Source of the DNA: Ruminococcus sp.
GTDB lineage: Bacteria > Bacillota > Clostridia > Oscillospirales > Ruminococcaceae
Assembly: GCF_017549005.1 (NCBI RefSeq)
Contig: NZ_JAFYYT010000022.1
Coordinates: 1 to 63,895 of the forward strand
Length of the DNA stretch: 63,895 bases
Direction: 5' to 3'
In this document: piece after piece, positions 1 to 63,895 of the stretch
Layout: the number at the start of each line of letters is the position of its first letter
How positions within the stretch are numbered: the first letter of the stretch is position 1
Position numbers and translations under genes: made by a program
Notes under the pieces: generated by a model
What the model saw: the letters and a program-made list of their open reading frames with translations, nothing else
The model's database searches: none
Told to the model about the DNA's origin: nothing

Positions 1-1797
1 ACTACTACTACTACAACTACAACAACTACTGCTATTACCACAACAACTACTGCCGCTAAAACCACTGCTGCAACAAATGCTGTAACCTCAGCAAGCACGA
101 CTACAGCAAAGCCCACGACTACAAGCACATCGGCTTCAACAACAAAAGCTGCAACAACAGTCACAACCACATCGACTGCTGCTCCCAAGCCGGCTTCAAC
201 AACTGCAACAGCTTCCACGACCTCAACCACACCGGCTGCTTCCTCAGTGACCTCCACAACCACTGTAACAAGCACAGCCGCCACGACAACGACTACAGCC
301 GACCTCCGAAAGGTGGCAGGGATAAAGCTCAGCAAGACTGAGATAACCCTTAACGTAGGCGACGGCGATATCTCAATGGTGACTATGCTCCCTGCAACTG
401 CCGCAGACAAGTCCGAGAAATGGACGAGCTCAGATTCAAGCGTTGCCGCTGTCAATTTCGAGGGCTGGATAACAGCTGTATCAGAGGGCGCCTGCACTGT
501 TACCGTTCAGAGCGTCAGCAACCCGAACGTAAAGGCTGAAATACAGGTAACTGTCATCGACCCCACAAAGGTCCGCGGAATAAAGCTCAGCAAGACCGAA
601 ATGGTGGTCCCTGTGGGCACTACGGATATCTCAATGGTGACCATGCTCCCCGATAACGCCGCAAACAAGGGCGAGATATGGATAAGCTCCGACGAAAAGG
701 TGGCAACAGTGACCGATGAGGGACTTGTAAGAGGAGTTTCTCCCGGAAACTGCACCGTTACCGTTATAAGCAAGTCCAATCCTGACGTAAAGGGCGAGAT
801 AAAAGTCAAAGTTACCGGCAAAAAGCAGCCTGTCAGCATTTCTCTCAGCGATTACGAGCTCGATATACTTACGGGAACATTAGGCATATCCTACGTTACC
901 ACTCTCCCGAAAACAGCCGTCCCCATAACTGAGATATGGATATCATCAGACCCCTCCGTCGCTTCCGTTGACAAATTCGGCAACGTATACGGAGTTTCCG
1001 CAGGAACCTGTACTATCACCGTTTCCAGCGCAGATGATCCCGATATCAAAGCAACAGTAAAGGTTACGGTCCACAACCGCCCTGTTATCAATTCAACAAC
1101 GACCACTACGACTACCACAACAACAACAAAAACAACTACTACTACCACTACAACTACGACTACTACCACCACCACAACAACGACAACAACAACCACTTCC
1201 ACCACAACAACTACAACGACTGCCACAGCAGCCACAACTTCTCAGCCTGCGGCAACAACTCACCTTATCCAGTCGCATAACGGAGCTACCTACATCGACG
1301 GAATACTCATAGTCAACAAGACCTACAGCATTGACAGGGACTACCCTGCCGACAAGCTCACAGCCAACACCGAGGAGCACTTCAGGCTCCTGCAGGAGGA
1401 CGCTGCAAAGCTGGGACTTAAAATAGTATGCTCGTCAGGTTTCCGCTCATACGACTATCAGGAGGCGCTCTACAACAACTACGTTGCAACGGACGGAGTT
1501 CTCGCAGCTGATACATATTCTGCAAGGGCAGGACATTCCGAGCACCAGACAGGCCTCGCAATAGACGTTAACTCCATAAGCGACGCATTCATCGGAACTG
1601 CCGAGTGCGAATGGCTTGAAAAAAACGCCCATAAGTACGGCTTTATAATCCGCTACCCCAAGGGCAAGGAAGCTTACACAGGCTTCCGCTACGAGCCGTG
1701 GCACATACGCTTCCTCGGAGTCGAGACTGCCGCAAAGGTCTACGAAAGCGGACTCAGCCTTGAGGAATACCTGGGCATAGACTCATATTACAGATAA
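1..1797 (+). CDS. Secreted VanY-type D-Ala-D-Ala carboxypeptidase with Ig-like repeats (5' end outside window)
   Basis: The reading frame is open from base 1, so the N-terminus and any signal peptide lie upstream; 598 residues are visible. The order is a Thr/Ala-rich linker (about 1-100), three bacterial Ig-like (BIG_2) repeats of about 85 residues (about 102-358) that each hold an ISxVTxLP...W.SSD...V pattern, a near-pure Thr linker (about 364-419), and a C-terminal M15B peptidase domain. The peptidase has the zinc signature SEHQTGLAID and the late EPWH histidine, as in VanY/DacB carboxypeptidases that trim the terminal D-Ala of peptidoglycan stems. It is expected outside the membrane, with the Ig repeats as spacers or wall/carbohydrate binders. 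The Thr tracts are ACN trinucleotide repeats and may vary in length. The family call is firm; the physiological role is inferred. Confidence 0.9.
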   Translation, partial: TTTTTTTTTTAITTTTTAAKTTAATNAVTSASTTTAKPTTTSTSASTTKAATTVTTTSTAAPKPASTTATASTTSTTPAASSVTSTTTVTSTAATTTTTADLRKVAGIKLSKTEITLNVGDGDISMVTMLPATAADKSEKWTSSDSSVAAVNFEGWITAVSEGACTVTVQSVSNPNVKAEIQVTVIDPTKVRGIKLSKTEMVVPVGTTDISMVTMLPDNAANKGEIWISSDEKVATVTDEGLVRGVSPGNCTVTVISKSNPDVKGEIKVKVTGKKQPVSISLSDYELDILTGTLGISYVTTLPKTAVPITEIWISSDPSVASVDKFGNVYGVSAGTCTITVSSADDPDIKATVKVTVHNRPVINSTTTTTTTTTTTKTTTTTTTTTTTTTTTTTTTTTTSTTTTTTTATAATTSQPAATTHLIQSHNGATYIDGILIVNKTYSIDRDYPADKLTANTEEHFRLLQEDAAKLGLKIVCSSGFRSYDYQEALYNNYVATDGVLAADTYSARAGHSEHQTGLAIDVNSISDAFIGTAECEWLEKNAHKYGFIIRYPKGKEAYTGFRYEPWHIRFLGVETAAKVYESGLSLEEYLGIDSYYR

Positions 1798-1806
1798 TTT
1801 ACCAAA

Positions 1807-1836
1807 AAAGCTGCCGAAAAACGCTTCGGCAGCTTT
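1807..1836 (+). terminator. Intrinsic terminator after the VanY gene
   Basis: A 12-bp perfect stem, AAAGCTGCCGAA / TTCGGCAGCTTT, with a short loop begins 10 bases after the stop codon. The T tract is short. Confidence 0.8.
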
Positions 1837-1855
1837 ATCTATATCAAAGCAGCCA

Positions 1856-1922
1856 TCAGGAGTGCGCCATATGTCGGGAAGCTATCCGAGGGAGCGCCGC
1901 TCCACCTCCTGACGGCGCCCTC
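1856..1922. other. Overlapping inverted repeats, pseudoknot-like
   Basis: Two pairings interleave: TCAGGAG (1856-1862) with CTCCTGA (1906-1912), and GAGGGAGCGCCG (1888-1899) with CGGCGCCCTC (1913-1922, one bulged A). The order a-b-a'-b' would give an H-type pseudoknot or two competing hairpins. No gene lies here, and neither strand nor function is known. Confidence 0.4.
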
Positions 1923-2075
1923 GATTTTGCCGCTTACATTATATTATGCAGAAATCAAAAAAAGGTACAATGAAAATTCTTACAGCTTTCAGAGCTGTCA
2001 GAATTGTGTAACCAATCTGACATTATCCGTAAGCATTTATATCCGAACTGTATACAAACCGAAATCGCTCTGTTA

Positions 2076-2104
2076 TTGCAAATCTTACCTGCACAGGGTA
2101 TAAT
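2076..2104 (+). promoter_or_regulatory. Candidate sigma-A promoter inside the 1.8-2.7 kb non-coding stretch
   Basis: TTGCAA (2076-2081), a 17-bp spacer and TATAAT (2099-2104). No plausible coding frame follows; a terminator lies about 190 bases downstream. Confidence 0.5.
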
Positions 2105-2110
2105 ATAGAC

Positions 2111-2330
2111 AGTAAGGGAAAAGAAATAAATGACAACCTTCATTGTTCCTCGTTTCTGCGTCAAAATACCTCCGACGCAGTGATCACTCCGGGGCGGTGT
2201 CGCACACCACCGTCCTCTGAACACACCTTTCAGAAAAAGAAATGACCGTCGGCGCAATAGTGTCGGCGGTCCTCTTCTGTCACCTGATAATAATACAGCC
2301 CCGAAACTTTACAGCTTCGGGGCTTGTTAT
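2111..2330 (+). ncRNA. Candidate small structured RNA of unknown family
   Basis: The span runs from the predicted start of the 2076-2104 promoter to an intrinsic terminator at 2298-2323 (GCCCCGAA / TTCGGGGC). Inside are a CTGCGTC / GACGCAG hairpin around 2153-2180, a GC-rich imperfect hairpin near 2192-2217, and GACCGTCG / CGGCGGTC near 2242-2270. A 6S-like rod is conceivable from the length, but I find no diagnostic motif of 6S, SRP, tmRNA or RNase P RNA. The call rests only on promoter, terminator and hairpins. Confidence 0.4.
2298..2330 (+). terminator. Terminator of the candidate small RNA
   Basis: Stem GCCCCGAA (2298-2305) pairs with TTCGGGGC (2316-2323), followed by TTGTTAT. Confidence 0.6.
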
Positions 2331-2372
2331 ATATAAATCATAATTTACGCATTAATCATGCCATGTCCAAAA

Positions 2373-2543
2373 CAAAGGGATTCCAAAGGGTTCACAACCC
2401 TTTGGTCAGGTCAAGGGCTGACAGCCCTTGTGGGGTGTGGGGCAAAGCCCCTTATTCGGCAGGCGCTCCGCAAAGAGTGAATTGAAAAACAGTCCGGTGG
2501 ACTGTTTTTCAAGAGGGAACGCCCTGCAAGTGAGGGCGTTCCC
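2373..2543. repeat. Hairpin-rich intergenic repeat, fullest copy of a dispersed family
   Basis: Five consecutive stem-loops fill about 170 bases: CCAAAGGG/CCCTTTGG (2383-2405), CAAGGGCTG/CAGCCCTTG (2412-2430), GGGGC AAA GCCCC (2439-2451), GAAAAACAGTCC/GGACTGTTTTTC (2484-2510) and GGGAACGCCCT/AGGGCGTTCCC (2515-2543). Parts recur inverted at 11701-11765 and 44530-44562, so this is a repeat family and not a single regulatory structure. It encodes no protein. Confidence 0.7.
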
Positions 2544-2548
2544 TTATC

Positions 2549-2568
2549 GGGCGGATAATCTCAGCCCC
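2549..2568. repeat. Degenerate GGCGGATAATATCCGCC palindrome
   Basis: GGGCGGATAATCTCAGCCCC resembles the perfect palindrome at 59038-59056 and the copies at 19341-19359 and 38069-38086. It directly abuts the hairpin-rich element. Confidence 0.55.
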
Positions 2569-2602
2569 TGTTTTTACATAATTCCAACATGGACACATTA
2601 CA

Positions 2603-2702
2603 TGTTGCCATGTTGCCAACTTGCCAACTTCAACACATTAACTTATTAAAGTACATTGTATCAAATCAAGATGGCAACATGGCAAGATGGCAAGATGGTA
2701 AC
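2603..2702. repeat. Pair of inverted 8-bp-period arrays
   Basis: TGTTGCCA-type octamers repeat at 2603-2630, and the complementary ATGGCAAG-type octamers repeat at 2668-2702 in the opposite sense. An AT-rich 37-base centre separates them, so the block can fold into one long imperfect hairpin. Confidence 0.6.
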
Positions 2703-2730
2703 ATAACATCTTCATGCTGATAAACAGAAA

Positions 2731-2751
2731 GGGGGCACGGTATGCGCCCCC
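2731..2751 (-). terminator. Terminator of the pncA-pncB transcript
   Basis: On the minus strand GGGGGC pairs with GCCCCC just after the pncB stop, followed by TTTCTGTTT. Confidence 0.75.
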
Positions 2752-2767
2752 TGAAATACAGCAACTT

Positions 2768-3961
2768 TCATTTCTCGCGCTGCAATCTGAACTCCACAGA
2801 CTTCTTGAGATAGCCGAGGTACTCCTCATCGCGGCACATAGCCTTTCCGACGTCGTCCGAGAGCTTCGCAACGGGTCTGCCGTTTACGTACTGGAGCTTT
2901 ATTACGATATTGAGAGCCTTTTCTTCCGTATCGTTGGAGCAGAACGTGCCTATGCCGAATGAAACCTTTGTCTTGTCGCAGAAATAGTCGTGGAGCTTCT
3001 GCGCCCTGTCAAAGTCAAGGCTGTCGCTGAACAGCAGGAGCTTTGTCTTAGGGTCAACTCCGTACTTCTTATAGTGAGCTATTATCTTCTCGCCCCATGC
3101 ATAGGGGTCGCCGCTGTCGTGGCGGACGCCCGTATAGTTATTGACCATAGAGCGGTTGAAGTCCAGCAGGAAGAGGTCGGTAGTCACCGTATCGGTAAGG
3201 GCGGTACCGTTATCGCCGTCATACTCGTCGTACCAGTCCTTCATTGCGTAGTGATTTGTATACGCAAGCGGTATGGAGTCTATACCCTGATACATCTGCA
3301 CGAACTCGTGAGCATAGGTTCCGATAGGAGTAACGTTGTACTTCATAGCCAGGTACACGTTTGAAGTTCCCACGCAGTTCTTTGTCTCGGTAACGAGGCG
3401 TTTCACGACAACGTCCTCCCACTCACGGGAAAGTCTCCTGCGGCAGCCGAACTCAGCGAACTTAAAGGTATAAGTTCCGTCGTTCATAGCCTTTATCTTG
3501 GCGTCAAGCCTTTCCTCCGCAGACTTTCTCAGCCTGTCGTAATCGAACTTCATACGGAAATAGACCTCGTTTACTATTTCGAGGAGGTATATCTCGAACT
3601 GCATAGCCGAAAACAGCGGACCGTTCACCTCTATGAAAAGCTCCCCGTTATCGTCAAGCTTTGCAGTAACGTAGTCCCTGATAGGTCTCCACAGTCTCAG
3701 GAACTCCACATAGTCGTTCTTGATGAAGCGTATGGAGCGCAGGTAGTCAAGCTCCTCCTTTTTGAATGTGAGCGAGCAGAGGTGGTCTATCTGTTCGTTT
3801 ATCTCCCGGACCATTTCGGGAGTAAACACCACGTCCTTATTGCGGCATTTGAAGAAATACTGACCGCAGAGGTCTGTATGCTTATGAAAGATGACCTGGT
3901 CCATATTGAATTTGTAAAGGTCGGTATCGAGCAGGGAAACAACTATAGGTTCAAGTTTCAT
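2768..3961 (-). CDS. pncB: Nicotinate phosphoribosyltransferase
   Basis: The 397-residue protein joins nicotinate to PRPP to give nicotinate mononucleotide, the committing step of the Preiss-Handler NAD salvage route. The N-terminus LLDTDLYKFNMDQ and the GVRHDSGDP phosphate-binding region are hallmarks of the family, and the length matches short bacterial PncB. The ATG is preceded by AAGGAGGAAG. The gene lies 15 bases behind pncA, so the nicotinate freed from nicotinamide is used by the next enzyme of the same mRNA. A terminator follows the stop. Regulation by NrtR is likely, given nrtR upstream and a shared operator-like sequence at the pncA promoter. Confidence 0.95.
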   Translation of the reverse strand: MKLEPIVVSLLDTDLYKFNMDQVIFHKHTDLCGQYFFKCRNKDVVFTPEMVREINEQIDHLCSLTFKKEELDYLRSIRFIKNDYVEFLRLWRPIRDYVTAKLDDNGELFIEVNGPLFSAMQFEIYLLEIVNEVYFRMKFDYDRLRKSAEERLDAKIKAMNDGTYTFKFAEFGCRRRLSREWEDVVVKRLVTETKNCVGTSNVYLAMKYNVTPIGTYAHEFVQMYQGIDSIPLAYTNHYAMKDWYDEYDGDNGTALTDTVTTDLFLLDFNRSMVNNYTGVRHDSGDPYAWGEKIIAHYKKYGVDPKTKLLLFSDSLDFDRAQKLHDYFCDKTKVSFGIGTFCSNDTEEKALNIVIKLQYVNGRPVAKLSDDVGKAMCRDEEYLGYLKKSVEFRLQREK

Positions 3962-3976
3962 GGTACTTCCTCCTTG

Positions 3977-4501
3977 TCAGAGTATGTCTATCTGACAGCT
4001 TTTCATAGTTTCGACAGCGGCATTGTGCTTTTCGGGAGTAACACCTGCACAGCAGGCTTCGTCCACAGAGATATCCGCCTTGGGGAAATTAGCCTTCAGG
4101 AGCAGAGCGTTGCTGATAACGCAGATATCCGTGCACAGACCGATGAGCTCTATGCAGAAGTCCTCCGTACCCGCAGCCTTTTTTATGAGGTCGGGCAGCT
4201 TTACAGAGCCGAACGTGTACTTCTCAACGGGAGTGTACTTCTTCCCTTTCAGGGCAGCCGATATGTCCTTGTTGAGCTGCCAGCCCTCAGTACCCTTGAT
4301 ACAGTGCGGCACAGGGAGCTTCCTGCCCTCAGCCGTATCCATATAGTCGTCGAAGTGAGTATCATAGGTAGCGAATATCTCACCGTCGAACTGTGTGATC
4401 TTCTTCACAGCGGCAGGTATTATGGCAACGGCCTCCTTTGAACCAAGAGCTCCGTCCACGAAATCCTTCTGCATATCCACAACGACTAAAAACTTTTTCA
4501 T
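3977..4501 (-). CDS. pncA: Nicotinamidase (isochorismatase-like hydrolase)
   Basis: The 174-residue cytosolic enzyme hydrolyses nicotinamide to nicotinate and ammonia. The Asp-Lys-Cys triad is visible in VVDMQKDF, VEKYTFGS and GLCTDICV, and metal ligands in YDTHFD. I start at the ATG giving MKKFLVVVDM because AGGAGG lies upstream; the frame extends 8 codons further to a TTG that has no ribosome site. pncB follows 15 bases later. Its promoter overlaps the end of nrtR, with an operator-like palindrome across the -10 and start region. Confidence 0.93.
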   Translation of the reverse strand: MKKFLVVVDMQKDFVDGALGSKEAVAIIPAAVKKITQFDGEIFATYDTHFDDYMDTAEGRKLPVPHCIKGTEGWQLNKDISAALKGKKYTPVEKYTFGSVKLPDLIKKAAGTEDFCIELIGLCTDICVISNALLLKANFPKADISVDEACCAGVTPEKHNAAVETMKSCQIDIL

Positions 4502-4527
4502 AACCTCATATCCTCCTTTGGTCAATA

Positions 4528-4576
4528 ATTATTATAATATACCAATATTATAACTCACCTGATATACTGTCGTCAA
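4528..4576 (-). promoter_or_regulatory. pncA promoter with candidate NrtR operator
   Basis: On the minus strand TTGACG (4576-4571), an 18-bp spacer and TATAAT (4552-4547). A perfect 9-bp inverted repeat TTATAATAT-N4-ATATTATAA spans 4532-4553. At the likely start point (4540-4528) is ATATTATAATAAT, which matches the nrtR promoter site ATATTATCATAAT at 12 of 13 positions. Confidence 0.6.
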
Positions 4577-5394
4577 GTATTATTTCTGCGCTTGAAGAGT
4601 TTTGCAGGTCTGTGGCCCTCACCGCGGACGTATTCGTCGGTCTCCTCCACGTAGCTGCTTACCATACGCCTGAAATTCGCAGGAAGTATGGACACGTTCA
4701 TAACAGTCTCCTGCACTCTCTGGAACTCCGAGAGCGTGAACTTCTCCGGCAGGAAATCGAATATAGTGTCATAGCTCTTAGCCTCATTCCTGAGAGCTGT
4801 CAGAGCCGCAGCGATTATGGCAGCATGGTCAAAAGCGAGTCCGCCGCTGTCGATTATCCTGTAATTTGTCCTGCCGAACTTTGTCTTTTCCGCTTCCAGC
4901 ACAGCTTTCAGCTCTACGTCCTCATAATTGAGGGTGAGATAGTATTTCAGGTCGTCATCGCGCTCGAAGCTGACGCCGAACCACTGAGCGTCGGAAGCGT
5001 CATCGCTGCCCACCTGTTTTACCGCAGCCTCGCTTATTACGGAAACGAAAGCGTTTGAGATTATCCAGCCTCTCGGGTCGCGGTCGGGCTTGCTGAAGAT
5101 ACCCACAGGCATGATAGAGGCAGGAGTAACATTTGTCTCCTCCTTAGTCTCCCTGAGAGCGCATTCCTCCACGGTCTCGCCCCTCTGCAGGAAGCCGCCC
5201 GGGAGAGCCCACATATCCTTGAAAGGGTGTCCGCCTCTTTTTATCAGGAGCAAAAGCAGCTTGTTCACGGGATTGCGGCGATAGTCTGTCTTATCCTCCG
5301 AGCCCACCATAAAAGCTGCCACATCGGCTGTTACCGAAGGCCTGTCGTATTTGCTCATATCATAGTTTGCAAGAAAATCCTTTTCGCTGTCCAT
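4573..5394 (-). CDS. nrtR: NrtR-type regulator of NAD metabolism (Nudix domain plus winged helix)
   Basis: The 273-residue protein has an N-terminal Nudix domain (about 20-165) with a nearly complete Nudix box, GGFLQRGE...RETKEETNV, where Asn replaces the usual Gly. A C-terminal winged helix (about 205-270: LPEKFTLSEFQRV...NFRRM...RPAKLF) is typical of NrtR, which senses ADP-ribose-type ligands and represses NAD genes. Position immediately upstream of pncA-pncB supports NrtR over a plain Nudix hydrolase. The start follows GAGGAGGTG; an in-frame upstream extension has no ribosome site. A palindrome on its own -10 suggests autoregulation. Whether the Nudix site is catalytic is unknown. Confidence 0.88.
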   Translation of the reverse strand: MDSEKDFLANYDMSKYDRPSVTADVAAFMVGSEDKTDYRRNPVNKLLLLLIKRGGHPFKDMWALPGGFLQRGETVEECALRETKEETNVTPASIMPVGIFSKPDRDPRGWIISNAFVSVISEAAVKQVGSDDASDAQWFGVSFERDDDLKYYLTLNYEDVELKAVLEAEKTKFGRTNYRIIDSGGLAFDHAAIIAAALTALRNEAKSYDTIFDFLPEKFTLSEFQRVQETVMNVSILPANFRRMVSSYVEETDEYVRGEGHRPAKLFKRRNNT

Positions 5395-5418
5395 TAAGAG
5401 CACCTCCTCTGTTATTTC

Positions 5419-5454
5419 TATTATGATAATATCACAAAAATAATAAGATGTCAA
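5419..5454 (-). promoter_or_regulatory. nrtR promoter with palindromic operator over the -10
   Basis: TTGACA (5454-5449), a 17-bp spacer and TATTAT (5431-5426) on the minus strand. The 13-bp palindrome TATTAT-C-ATAATA (5431-5419) includes the whole -10 hexamer. Confidence 0.7.
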
Positions 5455-5512
5455 GGGGTTTTCAAAAATTTTTTTGCCCTTTGATTTCCACGGGCGTCCA
5501 TACAAAACAAAA

Positions 5513-5534
5513 CGGCACGGTAAAAACCGTGCCG
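5513..5534 (-). terminator. Terminator of the GH5 cellulase transcript
   Basis: CGGCACGGT pairs with ACCGTGCCG around an A/T loop; on the minus strand it is followed by TTTTGTTTTG. It lies about 20 bases after the GH5 stop. Confidence 0.85.
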
Positions 5535-5554
5535 CCATAGTTATTCAGTCATTC

Positions 5555-7579
5555 TCAGCCGTTGGGGTTGAGAGAAGTTATCTTCTTGAGGAGATAGAGC
5601 TGTATCTGAAGAGCGTCGTTTGATGTGAGGCCCTTTGTGCTCGTATCAACGTCGCCGCAGTCCTGACCTTCCTTTGTGATGTGCTTTGCGTCAGTTCCGT
5701 TAACGCCGTACTTATTCGGATTTGCAAGGCTCTGCATGATGAGAACTGCGTCTGCCATGTCAACTCCGCCGTCGAGGTTAGCGTCGCCCCATAAAACACC
5801 CTCTGTTGCGTTGATGTCCTTTCCGGGCTGTGTGGTAGTTGTTGTAGTCTCCTCGTTCTTGGGAGCAGTTGTAGTTGTTGTTGTCGTTGTTGTAGTTGTC
5901 TCAGGCTTTGTGGTCGTGGTAGTTGTTGTAGTTGTAGTCGTAGTTGTTGTGGAAGTTGTAGTAGTTGTCGTAGTGCTTGTAGTGGAGGTAGTTGTTGTTG
6001 TTGTAGTTGTCGTTGTAGTTGTTGCAGGCTTTGTAGTAGTGGTCTTGTCAACTATAACAGGCTGACCGCTGCCTGACTTGCCGCCGTCGAGGTTGCTCTT
6101 AGCGCCCGATGAATAGAAGTCATTGAGCGAGATACCATTCTTTCCGAGAGCTGTCTGGTGGTCGAGACCGATGAACTTGCCGCCGTCTGTCTGCCAGAGA
6201 GTCTTCTTGAGGATACCGTAACGTGCAGAATCCCATGTCAGGAAGTCGTGGCTGAGAAGTCCGCCTGTATCGCCTGAGTTAGGATTGAGGCACCAGTAAG
6301 TGTGGTTGATGTGGTTCTTTACCATATAATCAGCAAGGAGCTCCATCCACTTCTGATTCTTTGTTCCGTCAACGAAGCCGCCCCACTCACCGATAAGGAG
6401 AGGAGCTATATCCTGGTCGTTGATGTAAGCCCATGTATCGTACCAGTAATCATCGAGGAGAGTCTGAGTGGTGAAGTTCTTGTCGAACCATGTCTGTGCA
6501 TAAACTGACGGGCCGTAGTCATGAGGCGAGTAAATTATCTTTGACTGCTTCTCGGGTGAGGACATCTTTATGGGATTGTCCTTTACGCCGCGGAGGTTGC
6601 CGCCCCACCATGCGCCGTGCCACTTCTTATCGTCCTCTGACTTAGGCTCCCATACATCGGGAGTATCAAATGTATAGCCCTTTTCGGTCATAGGATACTG
6701 CTCGATTCCCTCAATGAAGATAAGAGCGTTGGGGTTTACGTCGAGGATAGCCTCTGCACACTGAGTTGCAGCGTAAGCCCAGTTGTTCTCGTCCTTGGAG
6801 TCGTCCCACTTTGCAATAGTGCTCGGGCATGAGCTTCCTGTATATCCGCGCTTTCCGTGAGGCTCGTTCTTGAGGTCGTAGCCTATGAGAGTATCGTCGT
6901 TTGCGTACTTCTTGGCGAGCCATACAAGAGTATCCTGCCAGTCCTTTGTAGTGATGCCTGCCTTGCCGTACCAGAGCTCGTAATCGTGGCCCGAGTTGTT
7001 CTCGTCAGGGCTGTGAATGTCGATAAATGCTTTAAGGCCGTACTTCTTGCACTTCTGCATGATGATATCGAATATCTCCATTGAGTTCTTTACGGTCTTG
7101 CCGTCGGACTCAACGAAATCCTTGTTGATATTTGTGTAGTAGCCTGCGGGAGTTACCTTTCCGTCCTCGCCGACCTCGTCTACAGGCGGAGTATATGAAG
7201 CCTGTACCGAGCTTACATCGTGGGGCTTGCCGTCCATCCACGACTTGAGAAGAGTTGTGGAGATAGGCAGACGGAGAACGTTGATACCGTGGTCTGCGAT
7301 AGTCTGGAGCATATCGTCAACATCGGCAGCATACAGACCGTGAGCGCAGTTTTCAGAGCAGTTGAAGCCGAACCAGTTAGCGCCTGTGAGCCATACTTCA
7401 TTGCCGTTCATGTCGTAGATACGGCTTCCCTTTGCATGAAGCCAGTCATCGTTACAGTCATCGGCTGCAAAAGCCTTGTTGAATGAGTCTGTATCCACAG
7501 ACGGAGTGTAGGCAGTACCTGTTACGGTTATAGCTGCCGCAGCAGCAATCGCTGCCATAGAGCGTAAAAGCTTTTTCAT
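5555..7579 (-). CDS. Secreted GH5 cellulase with C-terminal dockerin (downstream copy)
   Basis: The 674-residue protein has a signal peptide (about 1-39), a GH5 domain (about 45-480), a long Thr linker and a type I dockerin (about 605-674). The acid/base Glu sits in DLKNEPHG and the nucleophile Glu in LLIGEWGG; the GANWFGFN start of the barrel resembles GH5 subfamily 1 endoglucanases. The dockerin has duplicated Ca-binding segments (GDANLDGGVDMADAVLIMQ and the later GDVDTSTKGLTSNDALQIQ) as in Ruminococcus cellulosomes. The protein is therefore expected to hydrolyse beta-1,4-glucan outside the cell while docked on a scaffoldin cohesin. The ATG after GAGAGGGAAATT is preferred to the further upstream Met. 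It lies 65 bases behind a paralogue, probably on one mRNA. Confidence 0.93.
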   Translation of the reverse strand: MKKLLRSMAAIAAAAAITVTGTAYTPSVDTDSFNKAFAADDCNDDWLHAKGSRIYDMNGNEVWLTGANWFGFNCSENCAHGLYAADVDDMLQTIADHGINVLRLPISTTLLKSWMDGKPHDVSSVQASYTPPVDEVGEDGKVTPAGYYTNINKDFVESDGKTVKNSMEIFDIIMQKCKKYGLKAFIDIHSPDENNSGHDYELWYGKAGITTKDWQDTLVWLAKKYANDDTLIGYDLKNEPHGKRGYTGSSCPSTIAKWDDSKDENNWAYAATQCAEAILDVNPNALIFIEGIEQYPMTEKGYTFDTPDVWEPKSEDDKKWHGAWWGGNLRGVKDNPIKMSSPEKQSKIIYSPHDYGPSVYAQTWFDKNFTTQTLLDDYWYDTWAYINDQDIAPLLIGEWGGFVDGTKNQKWMELLADYMVKNHINHTYWCLNPNSGDTGGLLSHDFLTWDSARYGILKKTLWQTDGGKFIGLDHQTALGKNGISLNDFYSSGAKSNLDGGKSGSGQPVIVDKTTTTKPATTTTTTTTTTTTSTTSTTTTTTTSTTTTTTTTTTTTTTKPETTTTTTTTTTTAPKNEETTTTTTQPGKDINATEGVLWGDANLDGGVDMADAVLIMQSLANPNKYGVNGTDAKHITKEGQDCGDVDTSTKGLTSNDALQIQLYLLKKITSLNPNG

Positions 7580-7644
7580 AATAATTTCCCTCTCATTATT
7601 TTTATTTTTGCCATGCAGCACCCTGAAGCTGCACGGTCAAATAC

Positions 7645-9444
7645 TTATTCAACGGGAAGAGTTCTGACCTTCCCAAGCAGGTAAAGCTGTATTGCCTGCG
7701 CGTCGTTGTTTGAAAGACCGTTGCTGCCCTCAACATCGGCGTTCTTCAGGCCCTCGTCGGTGATATGGTTCTTGTCAGTTCCCTTCAGGCCGTACTTGTT
7801 CGGGTTTGCAAGAGCCTGCATTATGAGAACAGCGTCTCCCATATCGATCGTGCCGTCGCAATTAGCGTCTCCGAAATTGCGTTTACTGACCGAGCTGACC
7901 GTTGTTGAGGTCAGCGTCGTAGTTGTAGCCGCAGAAGTTGTGGTAGTGGTCTTGTTTTCCTTAGTGGTCGAAGTTGTCGTAGTCTTGTCTGCGTCAACGG
8001 GCTTTCCGTCGGAGGTCTTGCCACCGTCAAGGTTGCTTCCCTCGGACTTTGCATAGGACGAATAGAACTCATTCAGCGATATGCCGTCCTTACCGAGAGC
8101 TACCTGATGGTCGAGACCGATGAACTTCTTTGAAGCCGAGGTCTTCCATATAGCCGGATAGTAGTATGTATCGTACTTTTCCTTATCCCAGTTTATGGTA
8201 GTTTTTCCCTCGCCGTTGGTCACGCCGAACTGGACGTCCTTCCAGAGTCCGCCGGTATCGCCCGAGTCGTCATTGAGGCACCAGAAGGTATGACTGATGT
8301 GATTTTTTATCATATAGTCGCGGAGAAGTCCAAGCCACTGTTCGTTCTTTCCACCGTCAAGACGTCCGCCCCACTCGCCGATGAGGAGAGGATACATATC
8401 CTTGTCCACAAGGTAAGCCCATGTATCGTACCAGTAATCGTCAAGGAGAGTCTTTTCCGTGAAGTCCTTGTTGAACCATGTCTGATCGCTTACTATGGGA
8501 CCGTAATCATGAGGCGAATAAACTATCTGTGAAGTGCCCGACTTGGGCATTACGGGATACTTTGCGACGCCGCGGAGATTTCCGCCCCACCATGCGCCGT
8601 GTCCCTCGAATCCCTCAACGCCCTCGATGATGATGAGCGCATTGGGGTTCTTTGCGAGTATAGCGTCAGCGCAGTCCTGCGCTGCTTTCTTCCAGTTGTT
8701 GGGAGCGTCGGAATCGTCCCAGATCGCGTCTATGGGAGCTCCGCCGTATTTGCTGTGAGGCTCGTTCTTCAGGTCGAAGCCTATAAGGGTATCGTCCCCT
8801 TTATAGTGATCCGCGCACCACGCAAGAGTTTCTATCCACAGGTCGGTCGTAACCTCAACGTTCTTTCCGCTGTGATCCTTGAAGCTCTTTCCGTACCACA
8901 GACCATAGTTGTGACCTGCGTTGTTGGATTCGGGGCTGTGTATGTCAATAAACGCCTTTACTCCGTACTTCTTGCACTTTGCAAGGAGAACGTCGAAGAG
9001 CTCCATGCTGTTTGCCGTATGTCCGTCGGACATTATAAGGTCCATATTGAACGGATAGCTCGGATCGCTGCTCGGCTTGATACTTCCTATGGGATTGGGG
9101 TCGCCCTCCATCCAGTTGTACAGCAGCTCCGTGGAAACGGGAAGTCTGAGAACATTTACGCCGTGGTCGGCAATATCCTTTACCATATCGTCGATATCGC
9201 CGTTCCAGAGGTAGTGAGGCGAGCACTCGGTGCAGTTGAAGCCGAACCAGTTAGCTCCCGTGAGCCATACCTCGTTGCCGTTCATGTCGTAAAGACGGCT
9301 GCCCTTTGCGTGGAGCCAGTCGTCGCCGTTCGTATCGACCGCATTTACTGTCATAGTGACCTGACTGAAACAGGGTGCTGCTCCCGTTGCAGTCATTACC
9401 GCAGCGGACACCAGAGCCGCCGCAGCACGTGCGAATTTTTTCAT
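7645..9444 (-). CDS. Secreted GH5 cellulase with C-terminal dockerin (upstream copy)
   Basis: The 599-residue paralogue of the following gene has a signal peptide (about 1-36), a GH5 domain with DLKNEPHS (acid/base) and LLIGEWGG (nucleophile), a shorter Thr/Ser linker and a dockerin starting at GDANCDGTIDMGDAVLIMQ. Compared with its neighbour it lacks an insert near the first third, carries an extra segment after GGLWKDVQF, and has a much shorter linker. The two enzymes probably differ in cleft loops and reach on the cellulosome. The start is the ATG behind GAGAGGGGAAATTAAA. A strong promoter lies about 63 bases upstream. Confidence 0.93.
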   Translation of the reverse strand: MKKFARAAAALVSAAVMTATGAAPCFSQVTMTVNAVDTNGDDWLHAKGSRLYDMNGNEVWLTGANWFGFNCTECSPHYLWNGDIDDMVKDIADHGVNVLRLPVSTELLYNWMEGDPNPIGSIKPSSDPSYPFNMDLIMSDGHTANSMELFDVLLAKCKKYGVKAFIDIHSPESNNAGHNYGLWYGKSFKDHSGKNVEVTTDLWIETLAWCADHYKGDDTLIGFDLKNEPHSKYGGAPIDAIWDDSDAPNNWKKAAQDCADAILAKNPNALIIIEGVEGFEGHGAWWGGNLRGVAKYPVMPKSGTSQIVYSPHDYGPIVSDQTWFNKDFTEKTLLDDYWYDTWAYLVDKDMYPLLIGEWGGRLDGGKNEQWLGLLRDYMIKNHISHTFWCLNDDSGDTGGLWKDVQFGVTNGEGKTTINWDKEKYDTYYYPAIWKTSASKKFIGLDHQVALGKDGISLNEFYSSYAKSEGSNLDGGKTSDGKPVDADKTTTTSTTKENKTTTTTSAATTTTLTSTTVSSVSKRNFGDANCDGTIDMGDAVLIMQALANPNKYGLKGTDKNHITDEGLKNADVEGSNGLSNNDAQAIQLYLLGKVRTLPVE

Positions 9445-9506
9445 TTTAATTTCCCCTCTCATAGTGCACAGATAAAGCGCACTTATAGTCGATTATATTG
9501 TAACAT

Positions 9507-9535
9507 TTCAACGACGAATTGTCAAGTACTTTTGC
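9507..9535 (-). promoter_or_regulatory. Promoter of the GH5 pair
   Basis: On the minus strand TTGACA (9535-9530), exactly 17 bp, then TACAAT (9512-9507). Confidence 0.75.
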
Positions 9536-9606
9536 GCGTTTTGCAGTCATTTATACATAAAAAATCATATATTTCTCTTGATCGTTAAATGTATAAATCC
9601 TGTGTA

Positions 9607-11568
9607 TCAGCTTTCCTGAAGCTCCTTTATCTTGTCGCGCAGGTAGGCAGCGTGTTCAAATTCAAGCAGCTTCGCCGCATTCTTCATTTCCACGGTGAGC
9701 TTGTCTATCATGCGCTGCTTTTCCGAAGCAGAAAGCTTCTTCTTTCTGGTCTTTTCCTCGACCTTTGTCTTTGAGGTTATCTCCAGTACATCGCGGACGT
9801 CCTTGATGATAGTTTTCGGCACGATACCGTGCTCCTCGTTGAAAGCTATCTGCAGTGAGCGGCGGCGCTCGGTCTCGGTTATTGCGCGTTCCATTGAGCC
9901 CGTAACGCTGTCGGCGTACATTATTACCTGTCCGCCTGCGTTTCTTGCAGCTCGTCCGATAGTCTGGATAAGCGAGGTCTCGCTTCTCAGGAAGCCCTCC
10001 TTATCTGCGTCGAGTATGGCGATAAGGCTAACCTCAGGGATATCAAGTCCCTCGCGGAGAAGGTTTATTCCCACAAGAACGTCGAAGACTCCCTCGCGGA
10101 GATCCTTGATTATCTCCATACGCTCGATAGTGTCTATGTCATGGTGCAGATAGCGGACTTTCACGCCCAGCTTCTCATAGTATGAGGTCAGATCCTCAGC
10201 CATTTTCTTTGTGAGGGTCGTCACGAGCACTCTCTCATGGCGCTCCACCCTCTCATTTATCTCGGAAAGCAGGTCGTCTATCTGTCCCTGTGTGGGCTTC
10301 ACGATTATCTCGGGGTCTACAAGTCCCGTAGGACGTATCACCTGCTCGACTATGATATCGGTCTTTTCGCGCTCTATCTGTCCGGGAGTAGCGCTTACGT
10401 ATATCGCCTGGTGGATATGCTCGTTGAACTCGTCGAAGTTCAGCGGACGGTTGTCCATAGCGCTTGGCAGACGGAATCCGTAGTCCACAAGGGTGGTCTT
10501 TCTTGCGCGGTCGCCTGCGTACATGGCGCGTACCTGAGGCAGGGTGACATGGCTCTCGTCAACTATGAGCAAGAAGTCCTCGGGGAAATGATCCATGAGG
10601 GTCAGCGGAGTACTTCCTGCAGGACGCCCCGCAAGTATACGGGAATAGTTCTCAACGCCGCTGCAATATCCCACTTCTTTCAGCATTTCCATGTCGTAGT
10701 GCGTTCTCTGCTCGATACGCTGAGCTTCTATTAGCTTGTTGTTCTGCTGAAAGTAGTCTATGCGCTCTGCAAGCTCGCGGTCTATCTCCTTCAGGGCGGC
10801 TTCAAGCTTGTCATCGCCCACAACATAGTGAGAGGCAGGAAATATCGCCGCATGAGAGACTACAGCCTTTACCTCTCCCGTTATCACGTTTATCTCGGAG
10901 ATACGGTCTATCTCATCGCCGAAATATTCAACTCTGACAGCCGTATCCGTTGACATGGCAGGGAATATCTCCACAACGTCGCCGCGCACCCTGAACCTGT
11001 TACGCTCAAAAGCTATATCGTTGCGCTCATAGCGTATCTTCACAAGCTCCGCAATGAGCTGGTCTCTCGGTTTTTCCGCGCCCTGACGTATGGAAACGCA
11101 CATGGAGCGGTACTCCTCAGGGCTTCCGAGGGAGTAAATGCACGAAACGCTGGCAACTATGATAACGTCGCGGCGCTCCGCAAGAGCAGTTGTCGCAGAG
11201 TGGCGGAGCTTGTCTATCTCGTCGTTTATGGAGGAGTCCTTTTCGATGTAGCTGTCCGTACTTGGAACATAGGCTTCGGGCTGATAGTAGTCATAATAGG
11301 ATACGAAGTACTCCACAGCGTTTTCGGGGAAGAACTCGCGGAACTCCGAGCAGAGCTGCGCCGCAAGTATCTTGTTGTGAGCCAGTACAAGTGTGGGCTT
11401 GTTCACACGGGCGATAACGTTCGCCATGGTGAAGGTCTTTCCCGAACCGGTAACGCCAAGGAGTATCTGCTCCTTTTTGCCCGAATTAATACCATTTACC
11501 AGCTTGTCGATAGCCTGTGGCTGATCGCCTGCGGGAGCGTAGTTTGAGCATAGCTTGAAGTGATCCAT
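9607..11568 (-). CDS. uvrB: Excinuclease ABC subunit B
   Basis: The 653-residue protein is the DNA-damage-verifying helicase-like subunit of nucleotide excision repair, loaded by UvrA and recruiting UvrC. Walker A GVTGSGKT, the beta-hairpin [10 protein letters not shown], Walker B VDESH and a C-terminal UVR motif (about 610-653) that contacts UvrC are all present, and the length is normal. The start is the ATG after AAAGGCGG; the frame runs upstream through intergenic repeats with no other credible start. It follows carB on the same strand but is separated by 235 bases of repeat sequence, so it may have its own promoter, which I cannot identify. Confidence 0.97.
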
Positions 11569-11583
11569 AATACCGCCTTTCTC

Positions 11584-11803
11584 AGTTGAGAGTTCAGAGT
11601 TGTGAGTTGAGAGTTGTGGTGTCCGCCTGAGCGGACGGATTAAATAATGTAGGGGGCGATGCCTACATCGCCCCGTTATACTGATTATTTGCAATTTTTA
11701 GTGAACGCCCTCACTTGTAGGAAGTCGCCCTTGACCTGACCAAAGGAACAAAGTCCCTTTGGAAGCCAATTCATTACGCTAACGGCTAATGACTAACGGC
11801 TGA
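11584..11803. repeat. uvrB-carB spacer: two 7-bp arrays, a hairpin and a truncated repeat element
   Basis: The spacer holds a 7-bp-period array of GTTGAGA-like units (11584-11618), a GTCCGC-CTGA-GCGGAC hairpin (11621-11636), a GGGGCGAT...ATCGCCCC hairpin (about 11652-11674), an inverted partial copy of the 2373-2543 element (11701-11765, sharing the 19-mer CCCTTGACCTGACCAAAGG), and a second array of CTAACGG-like units (11778-11803) that abuts the carB stop. Confidence 0.7.
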
Positions 11804-14800
11804 TCATATCTTGGTGATGTCCACAAGCTCCACATCATTGATAGTTCTGCCCGATTCAAGCACCTTTACCAGTGATTTCGCCGTGTCCACAGCAGTAAGG
11901 CTGCAAATGGAGCGCTCTATGGACTTTCTTCTCATCTTAACGCTGTCACGCTCGGGGAGTCTGCCCTTTGCGGAAGTAGAGATAACATAGTGTATCTTGC
12001 CGCTGTCAAGGAGAGTTTCCACGTTGGGCTCGCCGTCGGAAATCTTGCGGACAAGGTTTGCCGCTATCATGTTCCTGTGGAGAACGCTCTGTGTACCCGA
12101 TGTTGCGTAGAGCTCAAAGCCCATGCGCTCGAACTTGTCCGCAATGGGAAGTATCTCCCTCTTGTCGCTGTCGCGGACAGAGATAAGAACTCCGCCCTCG
12201 CGCTTCAGGTCAAAGCCTGCGGCGATAAGTCCCTTCAGGAGCGCGTCCTCGAGGTTTCTGCCGATACCGAGGCACTCACCTGTTGACTTCATCTCAGGTC
12301 CGAGCATTGTATCAACGTCTGTGAGCTTCTCGAATGAGAATACAGGAACCTTGACAGCAACATAGTCGCCTGCAGGGTAAAGTCCGCTCTCGTAGCCCAT
12401 ATCCCTGAGCTTTGCGCCGAACATTATCTTTGTGGCGATATCAACCATAGGAATGCCCGTTACCTTGCTGATATACGGAACAGTTCTCGAAGAACGGGGA
12501 TTTACCTCGATAACGAATACCTCATGGTTGTATACGACGTACTGTATATTCACAAGTCCGATAACGTTGAGCTCCTTTGCGAGAAGTCTTGTATACTCAA
12601 CGATTATGCGCTTGATACGGTCGGAAAGGTGCTGTGCAGGGTAGATAGAGATGGAGTCTCCCGAGTGAACGCCTGCGCGCTCGATATGCTCCATGATTCC
12701 GGGGATAAGGTAGTCCTCGCCGTCGCAGATAGCGTCAACTTCTACCTCAGTACCCATCATGTACTTGTCGATAAGTACGGGGTTCTCTATATTATGGCTC
12801 ATTATGATGCCCATATACTCCTTTACGTCTGCGTCGGAGTGTGCGATTATCATGTTCTGTCCGCCGAGAACGTATGACGGACGGAGAAGCACGGGATATC
12901 CAAGGTCATTGGCTGCCACAAGAGCTTCCTCGGTGTTCATTACGGTATGTCCCGCAGGACGCGGAATACCGCACTTTTCAAGGACTTCGTCGAAGCGCTC
13001 CCTGTCCTCTGCGGCGTCTATCATGTCAGCAGAAGTACCCAGTATGCGTACTCCCATGTCAGACAGGTAGCGTGTCAGCTTGATAGCAGTCTGTCCGCCG
13101 AACTGTACGACTACGCCGTAGGGCTGCTCGGTCTCGATAATGGACTGAACGTCCTCCTTTGTGAGTGGGTCGAAGTACAGACGGTCGCCTGTATCGAAGT
13201 CGGTGGAAACGGTCTCGGGGTTGTTGTTGCAGATAACAGCCTCGTAGCCAAGCTCTTTAAGCGTCCATACGCAGTGTACCGAGCAGTAGTCGAACTCGAT
13301 ACCCTGTCCGATACGGATAGGACCCGAACCGAATACGATGACCTTTTTCTTTCCCTTGTCAGTGCGCTCGATGAACTGCTTTGCCTCGTTCTCCTCGTCA
13401 AATGTGGAGTAGAAGTAAGGAGTCTCAGCCTTGAACTCGCCTGCACAGGTATCGACCATCTTGTATACGGCGCTCTTGTGCTTGGGGCACTTCTGTCCCG
13501 AAATGCGCTCGATAGTGCTGTCAAGGTAGCCGTACTGCTTTGCGATATCGTACTTTTCCTCCGTTAGCTCGCCCTCTCTGAGCCATTTTTCCAGCTCGAC
13601 AAGGTTCAGGAGCTTATAGAGGAACCAGTTGTCTATCATGGTTATCTCGTGTATCTCCTCGGGAGTTATTCCGCGCTTGAGGGCTTCAAATACGCAGAAG
13701 GAGCGCTCGTCGTCGATAACATGGAGCTTCTCGCGTATCTCCTCAGTGGAGAGCTTTTCAAGCTTTTTGAGGTTCATGGTGTCCATGCCAAGCTCTATGG
13801 AGCGGACTGCCTTCATCATAGCCTGCTCGAAGCTTGTACCGATAGCCATTACCTCTCCCGTAGCTTTCATCTGAGTGCCGAGTGTACGCTTTGCGTATAC
13901 GAACTTATCGAATGCCCATTTCGGGAACTTGATAACTACATAGTCCAGTGCAGGCTCAAAGCAGGCATAGGTCTTGCCTGTAACCTGATTGATTATCTCG
14001 TCGAGAGTATAGCCGATAGCTATTTTTGCAGCTGTCTTTGCGATAGGATAGCCCGTAGCCTTTGAAGCAAGTGCGGAAGAACGTGAAACTCTGGGGTTTA
14101 CCTCGATAACTGCATACTTGAAGCTTGTTGGGTGAAGCGCGAACTGACAGTTGCAGCCGCCCTCGACCTTGAGCTCCTTGATGATGTTTATAGCCGCTGT
14201 ACGGAGCATCTGATACTCCCTGTCGCTGAGAGTAACGGCAGGTGCGATAACGATACTGTCGCCTGTGTGAACGCCTACAGGGTCGAAGTTCTCCATAGAG
14301 CACACTGTGATAACATTGCCCTTTGCATCACGGATAACTTCAAATTCTATTTCCTTCCAGCCGCTTATGCACTTCTCAACAAGTATCTGTGTGATAGGTG
14401 AAAGACGAAGTCCGTTTGTAGCTATATCGCGGAGTTCCGCTTCGTTCTGAGCGATACCGCCGCCTGTTCCGCCGAGAGTGAATGCAGGGCGGACGATAAC
14501 GGGATAGTGTATCACCTGTGCGAAGTCCACAGCGTCCTCGACGGTCTCTACGACCTTTGACGGGATAACAGGCTCGCCTATTTTCTCCATTGTGTCCTTG
14601 AAAGCCTGTCTGTCCTCAGCCTTGTGTATAGTCTCGGGGTCTGCACCGAGGAGCTTTACATTGTGGCTTTCCAGGAAGCCCTCCTCCGCAAGCTGCATGG
14701 ACAGGGTAAGTCCTGTCTGTCCGCCGAGAGTTGACAGCAGGCTGTCAGGCTTTTCCATTTCTATTATCCTCTTGACAACGTCAAGCGTAAGGGGTTCGAT

Positions 14801-14995
14801 ATAGACCTTGTCAGCCATTGCCTTGTCGGTCATGATAGTTGCAGGGTTTGAGTTCACGAGGACTACTTCAAGTCCCTCCTGCTTTAATGCGCGGCAGGCC
14901 TGAGTGCCTGCGTAGTCAAATTCAGCTGCCTGTCCGATAACGATAGGACCTGAGCCGATTACAAGAACCTTTTTTATATCACTTCTGAGTGGCAT
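11804..14995 (-). CDS. carB: Carbamoyl-phosphate synthase large subunit
   Basis: The 1063-residue protein has the duplicated ATP-grasp architecture of CarB: an N-terminal carboxyphosphate half, a C-terminal carbamate half beginning near KKVIVFGSGPIRIGQGIEFD, and an allosteric MGS-like domain over the last 130 or so residues. With CarA it makes carbamoyl phosphate from glutamine, bicarbonate and two ATP. The start is the ATG after TTGGAGG; a Met five codons upstream lacks spacing. It is the last gene of the pyrR-pyrC-pyrF-carA-carB operon, 75 bases after carA. The pyr context and PyrR leader suggest control by uridine nucleotides. pyrB, pyrD and pyrE are not in the window. Confidence 0.97.
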   Translation of the reverse strand: MPLRSDIKKVLVIGSGPIVIGQAAEFDYAGTQACRALKQEGLEVVLVNSNPATIMTDKAMADKVYIEPLTLDVVKRIIEMEKPDSLLSTLGGQTGLTLSMQLAEEGFLESHNVKLLGADPETIHKAEDRQAFKDTMEKIGEPVIPSKVVETVEDAVDFAQVIHYPVIVRPAFTLGGTGGGIAQNEAELRDIATNGLRLSPITQILVEKCISGWKEIEFEVIRDAKGNVITVCSMENFDPVGVHTGDSIVIAPAVTLSDREYQMLRTAAINIIKELKVEGGCNCQFALHPTSFKYAVIEVNPRVSRSSALASKATGYPIAKTAAKIAIGYTLDEIINQVTGKTYACFEPALDYVVIKFPKWAFDKFVYAKRTLGTQMKATGEVMAIGTSFEQAMMKAVRSIELGMDTMNLKKLEKLSTEEIREKLHVIDDERSFCVFEALKRGITPEEIHEITMIDNWFLYKLLNLVELEKWLREGELTEEKYDIAKQYGYLDSTIERISGQKCPKHKSAVYKMVDTCAGEFKAETPYFYSTFDEENEAKQFIERTDKGKKKVIVFGSGPIRIGQGIEFDYCSVHCVWTLKELGYEAVICNNNPETVSTDFDTGDRLYFDPLTKEDVQSIIETEQPYGVVVQFGGQTAIKLTRYLSDMGVRILGTSADMIDAAEDRERFDEVLEKCGIPRPAGHTVMNTEEALVAANDLGYPVLLRPSYVLGGQNMIIAHSDADVKEYMGIIMSHNIENPVLIDKYMMGTEVEVDAICDGEDYLIPGIMEHIERAGVHSGDSISIYPAQHLSDRIKRIIVEYTRLLAKELNVIGLVNIQYVVYNHEVFVIEVNPRSSRTVPYISKVTGIPMVDIATKIMFGAKLRDMGYESGLYPAGDYVAVKVPVFSFEKLTDVDTMLGPEMKSTGECLGIGRNLEDALLKGLIAAGFDLKREGGVLISVRDSDKREILPIADKFERMGFELYATSGTQSVLHRNMIAANLVRKISDGEPNVETLLDSGKIHYVISTSAKGRLPERDSVKMRRKSIERSICSLTAVDTAKSLVKVLESGRTINDVELVDITKI

Positions 14996-15019
14996 ACTAT
15001 TTACCTCCAAATTAAGTTA

Positions 15020-15044
15020 TTAGTGAGCAGTGATCAGTGATTAG
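15020..15044. repeat. 7-bp-period array between carA and carB
   Basis: Units TTAGTGAGC, AGTGATC, AGTGATT repeat every 7 bases within the 75-base spacer of the operon, so the array is transcribed. Confidence 0.6.
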
Positions 15045-15070
15045 TTTCGATAAATAATCATCTATACTAA

Positions 15071-16171
15071 TTACTTCTTACTCATGGTATCAACAAAGTC
15101 GTCAAACAAGTACGCTGTATCCAGCGGTCCGCCGTGTGCTTCCGGGTGGAACTGGACCGTTCTTGCGTTGACTGAGGTATAGTGTATGCCCTCGCAGGTC
15201 TTGTCGTTTGCGTTGATATGTGAGACCTTTCCAACGGAAGGGTCAATGCTGTCTCCTACTACTGCGTAGCCGTGGTTCTGGCTGGTAACATAGGTGAGAC
15301 CGCTCTCCAGGTCGATAACAGGCTGATTAGCGCCGCGGTGACCGTATTTGAGCTTTTCGGTCCTTCCGCCGTTGGCAAGCGCCATGAGCTGATGTCCGAG
15401 ACATATGCCGAATATCGGTATGCCCAGCTTCTGTATCTCCCTGATATTGCCGATTATCTCAACATTTTCCGCAGGGTCTCCAGGGCCGTTGGAGAACATG
15501 ATACCGTCGGGAGCAAGCTCCTTTATCTCTGCTGCGGTAGTATAGGCGGGAACTACAACGACCTCACAGCCGCGCTTCAGAAGCTCCTGTCTGATATTGC
15601 GCTTGTAGCCGAAATCGAATAATGCCACGCGGAGCTTTTTCTCCTCAGGCTCATAGGTAAGAGTTTCATTATTGGTAACAGCCTTTACAGCGTCCTTTAC
15701 CGTGAATGCGCGTACCTTTTCGAGGAGCTCGTCCTTCTTTGCGTAAACGTCCTCGGTGGTGATAACGCCGTTCATAACGCCGACTTCACGGATAGTACGT
15801 GTAAGACGTCTTGTGTCGATGTTATTTATACCGACGATGTTGTGCTCCTTCAGAAAGTCATTGATATTTCCCTCGCTGCGGAAATTTGAAGGCGCGTTGC
15901 ACCACTCTCTTACTATATATCCCGATACATATGACTTTGCAGACTCGTTGTCCTGAGAGTTCACACCGTAGTTTCCGATAAGGGGAAAGGTCTGTGTGAC
16001 TATCTGTCCGTAGTAGCTTGGGTCTGTAAGCGTTTCCTGGTAGCCCGTAACTCCCGTGGTGAATACGACTTCACCGATGACGGTACCCTTTGCACCGAAG
16101 CTCCTGCCCTCGAACACCTGTCCGTCGGCAAGCATAAGATAGGCTTTTTCACCCATGTTGAATAATGACAT
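15071..16171 (-). CDS. carA: Carbamoyl-phosphate synthase small (glutaminase) subunit
   Basis: The 366-residue protein supplies ammonia to CarB by hydrolysing glutamine. The class I amidotransferase domain occupies the C-terminal half, with nucleophile Cys in FGICLGHQ and the His-Glu pair in QFHPEA; the N-terminal half is the CarA-specific domain. The ATG follows GGAGGAATTTACA. It lies between pyrF (158-base spacer) and carB (75-base spacer). Confidence 0.97.
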   Translation of the reverse strand: MSLFNMGEKAYLMLADGQVFEGRSFGAKGTVIGEVVFTTGVTGYQETLTDPSYYGQIVTQTFPLIGNYGVNSQDNESAKSYVSGYIVREWCNAPSNFRSEGNINDFLKEHNIVGINNIDTRRLTRTIREVGVMNGVITTEDVYAKKDELLEKVRAFTVKDAVKAVTNNETLTYEPEEKKLRVALFDFGYKRNIRQELLKRGCEVVVVPAYTTAAEIKELAPDGIMFSNGPGDPAENVEIIGNIREIQKLGIPIFGICLGHQLMALANGGRTEKLKYGHRGANQPVIDLESGLTYVTSQNHGYAVVGDSIDPSVGKVSHINANDKTCEGIHYTSVNARTVQFHPEAHGGPLDTAYLFDDFVDTMSKK

Positions 16172-16300
16172 TGTAAATTCCTCCTTCTATTCCTGTAGAG
16201 GTCGTGTTATTGGTGTTTTGCGCTCTGTTCCACGCCATTGTGGAGAGAGCGTGTCAATGTTTGATTATATTTTCAGCAGCGGAACGCCATGGAAGGCGTC

Positions 16301-16335
16301 CACTGATACTCACTACTTTCTACTTACTCTCACTT
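16301..16335. repeat. 7-bp-period array overlapping the pyrF stop
   Basis: Degenerate CTGATAC / TCACTAC / TTTCTAC / TTACTCT units end inside the pyrF stop region. Upstream in the spacer are two hairpins, CGCTCT...GAGAGCG and GGAACGCC...GGCGTCC. No gene is seen between 16172 and 16329. Confidence 0.5.
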
Positions 16336-17256
16336 CAAATTGATATACTGGCAGATATCGTCTCTCATGCGGATAACTTCGCGGCGTGCTGCCTTTGCGA
16401 AGTCACGTTCGTCGCAGTTCTCTTTCTTGTATGCGCACATTACCGCACGTGAGGAGTTTACGATAGCTCCGAGACCGTTTTCGTCGAAGCCGCCCTTCAA
16501 ACCTTCTGCTCCGCCGCCCTGTGCGCCGTAGCCGGGAACGAGGAACATAGTGTGGGGAAGTCTCTTTCTAAGCTCCGTGAGCATTTCGGGATATGTAGCT
16601 CCCACAACTGCGCCTACTGCGGAGTAGCCGTACTTTCCGCGGGTATCCTCTCCCCACTTCTCGCACATATCGCCCATGCACTCGTAAATAGTGCGGCCGT
16701 CGGCAAGCTTCATATCCTGGAGCTCTCCCGAGGAGGGATTGGAAGTCTTTACAAGGACGTATATACCCTTGTCGCGCTCCTTGCAAACCTGCATGAGAGG
16801 GGCGATACCGTCAGTTCCGAGGTATCCGTTGACTGTGAGGGCGTCTGCGCCGAAAGGCTCTATCTCGCTGTCTCCGATAGTGACTGTGCCGAGGTGAGCC
16901 TTTGTGTAGGCTTCCATAGTAGCGCCGATGTCATTGCGCTTTCCGTCGGTGATAACGAACATTCCGTTGAGCTTTGCGTAACGGATAGTCTTTTCAAGAG
17001 TTCTTATGCCATAGTGTCCGTACATTTCGTAATATGCCGCCTGCGGCTTTATTGCAGGGACAAGGTCATGTATCTCGTCTATGATAGCCTGATTGAAATC
17101 AAATATCGCCTTTGCAGCAGCCTTCAATGTCCAGCCGTCGCTGTCCAGATAGCGGCGCTGTATAAAATCGGGAACATACTCCAGCTTAGGATCGAGACCT
17201 ACCACTGTAGGGTTTTTGAGTTCGATGATCTTTTCAATAAGTCTGTCAAATGACAT
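16330..17256 (-). CDS. pyrF: Orotidine 5'-phosphate decarboxylase (type 2)
   Basis: The 308-residue enzyme decarboxylates OMP to UMP, the last step of de novo pyrimidine synthesis. Length and motifs (VVGLDPKLEYVP near the N-terminus, the catalytic Lys/Asp stretch TDGKRNDIG, and LVPGYGAQGGG) match the longer type 2 family of clostridia and actinobacteria. The ATG follows AGGAGGAAAAGAA. It starts 17 bases after pyrC. Confidence 0.96.
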   Translation of the reverse strand: MSFDRLIEKIIELKNPTVVGLDPKLEYVPDFIQRRYLDSDGWTLKAAAKAIFDFNQAIIDEIHDLVPAIKPQAAYYEMYGHYGIRTLEKTIRYAKLNGMFVITDGKRNDIGATMEAYTKAHLGTVTIGDSEIEPFGADALTVNGYLGTDGIAPLMQVCKERDKGIYVLVKTSNPSSGELQDMKLADGRTIYECMGDMCEKWGEDTRGKYGYSAVGAVVGATYPEMLTELRKRLPHTMFLVPGYGAQGGGAEGLKGGFDENGLGAIVNSSRAVMCAYKKENCDERDFAKAARREVIRMRDDICQYINLK

Positions 17257-17273
17257 TTCTTTTCCTCCTGTAA

Positions 17274-18542
17274 TTATAATTCGTTATATCTTATCTCGCC
17301 CTTTGATATGGTAACGAGAGCTTTTCCTGTGAGCTCCATGCCCTTGAACACTGTATTCTTTGACTTTGAATGAAGCTTTTCGGGTTCTACCGTCCACTTC
17401 CTGCCTGTGTCAGCTATAACGAGGTCGGCTGTGCTGCCCTCTTTTATGGCAGGGATATCGAGTCCAAGTATCTTGCGCGGATTCACGCACATGAGCTCCA
17501 CCACCTTGTGCAGGTCTATCTCGCCTGTGTGATAGAGAGCAGTGAGCGTCGCCGCAAGAGATGTTTCAAGCCCCACAACGCCGTTGGGAGCTTTCTCAAA
17601 GTCAGCCTTTTCCTCAGCTGCATGAGGAGCATGGTCTGTGATGATACAGTCAATAGTACCGTCCTTGATTGCTTCGATTATAGCCTTTACGTCCTCGGAC
17701 GTCCTCAGGGGCGGATTCATGCGGTAGTCCGCGTCGCGCTTCTCCAGAAGCTTATCCGTCAGCATGAAGTAATGGGGAGCTGTCTCGCAGGTGACCTTTA
17801 CTCCTCTCGACTTGGCAAAGCGTATCATGGCAGCGCTTCCCTCCGTGGAAACGTGGCATATATGTATCCTTGCGTCCACCGACGAAGCCAGTATCATCTC
17901 ACGGGCGGTTATGTAGTCCTCTGAAGCTCTGTCCATACCTTTTACGCCAAGCTTTTCCGAGGTCTCGCCCTTATTCATGATACCGCCGTTTATTATGCTG
18001 AGGTCCTCGCAGTGTGAAGCAACGAGAAGTCCGTTCTCTTTTGAAAGTTCAAGTGCTCTCCGCATATTCTCAGCATTCTCAACAGGTCTGCCGTCGTCGG
18101 ATATGCATATGCAGCCTGCCTCCCTGAGCGCCTCATAGTCGCATAGACCGTTTCCGCTCATTCCGCCTGTTATGCAGCCTACCGGGTAAACGTCAACTCC
18201 CGTACCCTTTGCCTTGTCTATGATGTAGCGGATAGTTTCGGGGTTATCGCAGGGGGGCTTTGTGTTGGGCATTGCAAGAACTCCCGTAACTCCTCCTGCA
18301 AGAGCCGCCGAGCAGCCTGTAAGTACGTCCTCTTTATGGGTGAAGCCCGGGTCGCGGAGATGTACGTGCATATCGAACAGGGACGGCATGAGTACAAGTC
18401 CCGTTCCGTCTATGACCGTATCTGCCGCTTCTGTGATATTACTGCCGAGCTTTTCTATTTTTCCGTTGTTTATGAATACGTCTGCTGTTATATCCGTTAC
18501 GTTATCGACTGCACGGATATTCTTTATCAGGATAGATGACAT
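17274..18542 (-). CDS. pyrC: Dihydroorotase
   Basis: The 422-residue amidohydrolase interconverts carbamoyl aspartate and dihydroorotate. The zinc motif DMHVHLRDPGFTHKED and the later ITDHAPHA are those of class I (about 45 kDa) dihydroorotases of Gram-positives. The start lies behind GCGAGG. It sits 31 bases after pyrR, with pyrF 17 bases downstream. Confidence 0.96.
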   Translation of the reverse strand: MSSILIKNIRAVDNVTDITADVFINNGKIEKLGSNITEAADTVIDGTGLVLMPSLFDMHVHLRDPGFTHKEDVLTGCSAALAGGVTGVLAMPNTKPPCDNPETIRYIIDKAKGTGVDVYPVGCITGGMSGNGLCDYEALREAGCICISDDGRPVENAENMRRALELSKENGLLVASHCEDLSIINGGIMNKGETSEKLGVKGMDRASEDYITAREMILASSVDARIHICHVSTEGSAAMIRFAKSRGVKVTCETAPHYFMLTDKLLEKRDADYRMNPPLRTSEDVKAIIEAIKDGTIDCIITDHAPHAAEEKADFEKAPNGVVGLETSLAATLTALYHTGEIDLHKVVELMCVNPRKILGLDIPAIKEGSTADLVIADTGRKWTVEPEKLHSKSKNTVFKGMELTGKALVTISKGEIRYNEL

Positions 18543-18573
18543 AGATTCCTCGCTTTCTGTTGGTAAGTATATT

Positions 18574-19095
18574 TCAGTATATCGCTACTCCGTCGCTGCC
18601 GTCTATTTCCTCAACGGAGACCCTTACGACCTCGCTGTGTGAAGTCGGAAGATTCTTTCCCACATAATCCGCACGTATTGGGAGCTCCCTGTGACCGCGG
18701 TCGATAAGCACCGCAAGCTGTATGGAGCGTGGTCTGCCCCGCTTTATCAGCGCGTCTATGGCTGCGCGGGAGCTTCTTCCCGTAAATATAACGTCGTCAA
18801 CGATGACGATATTCTTGTCGGTGATGTCAAAGGGTATCTCAGTCCGCTCGTTATCCCCTGCCGGTTTGCTGTCGTCGCGGTAGGGAGTTATATCCAGCGA
18901 ACCGAATGGAACGGTATTCTTTTCAAGCTCCGAGAGCTTTGCGGCTATACGCCTTCCGATAGGTACTCCTCTTGAAAGGATACCGACTATGCAGAGATCC
19001 TCAGTGCCTTTATTGCGCTCGATTATCTCGTAGGAGATACGGGCGATAGCTCGCTGTACAGCCTTATCGTCCATTATCACACGCTTTGACTCCAT
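18574..19095 (-). CDS. pyrR: PyrR attenuation regulator / uracil phosphoribosyltransferase
   Basis: The 173-residue protein binds pyr leader RNA when UMP is high and promotes termination; the family also has uracil phosphoribosyltransferase activity. The PRPP loop IVIVDDVIFTGRS and the early GILSRGVPIGRRIA are diagnostic. The start is the ATG behind AAAGGAG; the frame extends upstream through the leader but has no other ribosome site. It is the first gene of the operon, and its own leader contains a PyrR-binding consensus and a terminator. Confidence 0.96.
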   Translation of the reverse strand: MESKRVIMDDKAVQRAIARISYEIIERNKGTEDLCIVGILSRGVPIGRRIAAKLSELEKNTVPFGSLDITPYRDDSKPAGDNERTEIPFDITDKNIVIVDDVIFTGRSSRAAIDALIKRGRPRSIQLAVLIDRGHRELPIRADYVGKNLPTSHSEVVRVSVEEIDGSDGVAIY

Positions 19096-19115
19096 ACACT
19101 GTCTCCTTTCAGCAA

Positions 19116-19243
19116 CAAAAAATGCTCCCCGCATGGCAGGGAGCATACTTACAGTTATAGCTATGGTTATAGTTATATTCAGTACTTGCGAACGCGCCTT
19201 GCCGACCTCACGGGATCGATTTAAAGGGTAGTTTCCAATTAAC
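19116..19243 (-). promoter_or_regulatory. PyrR-responsive attenuator leader of the pyr operon
   Basis: The PyrR-loop GATCCCGTGAGGTC (minus strand, 19217-19204) agrees with the known consensus ARUCCNGNGAGGYU at all but the two terminal positions. Downstream a terminator hairpin ATGCTCCC / GGGAGCAT (19146-19122) with a T run ends about 20 bases before the pyrR start. This is the standard Bacillus-type arrangement: PyrR-UMP frees the terminator. Confidence 0.85.
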
Positions 19244-19249
19244 ACATCT

Positions 19250-19278
19250 ATTATATCACATTCGGGAACTCTTGTCCA
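19250..19278 (-). promoter_or_regulatory. Promoter of the pyr operon
   Basis: TGGACA (19278-19273), a 17-bp spacer and a perfect TATAAT (19255-19250) on the minus strand. The leader begins near 19243. Confidence 0.85.
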
Positions 19279-19360
19279 GTGATTTCATATTATTTTATTT
19301 ATTTACTAATTTGGACTTCGCAGAGCTAAGAACTAAGTAGGGGCGGATATTATCTGCCCG

Positions 19361-19392
19361 AAAAAAACGCGGCAGGTATTGCCCTTGCCGCG
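19361..19392 (-). terminator. Strong terminator behind a gene remnant
   Basis: On the minus strand CGCGGCA pairs with TGCCGCG (extended by AGG/CCT with a bulge), followed by seven T. It lies 11 bases after the stop of the fragment at 19404-19532. Confidence 0.75.
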
Positions 19393-19403
19393 CTGTGTAT
19401 TTA

Positions 19404-19532
19404 TTATGGAATCCATGAAATTTCAAAACGGTCAAGGCTGTCATTACAAAATGTAAATTCATACCCACTGTCATGACTTGTAAATTTACCTGAAACCACC
19501 TTATAATTATAATCCGAATATGTAGGCTCACC
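19404..19532 (-). pseudogene. C-terminal gene remnant with no start
   Basis: One frame encodes about 42 codons that look protein-like (EPTYSDYNYK... to ...DRFEISWIP) and end in TAA just before a real terminator. Upstream the frame runs into stops in the 7-bp array, and there is no start or ribosome site. I read it as the 3' end of a lost gene, cut at the array. Its family is not recognised. Confidence 0.45.
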
Positions 19533-19582
19533 GCGTTCTTAGCTCTTAGTTCTTAGTTCTTCATTCTTAGCTCTCCAAACGC

Positions 19583-19611
19583 TTGAATTATCAATATTAA
19601 TATGTTATAAT
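19583..19611 (+). promoter_or_regulatory. trmB promoter
   Basis: TTGAAT (19583-19588), a 17-bp spacer and TATAAT (19606-19611), 29 bases before the trmB start. Confidence 0.75.
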
Positions 19612-19640
19612 GTAAATCAGTACGATCACGGAGGTAAAAA

Positions 19641-20303
19641 ATGAGAATTCGACACAAACCATGGGCAAAGCCCGAGCTGGAGGCTTGTCCCTTTTATATA
19701 CATGAACCACAGAAGCAGATAGGTCACTGGAGAGAGCTCTTCCCCGACCCTGACAAGCCCCTCTATGTGGAGCTCGGCTGCGGAAAGGGCGGCTTCATAT
19801 CGCAGGCTGCTCCCGCTCACCCCGAGGTGAACTTCATAGCTATGGATATCAAGAACGAAATGCTCGTCCTCGCAAAGCGCAAGCTTGAAGCTGCCTACGA
19901 GGAAAAGGGAGCTTCTCCCGACAATGTCCGCATAGCTATACAGAATATCGAGCGCCTTGAACTGGCATGGGACGAGAACGACCGCGCCGACCGCATATAC
20001 ATCAACTTCTGCAACCCGTGGCCGAAAGCAAAGCACAAAAAGCGCCGCCTCACCCACACCCGTCAGCTTGTGAACTACAGGAAGTTCCTCCGAGGGGAGC
20101 TGTGGTTCAAAACCGACGACGACGAGCTCTTTGAAGAGTCCTTTGAATACTTCGAGGAGGCAGGTTTCAGGATAAAGTACAAAACCTATGACCTTCATGC
20201 AGAAAGTCCGTATGAAAACTTTGTAACAGAGCATGAAAAGATGTTCTCCGATGAGGGAAAGAAGATAAAATTCCTCATTGCAGAGCCCATAAGGGAGGAA
20301 TAA
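19641..20303 (+). CDS. trmB: tRNA (guanine-N7)-methyltransferase
   Basis: The 220-residue SAM-dependent enzyme makes m7G46 in the variable loop of tRNA. VELGCGKGGF is the SAM loop, and NFCNPWPKAKHKKRRL is the TrmB-specific catalytic/binding signature. The start follows CGGAGG. A 70-codon ORF begins two bases after the stop, so the two are co-transcribed. Confidence 0.95.
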   Translation: MRIRHKPWAKPELEACPFYIHEPQKQIGHWRELFPDPDKPLYVELGCGKGGFISQAAPAHPEVNFIAMDIKNEMLVLAKRKLEAAYEEKGASPDNVRIAIQNIERLELAWDENDRADRIYINFCNPWPKAKHKKRRLTHTRQLVNYRKFLRGELWFKTDDDELFEESFEYFEEAGFRIKYKTYDLHAESPYENFVTEHEKMFSDEGKKIKFLIAEPIREE

Positions 20304-20305
20304 TA

Positions 20306-20518
20306 ATGGAATTCAAAAAGGATTTCCACGGCATACATATCGAGGGCGGCTCAGTAAAAGCCGCAGGCAAGGGCAATCTTGCGGTCTCAGAGGAAGTACC
20401 GCAGGATATCCGCACAAAGATCGACCCTAAGACCGTTGCAAAAACTGCCGCAAAGGCTGCTGCGCTCACGGGACTTGTGCTGCTCAGACATAAGGCGAAA
20501 AAAAGGCGAAAATCATAA
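20306..20518 (+). CDS. Small basic hypothetical protein
   Basis: The 70-residue frame starts two bases after trmB behind GGGAGGAATA. The C-terminal third is Ala/Lys rich (TAAKAAALTGLVLLRHKAKK), a short hydrophobic patch within a strongly basic tail; the N-terminal half looks like a small beta domain. No family is recognised. Good ribosome site and tight spacing argue for a real gene. Confidence 0.65.
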   Translation: MEFKKDFHGIHIEGGSVKAAGKGNLAVSEEVPQDIRTKIDPKTVAKTAAKAAALTGLVLLRHKAKKRRKS

Positions 20519-20542
20519 TTTTGCAGAGCAAAAATATGAAGT

Positions 20543-20635
20543 AGAGAATTGAGAGTTGAAAGTTATGGTGGCGCCTGCGGCAACATTATTTAATAATGTG
20601 AGCGAAGCGAACTCATTTACTCTTAACTCTAAACT
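20543..20635. repeat. Two opposed 7-bp arrays between the small ORF and ddh
   Basis: GAGAATT/GAGAGTT/GAAAGTT units (20543-20563) face AACTCAT/TTACTCT/TAACTCT units (20609-20635), which are their approximate reverse complement. The 45-base centre includes CATTATTTAATAATG. This is the second inverted pair in the window. Confidence 0.55.
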
Positions 20636-20672
20636 AATCAAAATTTAACATAGCTAAATTTTGATTTAAAGC

Positions 20673-20701
20673 TTTACAACTCTAAAAAAAGGTGCTATAA
20701 T
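20673..20701 (+). promoter_or_regulatory. ddh promoter
   Basis: TTTACA (20673-20678), 17 bp, TATAAT (20696-20701). Confidence 0.75.
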
Positions 20702-20755
20702 GTTTTTAAACTGTGTTCAATGGCGAGCACAGCAATTACAAGGAGGTATTTCCAT

Positions 20756-21745
20756 ATGGAAAAAGTTAGAATCGGTATCGCAGGATACGGCAACCTCGGC
20801 AGAGGCGTTGAACTGGCTATCCGTCAGAACGACGATATGGAGCTCGCAGGTATTTTCACACGCCGTGATCCGTCCACAGTAAAGCCCCTCACAGCAGGCG
20901 CTAAGGTTTTCAAGATAGACGACGCCGAGAAAATGGCAAATGACATAGACGTTATGATAATCTGCGGAGGAAGCGCTACTGACCTTCCCAAGCAGACTCC
21001 CGCAATGGCTAAGCTCTTCAACGTTATCGACAGCTTCGATACTCACGCAAGGATCCCCGAGCACTTCGCAAACGTTGACAAGGCTGCAAAGGAGAGCGGT
21101 CATCTCGCATTCATTTCACTGGGCTGGGATCCGGGTCTCTTCTCGCTCAACAGACTCTATGCTGAGTCCATACTCCCCAACGGCAAGAGCTACACATTCT
21201 GGGGCAAGGGCGTAAGCCAGGGACATTCCGACGCTATCCGCCGTGTTGAGGGCGTTAAGAAGGGCATACAGTATACTATCCCCGTAGAGTCGGCTATGGA
21301 AGCTGTCCGCAGCGGCAGTCAGCCGGAGCTCACTACCCGTCAGAAGCACGTCAGGGAGTGCTGGGTAGTTCCCGAGGAGGGCGCTGATCTTGCAAAGATC
21401 GAGAACGATATCAAGACAATGAAGAACTACTTTGACCAGTACGATACAACTGTAAACTTCATCAGCGAAGAGGAGTTCAACGCAAAGCACAACAAAATGC
21501 CTCACGGCGGCTTCGTAATGAGAAGCGGTCTCACAGGCGACGGCGAGAAGACTCATCAGATGATAGAGTATTCACTCAAACTTGAATCTAATCCCGAATT
21601 CACGGCAAGCGTGCTCATCTGCTACGCAAGAGCCCTTGCAAGACTCAGGGCAGAGGGAGCTACAGGCTGCAAGACAGCTTTCGATATTGCTCCTGCATAT
21701 CTTTCAAAGCTCAGCGGCGAAGAGCTGAGAGCTTCAATGCTTTAA
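20756..21745 (+). CDS. ddh: meso-Diaminopimelate D-dehydrogenase
   Basis: The 329-residue NADPH enzyme makes meso-diaminopimelate directly from tetrahydrodipicolinate and ammonia, the one-step lysine/peptidoglycan branch. The Rossmann start GIAGYGNLGRG, IFTRRDP, and the substrate-domain stretch FISLGWDPGLFSLNR match Ddh. The correct start is the ATG behind AAGGAGG at 20756; an upstream in-frame start lacks a ribosome site. The gene stands alone between its own promoter and terminator. Confidence 0.95.
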   Translation: MEKVRIGIAGYGNLGRGVELAIRQNDDMELAGIFTRRDPSTVKPLTAGAKVFKIDDAEKMANDIDVMIICGGSATDLPKQTPAMAKLFNVIDSFDTHARIPEHFANVDKAAKESGHLAFISLGWDPGLFSLNRLYAESILPNGKSYTFWGKGVSQGHSDAIRRVEGVKKGIQYTIPVESAMEAVRSGSQPELTTRQKHVRECWVVPEEGADLAKIENDIKTMKNYFDQYDTTVNFISEEEFNAKHNKMPHGGFVMRSGLTGDGEKTHQMIEYSLKLESNPEFTASVLICYARALARLRAEGATGCKTAFDIAPAYLSKLSGEELRASML

Positions 21746-21754
21746 TAGTTTACC

Positions 21755-21792
21755 AACTCCCGGAGGAGCAGCAGCTTCTTCGGGAGTTTTCT
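21755..21792 (+). terminator. ddh terminator
   Basis: AACTCCCG (21755-21762) pairs with CGGGAGTT (21781-21788), followed by TTCTGTT. Confidence 0.75.
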
Positions 21793-21878
21793 GTTACCAG
21801 CGCCGGGAACGACGTCCCCGGCGTCCGGGTCCTTAGGCTGAGGCAGGCACCGGTCCATACAGTAATCCGCGAGCGTCC

Positions 21879-21905
21879 CTAACGGCTAAAGGCTAAGGTC
21901 TAACG
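21879..21905. repeat. 7-bp array upstream of the zinc-ribbon/LRR gene
   Basis: CTAACGG, CTAAAGG, CTAAGGT, CTAACG repeat head to tail. A CGCCGGG...CCCGGCG hairpin lies just before it (about 21799-21822). Confidence 0.65.
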
Positions 21906-21972
21906 CTGTGTGCAGTTCGTACAATTAGCAGTAAATCCCTCTGTGTATTTTGTGAGTTTTGCTTTGAATTTA

Positions 21973-22001
21973 TTGACAATTACAGCAACAAGTGGTACAA
22001 T
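21973..22001 (+). promoter_or_regulatory. Promoter of the zinc-ribbon/LRR gene
   Basis: Perfect TTGACA (21973-21978), 17 bp, TACAAT (21996-22001). Confidence 0.75.
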
Positions 22002-22037
22002 TATTATATAAAATATGACATATTCAGGGGGGATAAT

Positions 22038-23180
22038 ATGGCATTTACCAACGCAATATGCACTAACTGCGGAAAAACTGTTGAAGTCGATAAGAACAAG
22101 GACGCCTGGGTGTGTCCGCACTGCAGCACTCCATTCATCGTAAGCAAGGCTGTGAACAAGTACAAGTCACAGCATAGGGAAGTGGCTAAAAAGGTCAAGG
22201 CTGTCAAGAAGCAGAGCAGCGATTTTGAAGTTCAGGACGGCGTTCTGACCGCGTACAAGGGGAGCTCCGAGGACGTTACTATCCCGGGAGAGGTGCGTAA
22301 AATAGCCAACCACGTTTTCGAGAACAATACCACCTTGAAGCATATCACGTTCCACGATAAGGTGGAGGTCATAGGCGGCTACGCTTTCCGCGGCTGCACG
22401 GCTCTTGAGGAGATAAATTTCCCTGAGAGCATAGTTTCCATTGATATATGGGCATTCAGAGGCTGTTCATCGCTCAGGAGCGTTGTTCTTCCGCCTCATC
22501 TCCACGCCATTTCCGACGCCCTGTTTGCGGACTGTACAGAGCTCACCTCTGTGGAACTCTGCGAGCCTATAGGCGAGATCGGAGCATTTGCCTTTTCGGG
22601 CTGTAAGAAGCTCACGGATATCGAGATAACAAAATATGTCTCACAGATCGGCAAATACGCCTTTTCGGGCTGTGAAAAGCTTGAAAAGATCAATATTCCC
22701 GAGGGAGTTACCCATATCCAGGAGTGTACATTTGCCAACTGCACCTCTCTGTCAGTGGTCGGTATCCCCCGTACCATAAAGAATATCGGTGCGTTCGCAT
22801 TCCAGAACTGCACATCTCTCAGGAATATCGAGATACCTGCAGGAGTCCTCAGTGTTGACGGCTTCAGCGGCTGCACAGGTCTGAGAGCTGTCGAGATACC
22901 TGCCGGAACTACTTCCATAGGCGATTTCAGCGGCTGCGAGAACCTCGAGAGCATACGTATCCCTGCGTCCGTAAAAAAGGTAAACGGCGGCTTCAACAAC
23001 TGCCCGAACCTTCTGACCATAAACTGGCCGAACCTCGCCGAGAACGCTTCAAACTTCCCTGCGTACTACGAAACTGTGGTCGCAAGCCGAAAGACTGCAG
23101 GAAAGTGTATGCACTGCGGCGGCGACTTCAAGCTCATCTCAAAGGTGTGCAAGGTCTGCGGAAAGAAAAAAGACTATTGA
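22038..23180 (+). CDS. Leucine-rich-repeat (BspA-like, LRR_5) protein with zinc ribbons at both ends
   Basis: The 380-residue protein has no signal peptide. An N-terminal CxxC pair (C8, C11, C26, C29) forms a zinc ribbon, a basic helical stretch follows (about 35-65), then about ten LRR_5 repeats of 22-23 residues (pattern GxxAFxxCxxLxxIxIPxxVxxI; about 75-335), and a C-terminal CMHC...CKVCG ribbon. LRR_5 proteins are often surface proteins, but the zinc ribbons and missing signal peptide point to a cytoplasmic scaffold here. The start follows GGGGGG. Partner unknown. A second LRR_5 protein lies at the right window edge. Confidence 0.85.
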   Translation: MAFTNAICTNCGKTVEVDKNKDAWVCPHCSTPFIVSKAVNKYKSQHREVAKKVKAVKKQSSDFEVQDGVLTAYKGSSEDVTIPGEVRKIANHVFENNTTLKHITFHDKVEVIGGYAFRGCTALEEINFPESIVSIDIWAFRGCSSLRSVVLPPHLHAISDALFADCTELTSVELCEPIGEIGAFAFSGCKKLTDIEITKYVSQIGKYAFSGCEKLEKINIPEGVTHIQECTFANCTSLSVVGIPRTIKNIGAFAFQNCTSLRNIEIPAGVLSVDGFSGCTGLRAVEIPAGTTSIGDFSGCENLESIRIPASVKKVNGGFNNCPNLLTINWPNLAENASNFPAYYETVVASRKTAGKCMHCGGDFKLISKVCKVCGKKKDY

Positions 23181-23205
23181 CGAAAACGGGTTTTAGAGCT
23201 ATAAT
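23177..23205 (+). promoter_or_regulatory. Promoter of the lipoprotein gene
   Basis: TTGACG (23177-23182, overlapping the preceding stop codon), 17 bp, TATAAT (23200-23205). Confidence 0.6.
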
Positions 23206-23239
23206 ATTATAATGTATTATGTAATATAAGGAGAATCAT

Positions 23240-24070
23240 ATGAAGCTCTTGACCCGAATCATCACAGTTTTTGCAGTTTTATCGGCAGTTACTGCCGCAT
23301 GGGGATGCGAAAAAAAGCAGTCGGAGGGAGGCAGGTCCGACGTATCTGCCACGGCTTCTTCCACTGCCGCGATATCCTCTGTATCGACTGAAGAGAATAA
23401 AGCTGCCACAACTTCTGCCGTATCAACGGAACCTGCCGCTGTTACTTCTGCTGAGACAACTGTCAGCACTACTGCGGCTGAAACGACTGCGGCAGCCGAA
23501 ACTACCACAGTTACCACCGTCACAACAGAACAAAAGGAAACAGAAGCTCCGAAAAAGGGCTTTGATACCTGCATAGACGCGGCAAGGGCTTACTACGACG
23601 CTTATCTGCGCGGAGACCCAAACGCCGTCTACGATATGTTCTGTGAGGACGAGATCGAAGGCTATCACGCTTATCTTGACACCGAGCAGTCCGACCTCCT
23701 CGAGGGAAAGAACGCTCAGGTAATGTTCAAGCGCTCAAAAGTCATAAGCGCTATAAATGATTCTATCAAAAGGATTCATTCCATTATGTCCGAAAAGTCA
23801 AGCGTTCCGCCTGAGCAGTGGACTACCTCTGTAGCAGAGCAGACTCTGAAGGCAACAGGCGAAAACGAGCTTAAGGACTTCAATAAGCAACTCGGCACAC
23901 ACTTTACAAACGCTTCGGGCTGCGGCTATGTCTACTACAAGGACGGAAATGAGGAGCACGACTTCCTCGGCAACAGCTGCGGATTTGTTGAGCTTGACGG
24001 AAGATGGTACCTTTCTTATTCAACTGTTATGCACGCCGAGCTCCTGACGTATATGGATATCTACAGATGA
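23240..24070 (+). CDS. Thr-rich lipoprotein, function unknown
   Basis: The 276-residue precursor has a hydrophobic leader with a plausible lipobox ending AAWGC (Cys23), a Ser/Thr/Ala/Glu linker (about 30-105), and a globular C-terminal domain (about 108-276) beginning CIDAARAYYDAYLRGD, resembling NTF2-like or DUF4878-like domains of Gram-positive lipoproteins. That resemblance is only a guess from pattern. It starts after ATAAGGAG and ends at a small GC-rich terminator. It is predicted to be anchored to the outer face of the membrane. Confidence 0.75.
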   Translation: MKLLTRIITVFAVLSAVTAAWGCEKKQSEGGRSDVSATASSTAAISSVSTEENKAATTSAVSTEPAAVTSAETTVSTTAAETTAAAETTTVTTVTTEQKETEAPKKGFDTCIDAARAYYDAYLRGDPNAVYDMFCEDEIEGYHAYLDTEQSDLLEGKNAQVMFKRSKVISAINDSIKRIHSIMSEKSSVPPEQWTTSVAEQTLKATGENELKDFNKQLGTHFTNASGCGYVYYKDGNEEHDFLGNSCGFVELDGRWYLSYSTVMHAELLTYMDIYR

Positions 24071-24073
24071 GAG

Positions 24074-24094
24074 GGGCGGTAATACCGCCCTTTT
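24074..24094 (+). terminator. Lipoprotein gene terminator
   Basis: GGGCGGT-AAT-ACCGCCC followed by TTTT. Confidence 0.75.
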
Positions 24095-24122
24095 CTGCTA
24101 AAAAAAGCAAAGGAGAGTTTTT

Positions 24123-25151
24123 ATGTCTATACTCGAAAAAATATCTGTTTGTGCCACAGGTTTTCTCCTTATTGCAGTTTTAGCCACAGAACTTGTCGGT
24201 CTTGCGGCAAATCTCATATTTGCCCCGTTTTTTGGCATGAGAGTCACCACTATCTCTTTTTTCGGTCTGGAATTTACGATCTCAGACAACAAATGGACGA
24301 AAACGTTCCATAAGCTGAGCCCTATCATACAGTATGACGTGCGCTTTGACAGCCGCAAGCCTGTTGAGAGCTTCAGCGACAAAAAAGCGGATATGCTGCA
24401 GCTGGTAACAGTTATCGCAAAATTCACAGCTGCAGGTCTCATATGCCTGCTGTTCCGCGGAGTTTTCGCAAAAGGAGCATTGAATATGCTCAACCTGCTT
24501 ATAGTATCTTTCGCCGCAGGAATGGTGTTCCACGCCCTGTTTTCGCTGGGTATCTATCTGTATACCAACCTTGTGCTCATGAAAAGGCTGGGCGGATACA
24601 TAAATACTCTTCTCAAAAGGCTGAGGCAGGGGGAGAGCTTCGCTTCCCTCGATATGAAGCCCGTTGAAGAGCTTGGCTACAAGAACCCCACAAAGACCGA
24701 GCGGCTGCTGTACTATCAGATATATATGGGCTACCTTGCAGCAGTCGGGAATTATGACGGTATGCGCGGTCCCTCGCACCAGGCGATGAATTTTCTCATG
24801 GACAGGGAATACTTCGTACAGGATACGGGCAGCTATTACTGGCTGATATTCTTTTTCTCAGAGATAGAGCCGAATATCTCTCTCACGGATATGCTGCTCA
24901 AAAGGCTGGGAGATGTTATAAAAAGCGACAAGGACGCCAATGCAAAGCGCGTTCTCGCCTACTATTTCTTCAATATAAGACGGGATTTCATCAGCGCTCA
25001 GCAAATGGTGGACGCAGGCTTCAAGGCACTGGATTCCAATTCCGGGCTTGCTACCGAGCGCGAGCTGGAAAGACAGCTCCTCAACGATCTGAATGAGCGT
25101 TTACAGCTGATAAACCAGCCTGTCAGCCCGTCACTGCTCAGTCAGAGCTGA
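24123..25151 (+). CDS. Polytopic membrane protein, function unknown
   Basis: The 342-residue protein has about three N-terminal membrane segments (about 8-33, 95-112, 122-147) and a long soluble helical C-terminal half (about 150-342). The first segment followed by FFGMRVTTISFFGLEF is faintly like M50 protease paralogues, but there is no HExxH, so I do not assign it. The start follows AAGGAGAG. The next gene, a Sel1-repeat protein, begins 27 bases downstream, suggesting a shared operon. No own promoter was recognised after the terminator at 24074-24094. Confidence 0.7.
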   Translation: MSILEKISVCATGFLLIAVLATELVGLAANLIFAPFFGMRVTTISFFGLEFTISDNKWTKTFHKLSPIIQYDVRFDSRKPVESFSDKKADMLQLVTVIAKFTAAGLICLLFRGVFAKGALNMLNLLIVSFAAGMVFHALFSLGIYLYTNLVLMKRLGGYINTLLKRLRQGESFASLDMKPVEELGYKNPTKTERLLYYQIYMGYLAAVGNYDGMRGPSHQAMNFLMDREYFVQDTGSYYWLIFFFSEIEPNISLTDMLLKRLGDVIKSDKDANAKRVLAYYFFNIRRDFISAQQMVDAGFKALDSNSGLATERELERQLLNDLNERLQLINQPVSPSLLSQS

Positions 25152-25178
25152 TACAACAAACCACGGAGGCTCTCCTTT

Positions 25179-26747
25179 ATGGACAACAAATTACTGAACG
25201 AAACAACTGACGCCGTAAAAAAAGTCATAGATCACTTCGGCATTGATATACTTTCCGACCATAAGAAATTCTGCTCGGCATTTTCGGACTTTGCACCGAA
25301 GCTTTCCAAGGAGAACAAGGCATTTTTCGTCGCGCTCAGCGAGGACATCGGCGTTATGTTCATACGCGAGAACGAAGCCGTTCTTTCGGGCAGCAAAAGC
25401 GCCGATGAAACTGTTCAGCGCGCTGCTGCGGAGATAAGCGAGTACCTCAACGCCGAAAAGGCGGAGCTAGTCACCCAGAGTATCGCCGCTTCTCTCGGCT
25501 GGAAGCTGAGAAGCAGCGCTCCCGAAGCTTCGTCCGTGTCATCTGCGGGGAGCAGCTCCTCAAACTCTCTCATTGAAGATCTCTTCCGCCGCGCACAGGG
25601 CGGCGACAATGACGCCTGTTTCAATCTTGCGGAGCGCTTTTTCTACGGAAGAGGCATTAAACAGGACTACGCAAAGGCTGTGAAATGGTACGCTCTTTCC
25701 GCCGACCGCGGTGATTGCAGCTCACAGAAAAAGCTGGCGGACTGCTATTACCTCGGACAGGGTGCTGACCGAAATATCAGAATGGCGGCAAAGTATTACG
25801 AGCTTGCCGCAGAACAGGGAGATTACGACTCGCAGAAGGCTCTTATCCGCTGCTATACCGTCGGCGGAACAGGTTTCCCTGTAAACAGGGCCAAAGCAAA
25901 GCATTTTTCCGAGCGCTATGGTATCTCCGCAAGCGCCGGGACCTCCGACGGACTGCTGAAAAGCGCCCAGAACGGTGACGCAGAGGCGCAGTTCAAGCTT
26001 GGAAATATGTACCTCAGGGGCGTTGGAGTCGAGCAGGACAGTGAAAAAGCCATTTACTGGCTGAAACTCGCGGCTCAGCAGGGAAACTCCGCAGCTCAGT
26101 ACAACGTTGCCTGCTGTTATCTGTCGGGGATAGGCGTGCCGCAGGACAAGATAACGGCTGTTATGATGTTCAACGAAGCCGCTAAAAACGGAGACCTCGA
26201 CGCTCTCAACAACCTTGCGGGCTGCTGTATGCGCGGCGAGGGAACGGCTAAGGATCAGGGACTTGCAGCTAAATACTACAAGCAGGCTGCTGAACAGAGC
26301 CACGCAAAGGCTCAGTACAATTACGGCGAATGCCTTTTCAACGGCTACGGAGTCCCGAAAGATCAGGAAGAAGCCGTAAAATGGTTCAAACAGGCTGCTG
26401 AACAGGGCGATCCCGACGGACAGTACTCCTACGGGTGGTGTCTCCTCAACGGAACAGGAGCTCCGCAGGACCCGGTGACCGCAAAGGAAATGCTGGAGCT
26501 TGCCGCAGAACAGCACCACACTGCTGCCGAAAAAGAGCTGGGGTACTGCTATACCAACGGTACGGGAACGTTCAAGAACTTTGCAATTGCTGCAAAATAC
26601 TTCGGCAAGGCTGCTGCCGACGGCGATATGGAAGCCGCTGAGGTGCTTGTTGCCTGCTATAAATACGGCGGCGAATACCTCGCCGCAAACGAGGCAAAGG
26701 CTCATCGCTATGCGGAGCAGTACGGACTTGATTACTATGAGATATAA
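25179..26747 (+). CDS. Sel1-like repeat protein
   Basis: The 522-residue cytosolic protein has an N-terminal alpha-helical region (about 1-110), a Ser-rich hinge (about 112-128) and about ten Sel1-like repeats (36-residue pattern GDxxAQYNLGxxYxxGxGVxxDxxKAxxWFxxAAEQ) to the C-terminus. Such repeats form superhelical protein-binding scaffolds. The repeat between about 225 and 260 is degenerate (Cys-rich, ends with KAKHFSERYG) and resembles the final one (KAHRYAEQYG), so the array looks like two blocks each closed by a cap. The start follows CGGAGG. Partner unknown. Confidence 0.88.
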   Translation: MDNKLLNETTDAVKKVIDHFGIDILSDHKKFCSAFSDFAPKLSKENKAFFVALSEDIGVMFIRENEAVLSGSKSADETVQRAAAEISEYLNAEKAELVTQSIAASLGWKLRSSAPEASSVSSAGSSSSNSLIEDLFRRAQGGDNDACFNLAERFFYGRGIKQDYAKAVKWYALSADRGDCSSQKKLADCYYLGQGADRNIRMAAKYYELAAEQGDYDSQKALIRCYTVGGTGFPVNRAKAKHFSERYGISASAGTSDGLLKSAQNGDAEAQFKLGNMYLRGVGVEQDSEKAIYWLKLAAQQGNSAAQYNVACCYLSGIGVPQDKITAVMMFNEAAKNGDLDALNNLAGCCMRGEGTAKDQGLAAKYYKQAAEQSHAKAQYNYGECLFNGYGVPKDQEEAVKWFKQAAEQGDPDGQYSYGWCLLNGTGAPQDPVTAKEMLELAAEQHHTAAEKELGYCYTNGTGTFKNFAIAAKYFGKAAADGDMEAAEVLVACYKYGGEYLAANEAKAHRYAEQYGLDYYEI

Positions 26748-26783
26748 TGAAGAGCTAAGTCATGGACTTCGTCAGTGAGCAAT

Positions 26784-26837
26784 AGGGACGCCCAAATGGC
26801 GTCCCTGCTAATATTTAATCACTATTCACTAATCACT
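26784..26837. repeat. Hairpin plus 7-bp array before iscS
   Basis: AGGGACGCC-CAAAT-GGCGTCCCT (26784-26806) can terminate the Sel1 transcript; AATCACT/ATTCACT/AATCACT units follow at 26817-26837. Confidence 0.6.
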
Positions 26838-26870
26838 CGACCGGCCTGTGTTTCACATGGTTAACAGGAG

Positions 26871-26899
26871 TTGCAATTACAGGAAAGCAGTGATATAAT
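26871..26899 (+). promoter_or_regulatory. iscS-iscU promoter
   Basis: TTGCAA (26871-26876), 17 bp, TATAAT (26894-26899). Confidence 0.75.
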
Positions 26900-26939
26900 A
26901 TACTTATTCGATAGGTTAAATATAAATAAGGAGAATAAT

Positions 26940-28130
26940 ATGGAAAAAAGGTTCATATATGCCGATAATGCCGCAACTACGGCGGTCTCGGAGGAAGTCC
27001 TGGAGGCTATGCTCCCCTACTTCCGCGAGGGCTACGGCAATGCTTCGAGCATTTACAAGCTGGGACGCGACGCACAGAGAGCTGTTGAGAACGCCCGCGA
27101 AAAGGTGGCAAAGGCGCTGGGCGCAGAGCCGCGTGAGATATTCTTTACAAGCTGCGGCTCGGAGGCTGATAACTGGGCTATCAAGGGTACAGCGGAGCTT
27201 ATGGCCAAAAAGGGCAAAAAACACATAATAACCTCTGTATTTGAACACCATGCAGTGCTCCATACTACGGAATATCTCGAAAAGCACGGCTTTGAGGTAA
27301 CATATATCCCCGTAAGCGACAAGGGTCTCATCGACCCTGAGGACATACGCAAGGCTATCCGCGAGGATACAGCTCTTGTGACTGTCATGTACGCCAACAA
27401 CGAAATAGGCACTATCCAGCCAATAGACGAAATTGCTGCTATATGCAGCGAAAAGGGCGTACTTTTTCACACTGACGCAGTTCAAGCTGTGGGTCATGTG
27501 GATATCGACGTCCACAAGCAGGGCATTGATATGCTTTCGCTCTCGGGACACAAGATACACGGTCAGAAGGGTATCGGAGCCCTTTATATCCGAAAGGGAC
27601 TTGTACTGCCGAATCTTATACACGGTGGCGGTCAGGAGCGCGGCAAGCGCGCAGGCACGGAGAATGTTCCTGCAATAGTTGGTCTCGGAGTCGCTATTGA
27701 AGCTGCAACTCGCAATATTGCCGAGAAGAACGCAGTCATAATCCCGCGCAGGAACAAACTCATCGACAATATCCTGAAGCTCCCTTACACTCGTCTCAAC
27801 GGCGACAGGGACAAGCGTCTCCCAGGCAATGTCAATATCTCTTTTGAGGGCATAGAGGGAGAGTCGCTGCTGCTCATGCTGGACATGAACGGTATCTGCG
27901 CTTCATCGGGTTCAGCCTGCACATCGGGCTCTCTTGACCCGTCACACGTTCTGCTCTCAATAGGTCTGAAGCACGAAGTCGCTCACGGCTCGCTGAGGCT
28001 TTCTATCGAAGATGATATCACCGACGAGGATATCGACTATATCCTCGAGGTCATACCGAAAGTTGTGAAGCACCTCCGCGATATGTCTCCTGTGTGGGAG
28101 AAGATGATGAAGGGCGAAAAGTACGAATAA
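26940..28130 (+). CDS. iscS: Cysteine desulfurase (NifS/IscS type)
   Basis: The 396-residue PLP enzyme moves sulfur from cysteine to the IscU scaffold for Fe-S cluster assembly. The PLP lysine is in [12 protein letters not shown], and the catalytic cysteine loop is SGSACTSGS (group I, IscS/NifS type). The ATG at 26940 follows AAGGAG; an upstream in-frame Met overlaps the promoter and is not credible. iscU starts 12 bases after the stop. No Rrf2-type regulator is adjacent. In clostridia this pair is often named nifS-nifU, with no link to nitrogen fixation implied. Confidence 0.96.
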
Positions 28131-28142
28131 AGGAGTAAAATT

Positions 28143-28559
28143 ATGTTATACAGCGAAAAGGTCCTCGACCATTTTTCAAATCCGCGCAACGTCGGCGAAA
28201 TTGAGGACGCAGACGGCATCGGAGAAATAGGAAACGCCAAGTGCGGCGATATCATGAAAATGTACCTCAAGATCGACGATAACACTATCACAGACGTGAA
28301 GTTCAAGACCTTCGGCTGCGGTGCGGCAGTTGCCACATCTTCAATGGCTACCGAGCTCATCAAGGGCAAGTCCATCGACGACGCTCTCAAGCTGACAAAC
28401 CAGGCAGTAGTTGAAGCTCTCGACGGTCTCCCTGCGGTAAAGATACACTGTTCAGTCCTTGCCGAACAGGCAGTCCGCGCTGCACTTTCGGACTATTACA
28501 CACGTCAGGGCATTGATCCCGTGCCGATAGTGGGCGAAATAAAGGAACCTGAGGAATAA
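28143..28559 (+). CDS. iscU: Fe-S cluster scaffold (IscU/NifU N-terminal type)
   Basis: The 138-residue protein has the three scaffold cysteines in NAKCGD, FGCGAAV and HCSVLAEQ. It receives sulfur from the cysteine desulfurase encoded 12 bases upstream. The LPPVK chaperone-binding motif of gammaproteobacterial IscU appears here as LPAVK, and the extra C-terminal NifU domain is absent. A strong terminator follows. Confidence 0.95.
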   Translation: MLYSEKVLDHFSNPRNVGEIEDADGIGEIGNAKCGDIMKMYLKIDDNTITDVKFKTFGCGAAVATSSMATELIKGKSIDDALKLTNQAVVEALDGLPAVKIHCSVLAEQAVRAALSDYYTRQGIDPVPIVGEIKEPEE

Positions 28560-28605
28560 AAGCCGTCAGCTTTCAGGCGCTTATGACTGATATATATGTT
28601 TTTAA

Positions 28606-28637
28606 AGCGAGTGATTTTTTGTCACTCGCTTTTTTTA
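28606..28637 (+). terminator. iscS-iscU terminator
   Basis: AGCGAGTGA pairs with TCACTCGCT, followed by seven T. Confidence 0.9.
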
Positions 28638-28693
28638 TGTGCAAGAATTTAAATAAGAAACAATATATTTATCACTTTTCGTTATTTCAGATA

Positions 28694-28722
28694 TTGCTTT
28701 ATAAGCTGAAATATGTTATAAT
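28694..28722 (+). promoter_or_regulatory. Promoter of the epimerase gene
   Basis: TTGCTT (28694-28699), 17 bp, TATAAT (28717-28722). Confidence 0.7.
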
Positions 28723-28780
28723 AAAACCAACAGTTTTACAGAGCATTATACAAATATTTCAGTAAGAGGTGAACAAAAAC

Positions 28781-29785
28781 ATGAAGATACTACTCGTCGG
28801 CGGCACAGGAACTATCAGTATGGCTGTTACGAAGCTCCTTGCTCGGCAGGGACATGAGGTCATACTCCTCAACCGAGGCTGCCGTAACGATGATCTTCCG
28901 GAAAACGTAAGAACTATACAATGCGATATCTCGGACGAGGCAGACGCTGCAAAGAAGCTTGCGGATATGAGCTTTGACTGTGTCGGTGAGTTCATTGGCT
29001 TCGTTCCGTCACAGGTCGAACGTGATTTCAGACTTTTCAGCGGCAAAACAAAGCAGTACATCTATATAAGCTCCGCTTCCGCTTATCAGAAGCCCCTTGC
29101 GGACTGCGTTATCACGGAGAGCACACCGCTTTCCAATCCCCACTGGCAGTACTCACGGGATAAGATAGCCTGCGAGGAATACCTCATGAAGCAGTACCGC
29201 GAAAACGGCTTCCCGATCACTATCGTCCGTCCCAGCCACACCTACGACGAAAGGTCGGTGCCGCTCGGAGTTCACGGCGACAAGGGCAGCTGGCAGGTGG
29301 TAAAGCGCATAATGGAGGGAAAGCCCGTGATAATACACGGCGACGGAACTTCCCTGTGGACGATAACCCACAACAGCGATTTCGCAAAGGCTTATGCAGG
29401 GCTGGTGGGAAATATCCACGCTATCGGACAGGCTTTCCATATCACATCTGACGAAAGCGTCACATGGAATCAGATATACTCGATAATCGCCGATGAGCTG
29501 GGAGTTGAGCTCAAAGCCTGCTATGTGCCGTCATCGGTGCTGAACGCCATAGGTCCCTATGATTTTGAGGGAACTCTCCTGGGCGACAAGGCTCATACGG
29601 TAATATTCGACAACTCGAAGATAAAACGCGCAGTTCCGGGATTTACGGCGACTGTCCGTGCAGACCGTGGCATCAGGAACACTGTCAGGTACATTCTTTC
29701 TCATGAGGAATGTCAGACGGACGATGAAGAGTTCGACCGCTGGTGCGATAAGGTAGTAAATGCTATGAATAATATAAAAATATAA
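28781..29785 (+). CDS. NAD-dependent epimerase/dehydratase family protein
   Basis: The 334-residue extended SDR protein has the nucleotide loop VGGTGTIS, YISSASAY and Y(x)3K-like YSRDKIACE. It resembles NAD-epimerases acting on nucleotide sugars or isoflavone-reductase-like SDRs; the substrate cannot be told. The ATG at 28781 is well placed behind AAGAGGTG; a GTG four codons earlier overlaps that ribosome site and is rejected. The alcohol dehydrogenase gene starts 16 bases downstream, so the two are likely co-transcribed. Confidence 0.85.
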   Translation: MKILLVGGTGTISMAVTKLLARQGHEVILLNRGCRNDDLPENVRTIQCDISDEADAAKKLADMSFDCVGEFIGFVPSQVERDFRLFSGKTKQYIYISSASAYQKPLADCVITESTPLSNPHWQYSRDKIACEEYLMKQYRENGFPITIVRPSHTYDERSVPLGVHGDKGSWQVVKRIMEGKPVIIHGDGTSLWTITHNSDFAKAYAGLVGNIHAIGQAFHITSDESVTWNQIYSIIADELGVELKACYVPSSVLNAIGPYDFEGTLLGDKAHTVIFDNSKIKRAVPGFTATVRADRGIRNTVRYILSHEECQTDDEEFDRWCDKVVNAMNNIKI

Positions 29786-29801
29786 CAAGGGAGGATACAT
29801 A

Positions 29802-30980
29802 ATGGATAATTTTCAGTTTTACAGCCCCACTGAGTTCGTTTTCGGAAGGGACACAGAAACAAAGGCAGGAGAAATGGTAAAAAAATACGGCGGAACAAAG
29901 GTGCTCATACACTATGGCTCAGGCTCTGCCGTAAAATCGGGACTTATCACAAAGGTAAGGAATTCCCTCAGCGAGTGCGGTATCGAGTTTACCGAGCTTG
30001 GCGGAGTTCAGCCAAATCCCCGTGATACGCTTATTTATAAGGGAATACAGCTCTGCCGCGATGAAAAGGTCGATTTCATACTGTCGGTCGGCGGCGGCTC
30101 ATGTATAGACTCCTCAAAGGCTATCGCTCTCGGAGTACCGTATGACGGCGATTTCTGGGACTTCTACGGTACAGGCAAGGAAGTTGAGAACGCTCTTCCC
30201 ATAGGTACTATCCTCACTATCGCTGCGGCAGGCAGCGAGGGTTCGGGAGCTTCCGTAGTTACAAAGGAAGAGGGCAGCTTAAAGCGTGATGTGGGCTCGG
30301 ACAAGCTTCGTCCCCGCTTCTCCATACTCGACCCTGAGCTCACCTGTTCGCTCCCTGCATATCAGACAGCCTGCGGAGCTACGGATATAATGGCTCACGT
30401 TTTCGAGCGCTATTTCACAAATACCCACGAGGTAGAGATAACAGACCGCCTCTGCGAAGCTGTTCTCCTCACCATGATAAAGGAAACTCCCCGTGTTATC
30501 GCTCAGCCCGACAACTACGAGGCAAGAGCAAACATCATGTGGGCAGGTACAGTTGCTCACAACGATATTGTCGGAGTCGGCAGAAGTCAGGACTGGAACA
30601 GCCACCGCATAGAGCATGAACTCTCGGCTCTGTACGACTGTGCTCACGGTGCAGGACTTGCGGTCGTTATGCCTGCGTGGATGGAATTTGTCTACAAGCA
30701 CAATGTTATGCGCTTCGCTCAGATGGCGGTAAGAGTATGGGGATGTCAGATGAACTTCGAGAATCCCGACGAGACCGCTCTTGAGGGAATACAGTGCTTC
30801 CGCGGTTTCCTCCGCAGTATCGGTATGCCGATAAACTTTAGGGAGCTCGGTGCAAAGGAAGAGGATATACCGCAGCTCGTTGAAAAGCTCGGTATCGGCG
30901 ACGGCAAGACAGGCGGATTCGTTCATCTTTCCGCACAGGATATCGCTACGATATACCGTATCGCCGCTCATGCCGAGTGA
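29802..30980 (+). CDS. Iron-containing alcohol dehydrogenase (butanol dehydrogenase type)
   Basis: The 392-residue family III dehydrogenase has the NAD(P) loop GGGSCIDSSKAIALG, the metal-site histidines in NSHRIEHELSALYDCAHGAGLA, and the closing GGFVHLSAQDI. The nearest functional class is the NADPH butanol/aldehyde dehydrogenases BdhA/YqhD; a role in fermentative aldehyde reduction is plausible. The start follows GGGAGGATACATA. It converges on the M50 gene with one base between the stop codons. Confidence 0.9.
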   Translation: MDNFQFYSPTEFVFGRDTETKAGEMVKKYGGTKVLIHYGSGSAVKSGLITKVRNSLSECGIEFTELGGVQPNPRDTLIYKGIQLCRDEKVDFILSVGGGSCIDSSKAIALGVPYDGDFWDFYGTGKEVENALPIGTILTIAAAGSEGSGASVVTKEEGSLKRDVGSDKLRPRFSILDPELTCSLPAYQTACGATDIMAHVFERYFTNTHEVEITDRLCEAVLLTMIKETPRVIAQPDNYEARANIMWAGTVAHNDIVGVGRSQDWNSHRIEHELSALYDCAHGAGLAVVMPAWMEFVYKHNVMRFAQMAVRVWGCQMNFENPDETALEGIQCFRGFLRSIGMPINFRELGAKEEDIPQLVEKLGIGDGKTGGFVHLSAQDIATIYRIAAHAE

Positions 30981-30981
30981 G

Positions 30982-31554
30982 CTATCTGCGGATATCGCCT
31001 ATAAAAAGCGCGACTGAAGCTATCAGCAGCGGCACTGCGGCTGCACCGCACAGATATGCCGCAGCAGCTGCACATATTACAAGAGTGAGCTTTACGGCAT
31101 TCAGTAAAGCATTGACGGCACGCTCAGACGCCGTGCCTTCAGTCAGAAGAGCTATTACAGCTCCTCCGTCGAGACTGCGGTAGGGCAGCATATTGTAGAC
31201 GGCTGCCATAAGGTCGATGAGGGGGAAATCTCCTCCGCAGCCTGAAAGCTTCACTATTAAAAATACGATAATATTGGCGGCAGGTCCCGAAAGCAGCACG
31301 AAAAGGCTGTTTTTCACAGGGACTATGCCGCCTTTCCGCATTATTATGCAAATCCCTGCGCCGCTCAGCTCCACAGCATTCACCCGGCCTCCACAGGTGA
31401 GCAGAGCGATGATGTGTCCGGATTCGTGTACGGCACAGGCAGTATAAAACGCAAGCATGAGCCGGCTGTCACGGAGCATGAAGATAAGCGCATTGAACAC
31501 GAAAAACGAGAAATAAATGCGGACTGCACAGCCTTTTACCCTAAAGCTTATCAA
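30982..31554 (-). CDS. M50 (site-2 type) membrane metalloprotease, SpoIVFB-like
   Basis: The 190-residue protein is almost entirely hydrophobic, with about five membrane segments. The zinc motif is AVHESGHIIALL (HExxH) and the third ligand motif is NMLPYRSLDGG, as in SpoIVFB and related intramembrane proteases that cleave membrane-bound pro-factors. It lacks the CBS domain of longer family members. Its start overlaps the end of a small single-pass protein gene by 14 bases, so the two are translationally coupled. Its substrate (sporulation sigma precursor or other) cannot be told here. Confidence 0.85.
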   Translation of the reverse strand: MISFRVKGCAVRIYFSFFVFNALIFMLRDSRLMLAFYTACAVHESGHIIALLTCGGRVNAVELSGAGICIIMRKGGIVPVKNSLFVLLSGPAANIIVFLIVKLSGCGGDFPLIDLMAAVYNMLPYRSLDGGAVIALLTEGTASERAVNALLNAVKLTLVICAAAAAYLCGAAAVPLLIASVALFIGDIRR

Positions 31555-31816
31555 AATATCCCGATATAATATCTATTGGATTCGGAATGACTTCGGAGCT
31601 GTCCGACGCAAGGCTCCGCACTATCTCAAGGACCTCTCCCGTGAGCTCTGGGCGGAAAATGCTGCCGCCGATAAAAAGCAGGGCGAGAAGTATACATATC
31701 ACTGCCTGTGCCGCGATAACGTCGTCCGCTCTGTTCCTGCGCTTTCTTTCGTACTCCTCCATGAGTGCCTCTGTGCTTTCGCTATCCGTTTCTTCGCAGA
31801 CTTCTTCGTTTTCCAT
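31541..31816 (-). CDS. Small single-pass membrane protein coupled to the M50 protease
   Basis: The 91-residue protein has an acidic N-terminus (about 1-27, Glu-rich), a membrane segment (about 34-55) and a short acidic outer tail. It starts behind GAGGTGATGTT and overlaps the M50 gene by 14 bases. It is not homologous in any visible way to SpoIVFA or BofA but is in the right place to be a partner, inhibitor or substrate of the protease. Confidence 0.7.
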   Translation of the reverse strand: MENEEVCEETDSESTEALMEEYERKRRNRADDVIAAQAVICILLALLFIGGSIFRPELTGEVLEIVRSLASDSSEVIPNPIDIISGYFDKL

Positions 31817-31943
31817 AACATCACCTCATTAATCAATATGCGGAAAAATGCGAAAAATGCAAAAAAAGCCATGTTTTTTTCGCTTTTTCGTGTTAATAAT
31901 ATATTTGCGGAGCGATCCGCAAAACAATCAGAGGTAAATGCTT

Positions 31944-32678
31944 ATGAAAATAAACGCTTCCGCTGCATTGCTGACTGCGGCTGTTCTGCCATGCACGGCA
32001 GTTTACGCTGCCGACAGCACGAAGATCGGCTACGGTCAGGGAACGGCTGTCGATGAGAAAAACCGACCCGTTGACGCAGTGCAGTTCAACAGCCGATTCG
32101 GCGACCTTGATGCCTTCGCCCTGTCGGGGGACGATAAACGAATAATCATCACCTTTGATCAGGGCTACGAAAACGGCTATACCGCCAGGATACTCGATAC
32201 TCTCAGGGAAAAGAACGTACAGGCGATATTCTTTCTGACAGGTCCTTACGCAAAAACGGAGAGCGCTCTTGTAAAGCGTATGATAAACGAGGGACATATC
32301 CTCGGAAATCACGGCATGACCCATGCAAGTCTGCCGACTCTCTGTGATGAGGACGCAAAGAAAGAGATAATGTCGCTGCACGACTATGTAATGAACAATT
32401 ACGGCTATCAGATGCAGTACTTCCGCTGTCCCTGCGGAGAATACTCCGAACAGGCACTGGAGACCGCGAAAAACTGCGGCTACAAGACACTTTTCTGGAG
32501 CAGCGCCTATGTGGACTGGAATACCAACTGTCAGCCTGACCCTGCCGAGGGGCTCAGAAAGCTCACCGACGCAGCGCACGGCGGAGAGATACTCCTTCTC
32601 CACTCTGTATCGGCTACGAATGCCGAAATACTGGGGCAGCTCATAGACAACTTCCGCGCCGGGGGCTTCGAGGTATAA
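31944..32678 (+). CDS. pdaA: Polysaccharide deacetylase (CE4), PdaA-like
   Basis: The 244-residue exported protein has a signal peptide (about 1-22) and a NodB domain. Motif 1 is TFDQGYENGYTARIL, whose FDxGYENGYT form is characteristic of the PdaA family that deacetylates N-acetylmuramic acid for muramic-delta-lactam in spore cortex. Motif 2 is GNHGMTH with both zinc histidines; motif 3 is FRCPCGEYS, where Cys replaces the common Pro and Arg. The ATG at 31944 is preferred to one two codons earlier because of spacing from GAGG. A perfect terminator follows. The sporulation role is inferred from the subfamily and from spore genes elsewhere in the window. Confidence 0.85.
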   Translation: MKINASAALLTAAVLPCTAVYAADSTKIGYGQGTAVDEKNRPVDAVQFNSRFGDLDAFALSGDDKRIIITFDQGYENGYTARILDTLREKNVQAIFFLTGPYAKTESALVKRMINEGHILGNHGMTHASLPTLCDEDAKKEIMSLHDYVMNNYGYQMQYFRCPCGEYSEQALETAKNCGYKTLFWSSAYVDWNTNCQPDPAEGLRKLTDAAHGGEILLLHSVSATNAEILGQLIDNFRAGGFEV

Positions 32679-32679
32679 G

Positions 32680-32709
32680 AAATGGGACACTTTCGTGTCC
32701 CATTTTTTC
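32680..32709 (+). terminator. pdaA terminator
   Basis: AAATGGGACAC-TTTC-GTGTCCCATTTTTT, starting at the stop codon. Confidence 0.9.
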
Positions 32710-32711
32710 AT

Positions 32712-32761
32712 CGGAGCGGCAAAGCCGCTCCCTGACAGCTAATGGCTAAAGGCTGACGGCT
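32712..32761. repeat. Hairpin plus 7-bp array
   Basis: GGAGCGGC-AAA-GCCGCTCC followed by GCTAATG/GCTAAAG/GCTGACG units (32738-32761), ending four bases from the DUF11 stop. Confidence 0.65.
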
Positions 32762-32764
32762 TTA

Positions 32765-33625
32765 TCAAGCAAGTCTGCCCTTGATAACAAGGGTGCTTAC
32801 GCCTGCCTGTGCAGTCCATTCGCCTGTTCTTGCGGTCTGCGAGAACTGTGCCGCGGGTACTGTCACCTGACCGTCGAGACTGGTGAAAACTCCCGTATCA
32901 GGGTCGTAGGCGTAGTTTGTGCCGGATACCCATGGAGTACCGTTGAACTCTGCAGTAAGTCCGCTGAGGGCAGGTGTGAAGGTATCACTGAAAATAACGT
33001 TATCAGCGGCTTCCGCAGGGACTGTTCCGAAATTCTGGATAATAAAGGTGTAGGTCACCTCGCCGTTCTCCTCGACAGCCGCAGGACTGAGCGACTTGCT
33101 GATAGCAAGGTCTATCTCGTCGCTGTAGGGAACAGTTTCCGAAGCTGTTATGGGCTCAAATCCTGTGCCGCTGACGGTAACTGTATTCACGATCTCAGCG
33201 TCGTCGCCCATAGGTGCAAAACTGTTCGCTTCAGCTGCATAGGCCAGCATTGCATTGCCGCCTGCAGGTACGTTTATACCTGTAACGGTAAGGGGCGAAA
33301 AAGAGGTTATCGTCGGAGCTGCCTGCTGAACGCCGTTTACATAGTACGCAAGGGTGCCTTCCTGATAGGTCAGCGGAACTGCCGAAGTTTCGTCCTCGCC
33401 GAAGCTGTACGCTCCGAGGTTGTCTGTGACGGTGAGTCCGTTGTAGCAGACAGAGCCTGTGTTCACTATGCTTATCATATAGACGTTCTCGCTGCCCTGT
33501 GAGTAGCTGTCGGAAACAGCGCTCTTTTCAACAGAAAGCACCTCGAGTATCTCGCCGGATGTTATATTTGAGCTTGCTACTGTTCCGTTGTAGGAAAGAG
33601 TAGCCTGATTATAGAAAGTTGCCAT
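32765..33625 (-). CDS. DUF11-domain protein without signal peptide
   Basis: The 286-residue protein begins MATFYNQATLSYNG and has two beta-sandwich DUF11-like halves (about 35-135 and 165-285; NTGSVCYNGLTVTDNLG, and KSLSPAA..NGEVTYTFIIQNFG). DUF11 domains normally occur in large secreted adhesins, yet no signal peptide, anchor or linker is present. Proteins with this start occur in other anaerobic Firmicutes; I know of no proven function. The second in-frame ATG is used because the first sits one base from GGAGG. Confidence 0.8.
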   Translation of the reverse strand: MATFYNQATLSYNGTVASSNITSGEILEVLSVEKSAVSDSYSQGSENVYMISIVNTGSVCYNGLTVTDNLGAYSFGEDETSAVPLTYQEGTLAYYVNGVQQAAPTITSFSPLTVTGINVPAGGNAMLAYAAEANSFAPMGDDAEIVNTVTVSGTGFEPITASETVPYSDEIDLAISKSLSPAAVEENGEVTYTFIIQNFGTVPAEAADNVIFSDTFTPALSGLTAEFNGTPWVSGTNYAYDPDTGVFTSLDGQVTVPAAQFSQTARTGEWTAQAGVSTLVIKGRLA

Positions 33626-33721
33626 ATACATTCCTCCATATGGCGGATATACCGCCGTATTAAGGGAGGGAAGTCTCCCTCCCTCGGTATATTATATGAC
33701 AGCCCGGAGCATTGCGTGATT

Positions 33722-34135
33722 TCAGATGATGATACCGCTGAAATGGTCTATCTCATGCTGTATTATCTCAGCTTCAAAGTCGCGGAATATATCGCGGCGG
33801 CGTTTGAACTTTTTATCCATGTATTCCACGGTTATTATACGATGACGTGTTGCCTGACGGACTCCGTTCAGTGAAAGGCAGCCCTCCTCTGTATCATAGG
33901 TCTCCTTTGACCTGTCAACTATCTTCGGGTTTATCATTGCAATGTACTCGTCGCCGATAAGTGCAACGAGTATGGTCTTATGAACGCCTATCATATTGGC
34001 AGCCATACCCACACATCGCTCCTCGTTTGCCTTTACAGTGTCGAGAAGGTCGCGGACTGTCTGCATATCGGCTTTTGTGGCAGGCTCCGACTTAATTGCG
34101 AGCACTGCTTCGTCCCTTACTATGTCTTTTACCAT
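33722..34135 (-). CDS. def: Peptide deformylase-like protein with altered motif 1
   Basis: The 137-residue protein has deformylase motif 2 EGCLSL (metal Cys) and motif 3 QHEIDHFSG (HExxH). Motif 1, normally GxGxAAxQ, reads CVGMAANM, so the oxyanion-hole Gln is Met. This short form exists in other Firmicutes, usually beside a canonical deformylase elsewhere; activity on formyl-Met peptides is uncertain. The start lies behind AAGGAGATTTTT. Confidence 0.85.
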   Translation of the reverse strand: MVKDIVRDEAVLAIKSEPATKADMQTVRDLLDTVKANEERCVGMAANMIGVHKTILVALIGDEYIAMINPKIVDRSKETYDTEEGCLSLNGVRQATRHRIITVEYMDKKFKRRRDIFRDFEAEIIQHEIDHFSGIII

Positions 34136-34183
34136 AAAAATCTCCTTTTCAAAGAAAAACGGGACAAAATGTCCCGTTAACGC

Positions 34184-34996
34184 TCATCTGAGTTCAAGAA
34201 ATTCCTTGAAGTTGTCTGCAAGTATCATCTGGTTTTCCTTTTCCGTAAAGCCGAGCTTCAGGAAGCGCATGAGCTCGTCCTCGTGGCTCCACATAGGAAA
34301 ATCCGAACCGAAGAAACAGTTCTCGATACCATATTTTCTTATAATTCCTGCGGCTCTTTCGGGAGTAAGGAATGCAAGTGAGCTGCTGACGTCAAATCTT
34401 ACGTTCTCAAGCCCCGGAAGCACCTTTTCTGCCGCGTCCCACTGCTGATAACCGCCGAGATGTGCGGCAAGGATCTTCAGCTTCGGGAAGTTGTCGTGGA
34501 TACGCTTTATTCGCTCGGGGGCGGAATAATCGTACCTTGCGTCGCCGCAGTGTATGAGCAGGGGAAGCCTTCCCTCCATGAGCTCATATATCCTGAAAGC
34601 CTCGGGCGAATCAGCGTTGAACTTCTGAAAATCCGGGTGAAGCTTTACTCCGTGAAGTCCGAGAGAAAGTATCTGGTCAATATCGGCTTCAAGGTCTGAG
34701 GAATCGGCATGAGTAGTGCCGAAGCCGTAAAAACAGCTGTGCTTTCCGCACTCTCCTGCTATATATGTATTGATATTACTGGTCTGTCTCGGTGTGGTGG
34801 CTGTCGAGCAAACAAGGTATTTCTTTACGCCTATCCTGCTGCCAGCCTCGATGAGCTTCTCACTGAAGCCTCTGTTGTTCATCGGGATACCGTAAAACTG
34901 ACCTATGCTGTCCGTCGCAGTATCGGCTATCTTTTCGGGGAAAATATGGGAATGAGCGTCGATTATCTCATATTTTCCGTAAACCTCGGGGTTCAT
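34184..34996 (-). CDS. Amidohydrolase-family (TIM-barrel) metal-dependent hydrolase
   Basis: The 270-residue protein starts YEIIDAHSHIFP, with a metal HxH, and continues with GVKLHPDFQ, LIHCGD, LAAHLGGYQQWD and FGSDFPMW. This is the Amidohydrolase_2 pattern of decarboxylase/lactonase-like enzymes. The substrate is not predictable. I choose the ATG at 34996 behind GTAGGAG; a Met nine codons upstream is possible. Confidence 0.85.
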   Translation of the reverse strand: MNPEVYGKYEIIDAHSHIFPEKIADTATDSIGQFYGIPMNNRGFSEKLIEAGSRIGVKKYLVCSTATTPRQTSNINTYIAGECGKHSCFYGFGTTHADSSDLEADIDQILSLGLHGVKLHPDFQKFNADSPEAFRIYELMEGRLPLLIHCGDARYDYSAPERIKRIHDNFPKLKILAAHLGGYQQWDAAEKVLPGLENVRFDVSSSLAFLTPERAAGIIRKYGIENCFFGSDFPMWSHEDELMRFLKLGFTEKENQMILADNFKEFLELR

Positions 34997-35092
34997 ATAT
35001 CCATCTCCTACATACAAATTCATTGAACATTATACCCCAAATCCACATAAAAGTCAAGACAGTTTATTATACCATTATTCAATAGGCGGATA

Positions 35093-35890
35093 TCACCTTT
35101 CCTCAAGCCGACCCTTTGCAGCGCTTTCCTTTTCGATGTCTATACGCTCGAGAACTATCTCGCGGCCTGCGATACGGAAACCTATCTCCTGATAGAAGCT
35201 GACTCTGACATCAAGTGCAAGCAGATATGCTCTTTTTCCGAGACCGTTGAAGAATTTCGCCAGCCATTTGAGAAACTCCCTGGCGTAGCCGCGGCCTCTT
35301 GCAGCCTTATTGGTAGCCACCTGTCCTATGAGAACGGTGCTGCCGATGTCAAATACCGCCGAAGCTGTGGTGGAATCACGGTAGGTGAAAACTCTGCTTA
35401 TACCGTGACGGCAGCGGTGTGAGGTATCGGTGTACCAAAGCGAGAAATCAGCGATATTAGGAAATCCCTCGCTGAGTATCTTGTATACGTCGGGGAGACT
35501 GGGGTTGAACTCAACGTGCTCCTCGATGGCTTCAAGGGGAGTATCATCGGGGATAAGCTCAAAAATAGTACGGTTCAGCACCTGATAGCGCTCGGGAATG
35601 GTTATACCCTCCAGTATCTTCTGGTCGCCCTCGATCCGGAAAGGCAGATTCATGCTGACAAACAGGTCTATCTCGTCATTTGGCTCCAGCTTTCCGTCGC
35701 CGCAGATTATCAGCGTGGAATTGATTATGAACATGAAGCCCGTTCCAATGCCGTCGGTTATCTTGTAGAAACGGCAGAATTCGTAATTAGGGCCGTAGGC
35801 TCTCATGTATGCAAGCATTTTTTTGCCCGAGAGCGTCTTGTTCAGCAGCTCACGGTCAAGCTCATGCTCGTGTTCGATAAGTTTTATCAT
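35093..35890 (-). CDS. GNAT-family N-acetyltransferase
   Basis: The 265-residue protein has a C-terminal GNAT domain (about 150-245) with the acetyl-CoA loop VATNKAARGRGYAREFL and the closing FYQEIGFR; the N-terminal 145 residues are a domain of unknown type. Its ATG overlaps the stop of the upstream M42 peptidase (ATGA), so it is translated as the third member of that operon. The acceptor substrate is unknown. Confidence 0.85.
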   Translation of the reverse strand: MIKLIEHEHELDRELLNKTLSGKKMLAYMRAYGPNYEFCRFYKITDGIGTGFMFIINSTLIICGDGKLEPNDEIDLFVSMNLPFRIEGDQKILEGITIPERYQVLNRTIFELIPDDTPLEAIEEHVEFNPSLPDVYKILSEGFPNIADFSLWYTDTSHRCRHGISRVFTYRDSTTASAVFDIGSTVLIGQVATNKAARGRGYAREFLKWLAKFFNGLGKRAYLLALDVRVSFYQEIGFRIAGREIVLERIDIEKESAAKGRLEER

Positions 35891-36906
35891 ATCTCATGTA
35901 TCCTTCCGATGAGAGTTTTTACCAGTTTGTATGAGTTTTCCAGGTCTGCATAGTCAATGACGCACGACGGGGAATGGAGATATCTGCACGGCAGCGATAC
36001 TGCCATTGTACGTACTCCCCTGCCGCTTATGTGAACAGCTCCTGCGTCGTTTCCGCCTGCTATCATGGTCTTTGTCTGGCATGGAAAGCCCTCTTCCCCT
36101 GCGATATCAAAGGCAAGGCGGTACAGCTCCTTGTCGTACATGGTATGCCTGTCCATGAACGATACGACAGGTCCCTTTCCTACCTCGCAGACCTTCTTTG
36201 CGCCTGAAGCTCCGTCTATATCCGCAGCTGTGGTAGTTTCGAGCACTATGGCATAGTCGGGGGCGACAGAGTACGCGGAGGCAGTTGCACCGCGGAGACC
36301 TATCTCCTCCTGTACATTGAAAACAAAATATGTATCGTATTCGAGTTCCTCGTGCATAAGCTCTATCATCATAGCGCAGCCTGCACGGTCGTCGAGAGCC
36401 TTTGACTTTATGCGGCTGCCGCCCAGCTCTGTGAATCCGGAGTCAAAATAAGCGCAGTCCCCTGGAGAAACGTACTTTTCGGCTTCCGCCCTGTCAGCAG
36501 CGCCTATATCTATGTAAAGGCTGTCAGTTTTCGGAGCTTTCTCTCTCTGCTCCTTGCTGAGATTATGGACAGCCGTAGAACCCACGACTCCGATGATATG
36601 TTCCTTTCCGACATTTACCTGTCTGCCGATGACTACAGACGGGTCGATACCGCCCACATTTCCGAAGCTGAGAGTGCCGTCGGGGCGGATATACGTTACT
36701 ATAAAGCCCACCTCATCCATATGGGCGCATATCATCAGCTTCTTTTCGGGAGTTTTCTTTCCCTTTCTGAAGCATATTATACTGCCGAGGTTGTCCACAC
36801 TGTACTCGCAGACATCCTTTATCCTGCTGATTATAAGCTCGCGCACAGCGCTCTCGTCACCTGAGACGCCGTCTGCAAGACACAGCTCTTTAAGAAGTTC
36901 CTTCAT
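35887..36906 (-). CDS. M42-family aminopeptidase (second of a tandem pair)
   Basis: The 339-residue dinuclear metallo-aminopeptidase has ligands visible in CAHMDEVGF, KALDDRAGC and VQEEIGLRGA. M42 enzymes (FrvX, PepA-type, historically annotated endoglucanase M) form tetrahedral dodecamers and trim cytosolic peptides. It starts two bases after its paralogue and overlaps the GNAT gene by 4 bases. The substrate Asp/Glu region reads VLETTTAADI, unlike AVDVSFA in the paralogue, so the two may differ in specificity. Confidence 0.92.
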   Translation of the reverse strand: MKELLKELCLADGVSGDESAVRELIISRIKDVCEYSVDNLGSIICFRKGKKTPEKKLMICAHMDEVGFIVTYIRPDGTLSFGNVGGIDPSVVIGRQVNVGKEHIIGVVGSTAVHNLSKEQREKAPKTDSLYIDIGAADRAEAEKYVSPGDCAYFDSGFTELGGSRIKSKALDDRAGCAMMIELMHEELEYDTYFVFNVQEEIGLRGATASAYSVAPDYAIVLETTTAADIDGASGAKKVCEVGKGPVVSFMDRHTMYDKELYRLAFDIAGEEGFPCQTKTMIAGGNDAGAVHISGRGVRTMAVSLPCRYLHSPSCVIDYADLENSYKLVKTLIGRIHEI

Positions 36907-36908
36907 GG

Positions 36909-37919
36909 TCAGCTCTCCTTTATAAATTCAGCAAGCAGCTTTGCTGTAAGCTCCACATCTGCAAGGTCTATGACCTCAACGGGAGTGTGCATATTTCTCA
37001 GTGGTATGGACACCGTACAAGCCTTTGCACCGCAGCGGTTAACGGAATAGCGGTCGGCATTGGTTGAGGTAAGTCCGCTCATTACCTCTGTCTGATACGG
37101 TATATCCGCCTTTCTGGCAGCCGCAAAAAGTCCGTCGCTTATCTCCCTTGAAAGCGAGGGCGAAATGCCTATCATGGGACCTTTTCCGAGATATCCGCAC
37201 TTGCTCTCGTCCTCGCCTATGGCGTAGGCAAAGCTCACGTCAACTGCAAGAGCAATATCGGGGTCTACTTCAAAGGCGCCCGTCTTTGCACCGCGCTCGC
37301 CGACCTCCTCCTGAGAAGAGAAAACAACAGCCACATTGTAGGCTAATTCCTTGTCCCTGAGCAGCTCCAGCGCATAAAGCACAGAAGCGACTCCGCAGCG
37401 GTCGTCAAGTGCGCCGCCTGTGATACGGCTGCCGATGAGGTCACGGCAGGTCACGTCGAATGTAATGCTGTCCCCTGCGCTTACAAGCTCGTCAAGCTCA
37501 GCCTTTGTCATTCCCGTATCTATAGCCACGTCGTCAATTTCAAGCACCTCGCTGCCGCCGTTTGTAAGGTGAGGCGGAACAGAACAGATAACGCCTTTTA
37601 TATCGCGCTTTCCGTGTATCACAACAGGCTGCGCAGGGAGAAGTCTGCGGTCGATACCGCCTATATTTCCGACTTTTACAAAGCCCTCCCCAGTGATATA
37701 AGTTACTATGAAGCCTATCTGGTCTATATGAGCGTCCAGTGCAAGGAGAGGAAGTCCCTCTTTATGAGCACCGAAGCGTCCGATAACGTTCCCGTTTATT
37801 ATCTCAGCGTCGGGGCAGTACTCCCGAAGCATGGAGAGAGCAAGCTCTGCCGCACATTTTTCGCTGCCCGAAGCTCCGGCAGCTTCCGCAAGTGCAATAA
37901 CCGTCTTTTTTATATCCAT
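36909..37919 (-). CDS. M42-family aminopeptidase (first of a tandem pair)
   Basis: The 336-residue protein has the M42 ligands in DAHIDQIGF, GALDDRCGV and SQEEVGERGA. It is the promoter-proximal gene of a three-gene operon with a second M42 peptidase and a GNAT protein; spacing to the next gene is two bases. Two different subunits side by side may form mixed particles or cover complementary peptide specificities (inference). Confidence 0.92.
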   Translation of the reverse strand: MDIKKTVIALAEAAGASGSEKCAAELALSMLREYCPDAEIINGNVIGRFGAHKEGLPLLALDAHIDQIGFIVTYITGEGFVKVGNIGGIDRRLLPAQPVVIHGKRDIKGVICSVPPHLTNGGSEVLEIDDVAIDTGMTKAELDELVSAGDSITFDVTCRDLIGSRITGGALDDRCGVASVLYALELLRDKELAYNVAVVFSSQEEVGERGAKTGAFEVDPDIALAVDVSFAYAIGEDESKCGYLGKGPMIGISPSLSREISDGLFAAARKADIPYQTEVMSGLTSTNADRYSVNRCGAKACTVSIPLRNMHTPVEVIDLADVELTAKLLAEFIKES

Positions 37920-37959
37920 TGCCTTTGTCCTTTCGTAAGGTGTAATGAGTTCAAACTAT

Positions 37960-37988
37960 ATTATAGCATACTATGCGAATAATAGCAA
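37960..37988 (-). promoter_or_regulatory. Promoter of the M42 operon
   Basis: TTGCTA (37988-37983), 17 bp, TATAAT (37965-37960) on the minus strand. Confidence 0.6.
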
Positions 37989-38026
37989 TGATTGCAGAGA
38001 AAAAACTGATGTTTTTCAGTGAGCAG

Positions 38027-38086
38027 CCCCTACAATAATGCTTCATATTGATTATCGTGTAGGGCACTGGCGGATAATATCCTCCT
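38027..38086. repeat. CCCTACA...TGTAGGG inverted repeat and a GGCGGATAATATCC copy
   Basis: CCCTACA (about 38029) pairs with TGTAGGG (about 38064), and a partial palindrome TGGCGGATAATATCC follows at 38069-38083. Both motifs recur in other spacers. Confidence 0.5.
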
Positions 38087-38112
38087 CCCGCTGTTGTATC
38101 AGTGAAACTTTC

Positions 38113-38141
38113 TTGCATAAATATAAGAAAAATGCTATAAT
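38113..38141 (+). promoter_or_regulatory. Promoter of the M16C protease gene
   Basis: TTGCAT (38113-38118), 17 bp, TATAAT (38136-38141). Confidence 0.75.
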
Positions 38142-38170
38142 TATACTATGATAACAACAGGAGGTACTGT

Positions 38171-41026
38171 ATGAATATAAATGATATCATTCACGGCTTT
38201 AAGGTCACAAGGATAGCTCCTGCGCCCGACTGCGGTTCGGAGCTCATCGAAATGAGCCACGAAAAAACAGGTGCAAGACTGGTCTGGCTTAAAAACGACG
38301 GCGAGAACAAGCTCTTCTCCATCGCTTTCAGGACTCCCCCGTCTGACGATACGGGTATTTTCCATATCCTCGAGCATTCCGTACTCGGCGGCTCCAGGAA
38401 ATATCCCGTAAAGGAACCATTTCTCGAGCTCATGAAGGGTACCATGAACACCTTTCTCAACGCCATGACCTACCCCGACAAGACCGTTTTCCCCGTTTCA
38501 AGCAGAAACGATACGGACTTCATGAACCTCACAAGGGTATACCTCGACGCAGTTTTCGACCCTGCCATATACTACAATCCCAACATATTCTATCAGGAGG
38601 GCTGGCATATCGAAATGCGGAGCGAGTCCGATAAACCCGTGTACAAAGGCGTTGTTTTCAACGAGATGAAGGGAGCTATGTCATCTGTCTACAGCCGCAT
38701 GGAGTCGGAAATAATGAACGCTCTCTATCCCGACAGCTGTTACCGCTTTGAGTCCGGCGGACTTCCCGAGGCTATCACCGACCTTACCTATAAACAGTTC
38801 ATCGACGGTCATAAGACCTACTACCACCCGTCAAACTCCTACATATACCTCGACGGTCCGGTGAATATCGAGGCTGTGCTGGAACTTATCGACGGCGAGT
38901 ACCTCTGCCGCTTCGACAGGCGTGAGGTCATGAGCGATATCCCCGTACAGAAGCCCATTTCCTCCTCTGTCAGAAAGTCGTACTACGAAATTTCCGCGGA
39001 CGAGGACGAAGCCGCTCATACATACTACGTTATCGGCAAGATCCTCGGCAGCTGGGAAGAACGCGAAAAAATCACCGCTGCAGCTGTTCTCGGCGAAGCT
39101 CTTACAGGCTCGAACGACGCGCCGCTGAAACGCGCAGTCCTCGATACGGGGCTTTGTCTCGACGTTTCACTCGACCTCAGCGACGGTATTTCCCAGCCTT
39201 TCGGCTGTCTCACCATAAACAACACAGACGAGGAAAGCTGCGGAAAGCTGAAAGATACTGTCCGCGCCACAGTTTCCGCGCTCTGCAAAAACGGTATCGA
39301 CAGGAAGCTCCTTGCAGCAGCTATCGACCGCATGGAGTTCAGATTCCGTGCAGGCGGCGAGCCAAGAGGTCTCACAAGGAATATCTCTGCCCTCAACGCA
39401 TGGCTCTACGGCGGCGATCCGCTGTGCTATCTTGAGCTTGGCGAGGTGTTTGCGTCGCTCCGCCAAAAGGCTGACAGCGGCTATTTTGAGGAGTTGCTCA
39501 GCGAATGGCTCCTCAATGAGGACGGTAGGGCGGAGCTCTGTCTCCTTCCGTCAAGAACTTACGGCGAGGAGCAGAAAAAAGCCGAAGAAAAGCGTATTGC
39601 CGCCGTTGTGGACGGTCTTGCCTGCGAGGAGCGCTCTGTGATCGTTGAGCAGAACAAAAAGCTTGACGAGTGGCAGCACTCCGTTGATACTCCCGAACAG
39701 CTGGCAACTATGCCCCACCTGGCTCTTTCCGAGATAGGCGAAAAGCCCCTCCCGTTCGAGACTGATACCGAAAATGTAAACGGTGTGACAGTTCTCCGGC
39801 ACCCCGCCTCAGATACGGGCATAACCGCTCTGAACCTGTATTTTTCCCTTGCCGACTGCTCCGAAGCCGAGCTCTCTGCAGCTGCAGCCGCTTCCGAGCT
39901 TTACGGTGAGCTTCCGACGAAAAGAAGCTCCGCCGCCGAACTCCAGCGCAGGATAACAGGAACTCTCGGCGAGATATCATGCACTGTAAGCGTTTTCTCG
40001 CGCAATGGCGTTACGGACAGATGCTGTCCGTACTTCACACTGAGCACACGTTTCCTCGATAAGAACACAGCTGCGGCACTCGACCTTATTTCCGAGATAC
40101 TCACTGAGACGAGCTTTGACGATACAGACGCTGTCCGCGAGCTTCTCATGCAGTCGGACGAGAACTTCAAGCAGTCCATTATCGCCAACGGTCACACCTA
40201 CTCTATGGAGCGCGTCCGCGCTGCTCTTTCGGCAGAATCCGCAGTCTCCGAGCTCGTTTCGGGATATGAGGGCTACAAGCGCCTGCATGAAGCGGTAAAA
40301 GCTCCCGAAAAGCTCATAGAAACAATAAAATTCCTCAGCAGCCGCATGATATGTACCTCACGCCTTGTCGCAAGTGTTACCAGTACAGGCTCCGCTTCCG
40401 TTGAGCAGCTCCTGAACGCCCTGCCAAAGGGTGAAAAGCCTGCCTGCGAGGAGATGAGCTTCAAGCTGGATATTCCCGAAAAACAGGGTATCGTCATTCC
40501 CTCGGGAGTATCCTACTCAGCAATGGCTTTCCCCGATAATTCGGCTGATAAGGCAGTCCGCAGCGTGCTTTTCCGCGCACTTTCCCTCGAATACCTGTGG
40601 AACGAGGTCAGAGTAAAGGGAGGAGCCTACGGAACAGGCGCTTTCATGGCTCCAACGGGCGAGCAGTCCTTCTACTCGTTCCGCGACCCGTCACCTGCCG
40701 CAACTATAGACATTTACCGCAAGGCCGCGGATTTCATCAATGATTATTGCAGCGGCAGTCCTGATATAACCCAGTACATAATCAGCAGCATTGCCAAGGA
40801 CGAGCCGCTCATGTCGGACGGCAACAAGAGCCGCAAAGCCGACGGTCTGTGGTTCAGAGGCATTACCTGCGCCGAGCGAGCCGCCGAGAAAAAGCGTATG
40901 CTTGAGGTTACTCCGGAACAGCTCAGAGAAGCCGCAGAAAAGCTCCGCAGCTTCGGAAATATCTGTGTTATGGGCAGTGAAGCCGCAATGGACGGACTCG
41001 GACTGACCATTGAGACCCTGACCTGA
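38171..41026 (+). CDS. M16C-family zinc protease (PreP/presequence-protease type)
   Basis: The 951-residue single-chain pitrilysin-type peptidase has an inverted zinc motif HILEH near residue 66 and the third ligand Glu in VVFNEMKGAMSS. Two homologous halves close around an inner chamber. Bacterial PreP-like enzymes degrade unstructured peptides; there is no signal peptide, so it is cytosolic. The length is typical for the family. The start follows AGGAGG. The gene is monocistronic between its own promoter and a 7-bp array/terminator region. Confidence 0.93.
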   Translation: MNINDIIHGFKVTRIAPAPDCGSELIEMSHEKTGARLVWLKNDGENKLFSIAFRTPPSDDTGIFHILEHSVLGGSRKYPVKEPFLELMKGTMNTFLNAMTYPDKTVFPVSSRNDTDFMNLTRVYLDAVFDPAIYYNPNIFYQEGWHIEMRSESDKPVYKGVVFNEMKGAMSSVYSRMESEIMNALYPDSCYRFESGGLPEAITDLTYKQFIDGHKTYYHPSNSYIYLDGPVNIEAVLELIDGEYLCRFDRREVMSDIPVQKPISSSVRKSYYEISADEDEAAHTYYVIGKILGSWEEREKITAAAVLGEALTGSNDAPLKRAVLDTGLCLDVSLDLSDGISQPFGCLTINNTDEESCGKLKDTVRATVSALCKNGIDRKLLAAAIDRMEFRFRAGGEPRGLTRNISALNAWLYGGDPLCYLELGEVFASLRQKADSGYFEELLSEWLLNEDGRAELCLLPSRTYGEEQKKAEEKRIAAVVDGLACEERSVIVEQNKKLDEWQHSVDTPEQLATMPHLALSEIGEKPLPFETDTENVNGVTVLRHPASDTGITALNLYFSLADCSEAELSAAAAASELYGELPTKRSSAAELQRRITGTLGEISCTVSVFSRNGVTDRCCPYFTLSTRFLDKNTAAALDLISEILTETSFDDTDAVRELLMQSDENFKQSIIANGHTYSMERVRAALSAESAVSELVSGYEGYKRLHEAVKAPEKLIETIKFLSSRMICTSRLVASVTSTGSASVEQLLNALPKGEKPACEEMSFKLDIPEKQGIVIPSGVSYSAMAFPDNSADKAVRSVLFRALSLEYLWNEVRVKGGAYGTGAFMAPTGEQSFYSFRDPSPAATIDIYRKAADFINDYCSGSPDITQYIISSIAKDEPLMSDGNKSRKADGLWFRGITCAERAAEKKRMLEVTPEQLREAAEKLRSFGNICVMGSEAAMDGLGLTIETLT

Positions 41027-41038
41027 TAATGTCAGCAT

Positions 41039-41076
41039 TAAGAACTAAGATTAAGAGCTAAGAACTAAGAACTAAG
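41039..41076. repeat. 7-bp-period array after the M16C gene
   Basis: TAAGAAC/TAAGATT/AAGAGC-type units repeat five times, followed by the small ACGGGCGGC-TTT-GCCGTCCGT hairpin (about 41079-41099). Confidence 0.7.
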
Positions 41077-41113
41077 TTACGGGCGGCTTTGCCGTCCGTA
41101 ATGAATAACATAA

Positions 41114-41144
41114 AACGCCCCGAAGCTAAAGCTCCGGGGCGTTA
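41114..41144. terminator. Bidirectional terminator between the M16C and radical SAM genes
   Basis: AACGCCCCG...CGGGGCGTT around an AAGCTAAAGCT core. It serves the convergent radical SAM gene and possibly the M16C gene. Confidence 0.75.
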
Positions 41145-41157
41145 TCACTGCATAGAT

Positions 41158-42231
41158 TTAAAAGAGTATATCCTTAAAACAGAGCTGCGGCTTATGACTG
41201 TCGAAGTCCCAGCTGTGATAGGAATCACCGTGGCAGAACTCTTTCTGGTCGCACTTGGCGCAGGTAGGATTATCGTCGGAAAGGTCGCGGCGGAACACAC
41301 TGAACTTATTCTCCCATACCTCGCTGAAGCGGTCGCGAAGTATATTGCCCTGCACGAACTCAGGTCTGCGCTCAATATCGAGACAGGCTGTTATATCGCC
41401 GTTTGCACTGATACTTGCCGTGTAAAGTCCGGCTGTGCAGAGGAAATACCAGTCGCGCACCTCGCGTTCATACTCCATTCCGAGATAGTGGCTGCAGCCG
41501 TAGGAAACAGGCTCGCCTGCTATCCTCTTATTGCGTATGAACTCCATGAGCGTTCTGTAGTCGTCGTCCGTGAGGAGAAGCTCAGGGTGAGTTTTTGCAC
41601 GTCCCATGGGCTCCATATTTACAACTCGCCATGAGTCTATATCCATTTCGTTGAATATCTTGTAAAGCTCGTCAAGCTCGGTAATGCTCTTGTGAGTTAT
41701 GACCGATGTGACCTGTATATGCTCGAAGCAGTCTAACCTTATGAGGTTCTCGATGCCCTCCATAGCCTTTTTATAGCCGCCGGGAGTCCTTCTGAACTCA
41801 TCATGGGTCGCTTCAAGACCGTCGATACTGATGGAAATGGTCTTCATTCCCGTTCTTTTCAGCTCTTTTGCCACATATTCGTCGATAAGGGTGCCGTTTG
41901 AAGTCATTCCCCACTCAAAGCCGAGCTCATGAGCAGCTCCGAGGATATCGAAGAAGTCCTTCCTGAGAAGCGGCTCTCCGCCTGTAATATCCAGCATTTT
42001 GCCCTCTGTGGACATATCCTCTTTCAGCTGTGCAAGGAACTGACGGTACTGCTCTACGGAGAGCTCCTCAGAGCTAACGTCGCCGCACTGGCTTCCGCAG
42101 TGGAGACATCTCTCATTGCAGCGCAGCGTGAGCTCGAGGAAAAGGTTGCGGAGCTCAGGCTTTTTCATGAGCAACCTGCGGTAGTCATTCATCTGTTCAA
42201 GATGAGTGCGTTTCATGTTGACGTCGAGCAT
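41158..42231 (-). CDS. Radical SAM/SPASM enzyme, candidate maturase of the upstream LYG-dockerin protein
   Basis: The 357-residue protein has the SAM-cluster motif CNERCLHC (C38, C42, C45), TGGEPLL (83-89), and a C-terminal SPASM region with Cys before and after SISANGDITAC, then CAKCDQKEFC and a late Cys. Auxiliary clusters of this kind are typical of peptide/protein-modifying radical SAM enzymes. The start is the ATG one base after the upstream stop, behind AAGAGGAC; an in-frame Met ten codons earlier overlaps the upstream gene. No RRE-like N-terminal domain is obvious. Tight coupling to a Cys-free secreted protein with repeated LYG motifs suggests that protein is the substrate. PlpX-type spliceases recognise XYG; whether this enzyme belongs there needs a phylogeny. 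Confidence 0.85.
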   Translation of the reverse strand: MLDVNMKRTHLEQMNDYRRLLMKKPELRNLFLELTLRCNERCLHCGSQCGDVSSEELSVEQYRQFLAQLKEDMSTEGKMLDITGGEPLLRKDFFDILGAAHELGFEWGMTSNGTLIDEYVAKELKRTGMKTISISIDGLEATHDEFRRTPGGYKKAMEGIENLIRLDCFEHIQVTSVITHKSITELDELYKIFNEMDIDSWRVVNMEPMGRAKTHPELLLTDDDYRTLMEFIRNKRIAGEPVSYGCSHYLGMEYEREVRDWYFLCTAGLYTASISANGDITACLDIERRPEFVQGNILRDRFSEVWENKFSVFRRDLSDDNPTCAKCDQKEFCHGDSYHSWDFDSHKPQLCFKDILF

Positions 42232-42232
42232 A

Positions 42233-43030
42233 TTACTTGTCCTCTTGCTGCTCTTCTTCAACAGCTTCTGCCATTTCCTTGATATTATCGAAGGCGTTGC
42301 CTGTAATCTCCTTTATCTTGTCGATAGAAGGCTTTATACCGTAAAGTGTTACTACTATATCGCTTCTCGGATCGTATGAAGTTGTTACAACCGCAGCAGT
42401 AGTAGTTGTTGTTGACTTGTTCTTATCCTTTGTAGTGGTCTTGTTGCTGAGACCTGAAGAGTTATACTCCTTGAAGTCCTTTATAGCTCCGAGGAGGAAC
42501 CTGTGAAGGAGAACAAGGTCGGTAACGTCTATCTTTCCGTCGGAATTGATATCGCTGAGGAGCTTTGCCCTCTCGCTCTTGTACTCGTCGAAGAGAATAG
42601 CTCTTCTGAGTGCGATAGCGTCAAACGTGTCGATTATCTGGTCGTCGTTGACGTCGCCCTTCAGCTTCATGAGACTTTCATTGAGTTCCTTGTCTATTGT
42701 GGTAGTCGTCAGAGGCGGTCCGTACAGGAGAACGGGCATTGTGGTAGTTGTTGTTGTGAACATCCAGGGCGGTCCGTAGAGAGTAACTATAGAAGTTGTT
42801 GTAAGCCTTGTCAGTTCCTGTGTAGTAATTGCAGCAGTGGTAGTTGTGACCTTCTGCTCACCTTTTTCTTCCTTGTTGTTCCAGTTCTGATCGCTGATGG
42901 TCACAGTCTCAACAGGATCGACCTTCGGGCGGCTGCTTCCGCCGTTGTCAGCTGCGTCGGCAGGAACAGCAGAAAGATTTGCCGCTGCAAACATAGCTGC
43001 CGTCATAACGGTAAAAATACTTTTTTTCAT
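42233..43030 (-). CDS. Secreted dockerin protein with three LYG motifs, candidate RiPP-like precursor
   Basis: The 265-residue protein has a signal peptide (about 1-26, ending near PADA-AD), Thr-rich linkers, a central dockerin (about 125-182; GDVNDDQIIDTFDAIALRR, then SDINSDGKIDVTDLVLLHR) and an acidic C-terminal helix (about 236-265). Outside the dockerin the only structured islands are SIVTLYGPPWM (80-90), PVLLYGPPL (99-107) and IVVTLYGIKP (225-234), each set in Thr linkers. There is no Cys at all, which rules out thioether crosslinks. No catalytic or binding domain is present besides the dockerin. The start is the ATG behind GAGGAGAG. The radical SAM gene starts one base after the stop. 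The substrate relationship is inferred from architecture. Confidence 0.85.
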   Translation of the reverse strand: MKKSIFTVMTAAMFAAANLSAVPADAADNGGSSRPKVDPVETVTISDQNWNNKEEKGEQKVTTTTAAITTQELTRLTTTSIVTLYGPPWMFTTTTTTMPVLLYGPPLTTTTIDKELNESLMKLKGDVNDDQIIDTFDAIALRRAILFDEYKSERAKLLSDINSDGKIDVTDLVLLHRFLLGAIKDFKEYNSSGLSNKTTTKDKNKSTTTTTAAVVTTSYDPRSDIVVTLYGIKPSIDKIKEITGNAFDNIKEMAEAVEEEQQEDK

Positions 43031-43116
43031 GTCTGAACTCTCCTCTCGCATAAAACAATAATTTGAATCGGATACAGCCATGCTGTATCTGTTTTTATCT
43101 GATTGTAGTTACTATT

Positions 43117-43145
43117 ATTTTACTCTATTTCTGCTCATTTGTCAA
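43117..43145 (-). promoter_or_regulatory. Promoter of the LYG-dockerin/radical SAM operon
   Basis: Perfect TTGACA (43145-43140), 17 bp, TAAAAT (43122-43117) on the minus strand, giving a leader of about 80 nt. Confidence 0.75.
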
Positions 43146-43167
43146 GTCAAAATCGTACAAAGGCTAT

Positions 43168-43300
43168 AATTAATGTGCACTCAATAACCGCCGTTAGGCG
43201 GTTATTGCCCTGAACTATGTTCAGGGAGCGCAAATTCTTTTAAAATTTGGAATTTGCGCTGCACATTTCTTTATTTTAAGTTGTTGAGCAGACATTAATT
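43168..43300. repeat. 133-bp element with 9-bp terminal inverted repeats and three internal hairpins
   Basis: AATTAATGT (43168-43176) and ACATTAATT (43292-43300) bound the block. Inside are AATAACCGCC/GGCGGTTATT, CCCTGAAC/GTTCAGGG and GCGCAAATTC/GAATTTGCGC stem-loops, with GTGCA...TGCAC enclosing them. It fills the spacer between rodA and the LYG-dockerin promoter. MITE-like, or a multi-stem RNA; no ORF. Confidence 0.6.
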
Positions 43301-43340
43301 AAAGCAATAAAAAAGCTCCTGATAAACAGGAGCAAAGATA

Positions 43341-44498
43341 TTAGTCATCGTCTTCTTCGTCATAGAACACGTTGTAGTTCACGGCGCGGTGGCTGTAGAT
43401 GCTTAAAACAAGTCCGATCATGGCGTACATACTTATCATGGCAGTACCGCCTGCGCTCAGGAACGGAAGCGGAACACCGATAACAGGCGCAACTTTCAGT
43501 ACCATGCCGATATTCATGATACAATGTGTGAAAACCAGTCCGAAAGCGCCCATACATATGAATTTTCCAAGATGATCGCGGCATACGCGGCTGTCGCCGA
43601 ATATCTTCAGGCAGACATAGGCAAGAACGATGATTATTCCGAGGGTGCCTATAAAGCCGAACACCTGCCCTGCATAGGTGAAAATGAAGTCGTTGTGTAT
43701 CTCGGGAACGGTTATATAGTCATCGGGCTTGCCGAAGAGTCCCTTTCCGAAAACTCCTCCCGATTTAAGGGCTGCAAGTCCCAGATCCTGCTGATACTCG
43801 ATATACTCGGGGTCTGTTCCCGGGTGGAAGAGTATGAGGATACGCTTCTTGTGGAACTCGCTCAGTGCAAAGAACCACATACCGATAAGTCCTGCCGCAA
43901 CGAAGAACGGAGCAGCTACAAGGTATTTCCACGATATTTTCGCGGAGCATATCATAAACGCGAATATTCCGGCGAAAACGATAGCGGTTCCGTAGTCGCC
44001 CTGCATAGCGACTATACCAAGCGGTATCATGCCGTGTATCACGATGAACAGCATATGCAGGGGCTTGTTCATTTCCTCCTCGTCACGGGAAAGGTGATGA
44101 GCAAAGGTAAGTATGAACGCAAGCTTGAGGACCTCAGACGGCTGGAACTGTATAAATCCGAGATTCAGCCACGCCTGGTCGTCCGCGCCCTCTCGCCTGT
44201 AACCGAGGCCCGTGAAGGTCAGAGCGGTCAGCACAAGCGTTACAGGTACGAAAACAACCCAGAGCTTTACGAGTTTGCGGTAATCTATGAACGATATCAC
44301 GACTGCCGCCACTATGCCTGCTATCATGGAGAATGCCTGTGTTTTCCAGTAACTTGAGCCAACGGTATCAAGTACATGATTGTAGGTTATTGAGTATATT
44401 AGCAGTGTGCTTATGGCAGCACAAAGCGTGACTGCAAAAAGCAGTCCGCCGTCGATACTGTGCTTGTCCGACGGTAATTTTTTGAATGCTGATTTCAT
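43341..44498 (-). CDS. rodA: SEDS peptidoglycan polymerase, RodA type
   Basis: The 385-residue polytopic protein has about ten membrane segments. Family markers are LGFIQFQPSEVLKLAFIL, the long outer loop with GLFGKPDDYITVPEIHNDFIFTYAGQ, and the C-terminal GVPLPFLSAGGTAM. SEDS proteins polymerise lipid II glycan strands with a class B PBP partner; the sequence fits RodA/SpoVE/FtsW, and RodA is chosen from the loop pattern. No PBP gene is adjacent. The start follows AAAGGAGAAAC. Confidence 0.88.
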   Translation of the reverse strand: MKSAFKKLPSDKHSIDGGLLFAVTLCAAISTLLIYSITYNHVLDTVGSSYWKTQAFSMIAGIVAAVVISFIDYRKLVKLWVVFVPVTLVLTALTFTGLGYRREGADDQAWLNLGFIQFQPSEVLKLAFILTFAHHLSRDEEEMNKPLHMLFIVIHGMIPLGIVAMQGDYGTAIVFAGIFAFMICSAKISWKYLVAAPFFVAAGLIGMWFFALSEFHKKRILILFHPGTDPEYIEYQQDLGLAALKSGGVFGKGLFGKPDDYITVPEIHNDFIFTYAGQVFGFIGTLGIIIVLAYVCLKIFGDSRVCRDHLGKFICMGAFGLVFTHCIMNIGMVLKVAPVIGVPLPFLSAGGTAMISMYAMIGLVLSIYSHRAVNYNVFYDEEDDD

Positions 44499-44529
44499 TG
44501 TTTCTCCTTTGTTATCTCTTTCTTTTTTG

Positions 44530-44562
44530 CAGGAAATTATCAGGGAGCGCCTTCACTTGCAA
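44530..44562. repeat. Hairpin fragment of the 2373-2543 repeat family
   Basis: On the minus strand GGAACGCTTTGCAAGTGAAG continues to GGCGCTCCC. It matches the last stem-loop of the full element with four or so changes, and lies in the rodA-comM spacer. Confidence 0.55.
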
Positions 44563-44574
44563 AGCGTTCCATCT

Positions 44575-46101
44575 TTATTCCGACCAGTACTTGCGGTCAA
44601 GGCTCCTGAACTGTGCCGCTGCCGCAACATGAGCTTTCTGTATAACTTCCGAGCCGTTTATGTCCGCGATAGTCCTTGCGACCTTCAATATGCGGTCGTA
44701 AGCTCTTGCGCTCAGTCCGAGCCTGTCGAAAACGCTCTTCATAAGCAACTCAGCCGCGTCGTCCATAGGACAGAACTCCTGCAATTTATCGGGAGTTATC
44801 AGTGCGTTGCAGGTTATGCCCGTTCCTCTGAAGCGCTCCTCCTGTATGGCTCTTGCCGCTACTACGCGCTTTCTTATCTCTGCGGAGCTCTCCTCCTTCG
44901 CCTTTGACGAGAGGTCGCCGAACTCCACGGGAGCGACCTCGATATGGAGGTCGAATCTGTCAAGCAACGGTCCCGATATCTTTGAAAGATAGCCCGTTAC
45001 CTTATTCTTAGGGCATATGCACCTGCGCTTCGGGTGGCCGTAATATCCGCAGGGACACGGGTTCATTGCGCCTATGAGCATAATGGTACAGGGATATGTG
45101 ACAGTTCCCGAGGCGCGGGCAATAGTCACCTTTCTGTCCTCCAGCGGCTGACGTAGTATCTCCAGGGTCTTGCGGTCAAACTCCGCAAGCTCGTCCAGAA
45201 ACAGCAGTCCGTTATGAGCAAGGGACACCTCTCCCGGGTGTGGAACTGTTCCGCCGCCTGCAAGCCCAGCCGAGGATATTGTATGGTGCGGAGCGCGGAA
45301 CGGCCTTTTTGTTATTATAGGCATTTCTGAGTTGAGTAATCCGGAAATGGAGTGAATTTTTGTAGTTTCAAGAGCTTCCTCAAAGGTCAGGGGCGGAAGT
45401 ATGGACGGCATACGCTTTGCGAGCATACTTTTTCCGCTTCCCGGAGAGCCTATGAGCAGGGCATTGTGGCCGCCTGCCGCAGCTATTTCCAAAGCCTTTT
45501 TCGCGGACTGCTGTCCCCTTACGTCGGAAAAGTCCAGGGTTTCGTTATATGCAGTCTCCGGCGGAACATAGTGCTCGCAGGGAGTAAGCTTCTCTTCGTT
45601 CCTGAAATGGCGGATAAGCTCCTCGGCGTTGCTGACTGCATATATGTCAACTCCGTCGATAACAGAAGCCTCCTTTGCGTTGTCAGCAGGCACAAAAACT
45701 GATTTAATACCTGTTTCACGGGCAAGCATGACCATAGGGAGAACTCCGTTGATACGGCGTATATCACCGTTGAGGGATATCTCTCCTATGAACGTACAGC
45801 CCTCAAGCACATCGTCTATCATTCTCATTCAGCGCAGGATAGCCATGAATATTGCCATATCATGCACGGAACCGCTCTTTTTTGTATCGGCAGGGGCAAG
45901 GTTTACCATCACCGAAGCAACGGGAAAGCTGATGCTGCACGAACGAAGTGCAGCACGGATACGCTCTCGGCTCTCCTTAACCACGGTATCGGGGAGTCCG
46001 ACCACTTCAAACTGCGGATTACCGCGGCTTATGTCGATCTCAACGTCCACAGGGAATGCGTTCAGTCCGAAAAGTCCGAGACTTGATACCTTTGCAAACA
46101 T
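44575..46101 (-). pseudogene. comM: YifB/ComM-like Mg-chelatase-type AAA+ ATPase, interrupted by an in-frame TGA
   Basis: Two parts lie in one frame. Residues 1-90 (start behind AAGGGGGATA; GLNAFPVDVEIDISRGNPQFEVVGLPD, the ChlI-like N-domain) end at TGA (45831-45829). The remaining 418 codons carry Walker A GSPGSGKS, LLFLDELAEF, the Cys-rich NPCPCGYYG...CICPK insert, and the C-terminal domain. The residue at the stop falls in a loop where Ser is common, so TCA to TGA explains it. ComM/YifB is a hexameric branch-migration helicase for integrating transformed DNA. No ribosome site precedes the ATG directly after the TGA. Nonsense mutation or base-call error are the likely explanations. Confidence 0.85.
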
Positions 46102-46113
46102 ATTATATCCCCC

Positions 46114-46914
46114 TTATCTGAATTTCATGCCGCTGTCGGAAATACGTCCTGCCTTTCCCGACTTCGGTCTGAACCTGTCGGGAGAAGCGGTCATATTCAC
46201 ATTTTTGTTTATCTTGAGCTCGGGCATTCCTGCAACGCCCTCTGTCGGGTCATGCTTTTTGACCTCCTGCCTTACGGGAGCCGCTGCAGGCGGCGAAGTA
46301 TGAACGGGAGCACTTACAGGCGCAGCCCCCTGAGAACCGGCGTTGCGGCGCTGTTTATTCCTTGCGTCGTACCAGTCGTTGAAGTCCATCGACCGCTTCT
46401 TCTTTTCTTCGTGCTCCGCGAGGATAATGCTGAACGAGGGAAAGCCCTCTGTTTCGCTGAGCTGCTGATAGTCCATATAGTTTTTCGGAGCCCTGTAGCC
46501 GTATATAACGCCAAGTCCGCCGATTATGAACGTAAACGCGTCAAAAAGCGAGAACATATGGAATATCGGTGTAAGGAACATCAGCAGATATATCCAGAAG
46601 AGGATAACGTGGAATAACTTCTTTTTTCCGCTGCCGAGAACACCCAGTACCGCAAGCGACCAGCACAGAAACATCTGAAAGAAGCTCATGCCTACGGTCA
46701 GCTCCTCGGCACTGTCACCGAGAAGTATAGGTATCCAGCCGATGACCTGCAGGGGATTGCCTGTAAAGGAAATTATCGAAAGGCAGAAGCTCGAAACCAG
46801 CGAATAAAGGAACAGATATGTCCCCTGCTTGGTTATCGCCTCGAGCCTTCCCAGACACGCAGGATAGTGGCCGTGATTGGGTTTCTCCTCAAGAACAGGG
46901 TTTTTATAGCTCAT
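46114..46914 (-). CDS. Membrane protein with disordered C-terminal tail, function unknown
   Basis: The 266-residue protein has about four membrane segments in the first 150 residues, and a cytoplasmic tail that is charged, Pro/Ala-rich and basic (APVSAPVHTSPPAAAPV, then SPDRFRPKSGK). The start is the ATG after GGAGATATATATT. comM begins 12 bases after the stop, so the two are likely one transcript. No family is recognised. Confidence 0.7.
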   Translation of the reverse strand: MSYKNPVLEEKPNHGHYPACLGRLEAITKQGTYLFLYSLVSSFCLSIISFTGNPLQVIGWIPILLGDSAEELTVGMSFFQMFLCWSLAVLGVLGSGKKKLFHVILFWIYLLMFLTPIFHMFSLFDAFTFIIGGLGVIYGYRAPKNYMDYQQLSETEGFPSFSIILAEHEEKKKRSMDFNDWYDARNKQRRNAGSQGAAPVSAPVHTSPPAAAPVRQEVKKHDPTEGVAGMPELKINKNVNMTASPDRFRPKSGKAGRISDSGMKFR

Positions 46915-47060
46915 AATATATATCTCCATCGACAGCCGTAAGCCGTCTGAACACACAAAAACTTATGCAGACGCACTGCCTGCGTTTATCGTTATACAGT
47001 ATTAGTATACCACTTTTCGGCGGCAATGTAAATATATTTTTTCGGATTTTCAGCAGTAAA

Positions 47061-47088
47061 AAAGAGCCGTCACTGCGGACGGCTCTGC
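47061..47088 (-). terminator. Terminator of the yabP-yabR string
   Basis: On the minus strand AGAGCCGTC...GACGGCTCT followed by TTTTTT, at the yabR stop. Confidence 0.8.
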
Positions 47089-47089
47089 C

Positions 47090-47620
47090 TTATTTTCTTC
47101 TTGTACCGTTTTTTCTGTCTGTACTGCGCTTCAGGTCGCACATACGCTCCTCGCTGGTCTGCTTGAAGCGCGACATCATGTCCTCGAATGTCATTTCCGA
47201 CTGAGGGATCGGCTTTTTGGGCTCCCATACAACGGGTTTGCTTCTCTGGGGACGTTCGCTGTTTCTCTCGCCCTTGTCGAAGCCGTGATCGCCCTTGTCG
47301 CCTTTATCGAAGCTCTTTTCGCCGTTTCTGTCGAACTTGCCCTGACCCTTGTCAAATCTTCTCTGACGGGGCTGAGCGTCGCCGTTCTCGGAAGCCTTCT
47401 TTATGGAAAGGCTCACCTTTCCCGCCTCGTTTATGCCTATTACCTTTACCTTGACCTCCTGATCCTCGGAGAGGTGCTCGCGGATGTCGCTGACATATGT
47501 ATTTGCGATCTCGGAAATATGTACCATACCCGTACCGCCGCCTTCGATATCGACAAAAGCGCCGTACTGCGTTATTCCCTTGACCTTGCCGTTATAGATC
47601 TTACCAATTTCCAGCTGCAT
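47090..47620 (-). CDS. yabR: S1-domain RNA-binding protein, YabR-like
   Basis: The 176-residue protein has one S1 domain (about 1-75: GKVKGITQYGAFVDI, GMVHISEI) and a low-complexity basic/acidic tail (about 80-130) of repeated FDKG/FDRN units. The order yabP-yabQ-divIC-S1 protein is conserved in Bacilli and Clostridia, which supports the name. The family associates with ribosomes or RNA; the precise role is unsettled. The start lies behind AGGAGTTATAAATAA. Confidence 0.85.
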   Translation of the reverse strand: MQLEIGKIYNGKVKGITQYGAFVDIEGGGTGMVHISEIANTYVSDIREHLSEDQEVKVKVIGINEAGKVSLSIKKASENGDAQPRQRRFDKGQGKFDRNGEKSFDKGDKGDHGFDKGERNSERPQRSKPVVWEPKKPIPQSEMTFEDMMSRFKQTSEERMCDLKRSTDRKNGTRRK

Positions 47621-47665
47621 ATTTATTTATAACTCCTTTTTATGGATCTGTCTCCGCAGACCCGA

Positions 47666-47968
47666 TTAGTCCCTGGTGGTGTCGTAGAATCTGCGCTCGT
47701 CAGGATAGGCATAGCCTCTCTTCTCAAGTGCGACCTTTTCCATGTAAGCGTTGAGATCGTCGCTGCCAAGAACGCGCTGCAGCTCGGCATTTTCAGTCTC
47801 ATAAGCATTTATCTTGGTCTGTATCAGCTTCATCTGCTCTTCCTTTTCCCTGCAGTCCTTCTGAGTAGACGCAATGAGAACGCCGCAGCCGACTATTGCA
47901 GCCACAGCAGCAAGCTTGACGAGCCCCCTGTTGAACAGACCTTTTTTATTCTGCTTCTCATGTTTCAT
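47666..47968 (-). CDS. divIC: Septum formation initiator DivIC/FtsB-like protein
   Basis: The 100-residue bitopic protein has a basic cytoplasmic N-terminus, a membrane segment (about 16-36), then a coiled coil (about 40-75, QMKLIQTKINAYETENAEL) and a short C-terminal end with RGYAYPDE, typical of DivIC. It links with FtsL and DivIB in the divisome. The start overlaps the 3' end of yabQ by 11 bases; no strong ribosome site is visible, so coupling to yabQ translation is likely. Confidence 0.85.
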   Translation of the reverse strand: MKHEKQNKKGLFNRGLVKLAAVAAIVGCGVLIASTQKDCREKEEQMKLIQTKINAYETENAELQRVLGSDDLNAYMEKVALEKRGYAYPDERRFYDTTRD

Positions 47969-48506
47969 TTTTTTCGACAACGTTTTTCACGTTCTTTCTC
48001 TTTTTATTTTCCATTTTATTATACAACATTGACGGACGTTTTAGCAATACTATTTTTATTTTTTTAAATCGTTTAACGACAATTTGGAGATTTCTAACAA
48101 ATTTAACATTCACTTTTTTATACAACGGTGCAAAAATCAGCCTGACAGGACGGAGTATCAGTCCGAAGCAAGTGCCAATGGTCAGAAAAAGCTTTCTCAG
48201 CGTCTTCATCACTATACTCCCGAGGGTGACGAAATATACTAGAAAACCGAGGATATTGCCGATAACGAAATATGCCCTCAGGTCTCCGCGTGCAGCTGCG
48301 GCGGCAAAGGCAGTCAGCGCCATACTGTAAAGCAGCAGAAAAACGGCGTCCTCAACAGCGACAAGGAACCTGTTATGAGGCAGTATCAGTCTTATCGCCC
48401 TCACGGCGTCGAATGCAGCTCCAACAACTGCGCCCATAGCGCAGGAAAGCCCGAAAAGCCGCAGCTCCTCGCTGACGGCGAAGTAGGTCTCGGGAACTAT
48501 CCTCAT
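47958..48506 (-). CDS. yabQ: Spore cortex protein YabQ
   Basis: The 182-residue protein has about four membrane segments in its first 110 residues and a very basic C-terminal tail. YabQ is needed for cortex formation in Bacillus. Identity comes from the FGLSCAMGAVVGAAFDAVRAIR start, the topology and the position between yabP and divIC. Its ATG overlaps the yabP stop (ATGA). Confidence 0.85.
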   Translation of the reverse strand: MRIVPETYFAVSEELRLFGLSCAMGAVVGAAFDAVRAIRLILPHNRFLVAVEDAVFLLLYSMALTAFAAAAARGDLRAYFVIGNILGFLVYFVTLGSIVMKTLRKLFLTIGTCFGLILRPVRLIFAPLYKKVNVKFVRNLQIVVKRFKKIKIVLLKRPSMLYNKMENKKRKNVKNVVEKNET

Positions 48507-48781
48507 CGAAAAAGCCTTCCCAGCGCCGAGATCGGCCCCTTCTTGTCCCTGTCGCCGTATATGAGCGCCCATATATCGCCTGTTATGGTCATATCCCCGG
48601 TTTCAACGCTCATGGCGTCGATATGGAGTTCCCTCCCCTGTATGGTGAGCTCCCCGAGCTGAGTATAAAGGCTTATCTCCTTCTCGTCAAAGCTGTCAAC
48701 GTCGGTTATTCCTGAAATACTAAGGCTTTTCCTGTTTTCGAGTATCAGGTTGTGATTCTGCTTTACGGTTTTCTCCTGCAT
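48503..48781 (-). CDS. yabP: Sporulation protein YabP
   Basis: The 92-residue protein is of the YabP/YqfC family: LILENRKSLSISGITDVDSFDEK, then LGELTIQGRELHI and the late GDIWALIYG. It localises to the forespore outer membrane in Bacillus. The start follows GGAGGTG. The gene heads the yabP-yabQ-divIC-yabR string. Confidence 0.9.
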   Translation of the reverse strand: MQEKTVKQNHNLILENRKSLSISGITDVDSFDEKEISLYTQLGELTIQGRELHIDAMSVETGDMTITGDIWALIYGDRDKKGPISALGRLFR

Positions 48782-48885
48782 GACCGCACCTCCCATGATT
48801 GATACTTAAATTCTATTCGGGCTTCCGCGGATTTATGCGGAGCAAGCCGCATAACTGCCAAATTTCTCCATTTGTGGTATTTTCA

Positions 48886-48914
48886 TTGCTTTACAGCCTG
48901 TTCTGTGGTATAAT
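48886..48914 (+). promoter_or_regulatory. Promoter of the DUF3810 gene
   Basis: TTGCTT (48886-48891), 17 bp, TATAAT (48909-48914). Confidence 0.65.
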
Positions 48915-48984
48915 TAGTGTGTACTCAATGACGCCCTATCGGCAAAACAAAGTGCAAGAAAACATTCCGAAAGAGGAAAATGCC

Positions 48985-50076
48985 ATGAAAAAAAGGTACA
49001 GCATTCCCCTTATTATCATAGCGATAATGGTTCTAATCAACGTTTTAGCGCGTTTCTGTCACCCCTTTGCTGATTTTTACGTAAACAATATTTTCCCGTA
49101 CATATCGACAGCCGTTTCGTTCGTAACAGGGCTTCTTCCCTTTTCACTGGGAGAAATGCTCACTCTCGGAGCTGTTATAGTCGTTATCGTCGGTATACCG
49201 CTGTTTCTGCTGCTACTCATATTCAGAAAAGGCAAACGCAGGAAAACAGCAGCCTTTGCAGGAGCTCTCACGCTCTGGTTACTCTGCTATATAACGACCA
49301 CTGAGACCATGAACTGCTTTATCATGTACCAGTGTACGCCCCTTGCAGAAAGGTATTTTCCCGACGCTCACGGGCACACTGACGAGGAGATAATATCGCT
49401 CCACGGTATGCTTGTCGAAAAGTGCAACGAGTTAGCCAAACAGGTCCCCCGTGACGAGCACAACAGATTCGTACTCACCTGCGACTTTCAGACTGAAGCA
49501 AAAAAAGCCATGAAGCGCGCAGGAGAGACATATTCCCAGCTCAGCGGCTACTATCCCGATGCAAAGCCGATACAGTTCTCATTTTTCATGAGCCAGACCT
49601 ATACTACGGGGATATACCTCCCCTACACCATAGAAGCCAACTATAACGACGACATGGTAAAGACAAACCTCCCGTTCACGATCTGCCACGAGCTTTCACA
49701 CCTGAAAGGCATAATACAGGAGGACGAAGCCAACTTTCTTGCGTATGTCGCGGCTACAGGCAGCGATAACACGGAGTTCAGGTACGCAGGATACCTCGAA
49801 GCCCTTGAATATGTGGACAGCGCTCTCTGGGAGAACGGATTGTACGACTCAGCGGCAGGTCACGAAATATCCGTAGAAGTTCAGAACGACTGGTACAGAT
49901 TTCTCCCCGAGAATTACTGGGAAGAGAACGCCGAAAAGGAAATAATTCCCACAGAAGCAGTCAGCGAAGCTACCGATACTTTCCTCGACACAAATATAAA
50001 GATGAACGGCAGAGAAGAGGGCATAAGGACCTATAACCTCGTAGTTCAGCTGCTCCTCGACTATTATTACCCATAA
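48985..50076 (+). CDS. DUF3810 membrane protein, putative metallopeptidase
   Basis: The 363-residue protein has three N-terminal membrane segments (about 5-30, 45-80, 90-108) and an outward-facing domain with CHELSHLKGIIQEDEANFLAY, an HExxH-plus-Glu arrangement (HELSH...E) like gluzincin peptidases. This is DUF3810; the substrate is unknown. The ATG at 48985 behind AAGAGGAAAA is used, since the longer frame runs through the promoter. Confidence 0.85.
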   Translation: MKKRYSIPLIIIAIMVLINVLARFCHPFADFYVNNIFPYISTAVSFVTGLLPFSLGEMLTLGAVIVVIVGIPLFLLLLIFRKGKRRKTAAFAGALTLWLLCYITTTETMNCFIMYQCTPLAERYFPDAHGHTDEEIISLHGMLVEKCNELAKQVPRDEHNRFVLTCDFQTEAKKAMKRAGETYSQLSGYYPDAKPIQFSFFMSQTYTTGIYLPYTIEANYNDDMVKTNLPFTICHELSHLKGIIQEDEANFLAYVAATGSDNTEFRYAGYLEALEYVDSALWENGLYDSAAGHEISVEVQNDWYRFLPENYWEENAEKEIIPTEAVSEATDTFLDTNIKMNGREEGIRTYNLVVQLLLDYYYP

Positions 50077-50077
50077 A

Positions 50078-50102
50078 AAACGGGCGAACATCGTTCGCCC
50101 GT
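50078..50102. terminator. Bidirectional terminator
   Basis: AACGGGCGAA-CATCG-TTCGCCCGTT between the convergent DUF3810 and lipoprotein genes. Confidence 0.85.
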
Positions 50103-50109
50103 TCTTGTT

Positions 50110-50706
50110 TTATATGGTTGTAACAGCCTCGGCTCCGGAAGATGTTTCCGTTGTTTCCGCTGTTGTTGACTGCTCCGATGATATTTCCACGGTCTTCACC
50201 TCAGTAAACCGCATTTTCAGCTTATTGTTCGGCATTTCAAAGCTGCTGAGGAGACCGTTTCCGTCAACGGTGAGGATATACTCGCCGCCGTCAAGGTTTC
50301 CCCTGATACCGAGCATACCGTCGTTTTCCACCCCTGTGAGCTCCTCCGCCTTTGCGTTGTCGTCCACAGCCTTTATGAGATTCAGCATCATTGCCTTTAC
50401 AGGAACAGCCGACTGAGGCACTGAAAAGCTCAGTCCCTTGTATGAAGCCGCCACATTTCCCTCGCTGAACTCCAGCTTAACGCCGCTGAGGGTGTTCGGC
50501 TCGGAAAACTCTATCTCCCACACGCCCTCTCCGAAGCGCTTTACCGAACCCTCCGCTTCAAGGCGGTCAAGGGATATGCTCACCTCAGAGGAAAAGCCGC
50601 AGCCCAGGGAGTTTTTCCGTGAGGAGCTCCCCATTTTTGTGACCGAACAGGCTGTAAGGCATATAGCCGCAGCCGCCGTGAGTACGAATGCAAAAATCCT
50701 TTTCAT
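50110..50706 (-). CDS. Lipoprotein, function unknown
   Basis: The 198-residue precursor has lipobox LTAC (Cys20), a beta-rich domain (about 40-170) and a Ser/Thr tail. Strand pattern and length recall LolA-like lipoproteins of Firmicutes, but this is only an impression. The start follows GGAGCTGG. The gene lies 53 bases behind the NAD(P)HX repair gene on the same strand. Confidence 0.75.
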   Translation of the reverse strand: MKRIFAFVLTAAAAICLTACSVTKMGSSSRKNSLGCGFSSEVSISLDRLEAEGSVKRFGEGVWEIEFSEPNTLSGVKLEFSEGNVAASYKGLSFSVPQSAVPVKAMMLNLIKAVDDNAKAEELTGVENDGMLGIRGNLDGGEYILTVDGNGLLSSFEMPNNKLKMRFTEVKTVEISSEQSTTAETTETSSGAEAVTTI

Positions 50707-50759
50707 AATACCAGCTCCAATCAAAGTATCGAAAATACATTTTCACATCCGACCGCAGC

Positions 50760-52466
50760 TTATACGGTCATATTATTCTTCTTTTCTCTTAGTATGCCGA
50801 AAGCGTCGGGCAGGTTCGCGATGATGTCGCGCGGAAGCATAGCCTCCATGCCCAGCTTCTGAGCTGCCGCGTCTCCTGCGAGACCGTGCATATACACGCC
50901 GGCACAGGTTCCGTCGAATATTCCGCAGCCCTGCGCGATAGCAGCTCCTATCATGCCTGCGAGGACATCGCCGCTGCCGCCCACGCTCATACCTGCGTTG
51001 CCCGTATGATTTGCAGCTGTTGAATGGCTGTCAGCTACGACAGTGCCTGCGCCCTTGAGCACAACGGTTATGCCGAACTGCTCCGCGTACTTTTCAGCTG
51101 CAATGAGCCTGTTTTCGGCTATCATCTCGGTGCTGCAATTCAGCAGACGAGCCATTTCGCCCATATGGGGAGTGATGATTATGTCTGTCTGCTTCTTCAT
51201 TAGAATATTTATGTCCTTTGCAATGCAGTTTATTCCATCTGCGTCGATAATTACGGGGCATTCTGCTGTCTGAGCCACAAATTTCGTGAGCTCTATGGTA
51301 TCGGGAGTCACTCCCATACCGCAGCCGATAACAACAGCGTCCGCCTTTTTCATAGCCTCAGCAAGGACTTCCCTGCTGCTGTCATAGAGCATGAAGCCGT
51401 AATCGTCGCTTTCCAGCTCTATGAACGTAGCCTCGGGAGCCAGCACAGATACCGTATCTATGCACTTTTCCACAGACGCGAGCCTGACCAGACCTGCTCC
51501 GCTGCGGAGAGCTCCGAGAGCTGCAAACGCTGCTGCCCCGCGCATTGAGGAGCTTCCTGCGATAATGAGTACATTTCCGAAGCAGCCCTTGTGTGCGTCC
51601 CTTTCGCGCTTGGGAGGATAAGCCGCAAGGAAATTCCTTTCGATACGGATATACTTCCTTTCGCCATCAAGTATATCAAGTGCGCTCCTTGGTATGCCTA
51701 TATCTGCGATAGTCACCTTTCCGCAGAACTTTTTCAGTGGGAACTGCGACATTCCCGACTTGATAAAACCGAATGTAAGAGTCTCGTCAGCCTTGAATAT
51801 GCCTGCGGAAGCTGTTCCCGTAGTGCTGTTTCCGCCGCTGGGCACATCTACTGCAACACGGTAGGCTCCCGAGCCTATACCGAATATTCCCATAGTGTCC
51901 TTGTCAAGCTGTCCGTGGAAGCCTGTTCCGAAAACTCCGTCCACAAGCACCTGTGCGCCGACTATGGCGCCCTTGATAAGTCCCATTCTGCGCTTTTCCG
52001 CAAAAAGGATATCGTCGAGAGGATTGCGGTCGTGGCTGTCATCGGAACCGTCGCCGCTTCTCGGCTGAATGGTCATATAATCGAGCTCTGCCGCTTCGAT
52101 AGCAGCTTCGACATTTCCGCTGCGGAAGCCCTCGATGAAGCTTATGCGTTCTCTCGGCAGTCTGCTCAGCATTTCCTGAGCAAGAGGAGATTTCGGAAGT
52201 CCGCCTATATGGATAACAGTTATCATATAGCCCTTATAGACAAGGATATCCGCTGCGGCAAAGCAATCGCCGCCGTTGTTTCCTGTACCTGCAAGGAACA
52301 CTATGGAGCATTCCTCGGGCGTCAGCTTTGCTTCACTGCGGCAATAGCCGTCGATGAGCCCGGCAAGCTTCCTGCCTGCATTCTCCATGAGCTGTCTCCT
52401 GGTAACGCCCAGTTTCTCTGAGCGCTCCTCCAGTCTGCTCATCTGCTTTGGTGTAACGATCTGCAT
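50760..52466 (-). CDS. nnr: Bifunctional NAD(P)H-hydrate epimerase / ADP-dependent NAD(P)HX dehydratase
   Basis: The 568-residue fusion repairs hydrated NAD(P)H. The N-terminal YjeF epimerase domain (about 1-235) has ENAGRK and AGTGNNGGDCFAAADIL. An insert around 110-150 (RSGDGSDDSHDRNPLDD) is long for the family. The C-terminal ribokinase-like dehydratase domain (about 275-560) carries GSSSMRGAAAFAALGALRSGA and GNAGMSVGGSGDVLAGMI. The start follows GGGGAGGTC. Together with nrtR-pncA-pncB this makes two NAD-homeostasis loci in the window. Confidence 0.95.
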   Translation of the reverse strand: MQIVTPKQMSRLEERSEKLGVTRRQLMENAGRKLAGLIDGYCRSEAKLTPEECSIVFLAGTGNNGGDCFAAADILVYKGYMITVIHIGGLPKSPLAQEMLSRLPRERISFIEGFRSGNVEAAIEAAELDYMTIQPRSGDGSDDSHDRNPLDDILFAEKRRMGLIKGAIVGAQVLVDGVFGTGFHGQLDKDTMGIFGIGSGAYRVAVDVPSGGNSTTGTASAGIFKADETLTFGFIKSGMSQFPLKKFCGKVTIADIGIPRSALDILDGERKYIRIERNFLAAYPPKRERDAHKGCFGNVLIIAGSSSMRGAAAFAALGALRSGAGLVRLASVEKCIDTVSVLAPEATFIELESDDYGFMLYDSSREVLAEAMKKADAVVIGCGMGVTPDTIELTKFVAQTAECPVIIDADGINCIAKDINILMKKQTDIIITPHMGEMARLLNCSTEMIAENRLIAAEKYAEQFGITVVLKGAGTVVADSHSTAANHTGNAGMSVGGSGDVLAGMIGAAIAQGCGIFDGTCAGVYMHGLAGDAAAQKLGMEAMLPRDIIANLPDAFGILREKKNNMTV

Positions 52467-52521
52467 ATATATGACCTCCCCTTTTAGCGTTTGACGCTGA
52501 AATAAAATTGACTCAGTTAAA

Positions 52522-53043
52522 TCACAGCTGCTTTGTTCTCAGCTTTGCAGGAAGAAACTTCCTGATATTCTCGAGCATTCTCTCGTCGGGAACGAATATG
52601 AGCCTTGCCGAGCCCACTGTTTCGTCGGTAAAATCCGCATAATACTCATGAGAAGCTATATTGTCCGTAGCCATTATAACTGTCATATCCGCTGACTCTT
52701 CCATACCGTCCTCGTATTTGCCGAAGTCGGTGAACTGTCTTATGCTTGTGGAAAGCATTTCACGGCGTTTCTTCTTTGCGATTATCTTGTCCACGTCGAG
52801 ATCGCCGTTGGTAAATGTATATTCGTACTCAACATAGGTGTTCTGCACGAAATGATAAGTTCCGTAGCCTGAAGCTGCCGCAAGTGCAAATCCGAGGAAC
52901 ATCACCAGCGGACGTCCCGCCAGAAGCGCAAGGAGCAGAAGTGCCAAAGTAAACAGTATACCAACGATAAGCATTGCTATCCTTCGTGTCTTATCGGCGT
53001 TTGTTTCGTTCTTTTTTACGAGCTGTTCAGCAAAATTATCCAT
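52522..53043 (-). CDS. Small membrane protein, function unknown
   Basis: The 173-residue protein has two membrane segments (about 21-42, 45-65) and a cytosolic beta-rich domain with YVEYEYTFTNGDLDVDKI. Similar short proteins occur in Ruminococcaceae, but I know no function. The start follows ACGGAGAATAAAAA. It lies 55 bases upstream of nnr on the same strand. Confidence 0.7.
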   Translation of the reverse strand: MDNFAEQLVKKNETNADKTRRIAMLIVGILFTLALLLLALLAGRPLVMFLGFALAAASGYGTYHFVQNTYVEYEYTFTNGDLDVDKIIAKKKRREMLSTSIRQFTDFGKYEDGMEESADMTVIMATDNIASHEYYADFTDETVGSARLIFVPDERMLENIRKFLPAKLRTKQL

Positions 53044-53193
53044 TTTTTATTCTCCGTTTCCTTTTTATTGGTCATGCAAATATATGATAACACATTTTCC
53101 GTCAGATTGCAACAAATCCGTTCAAAATTTTCAATTGCTTCATCTTTTTTTCACAAGTGTATCTCCCCCGTGGAAAAAATTTCAAAAAAGCTC

Positions 53194-53222
53194 TTGATTT
53201 TTTCTGAAACGGCGTATATAAT
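53194..53222 (+). promoter_or_regulatory. Promoter of pheS-pheT
   Basis: TTGATT (53194-53199), 17 bp, TATAAT (53217-53222). Confidence 0.75.
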
Positions 53223-53228
53223 AAGTTT

Positions 53229-53475
53229 ATAACCCGATGACTGAGAGAGTAAGAATGCAGGAGTTTCTTCAGAGAGGAGCGAAAAGGTGAAAGCGCTCCG
53301 TAACGACGCATTCCGAAGTTCACTCACGAGGGGCGGAACGGAAGCGGCTGTTTTCAGCTGTTGTAGGTTGCCGACGTATGTCTGCGTTAAAGACAAGAGA
53401 GTGTCGGCTCTCCTGACAATGGGTGGTATAAAAGCAAGGTTTAAGTCTTGTCCTGTTGGACAGGGCTTTTTTTAA
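53229..53475 (+). promoter_or_regulatory. T-box riboswitch of pheS-pheT (specifier TTC, Phe)
   Basis: The leader has the AGTA-type S-turn near the start, the TTCAGAGAGGAGCG...GGTGAAAGCGCTCC Stem I segment, the specifier loop GAAGTTCAC with TTC at 53319-53321, the T-box GGGTGGTA (53420-53427), and a terminator AAGTCTTGTCC / GGACAGGGCTT with a T run (53443-53475). Uncharged tRNA-Phe should bind and block termination. Bases after GGTGGTA are TAAAAGC in place of the usual CCGCG, so the antiterminator is atypical. Confidence 0.88.
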
Positions 53476-53645
53476 TTCATAATTCAGAATGCATAATTCA
53501 TAATTATCGGTAATTGCCCCGGCATTGTGCAGAAATACGCAGAATTGAAGCACAGGCAATGATCATGTTTTTTTCAGTATTCTTTTGATCTGTCCGCGAA
53601 GCGGACACCGCAGTTATGCATTATGCATTAAGGATTAAGCATTAT
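53474..53645. repeat. Two 7-bp arrays around a TGTCCGC-GAA-GCGGACA hairpin in the pheS leader
   Basis: AATTCAT-type units (53474-53507) follow the T-box terminator directly; TATGCAT/TAAGGAT/TAAGCAT units (53614-53645) end at the pheS ribosome site. Both lie inside the transcribed leader. Confidence 0.7.
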
Positions 53646-53659
53646 TATGAGGTGAAACA

Positions 53660-54688
53660 ATGAAAGAACAGCTTGAAAAGATTGAAGCGCTGGCTAAGCA
53701 GGAACTGGAATCCTGCACCGAGATCAAGGCGCTGGACGACCTGAGGATAAAATTCCTCGGAAAAAAGGGTGAACTCACTGCCATACTCAAACAGATGGGA
53801 CAGCTCTCCGCAGAAGAAAGACCCGTTATCGGTCAGCTCGCAAACAAGGTAAGAGCAGATATTGAAGAGGCTCTCGGCAGCAAGCTTACTTCACTGAAAG
53901 CAAACGCACAGGCTGCAAAGCTTGCAGAGGAAAAGATCGACATCACTCTTCCGGGCAAACACGCTCCCTTCGGCAAGCTCCACCCGCTCACAAAGGTGGA
54001 GAATGAGATAAGAGAGATATTCATCGGAATGGGCTTCAATATCGCCGACGGTCCCGAGATTGACGACGATTACCACGTATTCGAGGCTCTCAATCTTCCT
54101 CCCGATCACCCTGCAAGAGATACTCAGGATACATTCTACATCGAGGGCACTGACGAATCCGTACTTCTCCGTACACAGACCTCCTCTGTACAGGTACACG
54201 TTATGGAGAACCAGAAGCCCCCTATCCGTATCATCTCTCCCGGAAGAGTTTTCCGTTCAGACGCCGTTGACGCCACACACTCCCCCCTCTTCCACCAGAT
54301 AGAGGGACTTGTAGTTGACAAGGGCATAACCATGAGCGACCTCAAGGGCACTCTCGAAATGCTCATGAAGAAGCTCTACGGCAACGACTGCAAGCTCCGT
54401 TTCCGTCCTCACCACTTCCCCTTCACCGAGCCCAGCTGCGAGGTGGATATAAGCTGCTTCAACTGCGGCGGAAAGGGCTGCTCAATGTGTAAGGACGAGG
54501 GCTATATCGAGCTCCTCGGCGCAGGAATGGTACACCCGAAGGTACTTGAGAACTGCGGTATCGACAGCAGCGAGTACTCGGGCTTCGCATTCGGTCTCGG
54601 ACTTGAGCGTATGGTAATGGGCCGCTACGATATCAACGATCTCCGTCTCCTCTACGAGAATGACGTAAGATTTTTAGAGCAGTTCTGA
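53660..54688 (+). CDS. pheS: Phenylalanyl-tRNA synthetase alpha subunit
   Basis: The 342-residue class II catalytic subunit has an N-terminal coiled coil (about 1-80), motif 2 around FRSDAVDATHSPLFHQIEG and motif 3 GFAFGLGLERMVMGRY. It pairs with PheT as an alpha2-beta2 enzyme that charges tRNA-Phe. The start follows GAGGTGAAAC. Control is by the T-box upstream. An unrelated 166-codon frame is wedged between pheS and pheT, overlapping its stop (TGATG). Confidence 0.97.
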   Translation: MKEQLEKIEALAKQELESCTEIKALDDLRIKFLGKKGELTAILKQMGQLSAEERPVIGQLANKVRADIEEALGSKLTSLKANAQAAKLAEEKIDITLPGKHAPFGKLHPLTKVENEIREIFIGMGFNIADGPEIDDDYHVFEALNLPPDHPARDTQDTFYIEGTDESVLLRTQTSSVQVHVMENQKPPIRIISPGRVFRSDAVDATHSPLFHQIEGLVVDKGITMSDLKGTLEMLMKKLYGNDCKLRFRPHHFPFTEPSCEVDISCFNCGGKGCSMCKDEGYIELLGAGMVHPKVLENCGIDSSEYSGFAFGLGLERMVMGRYDINDLRLLYENDVRFLEQF

Positions 54689-55188
54689 TGAAATTCCTAT
54701 ATAATGTCTGCGTGATCTCAGATGCTGCATTAAGGTATCACCATAGAAGAACTATGTCCAAAGAAAGTGCAGCATTGATATTTATCATATTTGTACTGAC
54801 CGCATTGGCAATTTATATATATACACTTTCTAAGAAGTCGGAAATGGTAAAAAAGCTTGGTTTTTCAACAAGAGCAGAATATGATAAGTATAAGCAGAAT
54901 TGTCAACTTAATTTTAAAAATAAATTCTGTATATCTGATGAATGGGTGATAAACGAATATTCACTGAGGATATATCCTTCAAAGGACATTAGAAATATCT
55001 CACAGGTGAATACAGGCTACGGAGCTTCCGGTGTGAAAAGCGGTTGTTTTCTTATGATAGGCTATGTAGGCGGCAGTGATAAATTCTGTGTCAACAGCCG
55101 TGAGGATATGGAGTATCTGCTTAAAGCCGTGAATGAATACATCAGATGCAGAAATAACGGTACTGTATTTATACAGGAAAAGCTATAA
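54688..55188 (+). CDS. Orphan membrane protein inserted between pheS and pheT
   Basis: The frame of up to 166 residues has one membrane segment (about 27-46 from the first Met) and a soluble domain with KLGFSTRAEYDKYKQN, and later YGASGVKSGCFLMIGYVGG. The first start overlaps the pheS stop (TGATG); a second Met, MSKESAAL, 22 codons in gives a more normal N-in topology but lacks a clear ribosome site. AT content and codon use (AAT, TAT, ATA, TTT) differ sharply from both neighbours, suggesting recent acquisition. pheS and pheT are normally adjacent. No family is recognised. Confidence 0.7.
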   Translation: MKFLYNVCVISDAALRYHHRRTMSKESAALIFIIFVLTALAIYIYTLSKKSEMVKKLGFSTRAEYDKYKQNCQLNFKNKFCISDEWVINEYSLRIYPSKDIRNISQVNTGYGASGVKSGCFLMIGYVGGSDKFCVNSREDMEYLLKAVNEYIRCRNNGTVFIQEKL

Positions 55189-55210
55189 TTAATCGAAAGG
55201 AATTAGAGAT

Positions 55211-57667
55211 ATGAATTTATCTATGAAATGGCTCGGCGACTATGTAAAAGCCGATATGCCTATAAAGGATTTCTGCCATGCCCTCACAATGAGCGGCTCA
55301 AAGGTAGAGTGCTATGAAAAAGAGGGAAGCAATATCTCCAATGTAGTAGTCGGTAAGATTCTCTCAAAGGGACCTCACGAAAACGCAGACGCTCTGTTCG
55401 TTTGTCAGGTGGACATCGGTGCAGAGGCTCCCATACAGATAGTAACCAACGCAAAGAACGTCAAGGAGGGCGACCTCGTTCCCGTTGCTCTTGACGGAGC
55501 TGTTCTCCCCGAGGGCAGTATAAAGAAGTGCAAGATGCGCGGAGTTGAGAGCTTCGGTATGTTCTGCGGACTTGATACTCTTGGTCTCACAGCTCACGAC
55601 TTCCCCTATGCAGACCCCGAGGGCGTTTTTGTCATCGAGGAGGACTGCAAACTCGGCGAGGATATCCATACAGCTATCGGTCTTGACGATACTTCCGTTG
55701 AGTTCGAGATAACCTCCAACCGTCCCGACTGCCTCAGCGTTATCGGTCTTGCAAGAGAGACTGCCGCTACCTACGGCACGGAGCTCAAGGTAAAGGCTCC
55801 CGAGTTCAAGGGCGTTGACGGCGATATCAACTCAATGCTGAAAGTAGATATCCACAACACAGAGAAGTGCCAGCGCTACTGTGCAGGCATCGTAAAGAAC
55901 GTAAAGATAGGTCCCTCACCCCGCTGGATGAGAGAGCGTCTCCGTGCAAGCGGCGTCCGTCCCATCAACAACTTCGTTGATATCACAAACTACGTAATGC
56001 TCGAATACGGTCAGCCTATGCACGCTTTCGACCTCCGTTATGTTGAGGGAGCTCATATAAATGTCCGCAACGCTAAGAACGGCGAGAAGATAATGACTCT
56101 CGACGGAGTTGAGCGTGAGCTCACAGAGGATATGCTGGTTATCGCCGACGAGAAGAAGCCCGTTGCAGTTGCAGGTATCATGGGCGGCGAATACAGCGGT
56201 ATCATGGACGACACCACAACAGTTGTATTTGAGTCCGCGTACTTTGAGCCCACACAGGTCAGACGCACATCAAAGGCTCTCCGCCTCAAATCCGACGCTT
56301 CTTCACGCTACGAAAAGGGTGTTGACAGACTTATCTCAATGACCTGCTTAAAGAGAGCTTTCCAGCTCGTTGAGGAACTCGGCGCAGGCGAAGTTCTCAA
56401 CACAGTCATCGACTGCGACTACACCGACAAGACTCCGGCTACAGTAGATTTCAGCGCAGAATGGATAAACAATTTCCTCGGCACGGACATCTCCGAGGCT
56501 GACATGATAAAGTACCTCGAGCGCCTTGACTTCAAGGTAGAGAACGGTAAGGTGATAGCTCCGTCGTTCCGTATAGACATCGGCTGCAAGGCTGATATCG
56601 CGGAGGAAGTTGCACGTATCTACGGCTACAACAATATCCCCTCAACTGATTTCCGCGGCGTAGCAAGAGCAGAGTTCACCGAGGAGCAGAAGTTCGTCCG
56701 CACACTGAGAAACGCGGCAGTTGCTCTCGGCGGCTGCGAGATTGCTACCTACTCATTCGTATCGCCCAAGTACTTCGACAAGATAAAGCTCCCTGCCGAC
56801 AGTAAGCTCCGCAAGGTAGTAAGGATAGTTAACCCTCTCGGCGAGGACACCAGCGTTATGAGAACTTCAACTATCCCCTCGATGCTCGATGTGCTCTCAT
56901 TCAACTACAACAACCGCAATGAAAAGGCCTGCCTCTTCGAGATAGCTAAGGAGTACCTCCCTGCACAGGAGGAAAAGCCTTTCATAAACGGCGATACTCT
57001 TGCAAACAGCGGCAAGCAGAAGCACAGGTACAGCTACTCTCTCCCTGATGAGCCTCAGAGACTTACAATAGGTATGTACGGCGGCGAGTCCGATTTCTAC
57101 ACCCTCAAGGGCATGGTTGAGCAGCTCCTTGCAGAGCTCAGGATAGATGACGTCGAGTATGTACGCGCAGGCGACTGCGAGGTATTCGACGAGAAGTACG
57201 CTCTCCACCCCGGCAGAAGCGCAGTTATTCTCAAGGACGGCGTTCATCTCGGCATTATGGGCGAGGTTCACCCCGAGGTACAGGAGACCTATGAGATAGG
57301 CGTAAAGACCTATGTTGCAAAGCTGAATATCCCCGAGCTCATGGCAGCTGCAGCTGAGAAGATAACCTATCAGCCCCTGCCGAAGTTCCCTGCAACTACC
57401 CGTGACCTCAGTCTCCTTGTGGACGAGGATATGCCTGTTGCAGAGCTCGAAAAGGCTATCAAGGGCGCAGTCGGAAAGATACTTGAAAAGGTAACTCTCT
57501 TCGACGTTTACCGCAGCGATGATATGAAGAAGAGCGGCAAGAAGAGTATCGCATACTCTATCTCAATGCGTTCGCACGAGGGAACTCTCACCGACGAACA
57601 GGCTGACGGAGCTATGAAGCGCGTTCTGAAGGCTCTCAGCGCTATCGGCGCAGAGCTCCGCGGTTAA
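55211..57667 (+). CDS. pheT: Phenylalanyl-tRNA synthetase beta subunit
   Basis: The 818-residue protein has the full bacterial PheT layout: N-terminal OB tRNA-binding fold (about 40-150), B3/B4 editing domain (about 205-380), B5 (about 405-475), a class II-like core (about 480-700), and the anticodon-binding FDX-ACB domain at the end (PLPKFPATTRDLSLLVDED). The start follows AAAGGAATTAGAG. It is separated from pheS by the orphan ORF, but no promoter is seen, so it should still be under T-box control. Confidence 0.97.
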   Translation: MNLSMKWLGDYVKADMPIKDFCHALTMSGSKVECYEKEGSNISNVVVGKILSKGPHENADALFVCQVDIGAEAPIQIVTNAKNVKEGDLVPVALDGAVLPEGSIKKCKMRGVESFGMFCGLDTLGLTAHDFPYADPEGVFVIEEDCKLGEDIHTAIGLDDTSVEFEITSNRPDCLSVIGLARETAATYGTELKVKAPEFKGVDGDINSMLKVDIHNTEKCQRYCAGIVKNVKIGPSPRWMRERLRASGVRPINNFVDITNYVMLEYGQPMHAFDLRYVEGAHINVRNAKNGEKIMTLDGVERELTEDMLVIADEKKPVAVAGIMGGEYSGIMDDTTTVVFESAYFEPTQVRRTSKALRLKSDASSRYEKGVDRLISMTCLKRAFQLVEELGAGEVLNTVIDCDYTDKTPATVDFSAEWINNFLGTDISEADMIKYLERLDFKVENGKVIAPSFRIDIGCKADIAEEVARIYGYNNIPSTDFRGVARAEFTEEQKFVRTLRNAAVALGGCEIATYSFVSPKYFDKIKLPADSKLRKVVRIVNPLGEDTSVMRTSTIPSMLDVLSFNYNNRNEKACLFEIAKEYLPAQEEKPFINGDTLANSGKQKHRYSYSLPDEPQRLTIGMYGGESDFYTLKGMVEQLLAELRIDDVEYVRAGDCEVFDEKYALHPGRSAVILKDGVHLGIMGEVHPEVQETYEIGVKTYVAKLNIPELMAAAAEKITYQPLPKFPATTRDLSLLVDEDMPVAELEKAIKGAVGKILEKVTLFDVYRSDDMKKSGKKSIAYSISMRSHEGTLTDEQADGAMKRVLKALSAIGAELRG

Positions 57668-57700
57668 ACATAATTTTAGTCTGGAACTAATATTCAAATT

Positions 57701-57730
57701 AAAGGCTGCCTTTGACAGCCTTTGTTTTTT
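57701..57730 (+). terminator. pheS-pheT terminator
   Basis: AAAGGCTG-CCTTTGA-CAGCCTTT followed by GTTTTTT. Confidence 0.9.
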
Positions 57731-57870
57731 GCACAACTTCAAAGATGCATTTTTGTGTAAAACGCAGAATTGCAAAATTATTTTTTTCTTATTAAACGGT
57801 TTTCCGTTTAATATGCCCCGGTTTCAGCCCCCTTATAGAAAGGTGGTTTGAAAACGTCCGAATTACAGAA

Positions 57871-57903
57871 AGTCCGCAAACGATACAAAACCGTCTGCGG
57901 ACT
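57871..57903 (-). terminator. asnA terminator
   Basis: On the minus strand AGTCCGCA pairs with TGCGGACT (extended by GACG/CGTT), followed by TTCTG. It lies about 27 bases after the asnA stop. The rest of 57731-57929 shows nothing further. Confidence 0.6.
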
Positions 57904-57929
57904 ACATTACAATATGAAATTTTCAGAGC

Positions 57930-58940
57930 TCAAAGAAGTGTTATTCCGTTCTGAGCGCACTTCTCTATCATCTCGTCAGACCATATCGAGGACTGTACCT
58001 CGCCGATATGAGCTTTTTCAAGCATGAACATACAAAGTCTTGACTGACCGATACCGCCGCCGATAGTGAGCGGAAGTGTGCCGTCGGCTATCATCTGGTG
58101 ATACTTGTACTGCATTCTGTCCTCAGCGCCGCACTCAGCCAGCTGCTTTTTCAGTGACTCTGCGTCAACACGGATACCCATAGATGATATTTCGAGAGAA
58201 TCGTCAAGTACCTCGTCCCAGAAGAGGATATCGCCGTTCAGCGACCAGTCGTCATAGTCGGGAGCTCTTCCGTCGTGCTTCTCGCCGCTTGCGAGCTTGC
58301 CGCCGATACCCATAAGGAATACAGTCTTGTGCTCCTTGGTGATAAGGCGCTCGCGCTCATGGCCTGTCTTATCGGGATACATATCCTCAAGCTCCTGAGT
58401 TGTGATGAAGTAAGGTTCGTCGCAGACCTTAGCTGCAAGCTGAGGATAGCGGAGGCTTACCTTTCTCTTTGTATATGCAATAGCCTTGACTACAGACTTT
58501 ACAGTTTCCTTGAGGAAGTGGATATTTCTCTGATCGCGTGTGATGACCTTTTCCCAGTCCCACTGGTCAACAAAGATAGAGTGTGTATTATCAGTATCGT
58601 CGTCGCGTCGGATAGCGTTCATATCTGTATAGATGCCCTCGCCCGGGTTGTAGCCGTAGCGGTAGAGAGCCATACGCTTCCACTTGGCAAGTGACTGAAC
58701 TACCTCTGCTTCTGCGGCGATCTCTTTTATGTCGAAGTCCACCTTGCGCTCAACGCCGTTAAGGTCGTCGTTTATACCGCTTCCCTTTTTAACGATCAGG
58801 GGAGCCGATACTCTGTCAAGAGTAAGAGCAAACGAAAGCGCCTGTTGGAATACGTCCTTGATGTATTTGATAGCGTGCTGAGTTTCTCTGAGTGTGAGAG
58901 CTGACTTATAGCCCTCGGGGATATACAGCTTTTTTGACAT
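57930..58940 (-). CDS. asnA: Aspartate-ammonia ligase (asparagine synthetase A)
   Basis: The 336-residue enzyme makes asparagine from aspartate and ammonia with ATP. VKKGSGINDDLNGVERKVDF and YTDMNAIRRDD, plus GGGIGQSRLCMF, are AsnA hallmarks; the fold is an aminoacyl-tRNA synthetase relative. The start follows AAAGGAAAGTG. It lies 184 bases behind asnS on the same strand, so the asnS T-box probably controls both asparagine synthesis and tRNA-Asn charging. A hairpin CAGAAAACA / TGTTTTCTG (58980-59006) lies in the spacer and may attenuate or stabilise. Confidence 0.95.
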   Translation of the reverse strand: MSKKLYIPEGYKSALTLRETQHAIKYIKDVFQQALSFALTLDRVSAPLIVKKGSGINDDLNGVERKVDFDIKEIAAEAEVVQSLAKWKRMALYRYGYNPGEGIYTDMNAIRRDDDTDNTHSIFVDQWDWEKVITRDQRNIHFLKETVKSVVKAIAYTKRKVSLRYPQLAAKVCDEPYFITTQELEDMYPDKTGHERERLITKEHKTVFLMGIGGKLASGEKHDGRAPDYDDWSLNGDILFWDEVLDDSLEISSMGIRVDAESLKKQLAECGAEDRMQYKYHQMIADGTLPLTIGGGIGQSRLCMFMLEKAHIGEVQSSIWSDEMIEKCAQNGITLL

Positions 58941-59037
58941 GATAGATCACTTTCCTTTACATTAAGATATAATTGAACAGAAAACAGCGCCATTGATGTT
59001 TTCTGTGCTGTACTTTTCAAGCCGTCAGCCATTACCC

Positions 59038-59127
59038 GGGCGGATAATATCCGCCCCTGCAAAAAAGCTAAAGGCTAATGGCTTATGGCTAAAGGCTGGA
59101 TAATTTAACGGCAAAGCCGTTAAATTA
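59038..59127. repeat. asnS-asnA spacer: perfect palindrome, 7-bp array, and a hairpin over the asnS stop
   Basis: GGGCGGATAATATCCGCCC (59038-59056) is the best copy of the palindrome family. GCTAAAG/GCTAATG/GCTTATG/GCTAAAG/GCTGG units follow (59067-59100), then AATTTAACGGC-AAA-GCCGTTAAATT (about 59102-59126), whose arm includes the asnS stop codon. Confidence 0.75.
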
Positions 59128-60495
59128 TCTTATAGAGCCGACTGTTCTCGGGAAGAGTATTACGTCGCGGATATTTGCCATACCTGTTGTATACATGATA
59201 AGTCTCTCAAAGCCGAGACCGAAGCCGCCGTGAGGTACCGAACCGAACTTTCTCAGGTCGAGGTAGTCGCTGTAGAGTTCGAGATTCATCTTCCTCTCGT
59301 TCATAGCAGCAATAAGCTTATCGTAATCAGCCTCACGCTCACTTCCGCCGATTATCTCGCCGACTCCGGGAACAAGGAGGTCAACAGCCGCAACTGTTTT
59401 TCCGTCGGGGTTCTGCTTCATGTAGAAGGACTTTATCTCCTTCGGATAGTCTGTTACGAATACAGCCTTCTTGAACACCTTTTCGGAGAGATATCTCTCG
59501 TGCTCTGTCTGAAGGTCGCAGCCCCATTCTACAGGATATACGAAGTTCTCGCCCGACTTCTTGAGGAGGTCGATAGCCTCTGTATAGGTAACTCTTGCAA
59601 AGTCGTGGGAGATGAGCTCTTCAAGACGAGCGATAAGTCCCTTTTCAAAATGAGCGTCAAAGAACTTCATATCATCAGGACAGGTATCAAGAAGCTTGCG
59701 GATAACGTATTTAAGCATATTCTCAGCTATCTCGATAACGTCGTCAAGCTCTGCGAAAGCCACCTCGGGCTCGATGTGCCAGAACTCGGCAAGGTGCTTT
59801 GGAGTATTGGAGTTCTCTGCTCTGAACGAAGGACCGAAGGTATAGATCTTACCCATAGCCATTGCAGCCATTTCACCCTCAAGCTGACCCGATACCGAAA
59901 GTCCTGCCTTCTTGCCGAAGAAGTCGTCAGCGTAGTACTCCTCCTCGTTCTTGTAGTCCTTGCTGTAGCCTATAGTTGTTACCTGGAACATTTCACCTGC
60001 GCCCTCACAGTCGCTGCCTGTGATAAGGGGAGTATTTACGTAAACGTAGTTGTTCTTCTGGAAGTATTCGTGTATTGCAGCTGCAAGCACGGAACGTACA
60101 CGCCATACAGCGTTGAATGTATTCGTTCTGCCTCTGAGGTGAGGGATAGTACGGAGGAATTCGAGAGTATGTCCCTTCTTCTGGAGAGGATAGTCCGTGG
60201 GAGCGTCGCCCAGTACAGTTATGCCCTCGGGAGCAGCGTTTATCTCGACAGTTTCGTTTCTTCCCTCAACAGCGGTACCTGTTACCTTTACTGACATACC
60301 GACTCTCGGCTCCTTGAAGTCGCTGTCGCCCTTGTCAACTACGACCTGTATGTTCTTGAGTGAAGTACCGTCGTTGACTTCAACGAAGGCAACGCTCTTG
60401 GAGTTACGCGATGTACGCACCCAGCCGCAAACAGTTACCTCCTTGCCGATATAGTCCTTAGTGGTTATGATCTCCTTGACATCAATGTGCTTCAT
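59125..60495 (-). CDS. asnS: Asparaginyl-tRNA synthetase
   Basis: The 456-residue class IIb synthetase has an N-terminal OB anticodon fold (about 15-105), then the catalytic core with FGPSFRAENSNTPKHLAEFWHIEPE (motif 2) and the final GFGLGFERLIMYTTGMANIRD (motif 3). It has the Asn-specific form, not an archaeal-type AspRS. The start follows GAAAGGAAAATT. A T-box with an AAC (Asn) specifier precedes it. Confidence 0.97.
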   Translation of the reverse strand: MKHIDVKEIITTKDYIGKEVTVCGWVRTSRNSKSVAFVEVNDGTSLKNIQVVVDKGDSDFKEPRVGMSVKVTGTAVEGRNETVEINAAPEGITVLGDAPTDYPLQKKGHTLEFLRTIPHLRGRTNTFNAVWRVRSVLAAAIHEYFQKNNYVYVNTPLITGSDCEGAGEMFQVTTIGYSKDYKNEEEYYADDFFGKKAGLSVSGQLEGEMAAMAMGKIYTFGPSFRAENSNTPKHLAEFWHIEPEVAFAELDDVIEIAENMLKYVIRKLLDTCPDDMKFFDAHFEKGLIARLEELISHDFARVTYTEAIDLLKKSGENFVYPVEWGCDLQTEHERYLSEKVFKKAVFVTDYPKEIKSFYMKQNPDGKTVAAVDLLVPGVGEIIGGSEREADYDKLIAAMNERKMNLELYSDYLDLRKFGSVPHGGFGLGFERLIMYTTGMANIRDVILFPRTVGSIR

Positions 60496-60535
60496 AATAA
60501 TTTTCCTTTCATTATTTAATGTGCACAGGACGAGC

Positions 60536-60842
60536 AGGAATACAAAAAGCCCCGTCCTGAAAATACAGGACGGGGCGCAATACCCGTGGTGCCACCTGAA
60601 TTACCGCAAAAGCGATCACTTTTGAGCCGCTGTAACGTGCGGAATACGTCGCCCCTACTCAAGTCTTTAAGAAAAACATACGCTGCTCCTTAAAGAACAT
60701 ACGCTGCCCTGTTCTTCAGACACTCTTTCGGTTTGCTGCTCGGGAGTGTTATTCACACAGACTCTGATATGCGGCTCACACCTTTCCCGCACTCTCTGAA
60801 AACGAATTTCTGCGCTACTTCTCTCTGTCTTCGCATTTATTT
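60536..60842 (-). promoter_or_regulatory. T-box riboswitch of asnS-asnA (specifier AAC, Asn)
   Basis: On the minus strand: AGTAG S-turn in the early leader, TTCAGAGAGTGCGGG...GGTGTGAGCCGC Stem I segment, specifier GAATAACAC with AAC at 60750-60748, canonical T-box AGGTGGCACCACGGG (60597-60583), and terminator GCCCCGTCCTG / CAGGACGGGGC with TTTTTG (60576-60545). Confidence 0.93.
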
Positions 60843-60848
60843 GTATGT

Positions 60849-60877
60849 ATTATATCACTTAAAAATAGTTTTGTCAA
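60849..60877 (-). promoter_or_regulatory. Consensus promoter of asnS-asnA
   Basis: TTGACA (60877-60872), 17 bp, TATAAT (60854-60849): a full match to both hexamers. Confidence 0.9.
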
Positions 60878-61073
60878 TAGTAAATTTTGCATAAATCTGA
60901 GTTTTTTTCACAGACTTATCAGATTCCACGTCAGAAATTCCACATTACGTGGTTTTCTCACACAAAGCTTTCCGACTCATTTCACACTGTCTTTCTTAAA
61001 TTTACAAAATAATGGTGTATATTATAACCATAGAAACAAACCACACTCCAAAAATAAGAAAGGGTGCGTATTT

Positions 61074-62561
61074 ATGAAAAACACTTTAAAGAAAACCGCG
61101 GCAGGTCTCGCAGTACTTATAATGGCTCTCAGCGCTTTTACAGGCTGTTCGGATAACAGCGGAAGTCAGGAGCTTCTGAAAAAGACCGTAAACACAGCAG
61201 CTTCAGAGAGCGGAAGTGACGTGACCGAAAAGAGCACAAAGTCTGAAAAGGCAGAAAAAACAGCTTCAAAGAGCAGTTCCGCAGCTGTTATAAATACCGT
61301 AAATATGTTTTCTGACCGTGATCTTTCGCAGACTGCCGATACCTCAGAGGCGAAAAGCATAACTGTTTCCGACGGAAAGACCATTGATATCACTGACGAG
61401 GGAGTTTATATCATCAGCGGCAGTGCAAAAAACTGCACTATCAGGATAAATGCGGACGAAAACGCTAAAATACAGCTCGTTCTCGACGGAGTTGAGATAG
61501 AAAACGAAGACTTCCCCGCAATCTATGCAGTTTCAGCAGACAAGGTATTCGTCACCACCACAGATAAGGGCAGTTCACTTGCGGTAAACAAGGAGTTCAC
61601 AGCTGACGGCGATACCAATACCGACGCTGTCATCTTCTCAAAGGAAGACCTCGTCCTCAACGGAACAGGTACTCTTACGGTATATTCTGCATACGGAAAC
61701 GGTATCTCAACTAAGGACGACCTCAAAATAACAGGCGGTACATATAATATGACAACGGCAAAGGACGCCTTTGAGGCTAACGACTCTATTTCAATATATG
61801 ACGGAAGCTTCACAGTAAAGACCAACAAGGACGGATTCCACTGTGAAAACAGCGACGACGACACTCTCGGTCAGATCTGGATCGCAGGCGGAAACTTTGA
61901 CATAAACGCCAAAAGCGACGGTATACAGGGAATTACCTATGTTCAGATAGACGGAGGAACGTTCAGTATAACTTCTTCCGAGGGCATTGAAGCCACATAT
62001 GTGCAGATAAACGGCGGAAATATCACTATCGACGCCTCTGACGACGGAATAAACGCTTCACAAAAGAGCTCTGCCTGCGATATCGTTGTGGAGTTCAACG
62101 GCGGCGAGACCACAATAACCATGGGTCAGGGCGATACAGACGGAGTTGACTCCAACGGCAGGATAATCGTAAACGGCGGAACTATCGACGTTACCGCACA
62201 GATGTCCTCCTTCGACTATGAGACCTCTGCAGAGTTCAACGGCGGAACTATCATCGTTAACGGCGAAGAGGTCGACGAGATACCGCAGTCCATGATGGGC
62301 GGTCACGGCGGTATGGGAGGCATGGGAGGCTTCGGCGGCAGACCTGACGGTAATTTCACGCCTCCCGAAGGATTTGCTGACGGCGATCTTACACCTCCTG
62401 AGGGCTTGCCCGACAATTTTGACGGAGAATCTGGCGCGACTGAAAAGTTCGGTGAGCGCGGAAATTTCGGCGGCAGAGCCGGCGGCTTTAAAGGCGGTCA
62501 GAACGGCGGCTTCGGCGAAAAGGATAAGTCCGAAACAGGCGGATTTATCGAAAAAACATGA
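61074..62561 (+). CDS. Lipoprotein with Cthe_2159-type beta-helix carbohydrate-binding domain
   Basis: The 495-residue precursor has lipobox FTGC (Cys25), a Ser/Lys linker (about 27-75), and a long right-handed beta-helix-like region (about 85-405) of repeated ITGGTYNM, IYDGSFTV, IAGGNFDIN, IDGGTFSI turns. This matches the Cthe_2159 family, whose founding member from Clostridium thermocellum binds pectin/cellulose. The C-terminal about 90 residues are Gly/Phe/Met/Pro-rich (GGMGGMGGFGG, two TPPEG units) and probably disordered. It is expected on the cell surface, tethered by lipid. The start follows AGAAAGGGTG. A role in plant-wall attachment is inferred. Confidence 0.88.
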   Translation: MKNTLKKTAAGLAVLIMALSAFTGCSDNSGSQELLKKTVNTAASESGSDVTEKSTKSEKAEKTASKSSSAAVINTVNMFSDRDLSQTADTSEAKSITVSDGKTIDITDEGVYIISGSAKNCTIRINADENAKIQLVLDGVEIENEDFPAIYAVSADKVFVTTTDKGSSLAVNKEFTADGDTNTDAVIFSKEDLVLNGTGTLTVYSAYGNGISTKDDLKITGGTYNMTTAKDAFEANDSISIYDGSFTVKTNKDGFHCENSDDDTLGQIWIAGGNFDINAKSDGIQGITYVQIDGGTFSITSSEGIEATYVQINGGNITIDASDDGINASQKSSACDIVVEFNGGETTITMGQGDTDGVDSNGRIIVNGGTIDVTAQMSSFDYETSAEFNGGTIIVNGEEVDEIPQSMMGGHGGMGGMGGFGGRPDGNFTPPEGFADGDLTPPEGLPDNFDGESGATEKFGERGNFGGRAGGFKGGQNGGFGEKDKSETGGFIEKT

Positions 62562-62595
62562 CTTTTTTCATCATTCCCCCCCTTAATAATATATA

Positions 62596-62625
62596 AAAAC
62601 AGGAGCTTAAAAAGCTCCTGTTTTG
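62596..62625. terminator. Bidirectional terminator
   Basis: AAAACAGGAGCTT-AAA-AAGCTCCTGTTTT between the convergent lipoprotein and LRR genes. Confidence 0.9.
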
Positions 62626-62628
62626 CTG

Positions 62629-63895
62629 TCATATGAACAATGTGCTGAAACCGTGTTCGCGGGCATAACGCTCGGCTTTTTTACGGTTTACCTGCTTGAG
62701 TATCCTTATAGTCGCTTTATGACCCTTTCTTATAAGGTCAAGCGGTATGTTTTCATCGTCAAATTCGCTTATATTGATATTACAAAGGCTCTCGCAGCCG
62801 CAGAATGCGTCTTCCTTGATGTCCTTTGTGTACATACTTATCTTCAGATCCATAAGATTCTGACAACCGTAAAATGCCCAGTTGCTTATGGATTTGACCG
62901 TATCCGGAATAGTTATCTGCTCGAGAGATCTGCACCACGAAAAAGCACTTTCGCCGATAGATATTACCGAGTCGGAAATAATCACCTTTTTAAGGCTGTA
63001 GCACTCGGAAAAAGCTGCGTTACCTATAGATTCAACAGAACCCGATATAACTATTCTTCTCAGGCGCTTGCAGGAGAAGAACATCAGGTCGCTTATCTTC
63101 TGCAGATACGCAGGGAGAACCACGCTTTCAAGTCCGTTGCAGCGTCCGAAAGCACCCTTGCCTATACGCTTCACAGACTCGGGGAAGTTAAGCTCCTTGA
63201 GATTAAGGCACTTCAGGAAAGCATTCTCGCCGATAGACTCGAGAGTCTTCGAGAAAACTATCTCCTCGAGATTGAAACAGTGACAGAATGCGAATTTATC
63301 TATCGTGCGGACGCTGTCCGACATAACTATCCGTTTTACGGTCTCATTGCCGCGGAATGCATACTTTCCGATAACGCTGACCTTGTCGGGAATGGTTATG
63401 GACTCGGTAGTTCCCACGTACTTTACGAGAGTTCCGTTCTTGTCGATAGCCATGTTGTTGACGTCGTCAATCTCGATGTTTTCATCGTGGATAAGGTCGC
63501 CGTATTTCTCGTAATCGCCTTTATTTTCAGCCTTTTTCGGCTCCTCAGTTTTCTTTTCCTCTGCCTTTTCCTCCTTTTTGGGAGCTTCGGGCTTCTTTTC
63601 TTCCGCCTTTTCCTCCTTTTTGGGAACTTCGGGCTTCTTTTCTTCCGCCTTTTCCTCCTTTTTGGGAGCTTCGGGCTTCTTTTCTTCTGCCTTTGTCTCT
63701 TTTTTGGGAGTTTCGGATTTCTTTTCTTCCGCCTTTGCCTCTTTTTTCGGAGGTTCGGGCTTCTTTTCTTCTGCCTTTGCCTCTTTTTTCGGAGGTTCGG
63801 GCTTCTTTTCTTCCGCCTTTGCCTCTTTTTTGGGAGTTTCGGGCTTCTTTTCTTCCGCCTTTGCCTCTTTTTTCGGAGGTTCGGGCTTCTTTTCT
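62629..63895 (-). CDS. LRR_5 (BspA-like) protein with Lys/Glu/Pro repeat region (5' end outside window)
   Basis: The frame is open to the right window edge; 422 codons are visible. The visible N-terminal part is a tandem repeat of about 14 residues (AEEKKPEAPKKEEK-like), then a linker ENKGDYEKYGDLI, and about ten LRR_5 repeats (about 145-400; pattern IGxxAFxxCxxLxxxxIPxSVxxI), ending in a basic RKKAERYAREHGF tail. The internal ATG at 63453 is not the start because coding sequence continues upstream in frame. The Lys/Glu/Pro repeat is probably an extended rod or linker. The N-terminal domain, and so the cell location, is unknown. Confidence 0.85.
   Translation of the reverse strand, partial: EKKPEPPKKEAKAEEKKPETPKKEAKAEEKKPEPPKKEAKAEEKKPEPPKKEAKAEEKKSETPKKETKAEEKKPEAPKKEEKAEEKKPEVPKKEEKAEEKKPEAPKKEEKAEEKKTEEPKKAENKGDYEKYGDLIHDENIEIDDVNNMAIDKNGTLVKYVGTTESITIPDKVSVIGKYAFRGNETVKRIVMSDSVRTIDKFAFCHCFNLEEIVFSKTLESIGENAFLKCLNLKELNFPESVKRIGKGAFGRCNGLESVVLPAYLQKISDLMFFSCKRLRRIVISGSVESIGNAAFSECYSLKKVIISDSVISIGESAFSWCRSLEQITIPDTVKSISNWAFYGCQNLMDLKISMYTKDIKEDAFCGCESLCNINISEFDDENIPLDLIRKGHKATIRILKQVNRKKAERYAREHGFSTLFI
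63547..63895. repeat. 42-bp in-frame minisatellite
   Basis: About eight copies of a 42-bp unit (TTCTTCCGCCTTTTCCTCC... on the plus strand) continue to the window edge. Differences between units are mostly at the second and fifth Pro/Ala/Val/Thr codons. It encodes 14-residue repeats of the LRR protein. Confidence 0.9.

Follow-up and report, generated by a model that had tools for sequence, protein, structure and literature searches.

A radical SAM/SPASM enzyme and an exported, dockerin-bearing protein with repeated X-Tyr-Gly (X-Y-G) sites are encoded side by side in the 63,895-nucleotide stretch of Ruminococcus sp. DNA that we analysed (hereafter, the window), and both the pairing and the X-Y-G sites are conserved among relatives. 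Judging from these sequence comparisons, the two genes probably constitute a maturation unit, in which the enzyme excises tyramine at X-Y-G and leaves alpha-ketoamides on surface-anchored proteins.

Both open reading frames were verified on the minus strand. P0002, the predicted substrate, is a secreted XYG/dockerin protein of 265 amino acids (42233-43030) and comes first; P0001, a radical SAM/SPASM enzyme of 357 amino acids in the TIGR04133 clade (41158-42231), comes second, with a single base between the P0002 stop codon and the P0001 ATG. This agrees with the original prediction of a 265-residue secreted protein without Cys that is followed after one base by a radical SAM enzyme, as both the coordinates and the count of 0 Cys were confirmed. 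A GGAGAG-type ribosome binding site was recognized by eye just 5' of P0002 on the minus strand. The predicted TTGACA promoter was also located upstream of P0002, as a promoter-like TTGACA-17-TAAAAT sequence with 11/12 matches (43117-43145, minus strand), and an intrinsic-terminator-like hairpin of 13 bp lies directly 3' of the enzyme gene (41114-41143, minus strand). The promoter and terminator calls lean on position as much as on score, since shuffled sequences also give such sites (4 promoter-like sites in the region vs a mean of 2.6 in the shuffles, and 4 terminator-like sites vs 2.1). Among named genomes, those of Ruminococcus (R. flavefaciens) are the nearest relatives, and the genome under study contains 10 cohesin matches, 8 of them over the cut-off, and 6 serpin matches.

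P0002 has 6 Tyr and 11 Gly residues, and its linkers are rich in Thr. A Sec signal peptide, assigned by eye, spans approximately residues 1-26 (MKKSIFTVMTAAMFAAANLSAVPADA; 42953-43030, minus strand), and the relatives start similarly. The only Pfam match above the cut-off is Dockerin_1 (PF00404, E 4e-11) at residues 124-180 (42491-42661, minus strand), a type I dockerin with two calcium-loop repeats and invariant calcium-ligand columns. With this type I dockerin and the cohesins in the genome, P0002 qualifies as a cellulosomal dockerin protein. In the AlphaFold model (12 sequences), the pLDDT was 73-88 in blocks of residues 121-190 and 30-56 elsewhere. Three LYG sites were found on the minus strand, the former two by pattern match: L84-Y85-G86, followed by PPWMF (42773-42781), L102-Y103-G104, followed by PP (42719-42727), and L229-Y230-G231, followed by IKP (42338-42346). 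Their contexts are SIVTLYGPP, PVLLYGPP and VVTLYGIKP, and the Tyr and Gly of each site are invariant in 12 aligned sequences. When the residues of P0002 were shuffled 20,000 times, at least three YG pairs arose in a fraction of 0.00095 and three LYG in none. Comparison with NCBIfam and Pfam revealed no Nif11 or nitrile-hydratase-type leader family among the matches of P0002, and no match to TIGR04134 at E 1. A search of the genome for sequences encoding [VL]YGPP returned five, namely two in P0002, a RuvB-like protein, an AAA ATPase and a further locus (L166) in which no YGxP frame exceeds 40 residues; thus, no second secreted substrate of the [VL]YGPP type (with V or L as X) was seen in the genome.

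P0001 matches the Radical_SAM (E 4.7e-20) and SPASM (PF13186, E 4.8e-9) families of Pfam. The predicted CxxxCxxC motif for the catalytic [4Fe-4S] cluster is present as CNERCLHC (C38, C42 and C45; 42097-42120, minus strand) and is invariant in a 34-sequence alignment that includes P0001. The SPASM domain comprises residues 265-328 (41248-41439, minus strand) with C265, C283, C324 and C327, and further cysteines, C333, C351 and the upstream C246, surround it. The SPASM cysteines named in the original prediction are therefore real, but their pattern is non-canonical: P0001 lacks the canonical seven-Cys SPASM arrangement with CX2CX5CX3C, as the fourth Cys of this motif is replaced by Ser337, and Cys246 is conserved instead. 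Compared with TIGR04103, C6 of SPASM is lost, and Cys246 and Cys49 are kept. The AlphaFold model of P0001 (pLDDT 83.9, pTM 0.86) gave SkfB, SuiB, BlsE, the sactipeptide maturase 5why and anSME as the best Foldseek matches. Only about 28 residues, with one helix, precede the barrel in the model, and neither the model nor the grouping of neighbours at the locus revealed a PlpY/RRE domain fused to P0001 or recurring beside it. The best NCBIfam family is TIGR04133, at 279.9 bits and below the cut-off of 425. TIGR04103, the PlpX-type splicease family, which we take to be the same as IPR026482, scored 121.2 bits against a cut-off of 725, slightly less than the AhbD, MftC, NirJ and WgkB families. Among the best 25 of 80 NCBIfam matches, P0001 is below the curated cut-off of every one.

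The consensus of the partner proteins, as read from their sequences, is [VLA]-Y-G-P-P-x-x-[FY], carried by dockerin proteins, by lipoproteins and in tandem copies. In 517 motifs from 134 genes, position -1 was V (0.51), L (0.20) or A (0.07), positions +2 and +3 were mostly P (0.80 and 0.72), and position +6 was F (0.25) or Y (0.13), together 0.38; these frequencies are somewhat inflated, since the genes were picked for having at least two motifs. The motif is XYG(P/x)P and not the V(T/L)LYG of the original prediction. The 12-sequence alignment consists of P0002 and 11 relatives chosen for a similar layout (78 to 34% identity). Most of its linker columns drift, while the three YG pairs hold. 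M1, the three Y-G pairs, the dockerin columns, T210, YxP (Y219 and P221) and E263 are invariant, so that residues other than YG are conserved as well. In an alignment of 78 partners, for which the nearest two-motif gene of each locus was taken, M1 is the only invariant residue, and the columns conserved at 90% or more include one Tyr and one Tyr-Gly pair. Dockerin_1 matched 66 of the 78 partners. The dockerin of the original prediction is present in P0002 but optional in the family, with lipoproteins as other carriers; several partners (L055, L095, L105, L111 and L115 among them) are short lipoproteins of VYGPP units. These data support the view that XYG is a selected feature of the partner protein. 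Its conservation marks a putative modification or recognition site, and does not indicate which reaction takes place there.

We then examined how consistently the enzyme and the partner occur together. The enzyme was found in 45 of 149 relatives, all 45 of the same genus, and is absent from at least 20 genomes of that genus. The expected recurrence of the pair in relatives was thus borne out insofar as the enzyme comes with a partner, but many same-genus genomes lack both. In all 30 enzyme loci that were examined among the 45, our own included, a gene with two or more YG motifs lies close upstream. A scan with one genome per species, in which the best 80 of 486 relatives (66-92% identical) were kept, extended this result; 62 of the 80 loci are titled Ruminococcus and the rest Oscillospiraceae, Clostridiales, Clostridia, Bacillota and one Lachnospiraceae bacterium, and they are not an independent sample because they overlap with the 149-genome set. 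The upstream ORF was defined irrespective of content, as the longest ORF ending between 350 bases before and 30 bases past the enzyme start, and contained at least one YG in 80/80 loci and at least two in 77/80. In total, these upstream ORFs hold 356 YG pairs vs 51.4 expected from shuffling, and the downstream ORFs of 66 loci show no excess (29 vs 34.3). Under a second rule, 78 of the 80 loci have a gene with two or more motifs within 2.5 kb, and 40 of these 78 have 2-4 such putative substrate genes. Outside this rule are a locus with a 66-residue lipoprotein bearing one VYGPP (L090) and a contig that ends 188 bases before the enzyme (L116). When all ORFs within 3.5 kb were clustered by sequence similarity, the XYG family occurred in 77/80 loci (144 ORFs, all in the direction of the enzyme). 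Three further large groups (72, 51 and 33 loci) consist of ORFs overlapping the enzyme gene, judging from examples, and the next non-overlapping neighbour occurs in only 17/80 loci. The XYG family is therefore the only widely recurrent neighbour, which argues for a two-component unit. A profile built from 16 VYGPP lipoproteins likewise matched 44 of the 149 relatives, and 40 of these belong to the 45 enzyme genomes. The five enzyme genomes without a profile match (our own, G006, G040, G067 and G080) have longer secreted partners, mostly of the dockerin type by eye. The four matches without the enzyme comprise a contig break inside the substrate gene (G004), a fragment with one VYGPP in a genome that is 82% complete (G016), and two cases with no YGxP in the matched frame (G012 and G130).

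Outside the genus, the system is patchy. Across the phylum (299 genomes, E 1e-50), a TIGR04133 search produced 4 matches, our own included and none over the cut-off, and two of the four (L034 and L035) group with TIGR04103 in the tree. A sample of the order gave 5 matches in 295 genomes, again with our own, and one family (that of G369) gave 17 in 150 at E 1e-30; strong matches (E 1e-114 or better) account for 11 of these, and the remaining 6 fall in other clades. For 14 loci with an uncut enzyme in other Clostridia (L118-L132 minus L120), the partners were judged by inspection. A partner with at least two XYGxP sites was found in 8/14, and a single site in 4/14, namely an FHA-like protein (L121), a lipoprotein (L124) and two zinc-ribbon proteins (L130 and L131). 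The remaining two, L126 and L132, have no evident XYGxP partner within approximately 8 kb; the L126 enzyme keeps all of the cluster cysteines, and that of L132 lacks the CxxxCxxC stretch. The enzyme occurring widely without the LYG protein, named in the original prediction as a finding that would speak against it, was thus seen neither in the 80 loci nor in the 30, but these two further-out loci are of that kind. Applied to 14 of 15 further-out loci, the upstream-ORF rule counted 32 YG vs 7.2 expected. Four of the 14 upstream ORFs (L122, L124, L126 and L131) have no YG, and the rule misses the partner in L122, where the longest ORF is not the lipoprotein, and in L131, where the candidate lies downstream. 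In the small lipoproteins of L118, L119 and L127, the site directly follows the presumed lipid-bearing Cys, and the partners of L123 and L127 consist of little beyond YGPP repeats in acidic linkers, with no T-rich runs. Among plasmid records, TIGR04133 enzymes of Parabacteroides and Treponema (607.9 and 451.4 bits, cut-off 425) adjoin TIGR04134 lipoproteins (207.1 and 43.7 bits, cut-off 39.8) that contain CEYGSP and CYGMP, respectively, and in Phocaeicola an enzyme of the same clade by the tree has a downstream lipoprotein with CEYGTP; the motif in Bacteroidota and Treponema is represented by these three plasmid-record loci. A comparison of the Parabacteroides enzyme with viral contigs found no relative.

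Two trees were built to place P0001 relative to the spliceases. In a first tree, two clades were joined at 92/88, with long branches for L002, L146 and the MftC rows. In a second tree of 39 rows, from which some rows including L002, L146 and L132 were dropped and to which more outgroups were added, the TIGR04133-type enzymes including P0001 grouped together (100/99), as did the TIGR04103, GDL and KYGYP enzymes (96/96). These clades are sister to each other (100/98), with the MftC and NirJ-like rows outside, and this sister relation is relative to the sample, since the outgroups were taken by similarity from plasmid records. The proposed likeness to PlpX-type enzymes is thus reflected in a clade sister to TIGR04103 and in no clade with another known function, but P0001 itself lies in the TIGR04133 clade and not in the PlpX family. 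A true TIGR04103 enzyme of Nostoc (L142, 853.1 bits) adjoins a Nif11-leader peptide with ALYGLPPELF, which ends in SIALYGLPPELF, and a 71-residue downstream protein, and the clostridial members of the TIGR04103 clade, L133 and L134, adjoin proteins with KYGYP repeats. X-Y-G-x-P is thereby common to the Nostoc precursor and the three Bacteroidota/Treponema lipoproteins (EYGSP, EYGTP and CYGMP). PlpX is assigned to subclass IPR026482 and, together with the RRE protein PlpY, acts on Xaa-Tyr-Gly (PMC11002830), and PlpXY excises C8H9NO at its natural sites MYG and LYG and does not need the leader (PMC10533398). PlpXY is fussy about context: it accepted 2 of 16 splice tags inserted into FtsZ, each a GYG tag with PIRPGYGLPI as its core, and neither of the two LYG tags (PMC10533398). 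At the Nostoc locus, 1 of 3 precursor-like peptides contains YG.

Membership of P0001 in the PlpX family was rejected on the score, the SPASM Cys pattern, the lack of an RRE alongside and the lack of a leader; since all four fail, we favour an enzyme that works like a splicease over one that is a member of the family. P0001 resembles PlpXY of Pleurocapsa as a sister-clade radical SAM/SPASM enzyme with X-Y-G as the predicted substrate motif, followed by x-P in the Nostoc precursor, but its TIGR04103 score is far below the cut-off, no PlpY/RRE gene stands alongside the pair, and its predicted substrates are dockerin proteins or lipoproteins exported by Sec instead of Nif11/NHLP-leader peptides. 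With the TIGR04133/TIGR04134 pair, it shares the enzyme clade and the adjacent exported X-Y-G-x-P partner, whereas P0001 is below the TIGR04133 cut-off, P0002 lacks a TIGR04134 match, and the motif is multiplied and dockerin-borne here. TIGR04133 has no named function, and its annotated partner TIGR04134 is called a "radical SAM-associated putative lipoprotein". The GDL-motif/DUF1843 systems (TIGR03913) belong to the sister clade, and their DUF1843 peptides carry PYG near the start in 2 of 5 and AYG further in in a third, but these peptides are small and have neither a dockerin nor an evident signal sequence.

The case for tyramine excision derives chiefly from the motif that is common to both clades, and the enzyme might instead crosslink the Tyr of XYG (as a cyclophane or ether) or oxidize its side chain or backbone, with no excision. 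We consider such another reaction rather unlikely. It would be compatible with the best folds of P0001, which are the general peptide maturases SkfB, SuiB and anSME, with the slightly higher scores of AhbD, MftC and NirJ over TIGR04103, with SPASM ligands unlike those of TIGR04103, and with the frequent aromatic residue at +6, a possible crosslink partner. However, no residue after YG is fixed, neither the prolines at +2 and +3 nor the F/Y at +6, and a constant crosslink partner is therefore absent; the sister clade moreover includes TIGR04103 with its XYGxP precursor, and the Gly at +1, part of the PlpX XYG rule as given in PMC11002830, is kept along with the Tyr.

XYGPP could also be a mere recognition tag or binding motif, with the enzyme altering other residues, such as Thr or Pro of the linkers, or another protein altogether. 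The linkers are rich in Thr and Pro, and several genomes have profile matches off the enzyme contig (few of them inspected), as might be the case for a general tag, but the YG pairs stay while most linker columns diverge, and the L123 and L127 partners, being almost entirely YGPP repeats in acidic linkers, have no T-rich runs; we regard this reading as improbable. The idea that no covalent modification occurs at all, the partners being ordinary Tyr/Pro-rich surface linkers and the enzyme serving another pathway, appears very improbable. Although P0001 is below the cut-offs of its best 25 of 80 NCBIfam matches, and L126, whose enzyme has all of its cluster cysteines, and L132 have no evident partner, the two genes adjoin in 80/80 loci, co-occur across the 149 genomes, and are adjacent again in other Clostridia, Bacteroidota and Treponema.

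For the splicease-like unit, we propose the following course. P0002 would be synthesized carrying a Sec signal, with its multiple X-Tyr-Gly sites located in unstructured linkers, and the enzyme likely rewrites the LYG sites before export, which is the simplest order because translocation by Sec requires an unfolded chain and no signal peptide is evident by eye in the enzyme. Each product site would read X-CO-CO-NH-Gly, a reactive group that is absent from ordinary proteins. The exported protein would then be anchored at the cell surface by its dockerin, or by a lipid anchor in the relatives, and since flexible linkers flank the dockerin, the product sites would be exposed on the cellulosome. 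Their role, the weakest step of the proposal, might be the reversible trapping of serine/cysteine proteases that attack the surface machinery, with X as the P1 residue. Serine and cysteine proteases are trapped by alpha-ketoamides, and the V, L or A at P1, together with a frequent Pro at P2, is reminiscent of elastase-type substrates. We know of no link between the dockerin serpins of R. flavefaciens and a radical SAM enzyme. These serpins, which R. flavefaciens FD-1 places on dockerins (PMC2930009), are protease inhibitors on the cellulosome and a precedent for the proposed role, but they are folded serpin domains; spliceotide products are in turn termed protease inhibitors (PMC11117315). Taken together, ketoamide trapping, the spliceotide inhibitors, the P1 preference and the dockerin serpins make a surface protease trap plausible by analogy. 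The modified sites may also capture amines, as originally proposed.

More broadly, and tentatively, the TIGR04133 clade could represent a second branch of spliceases, independent of a leader and with exported proteins as substrates; ruminococci and other gut bacteria would then present arrays of alpha-ketoamides, as carbonyl-bearing sites that trap proteases or react with amines, on their cellulosomes and membrane lipoproteins, and the carrier, a dockerin or a lipid anchor, would be exchanged around a constant XYGPP. Among the matches listed in our literature searches, no paper describes the combination of radical SAM, XYG and dockerin; none of them contained both "radical SAM" and "dockerin", and no paper naming TIGR04133 or TIGR04134 was found. 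The parts are of known kinds (radical SAM, XYG and dockerin), and the novelty of their combination is uncertain. The title of Scott et al. 2022 (Chem 8:2659) reportedly speaks of "peptides and proteins". That study, to which PMC10533398 attributes 27 other characterised systems and 939 predicted ones, may already cover some of the loci described here.

The proposal provides a testable function for two families, TIGR04133 and its partner TIGR04134, that are named in NCBIfam without one. If it is true, one gene, without an RRE and a leader, would be a simpler splicing enzyme for installing reactive handles in proteins, and backbone-edited proteins with reactive ketoamides would be found on the surfaces, and in the cellulosomes, of bacteria of the rumen and gut.

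Elsewhere in the window, codon 91 of the gene for a ComM/YifB-like ATPase (44575-46101, minus strand) is an in-frame stop that breaks the reading frame; a relative, at locus L074, lacks a stop at the corresponding place. The AAGAACT-type heptamer repeats form clusters at 19321-19568 and 41053-41076, where six matches were seen vs 0.03 expected. By eye, the ORF list also contains two secreted proteins encoded in tandem (5555-9462, minus strand) with Thr-rich linkers and dockerin-like ends, both of which resemble family 5 endoglucanases.

In the sister TIGR04103/GDL clade, the enzymes of two clostridial loci, L133 and L134, have a C-terminal extension and are adjoined by KYG-repeat proteins, in which the repeats are mainly KYGYP (eight KYG in the L133 protein). 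The tree also places in this clade the enzyme of a Tropicibacter plasmid (L177), where genes for a trypsin-like peptidase and an M23 peptidase come after that of the enzyme.

In genome G016, a remnant (L170) retains one VYGPP and the enzyme was not found in the assembly, as if the substrate decays after loss of the enzyme; since this assembly is 82% complete, the enzyme may simply be absent from it. In genome G719, the TIGR04133-clade enzyme (L132) lacks the CxxxCxxC stretch, through either a deletion or an assembly error, both being possible, and inspection of its neighbourhood revealed no evident XYGxP partner.

At two other clostridial loci, L130 and L131, the TIGR04133-clade enzyme is adjoined by a zinc-ribbon protein with a single IYGPxPE motif and no evident signal peptide. 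These zinc-ribbon proteins are candidates for cytosolic substrates of the adjoining enzymes.
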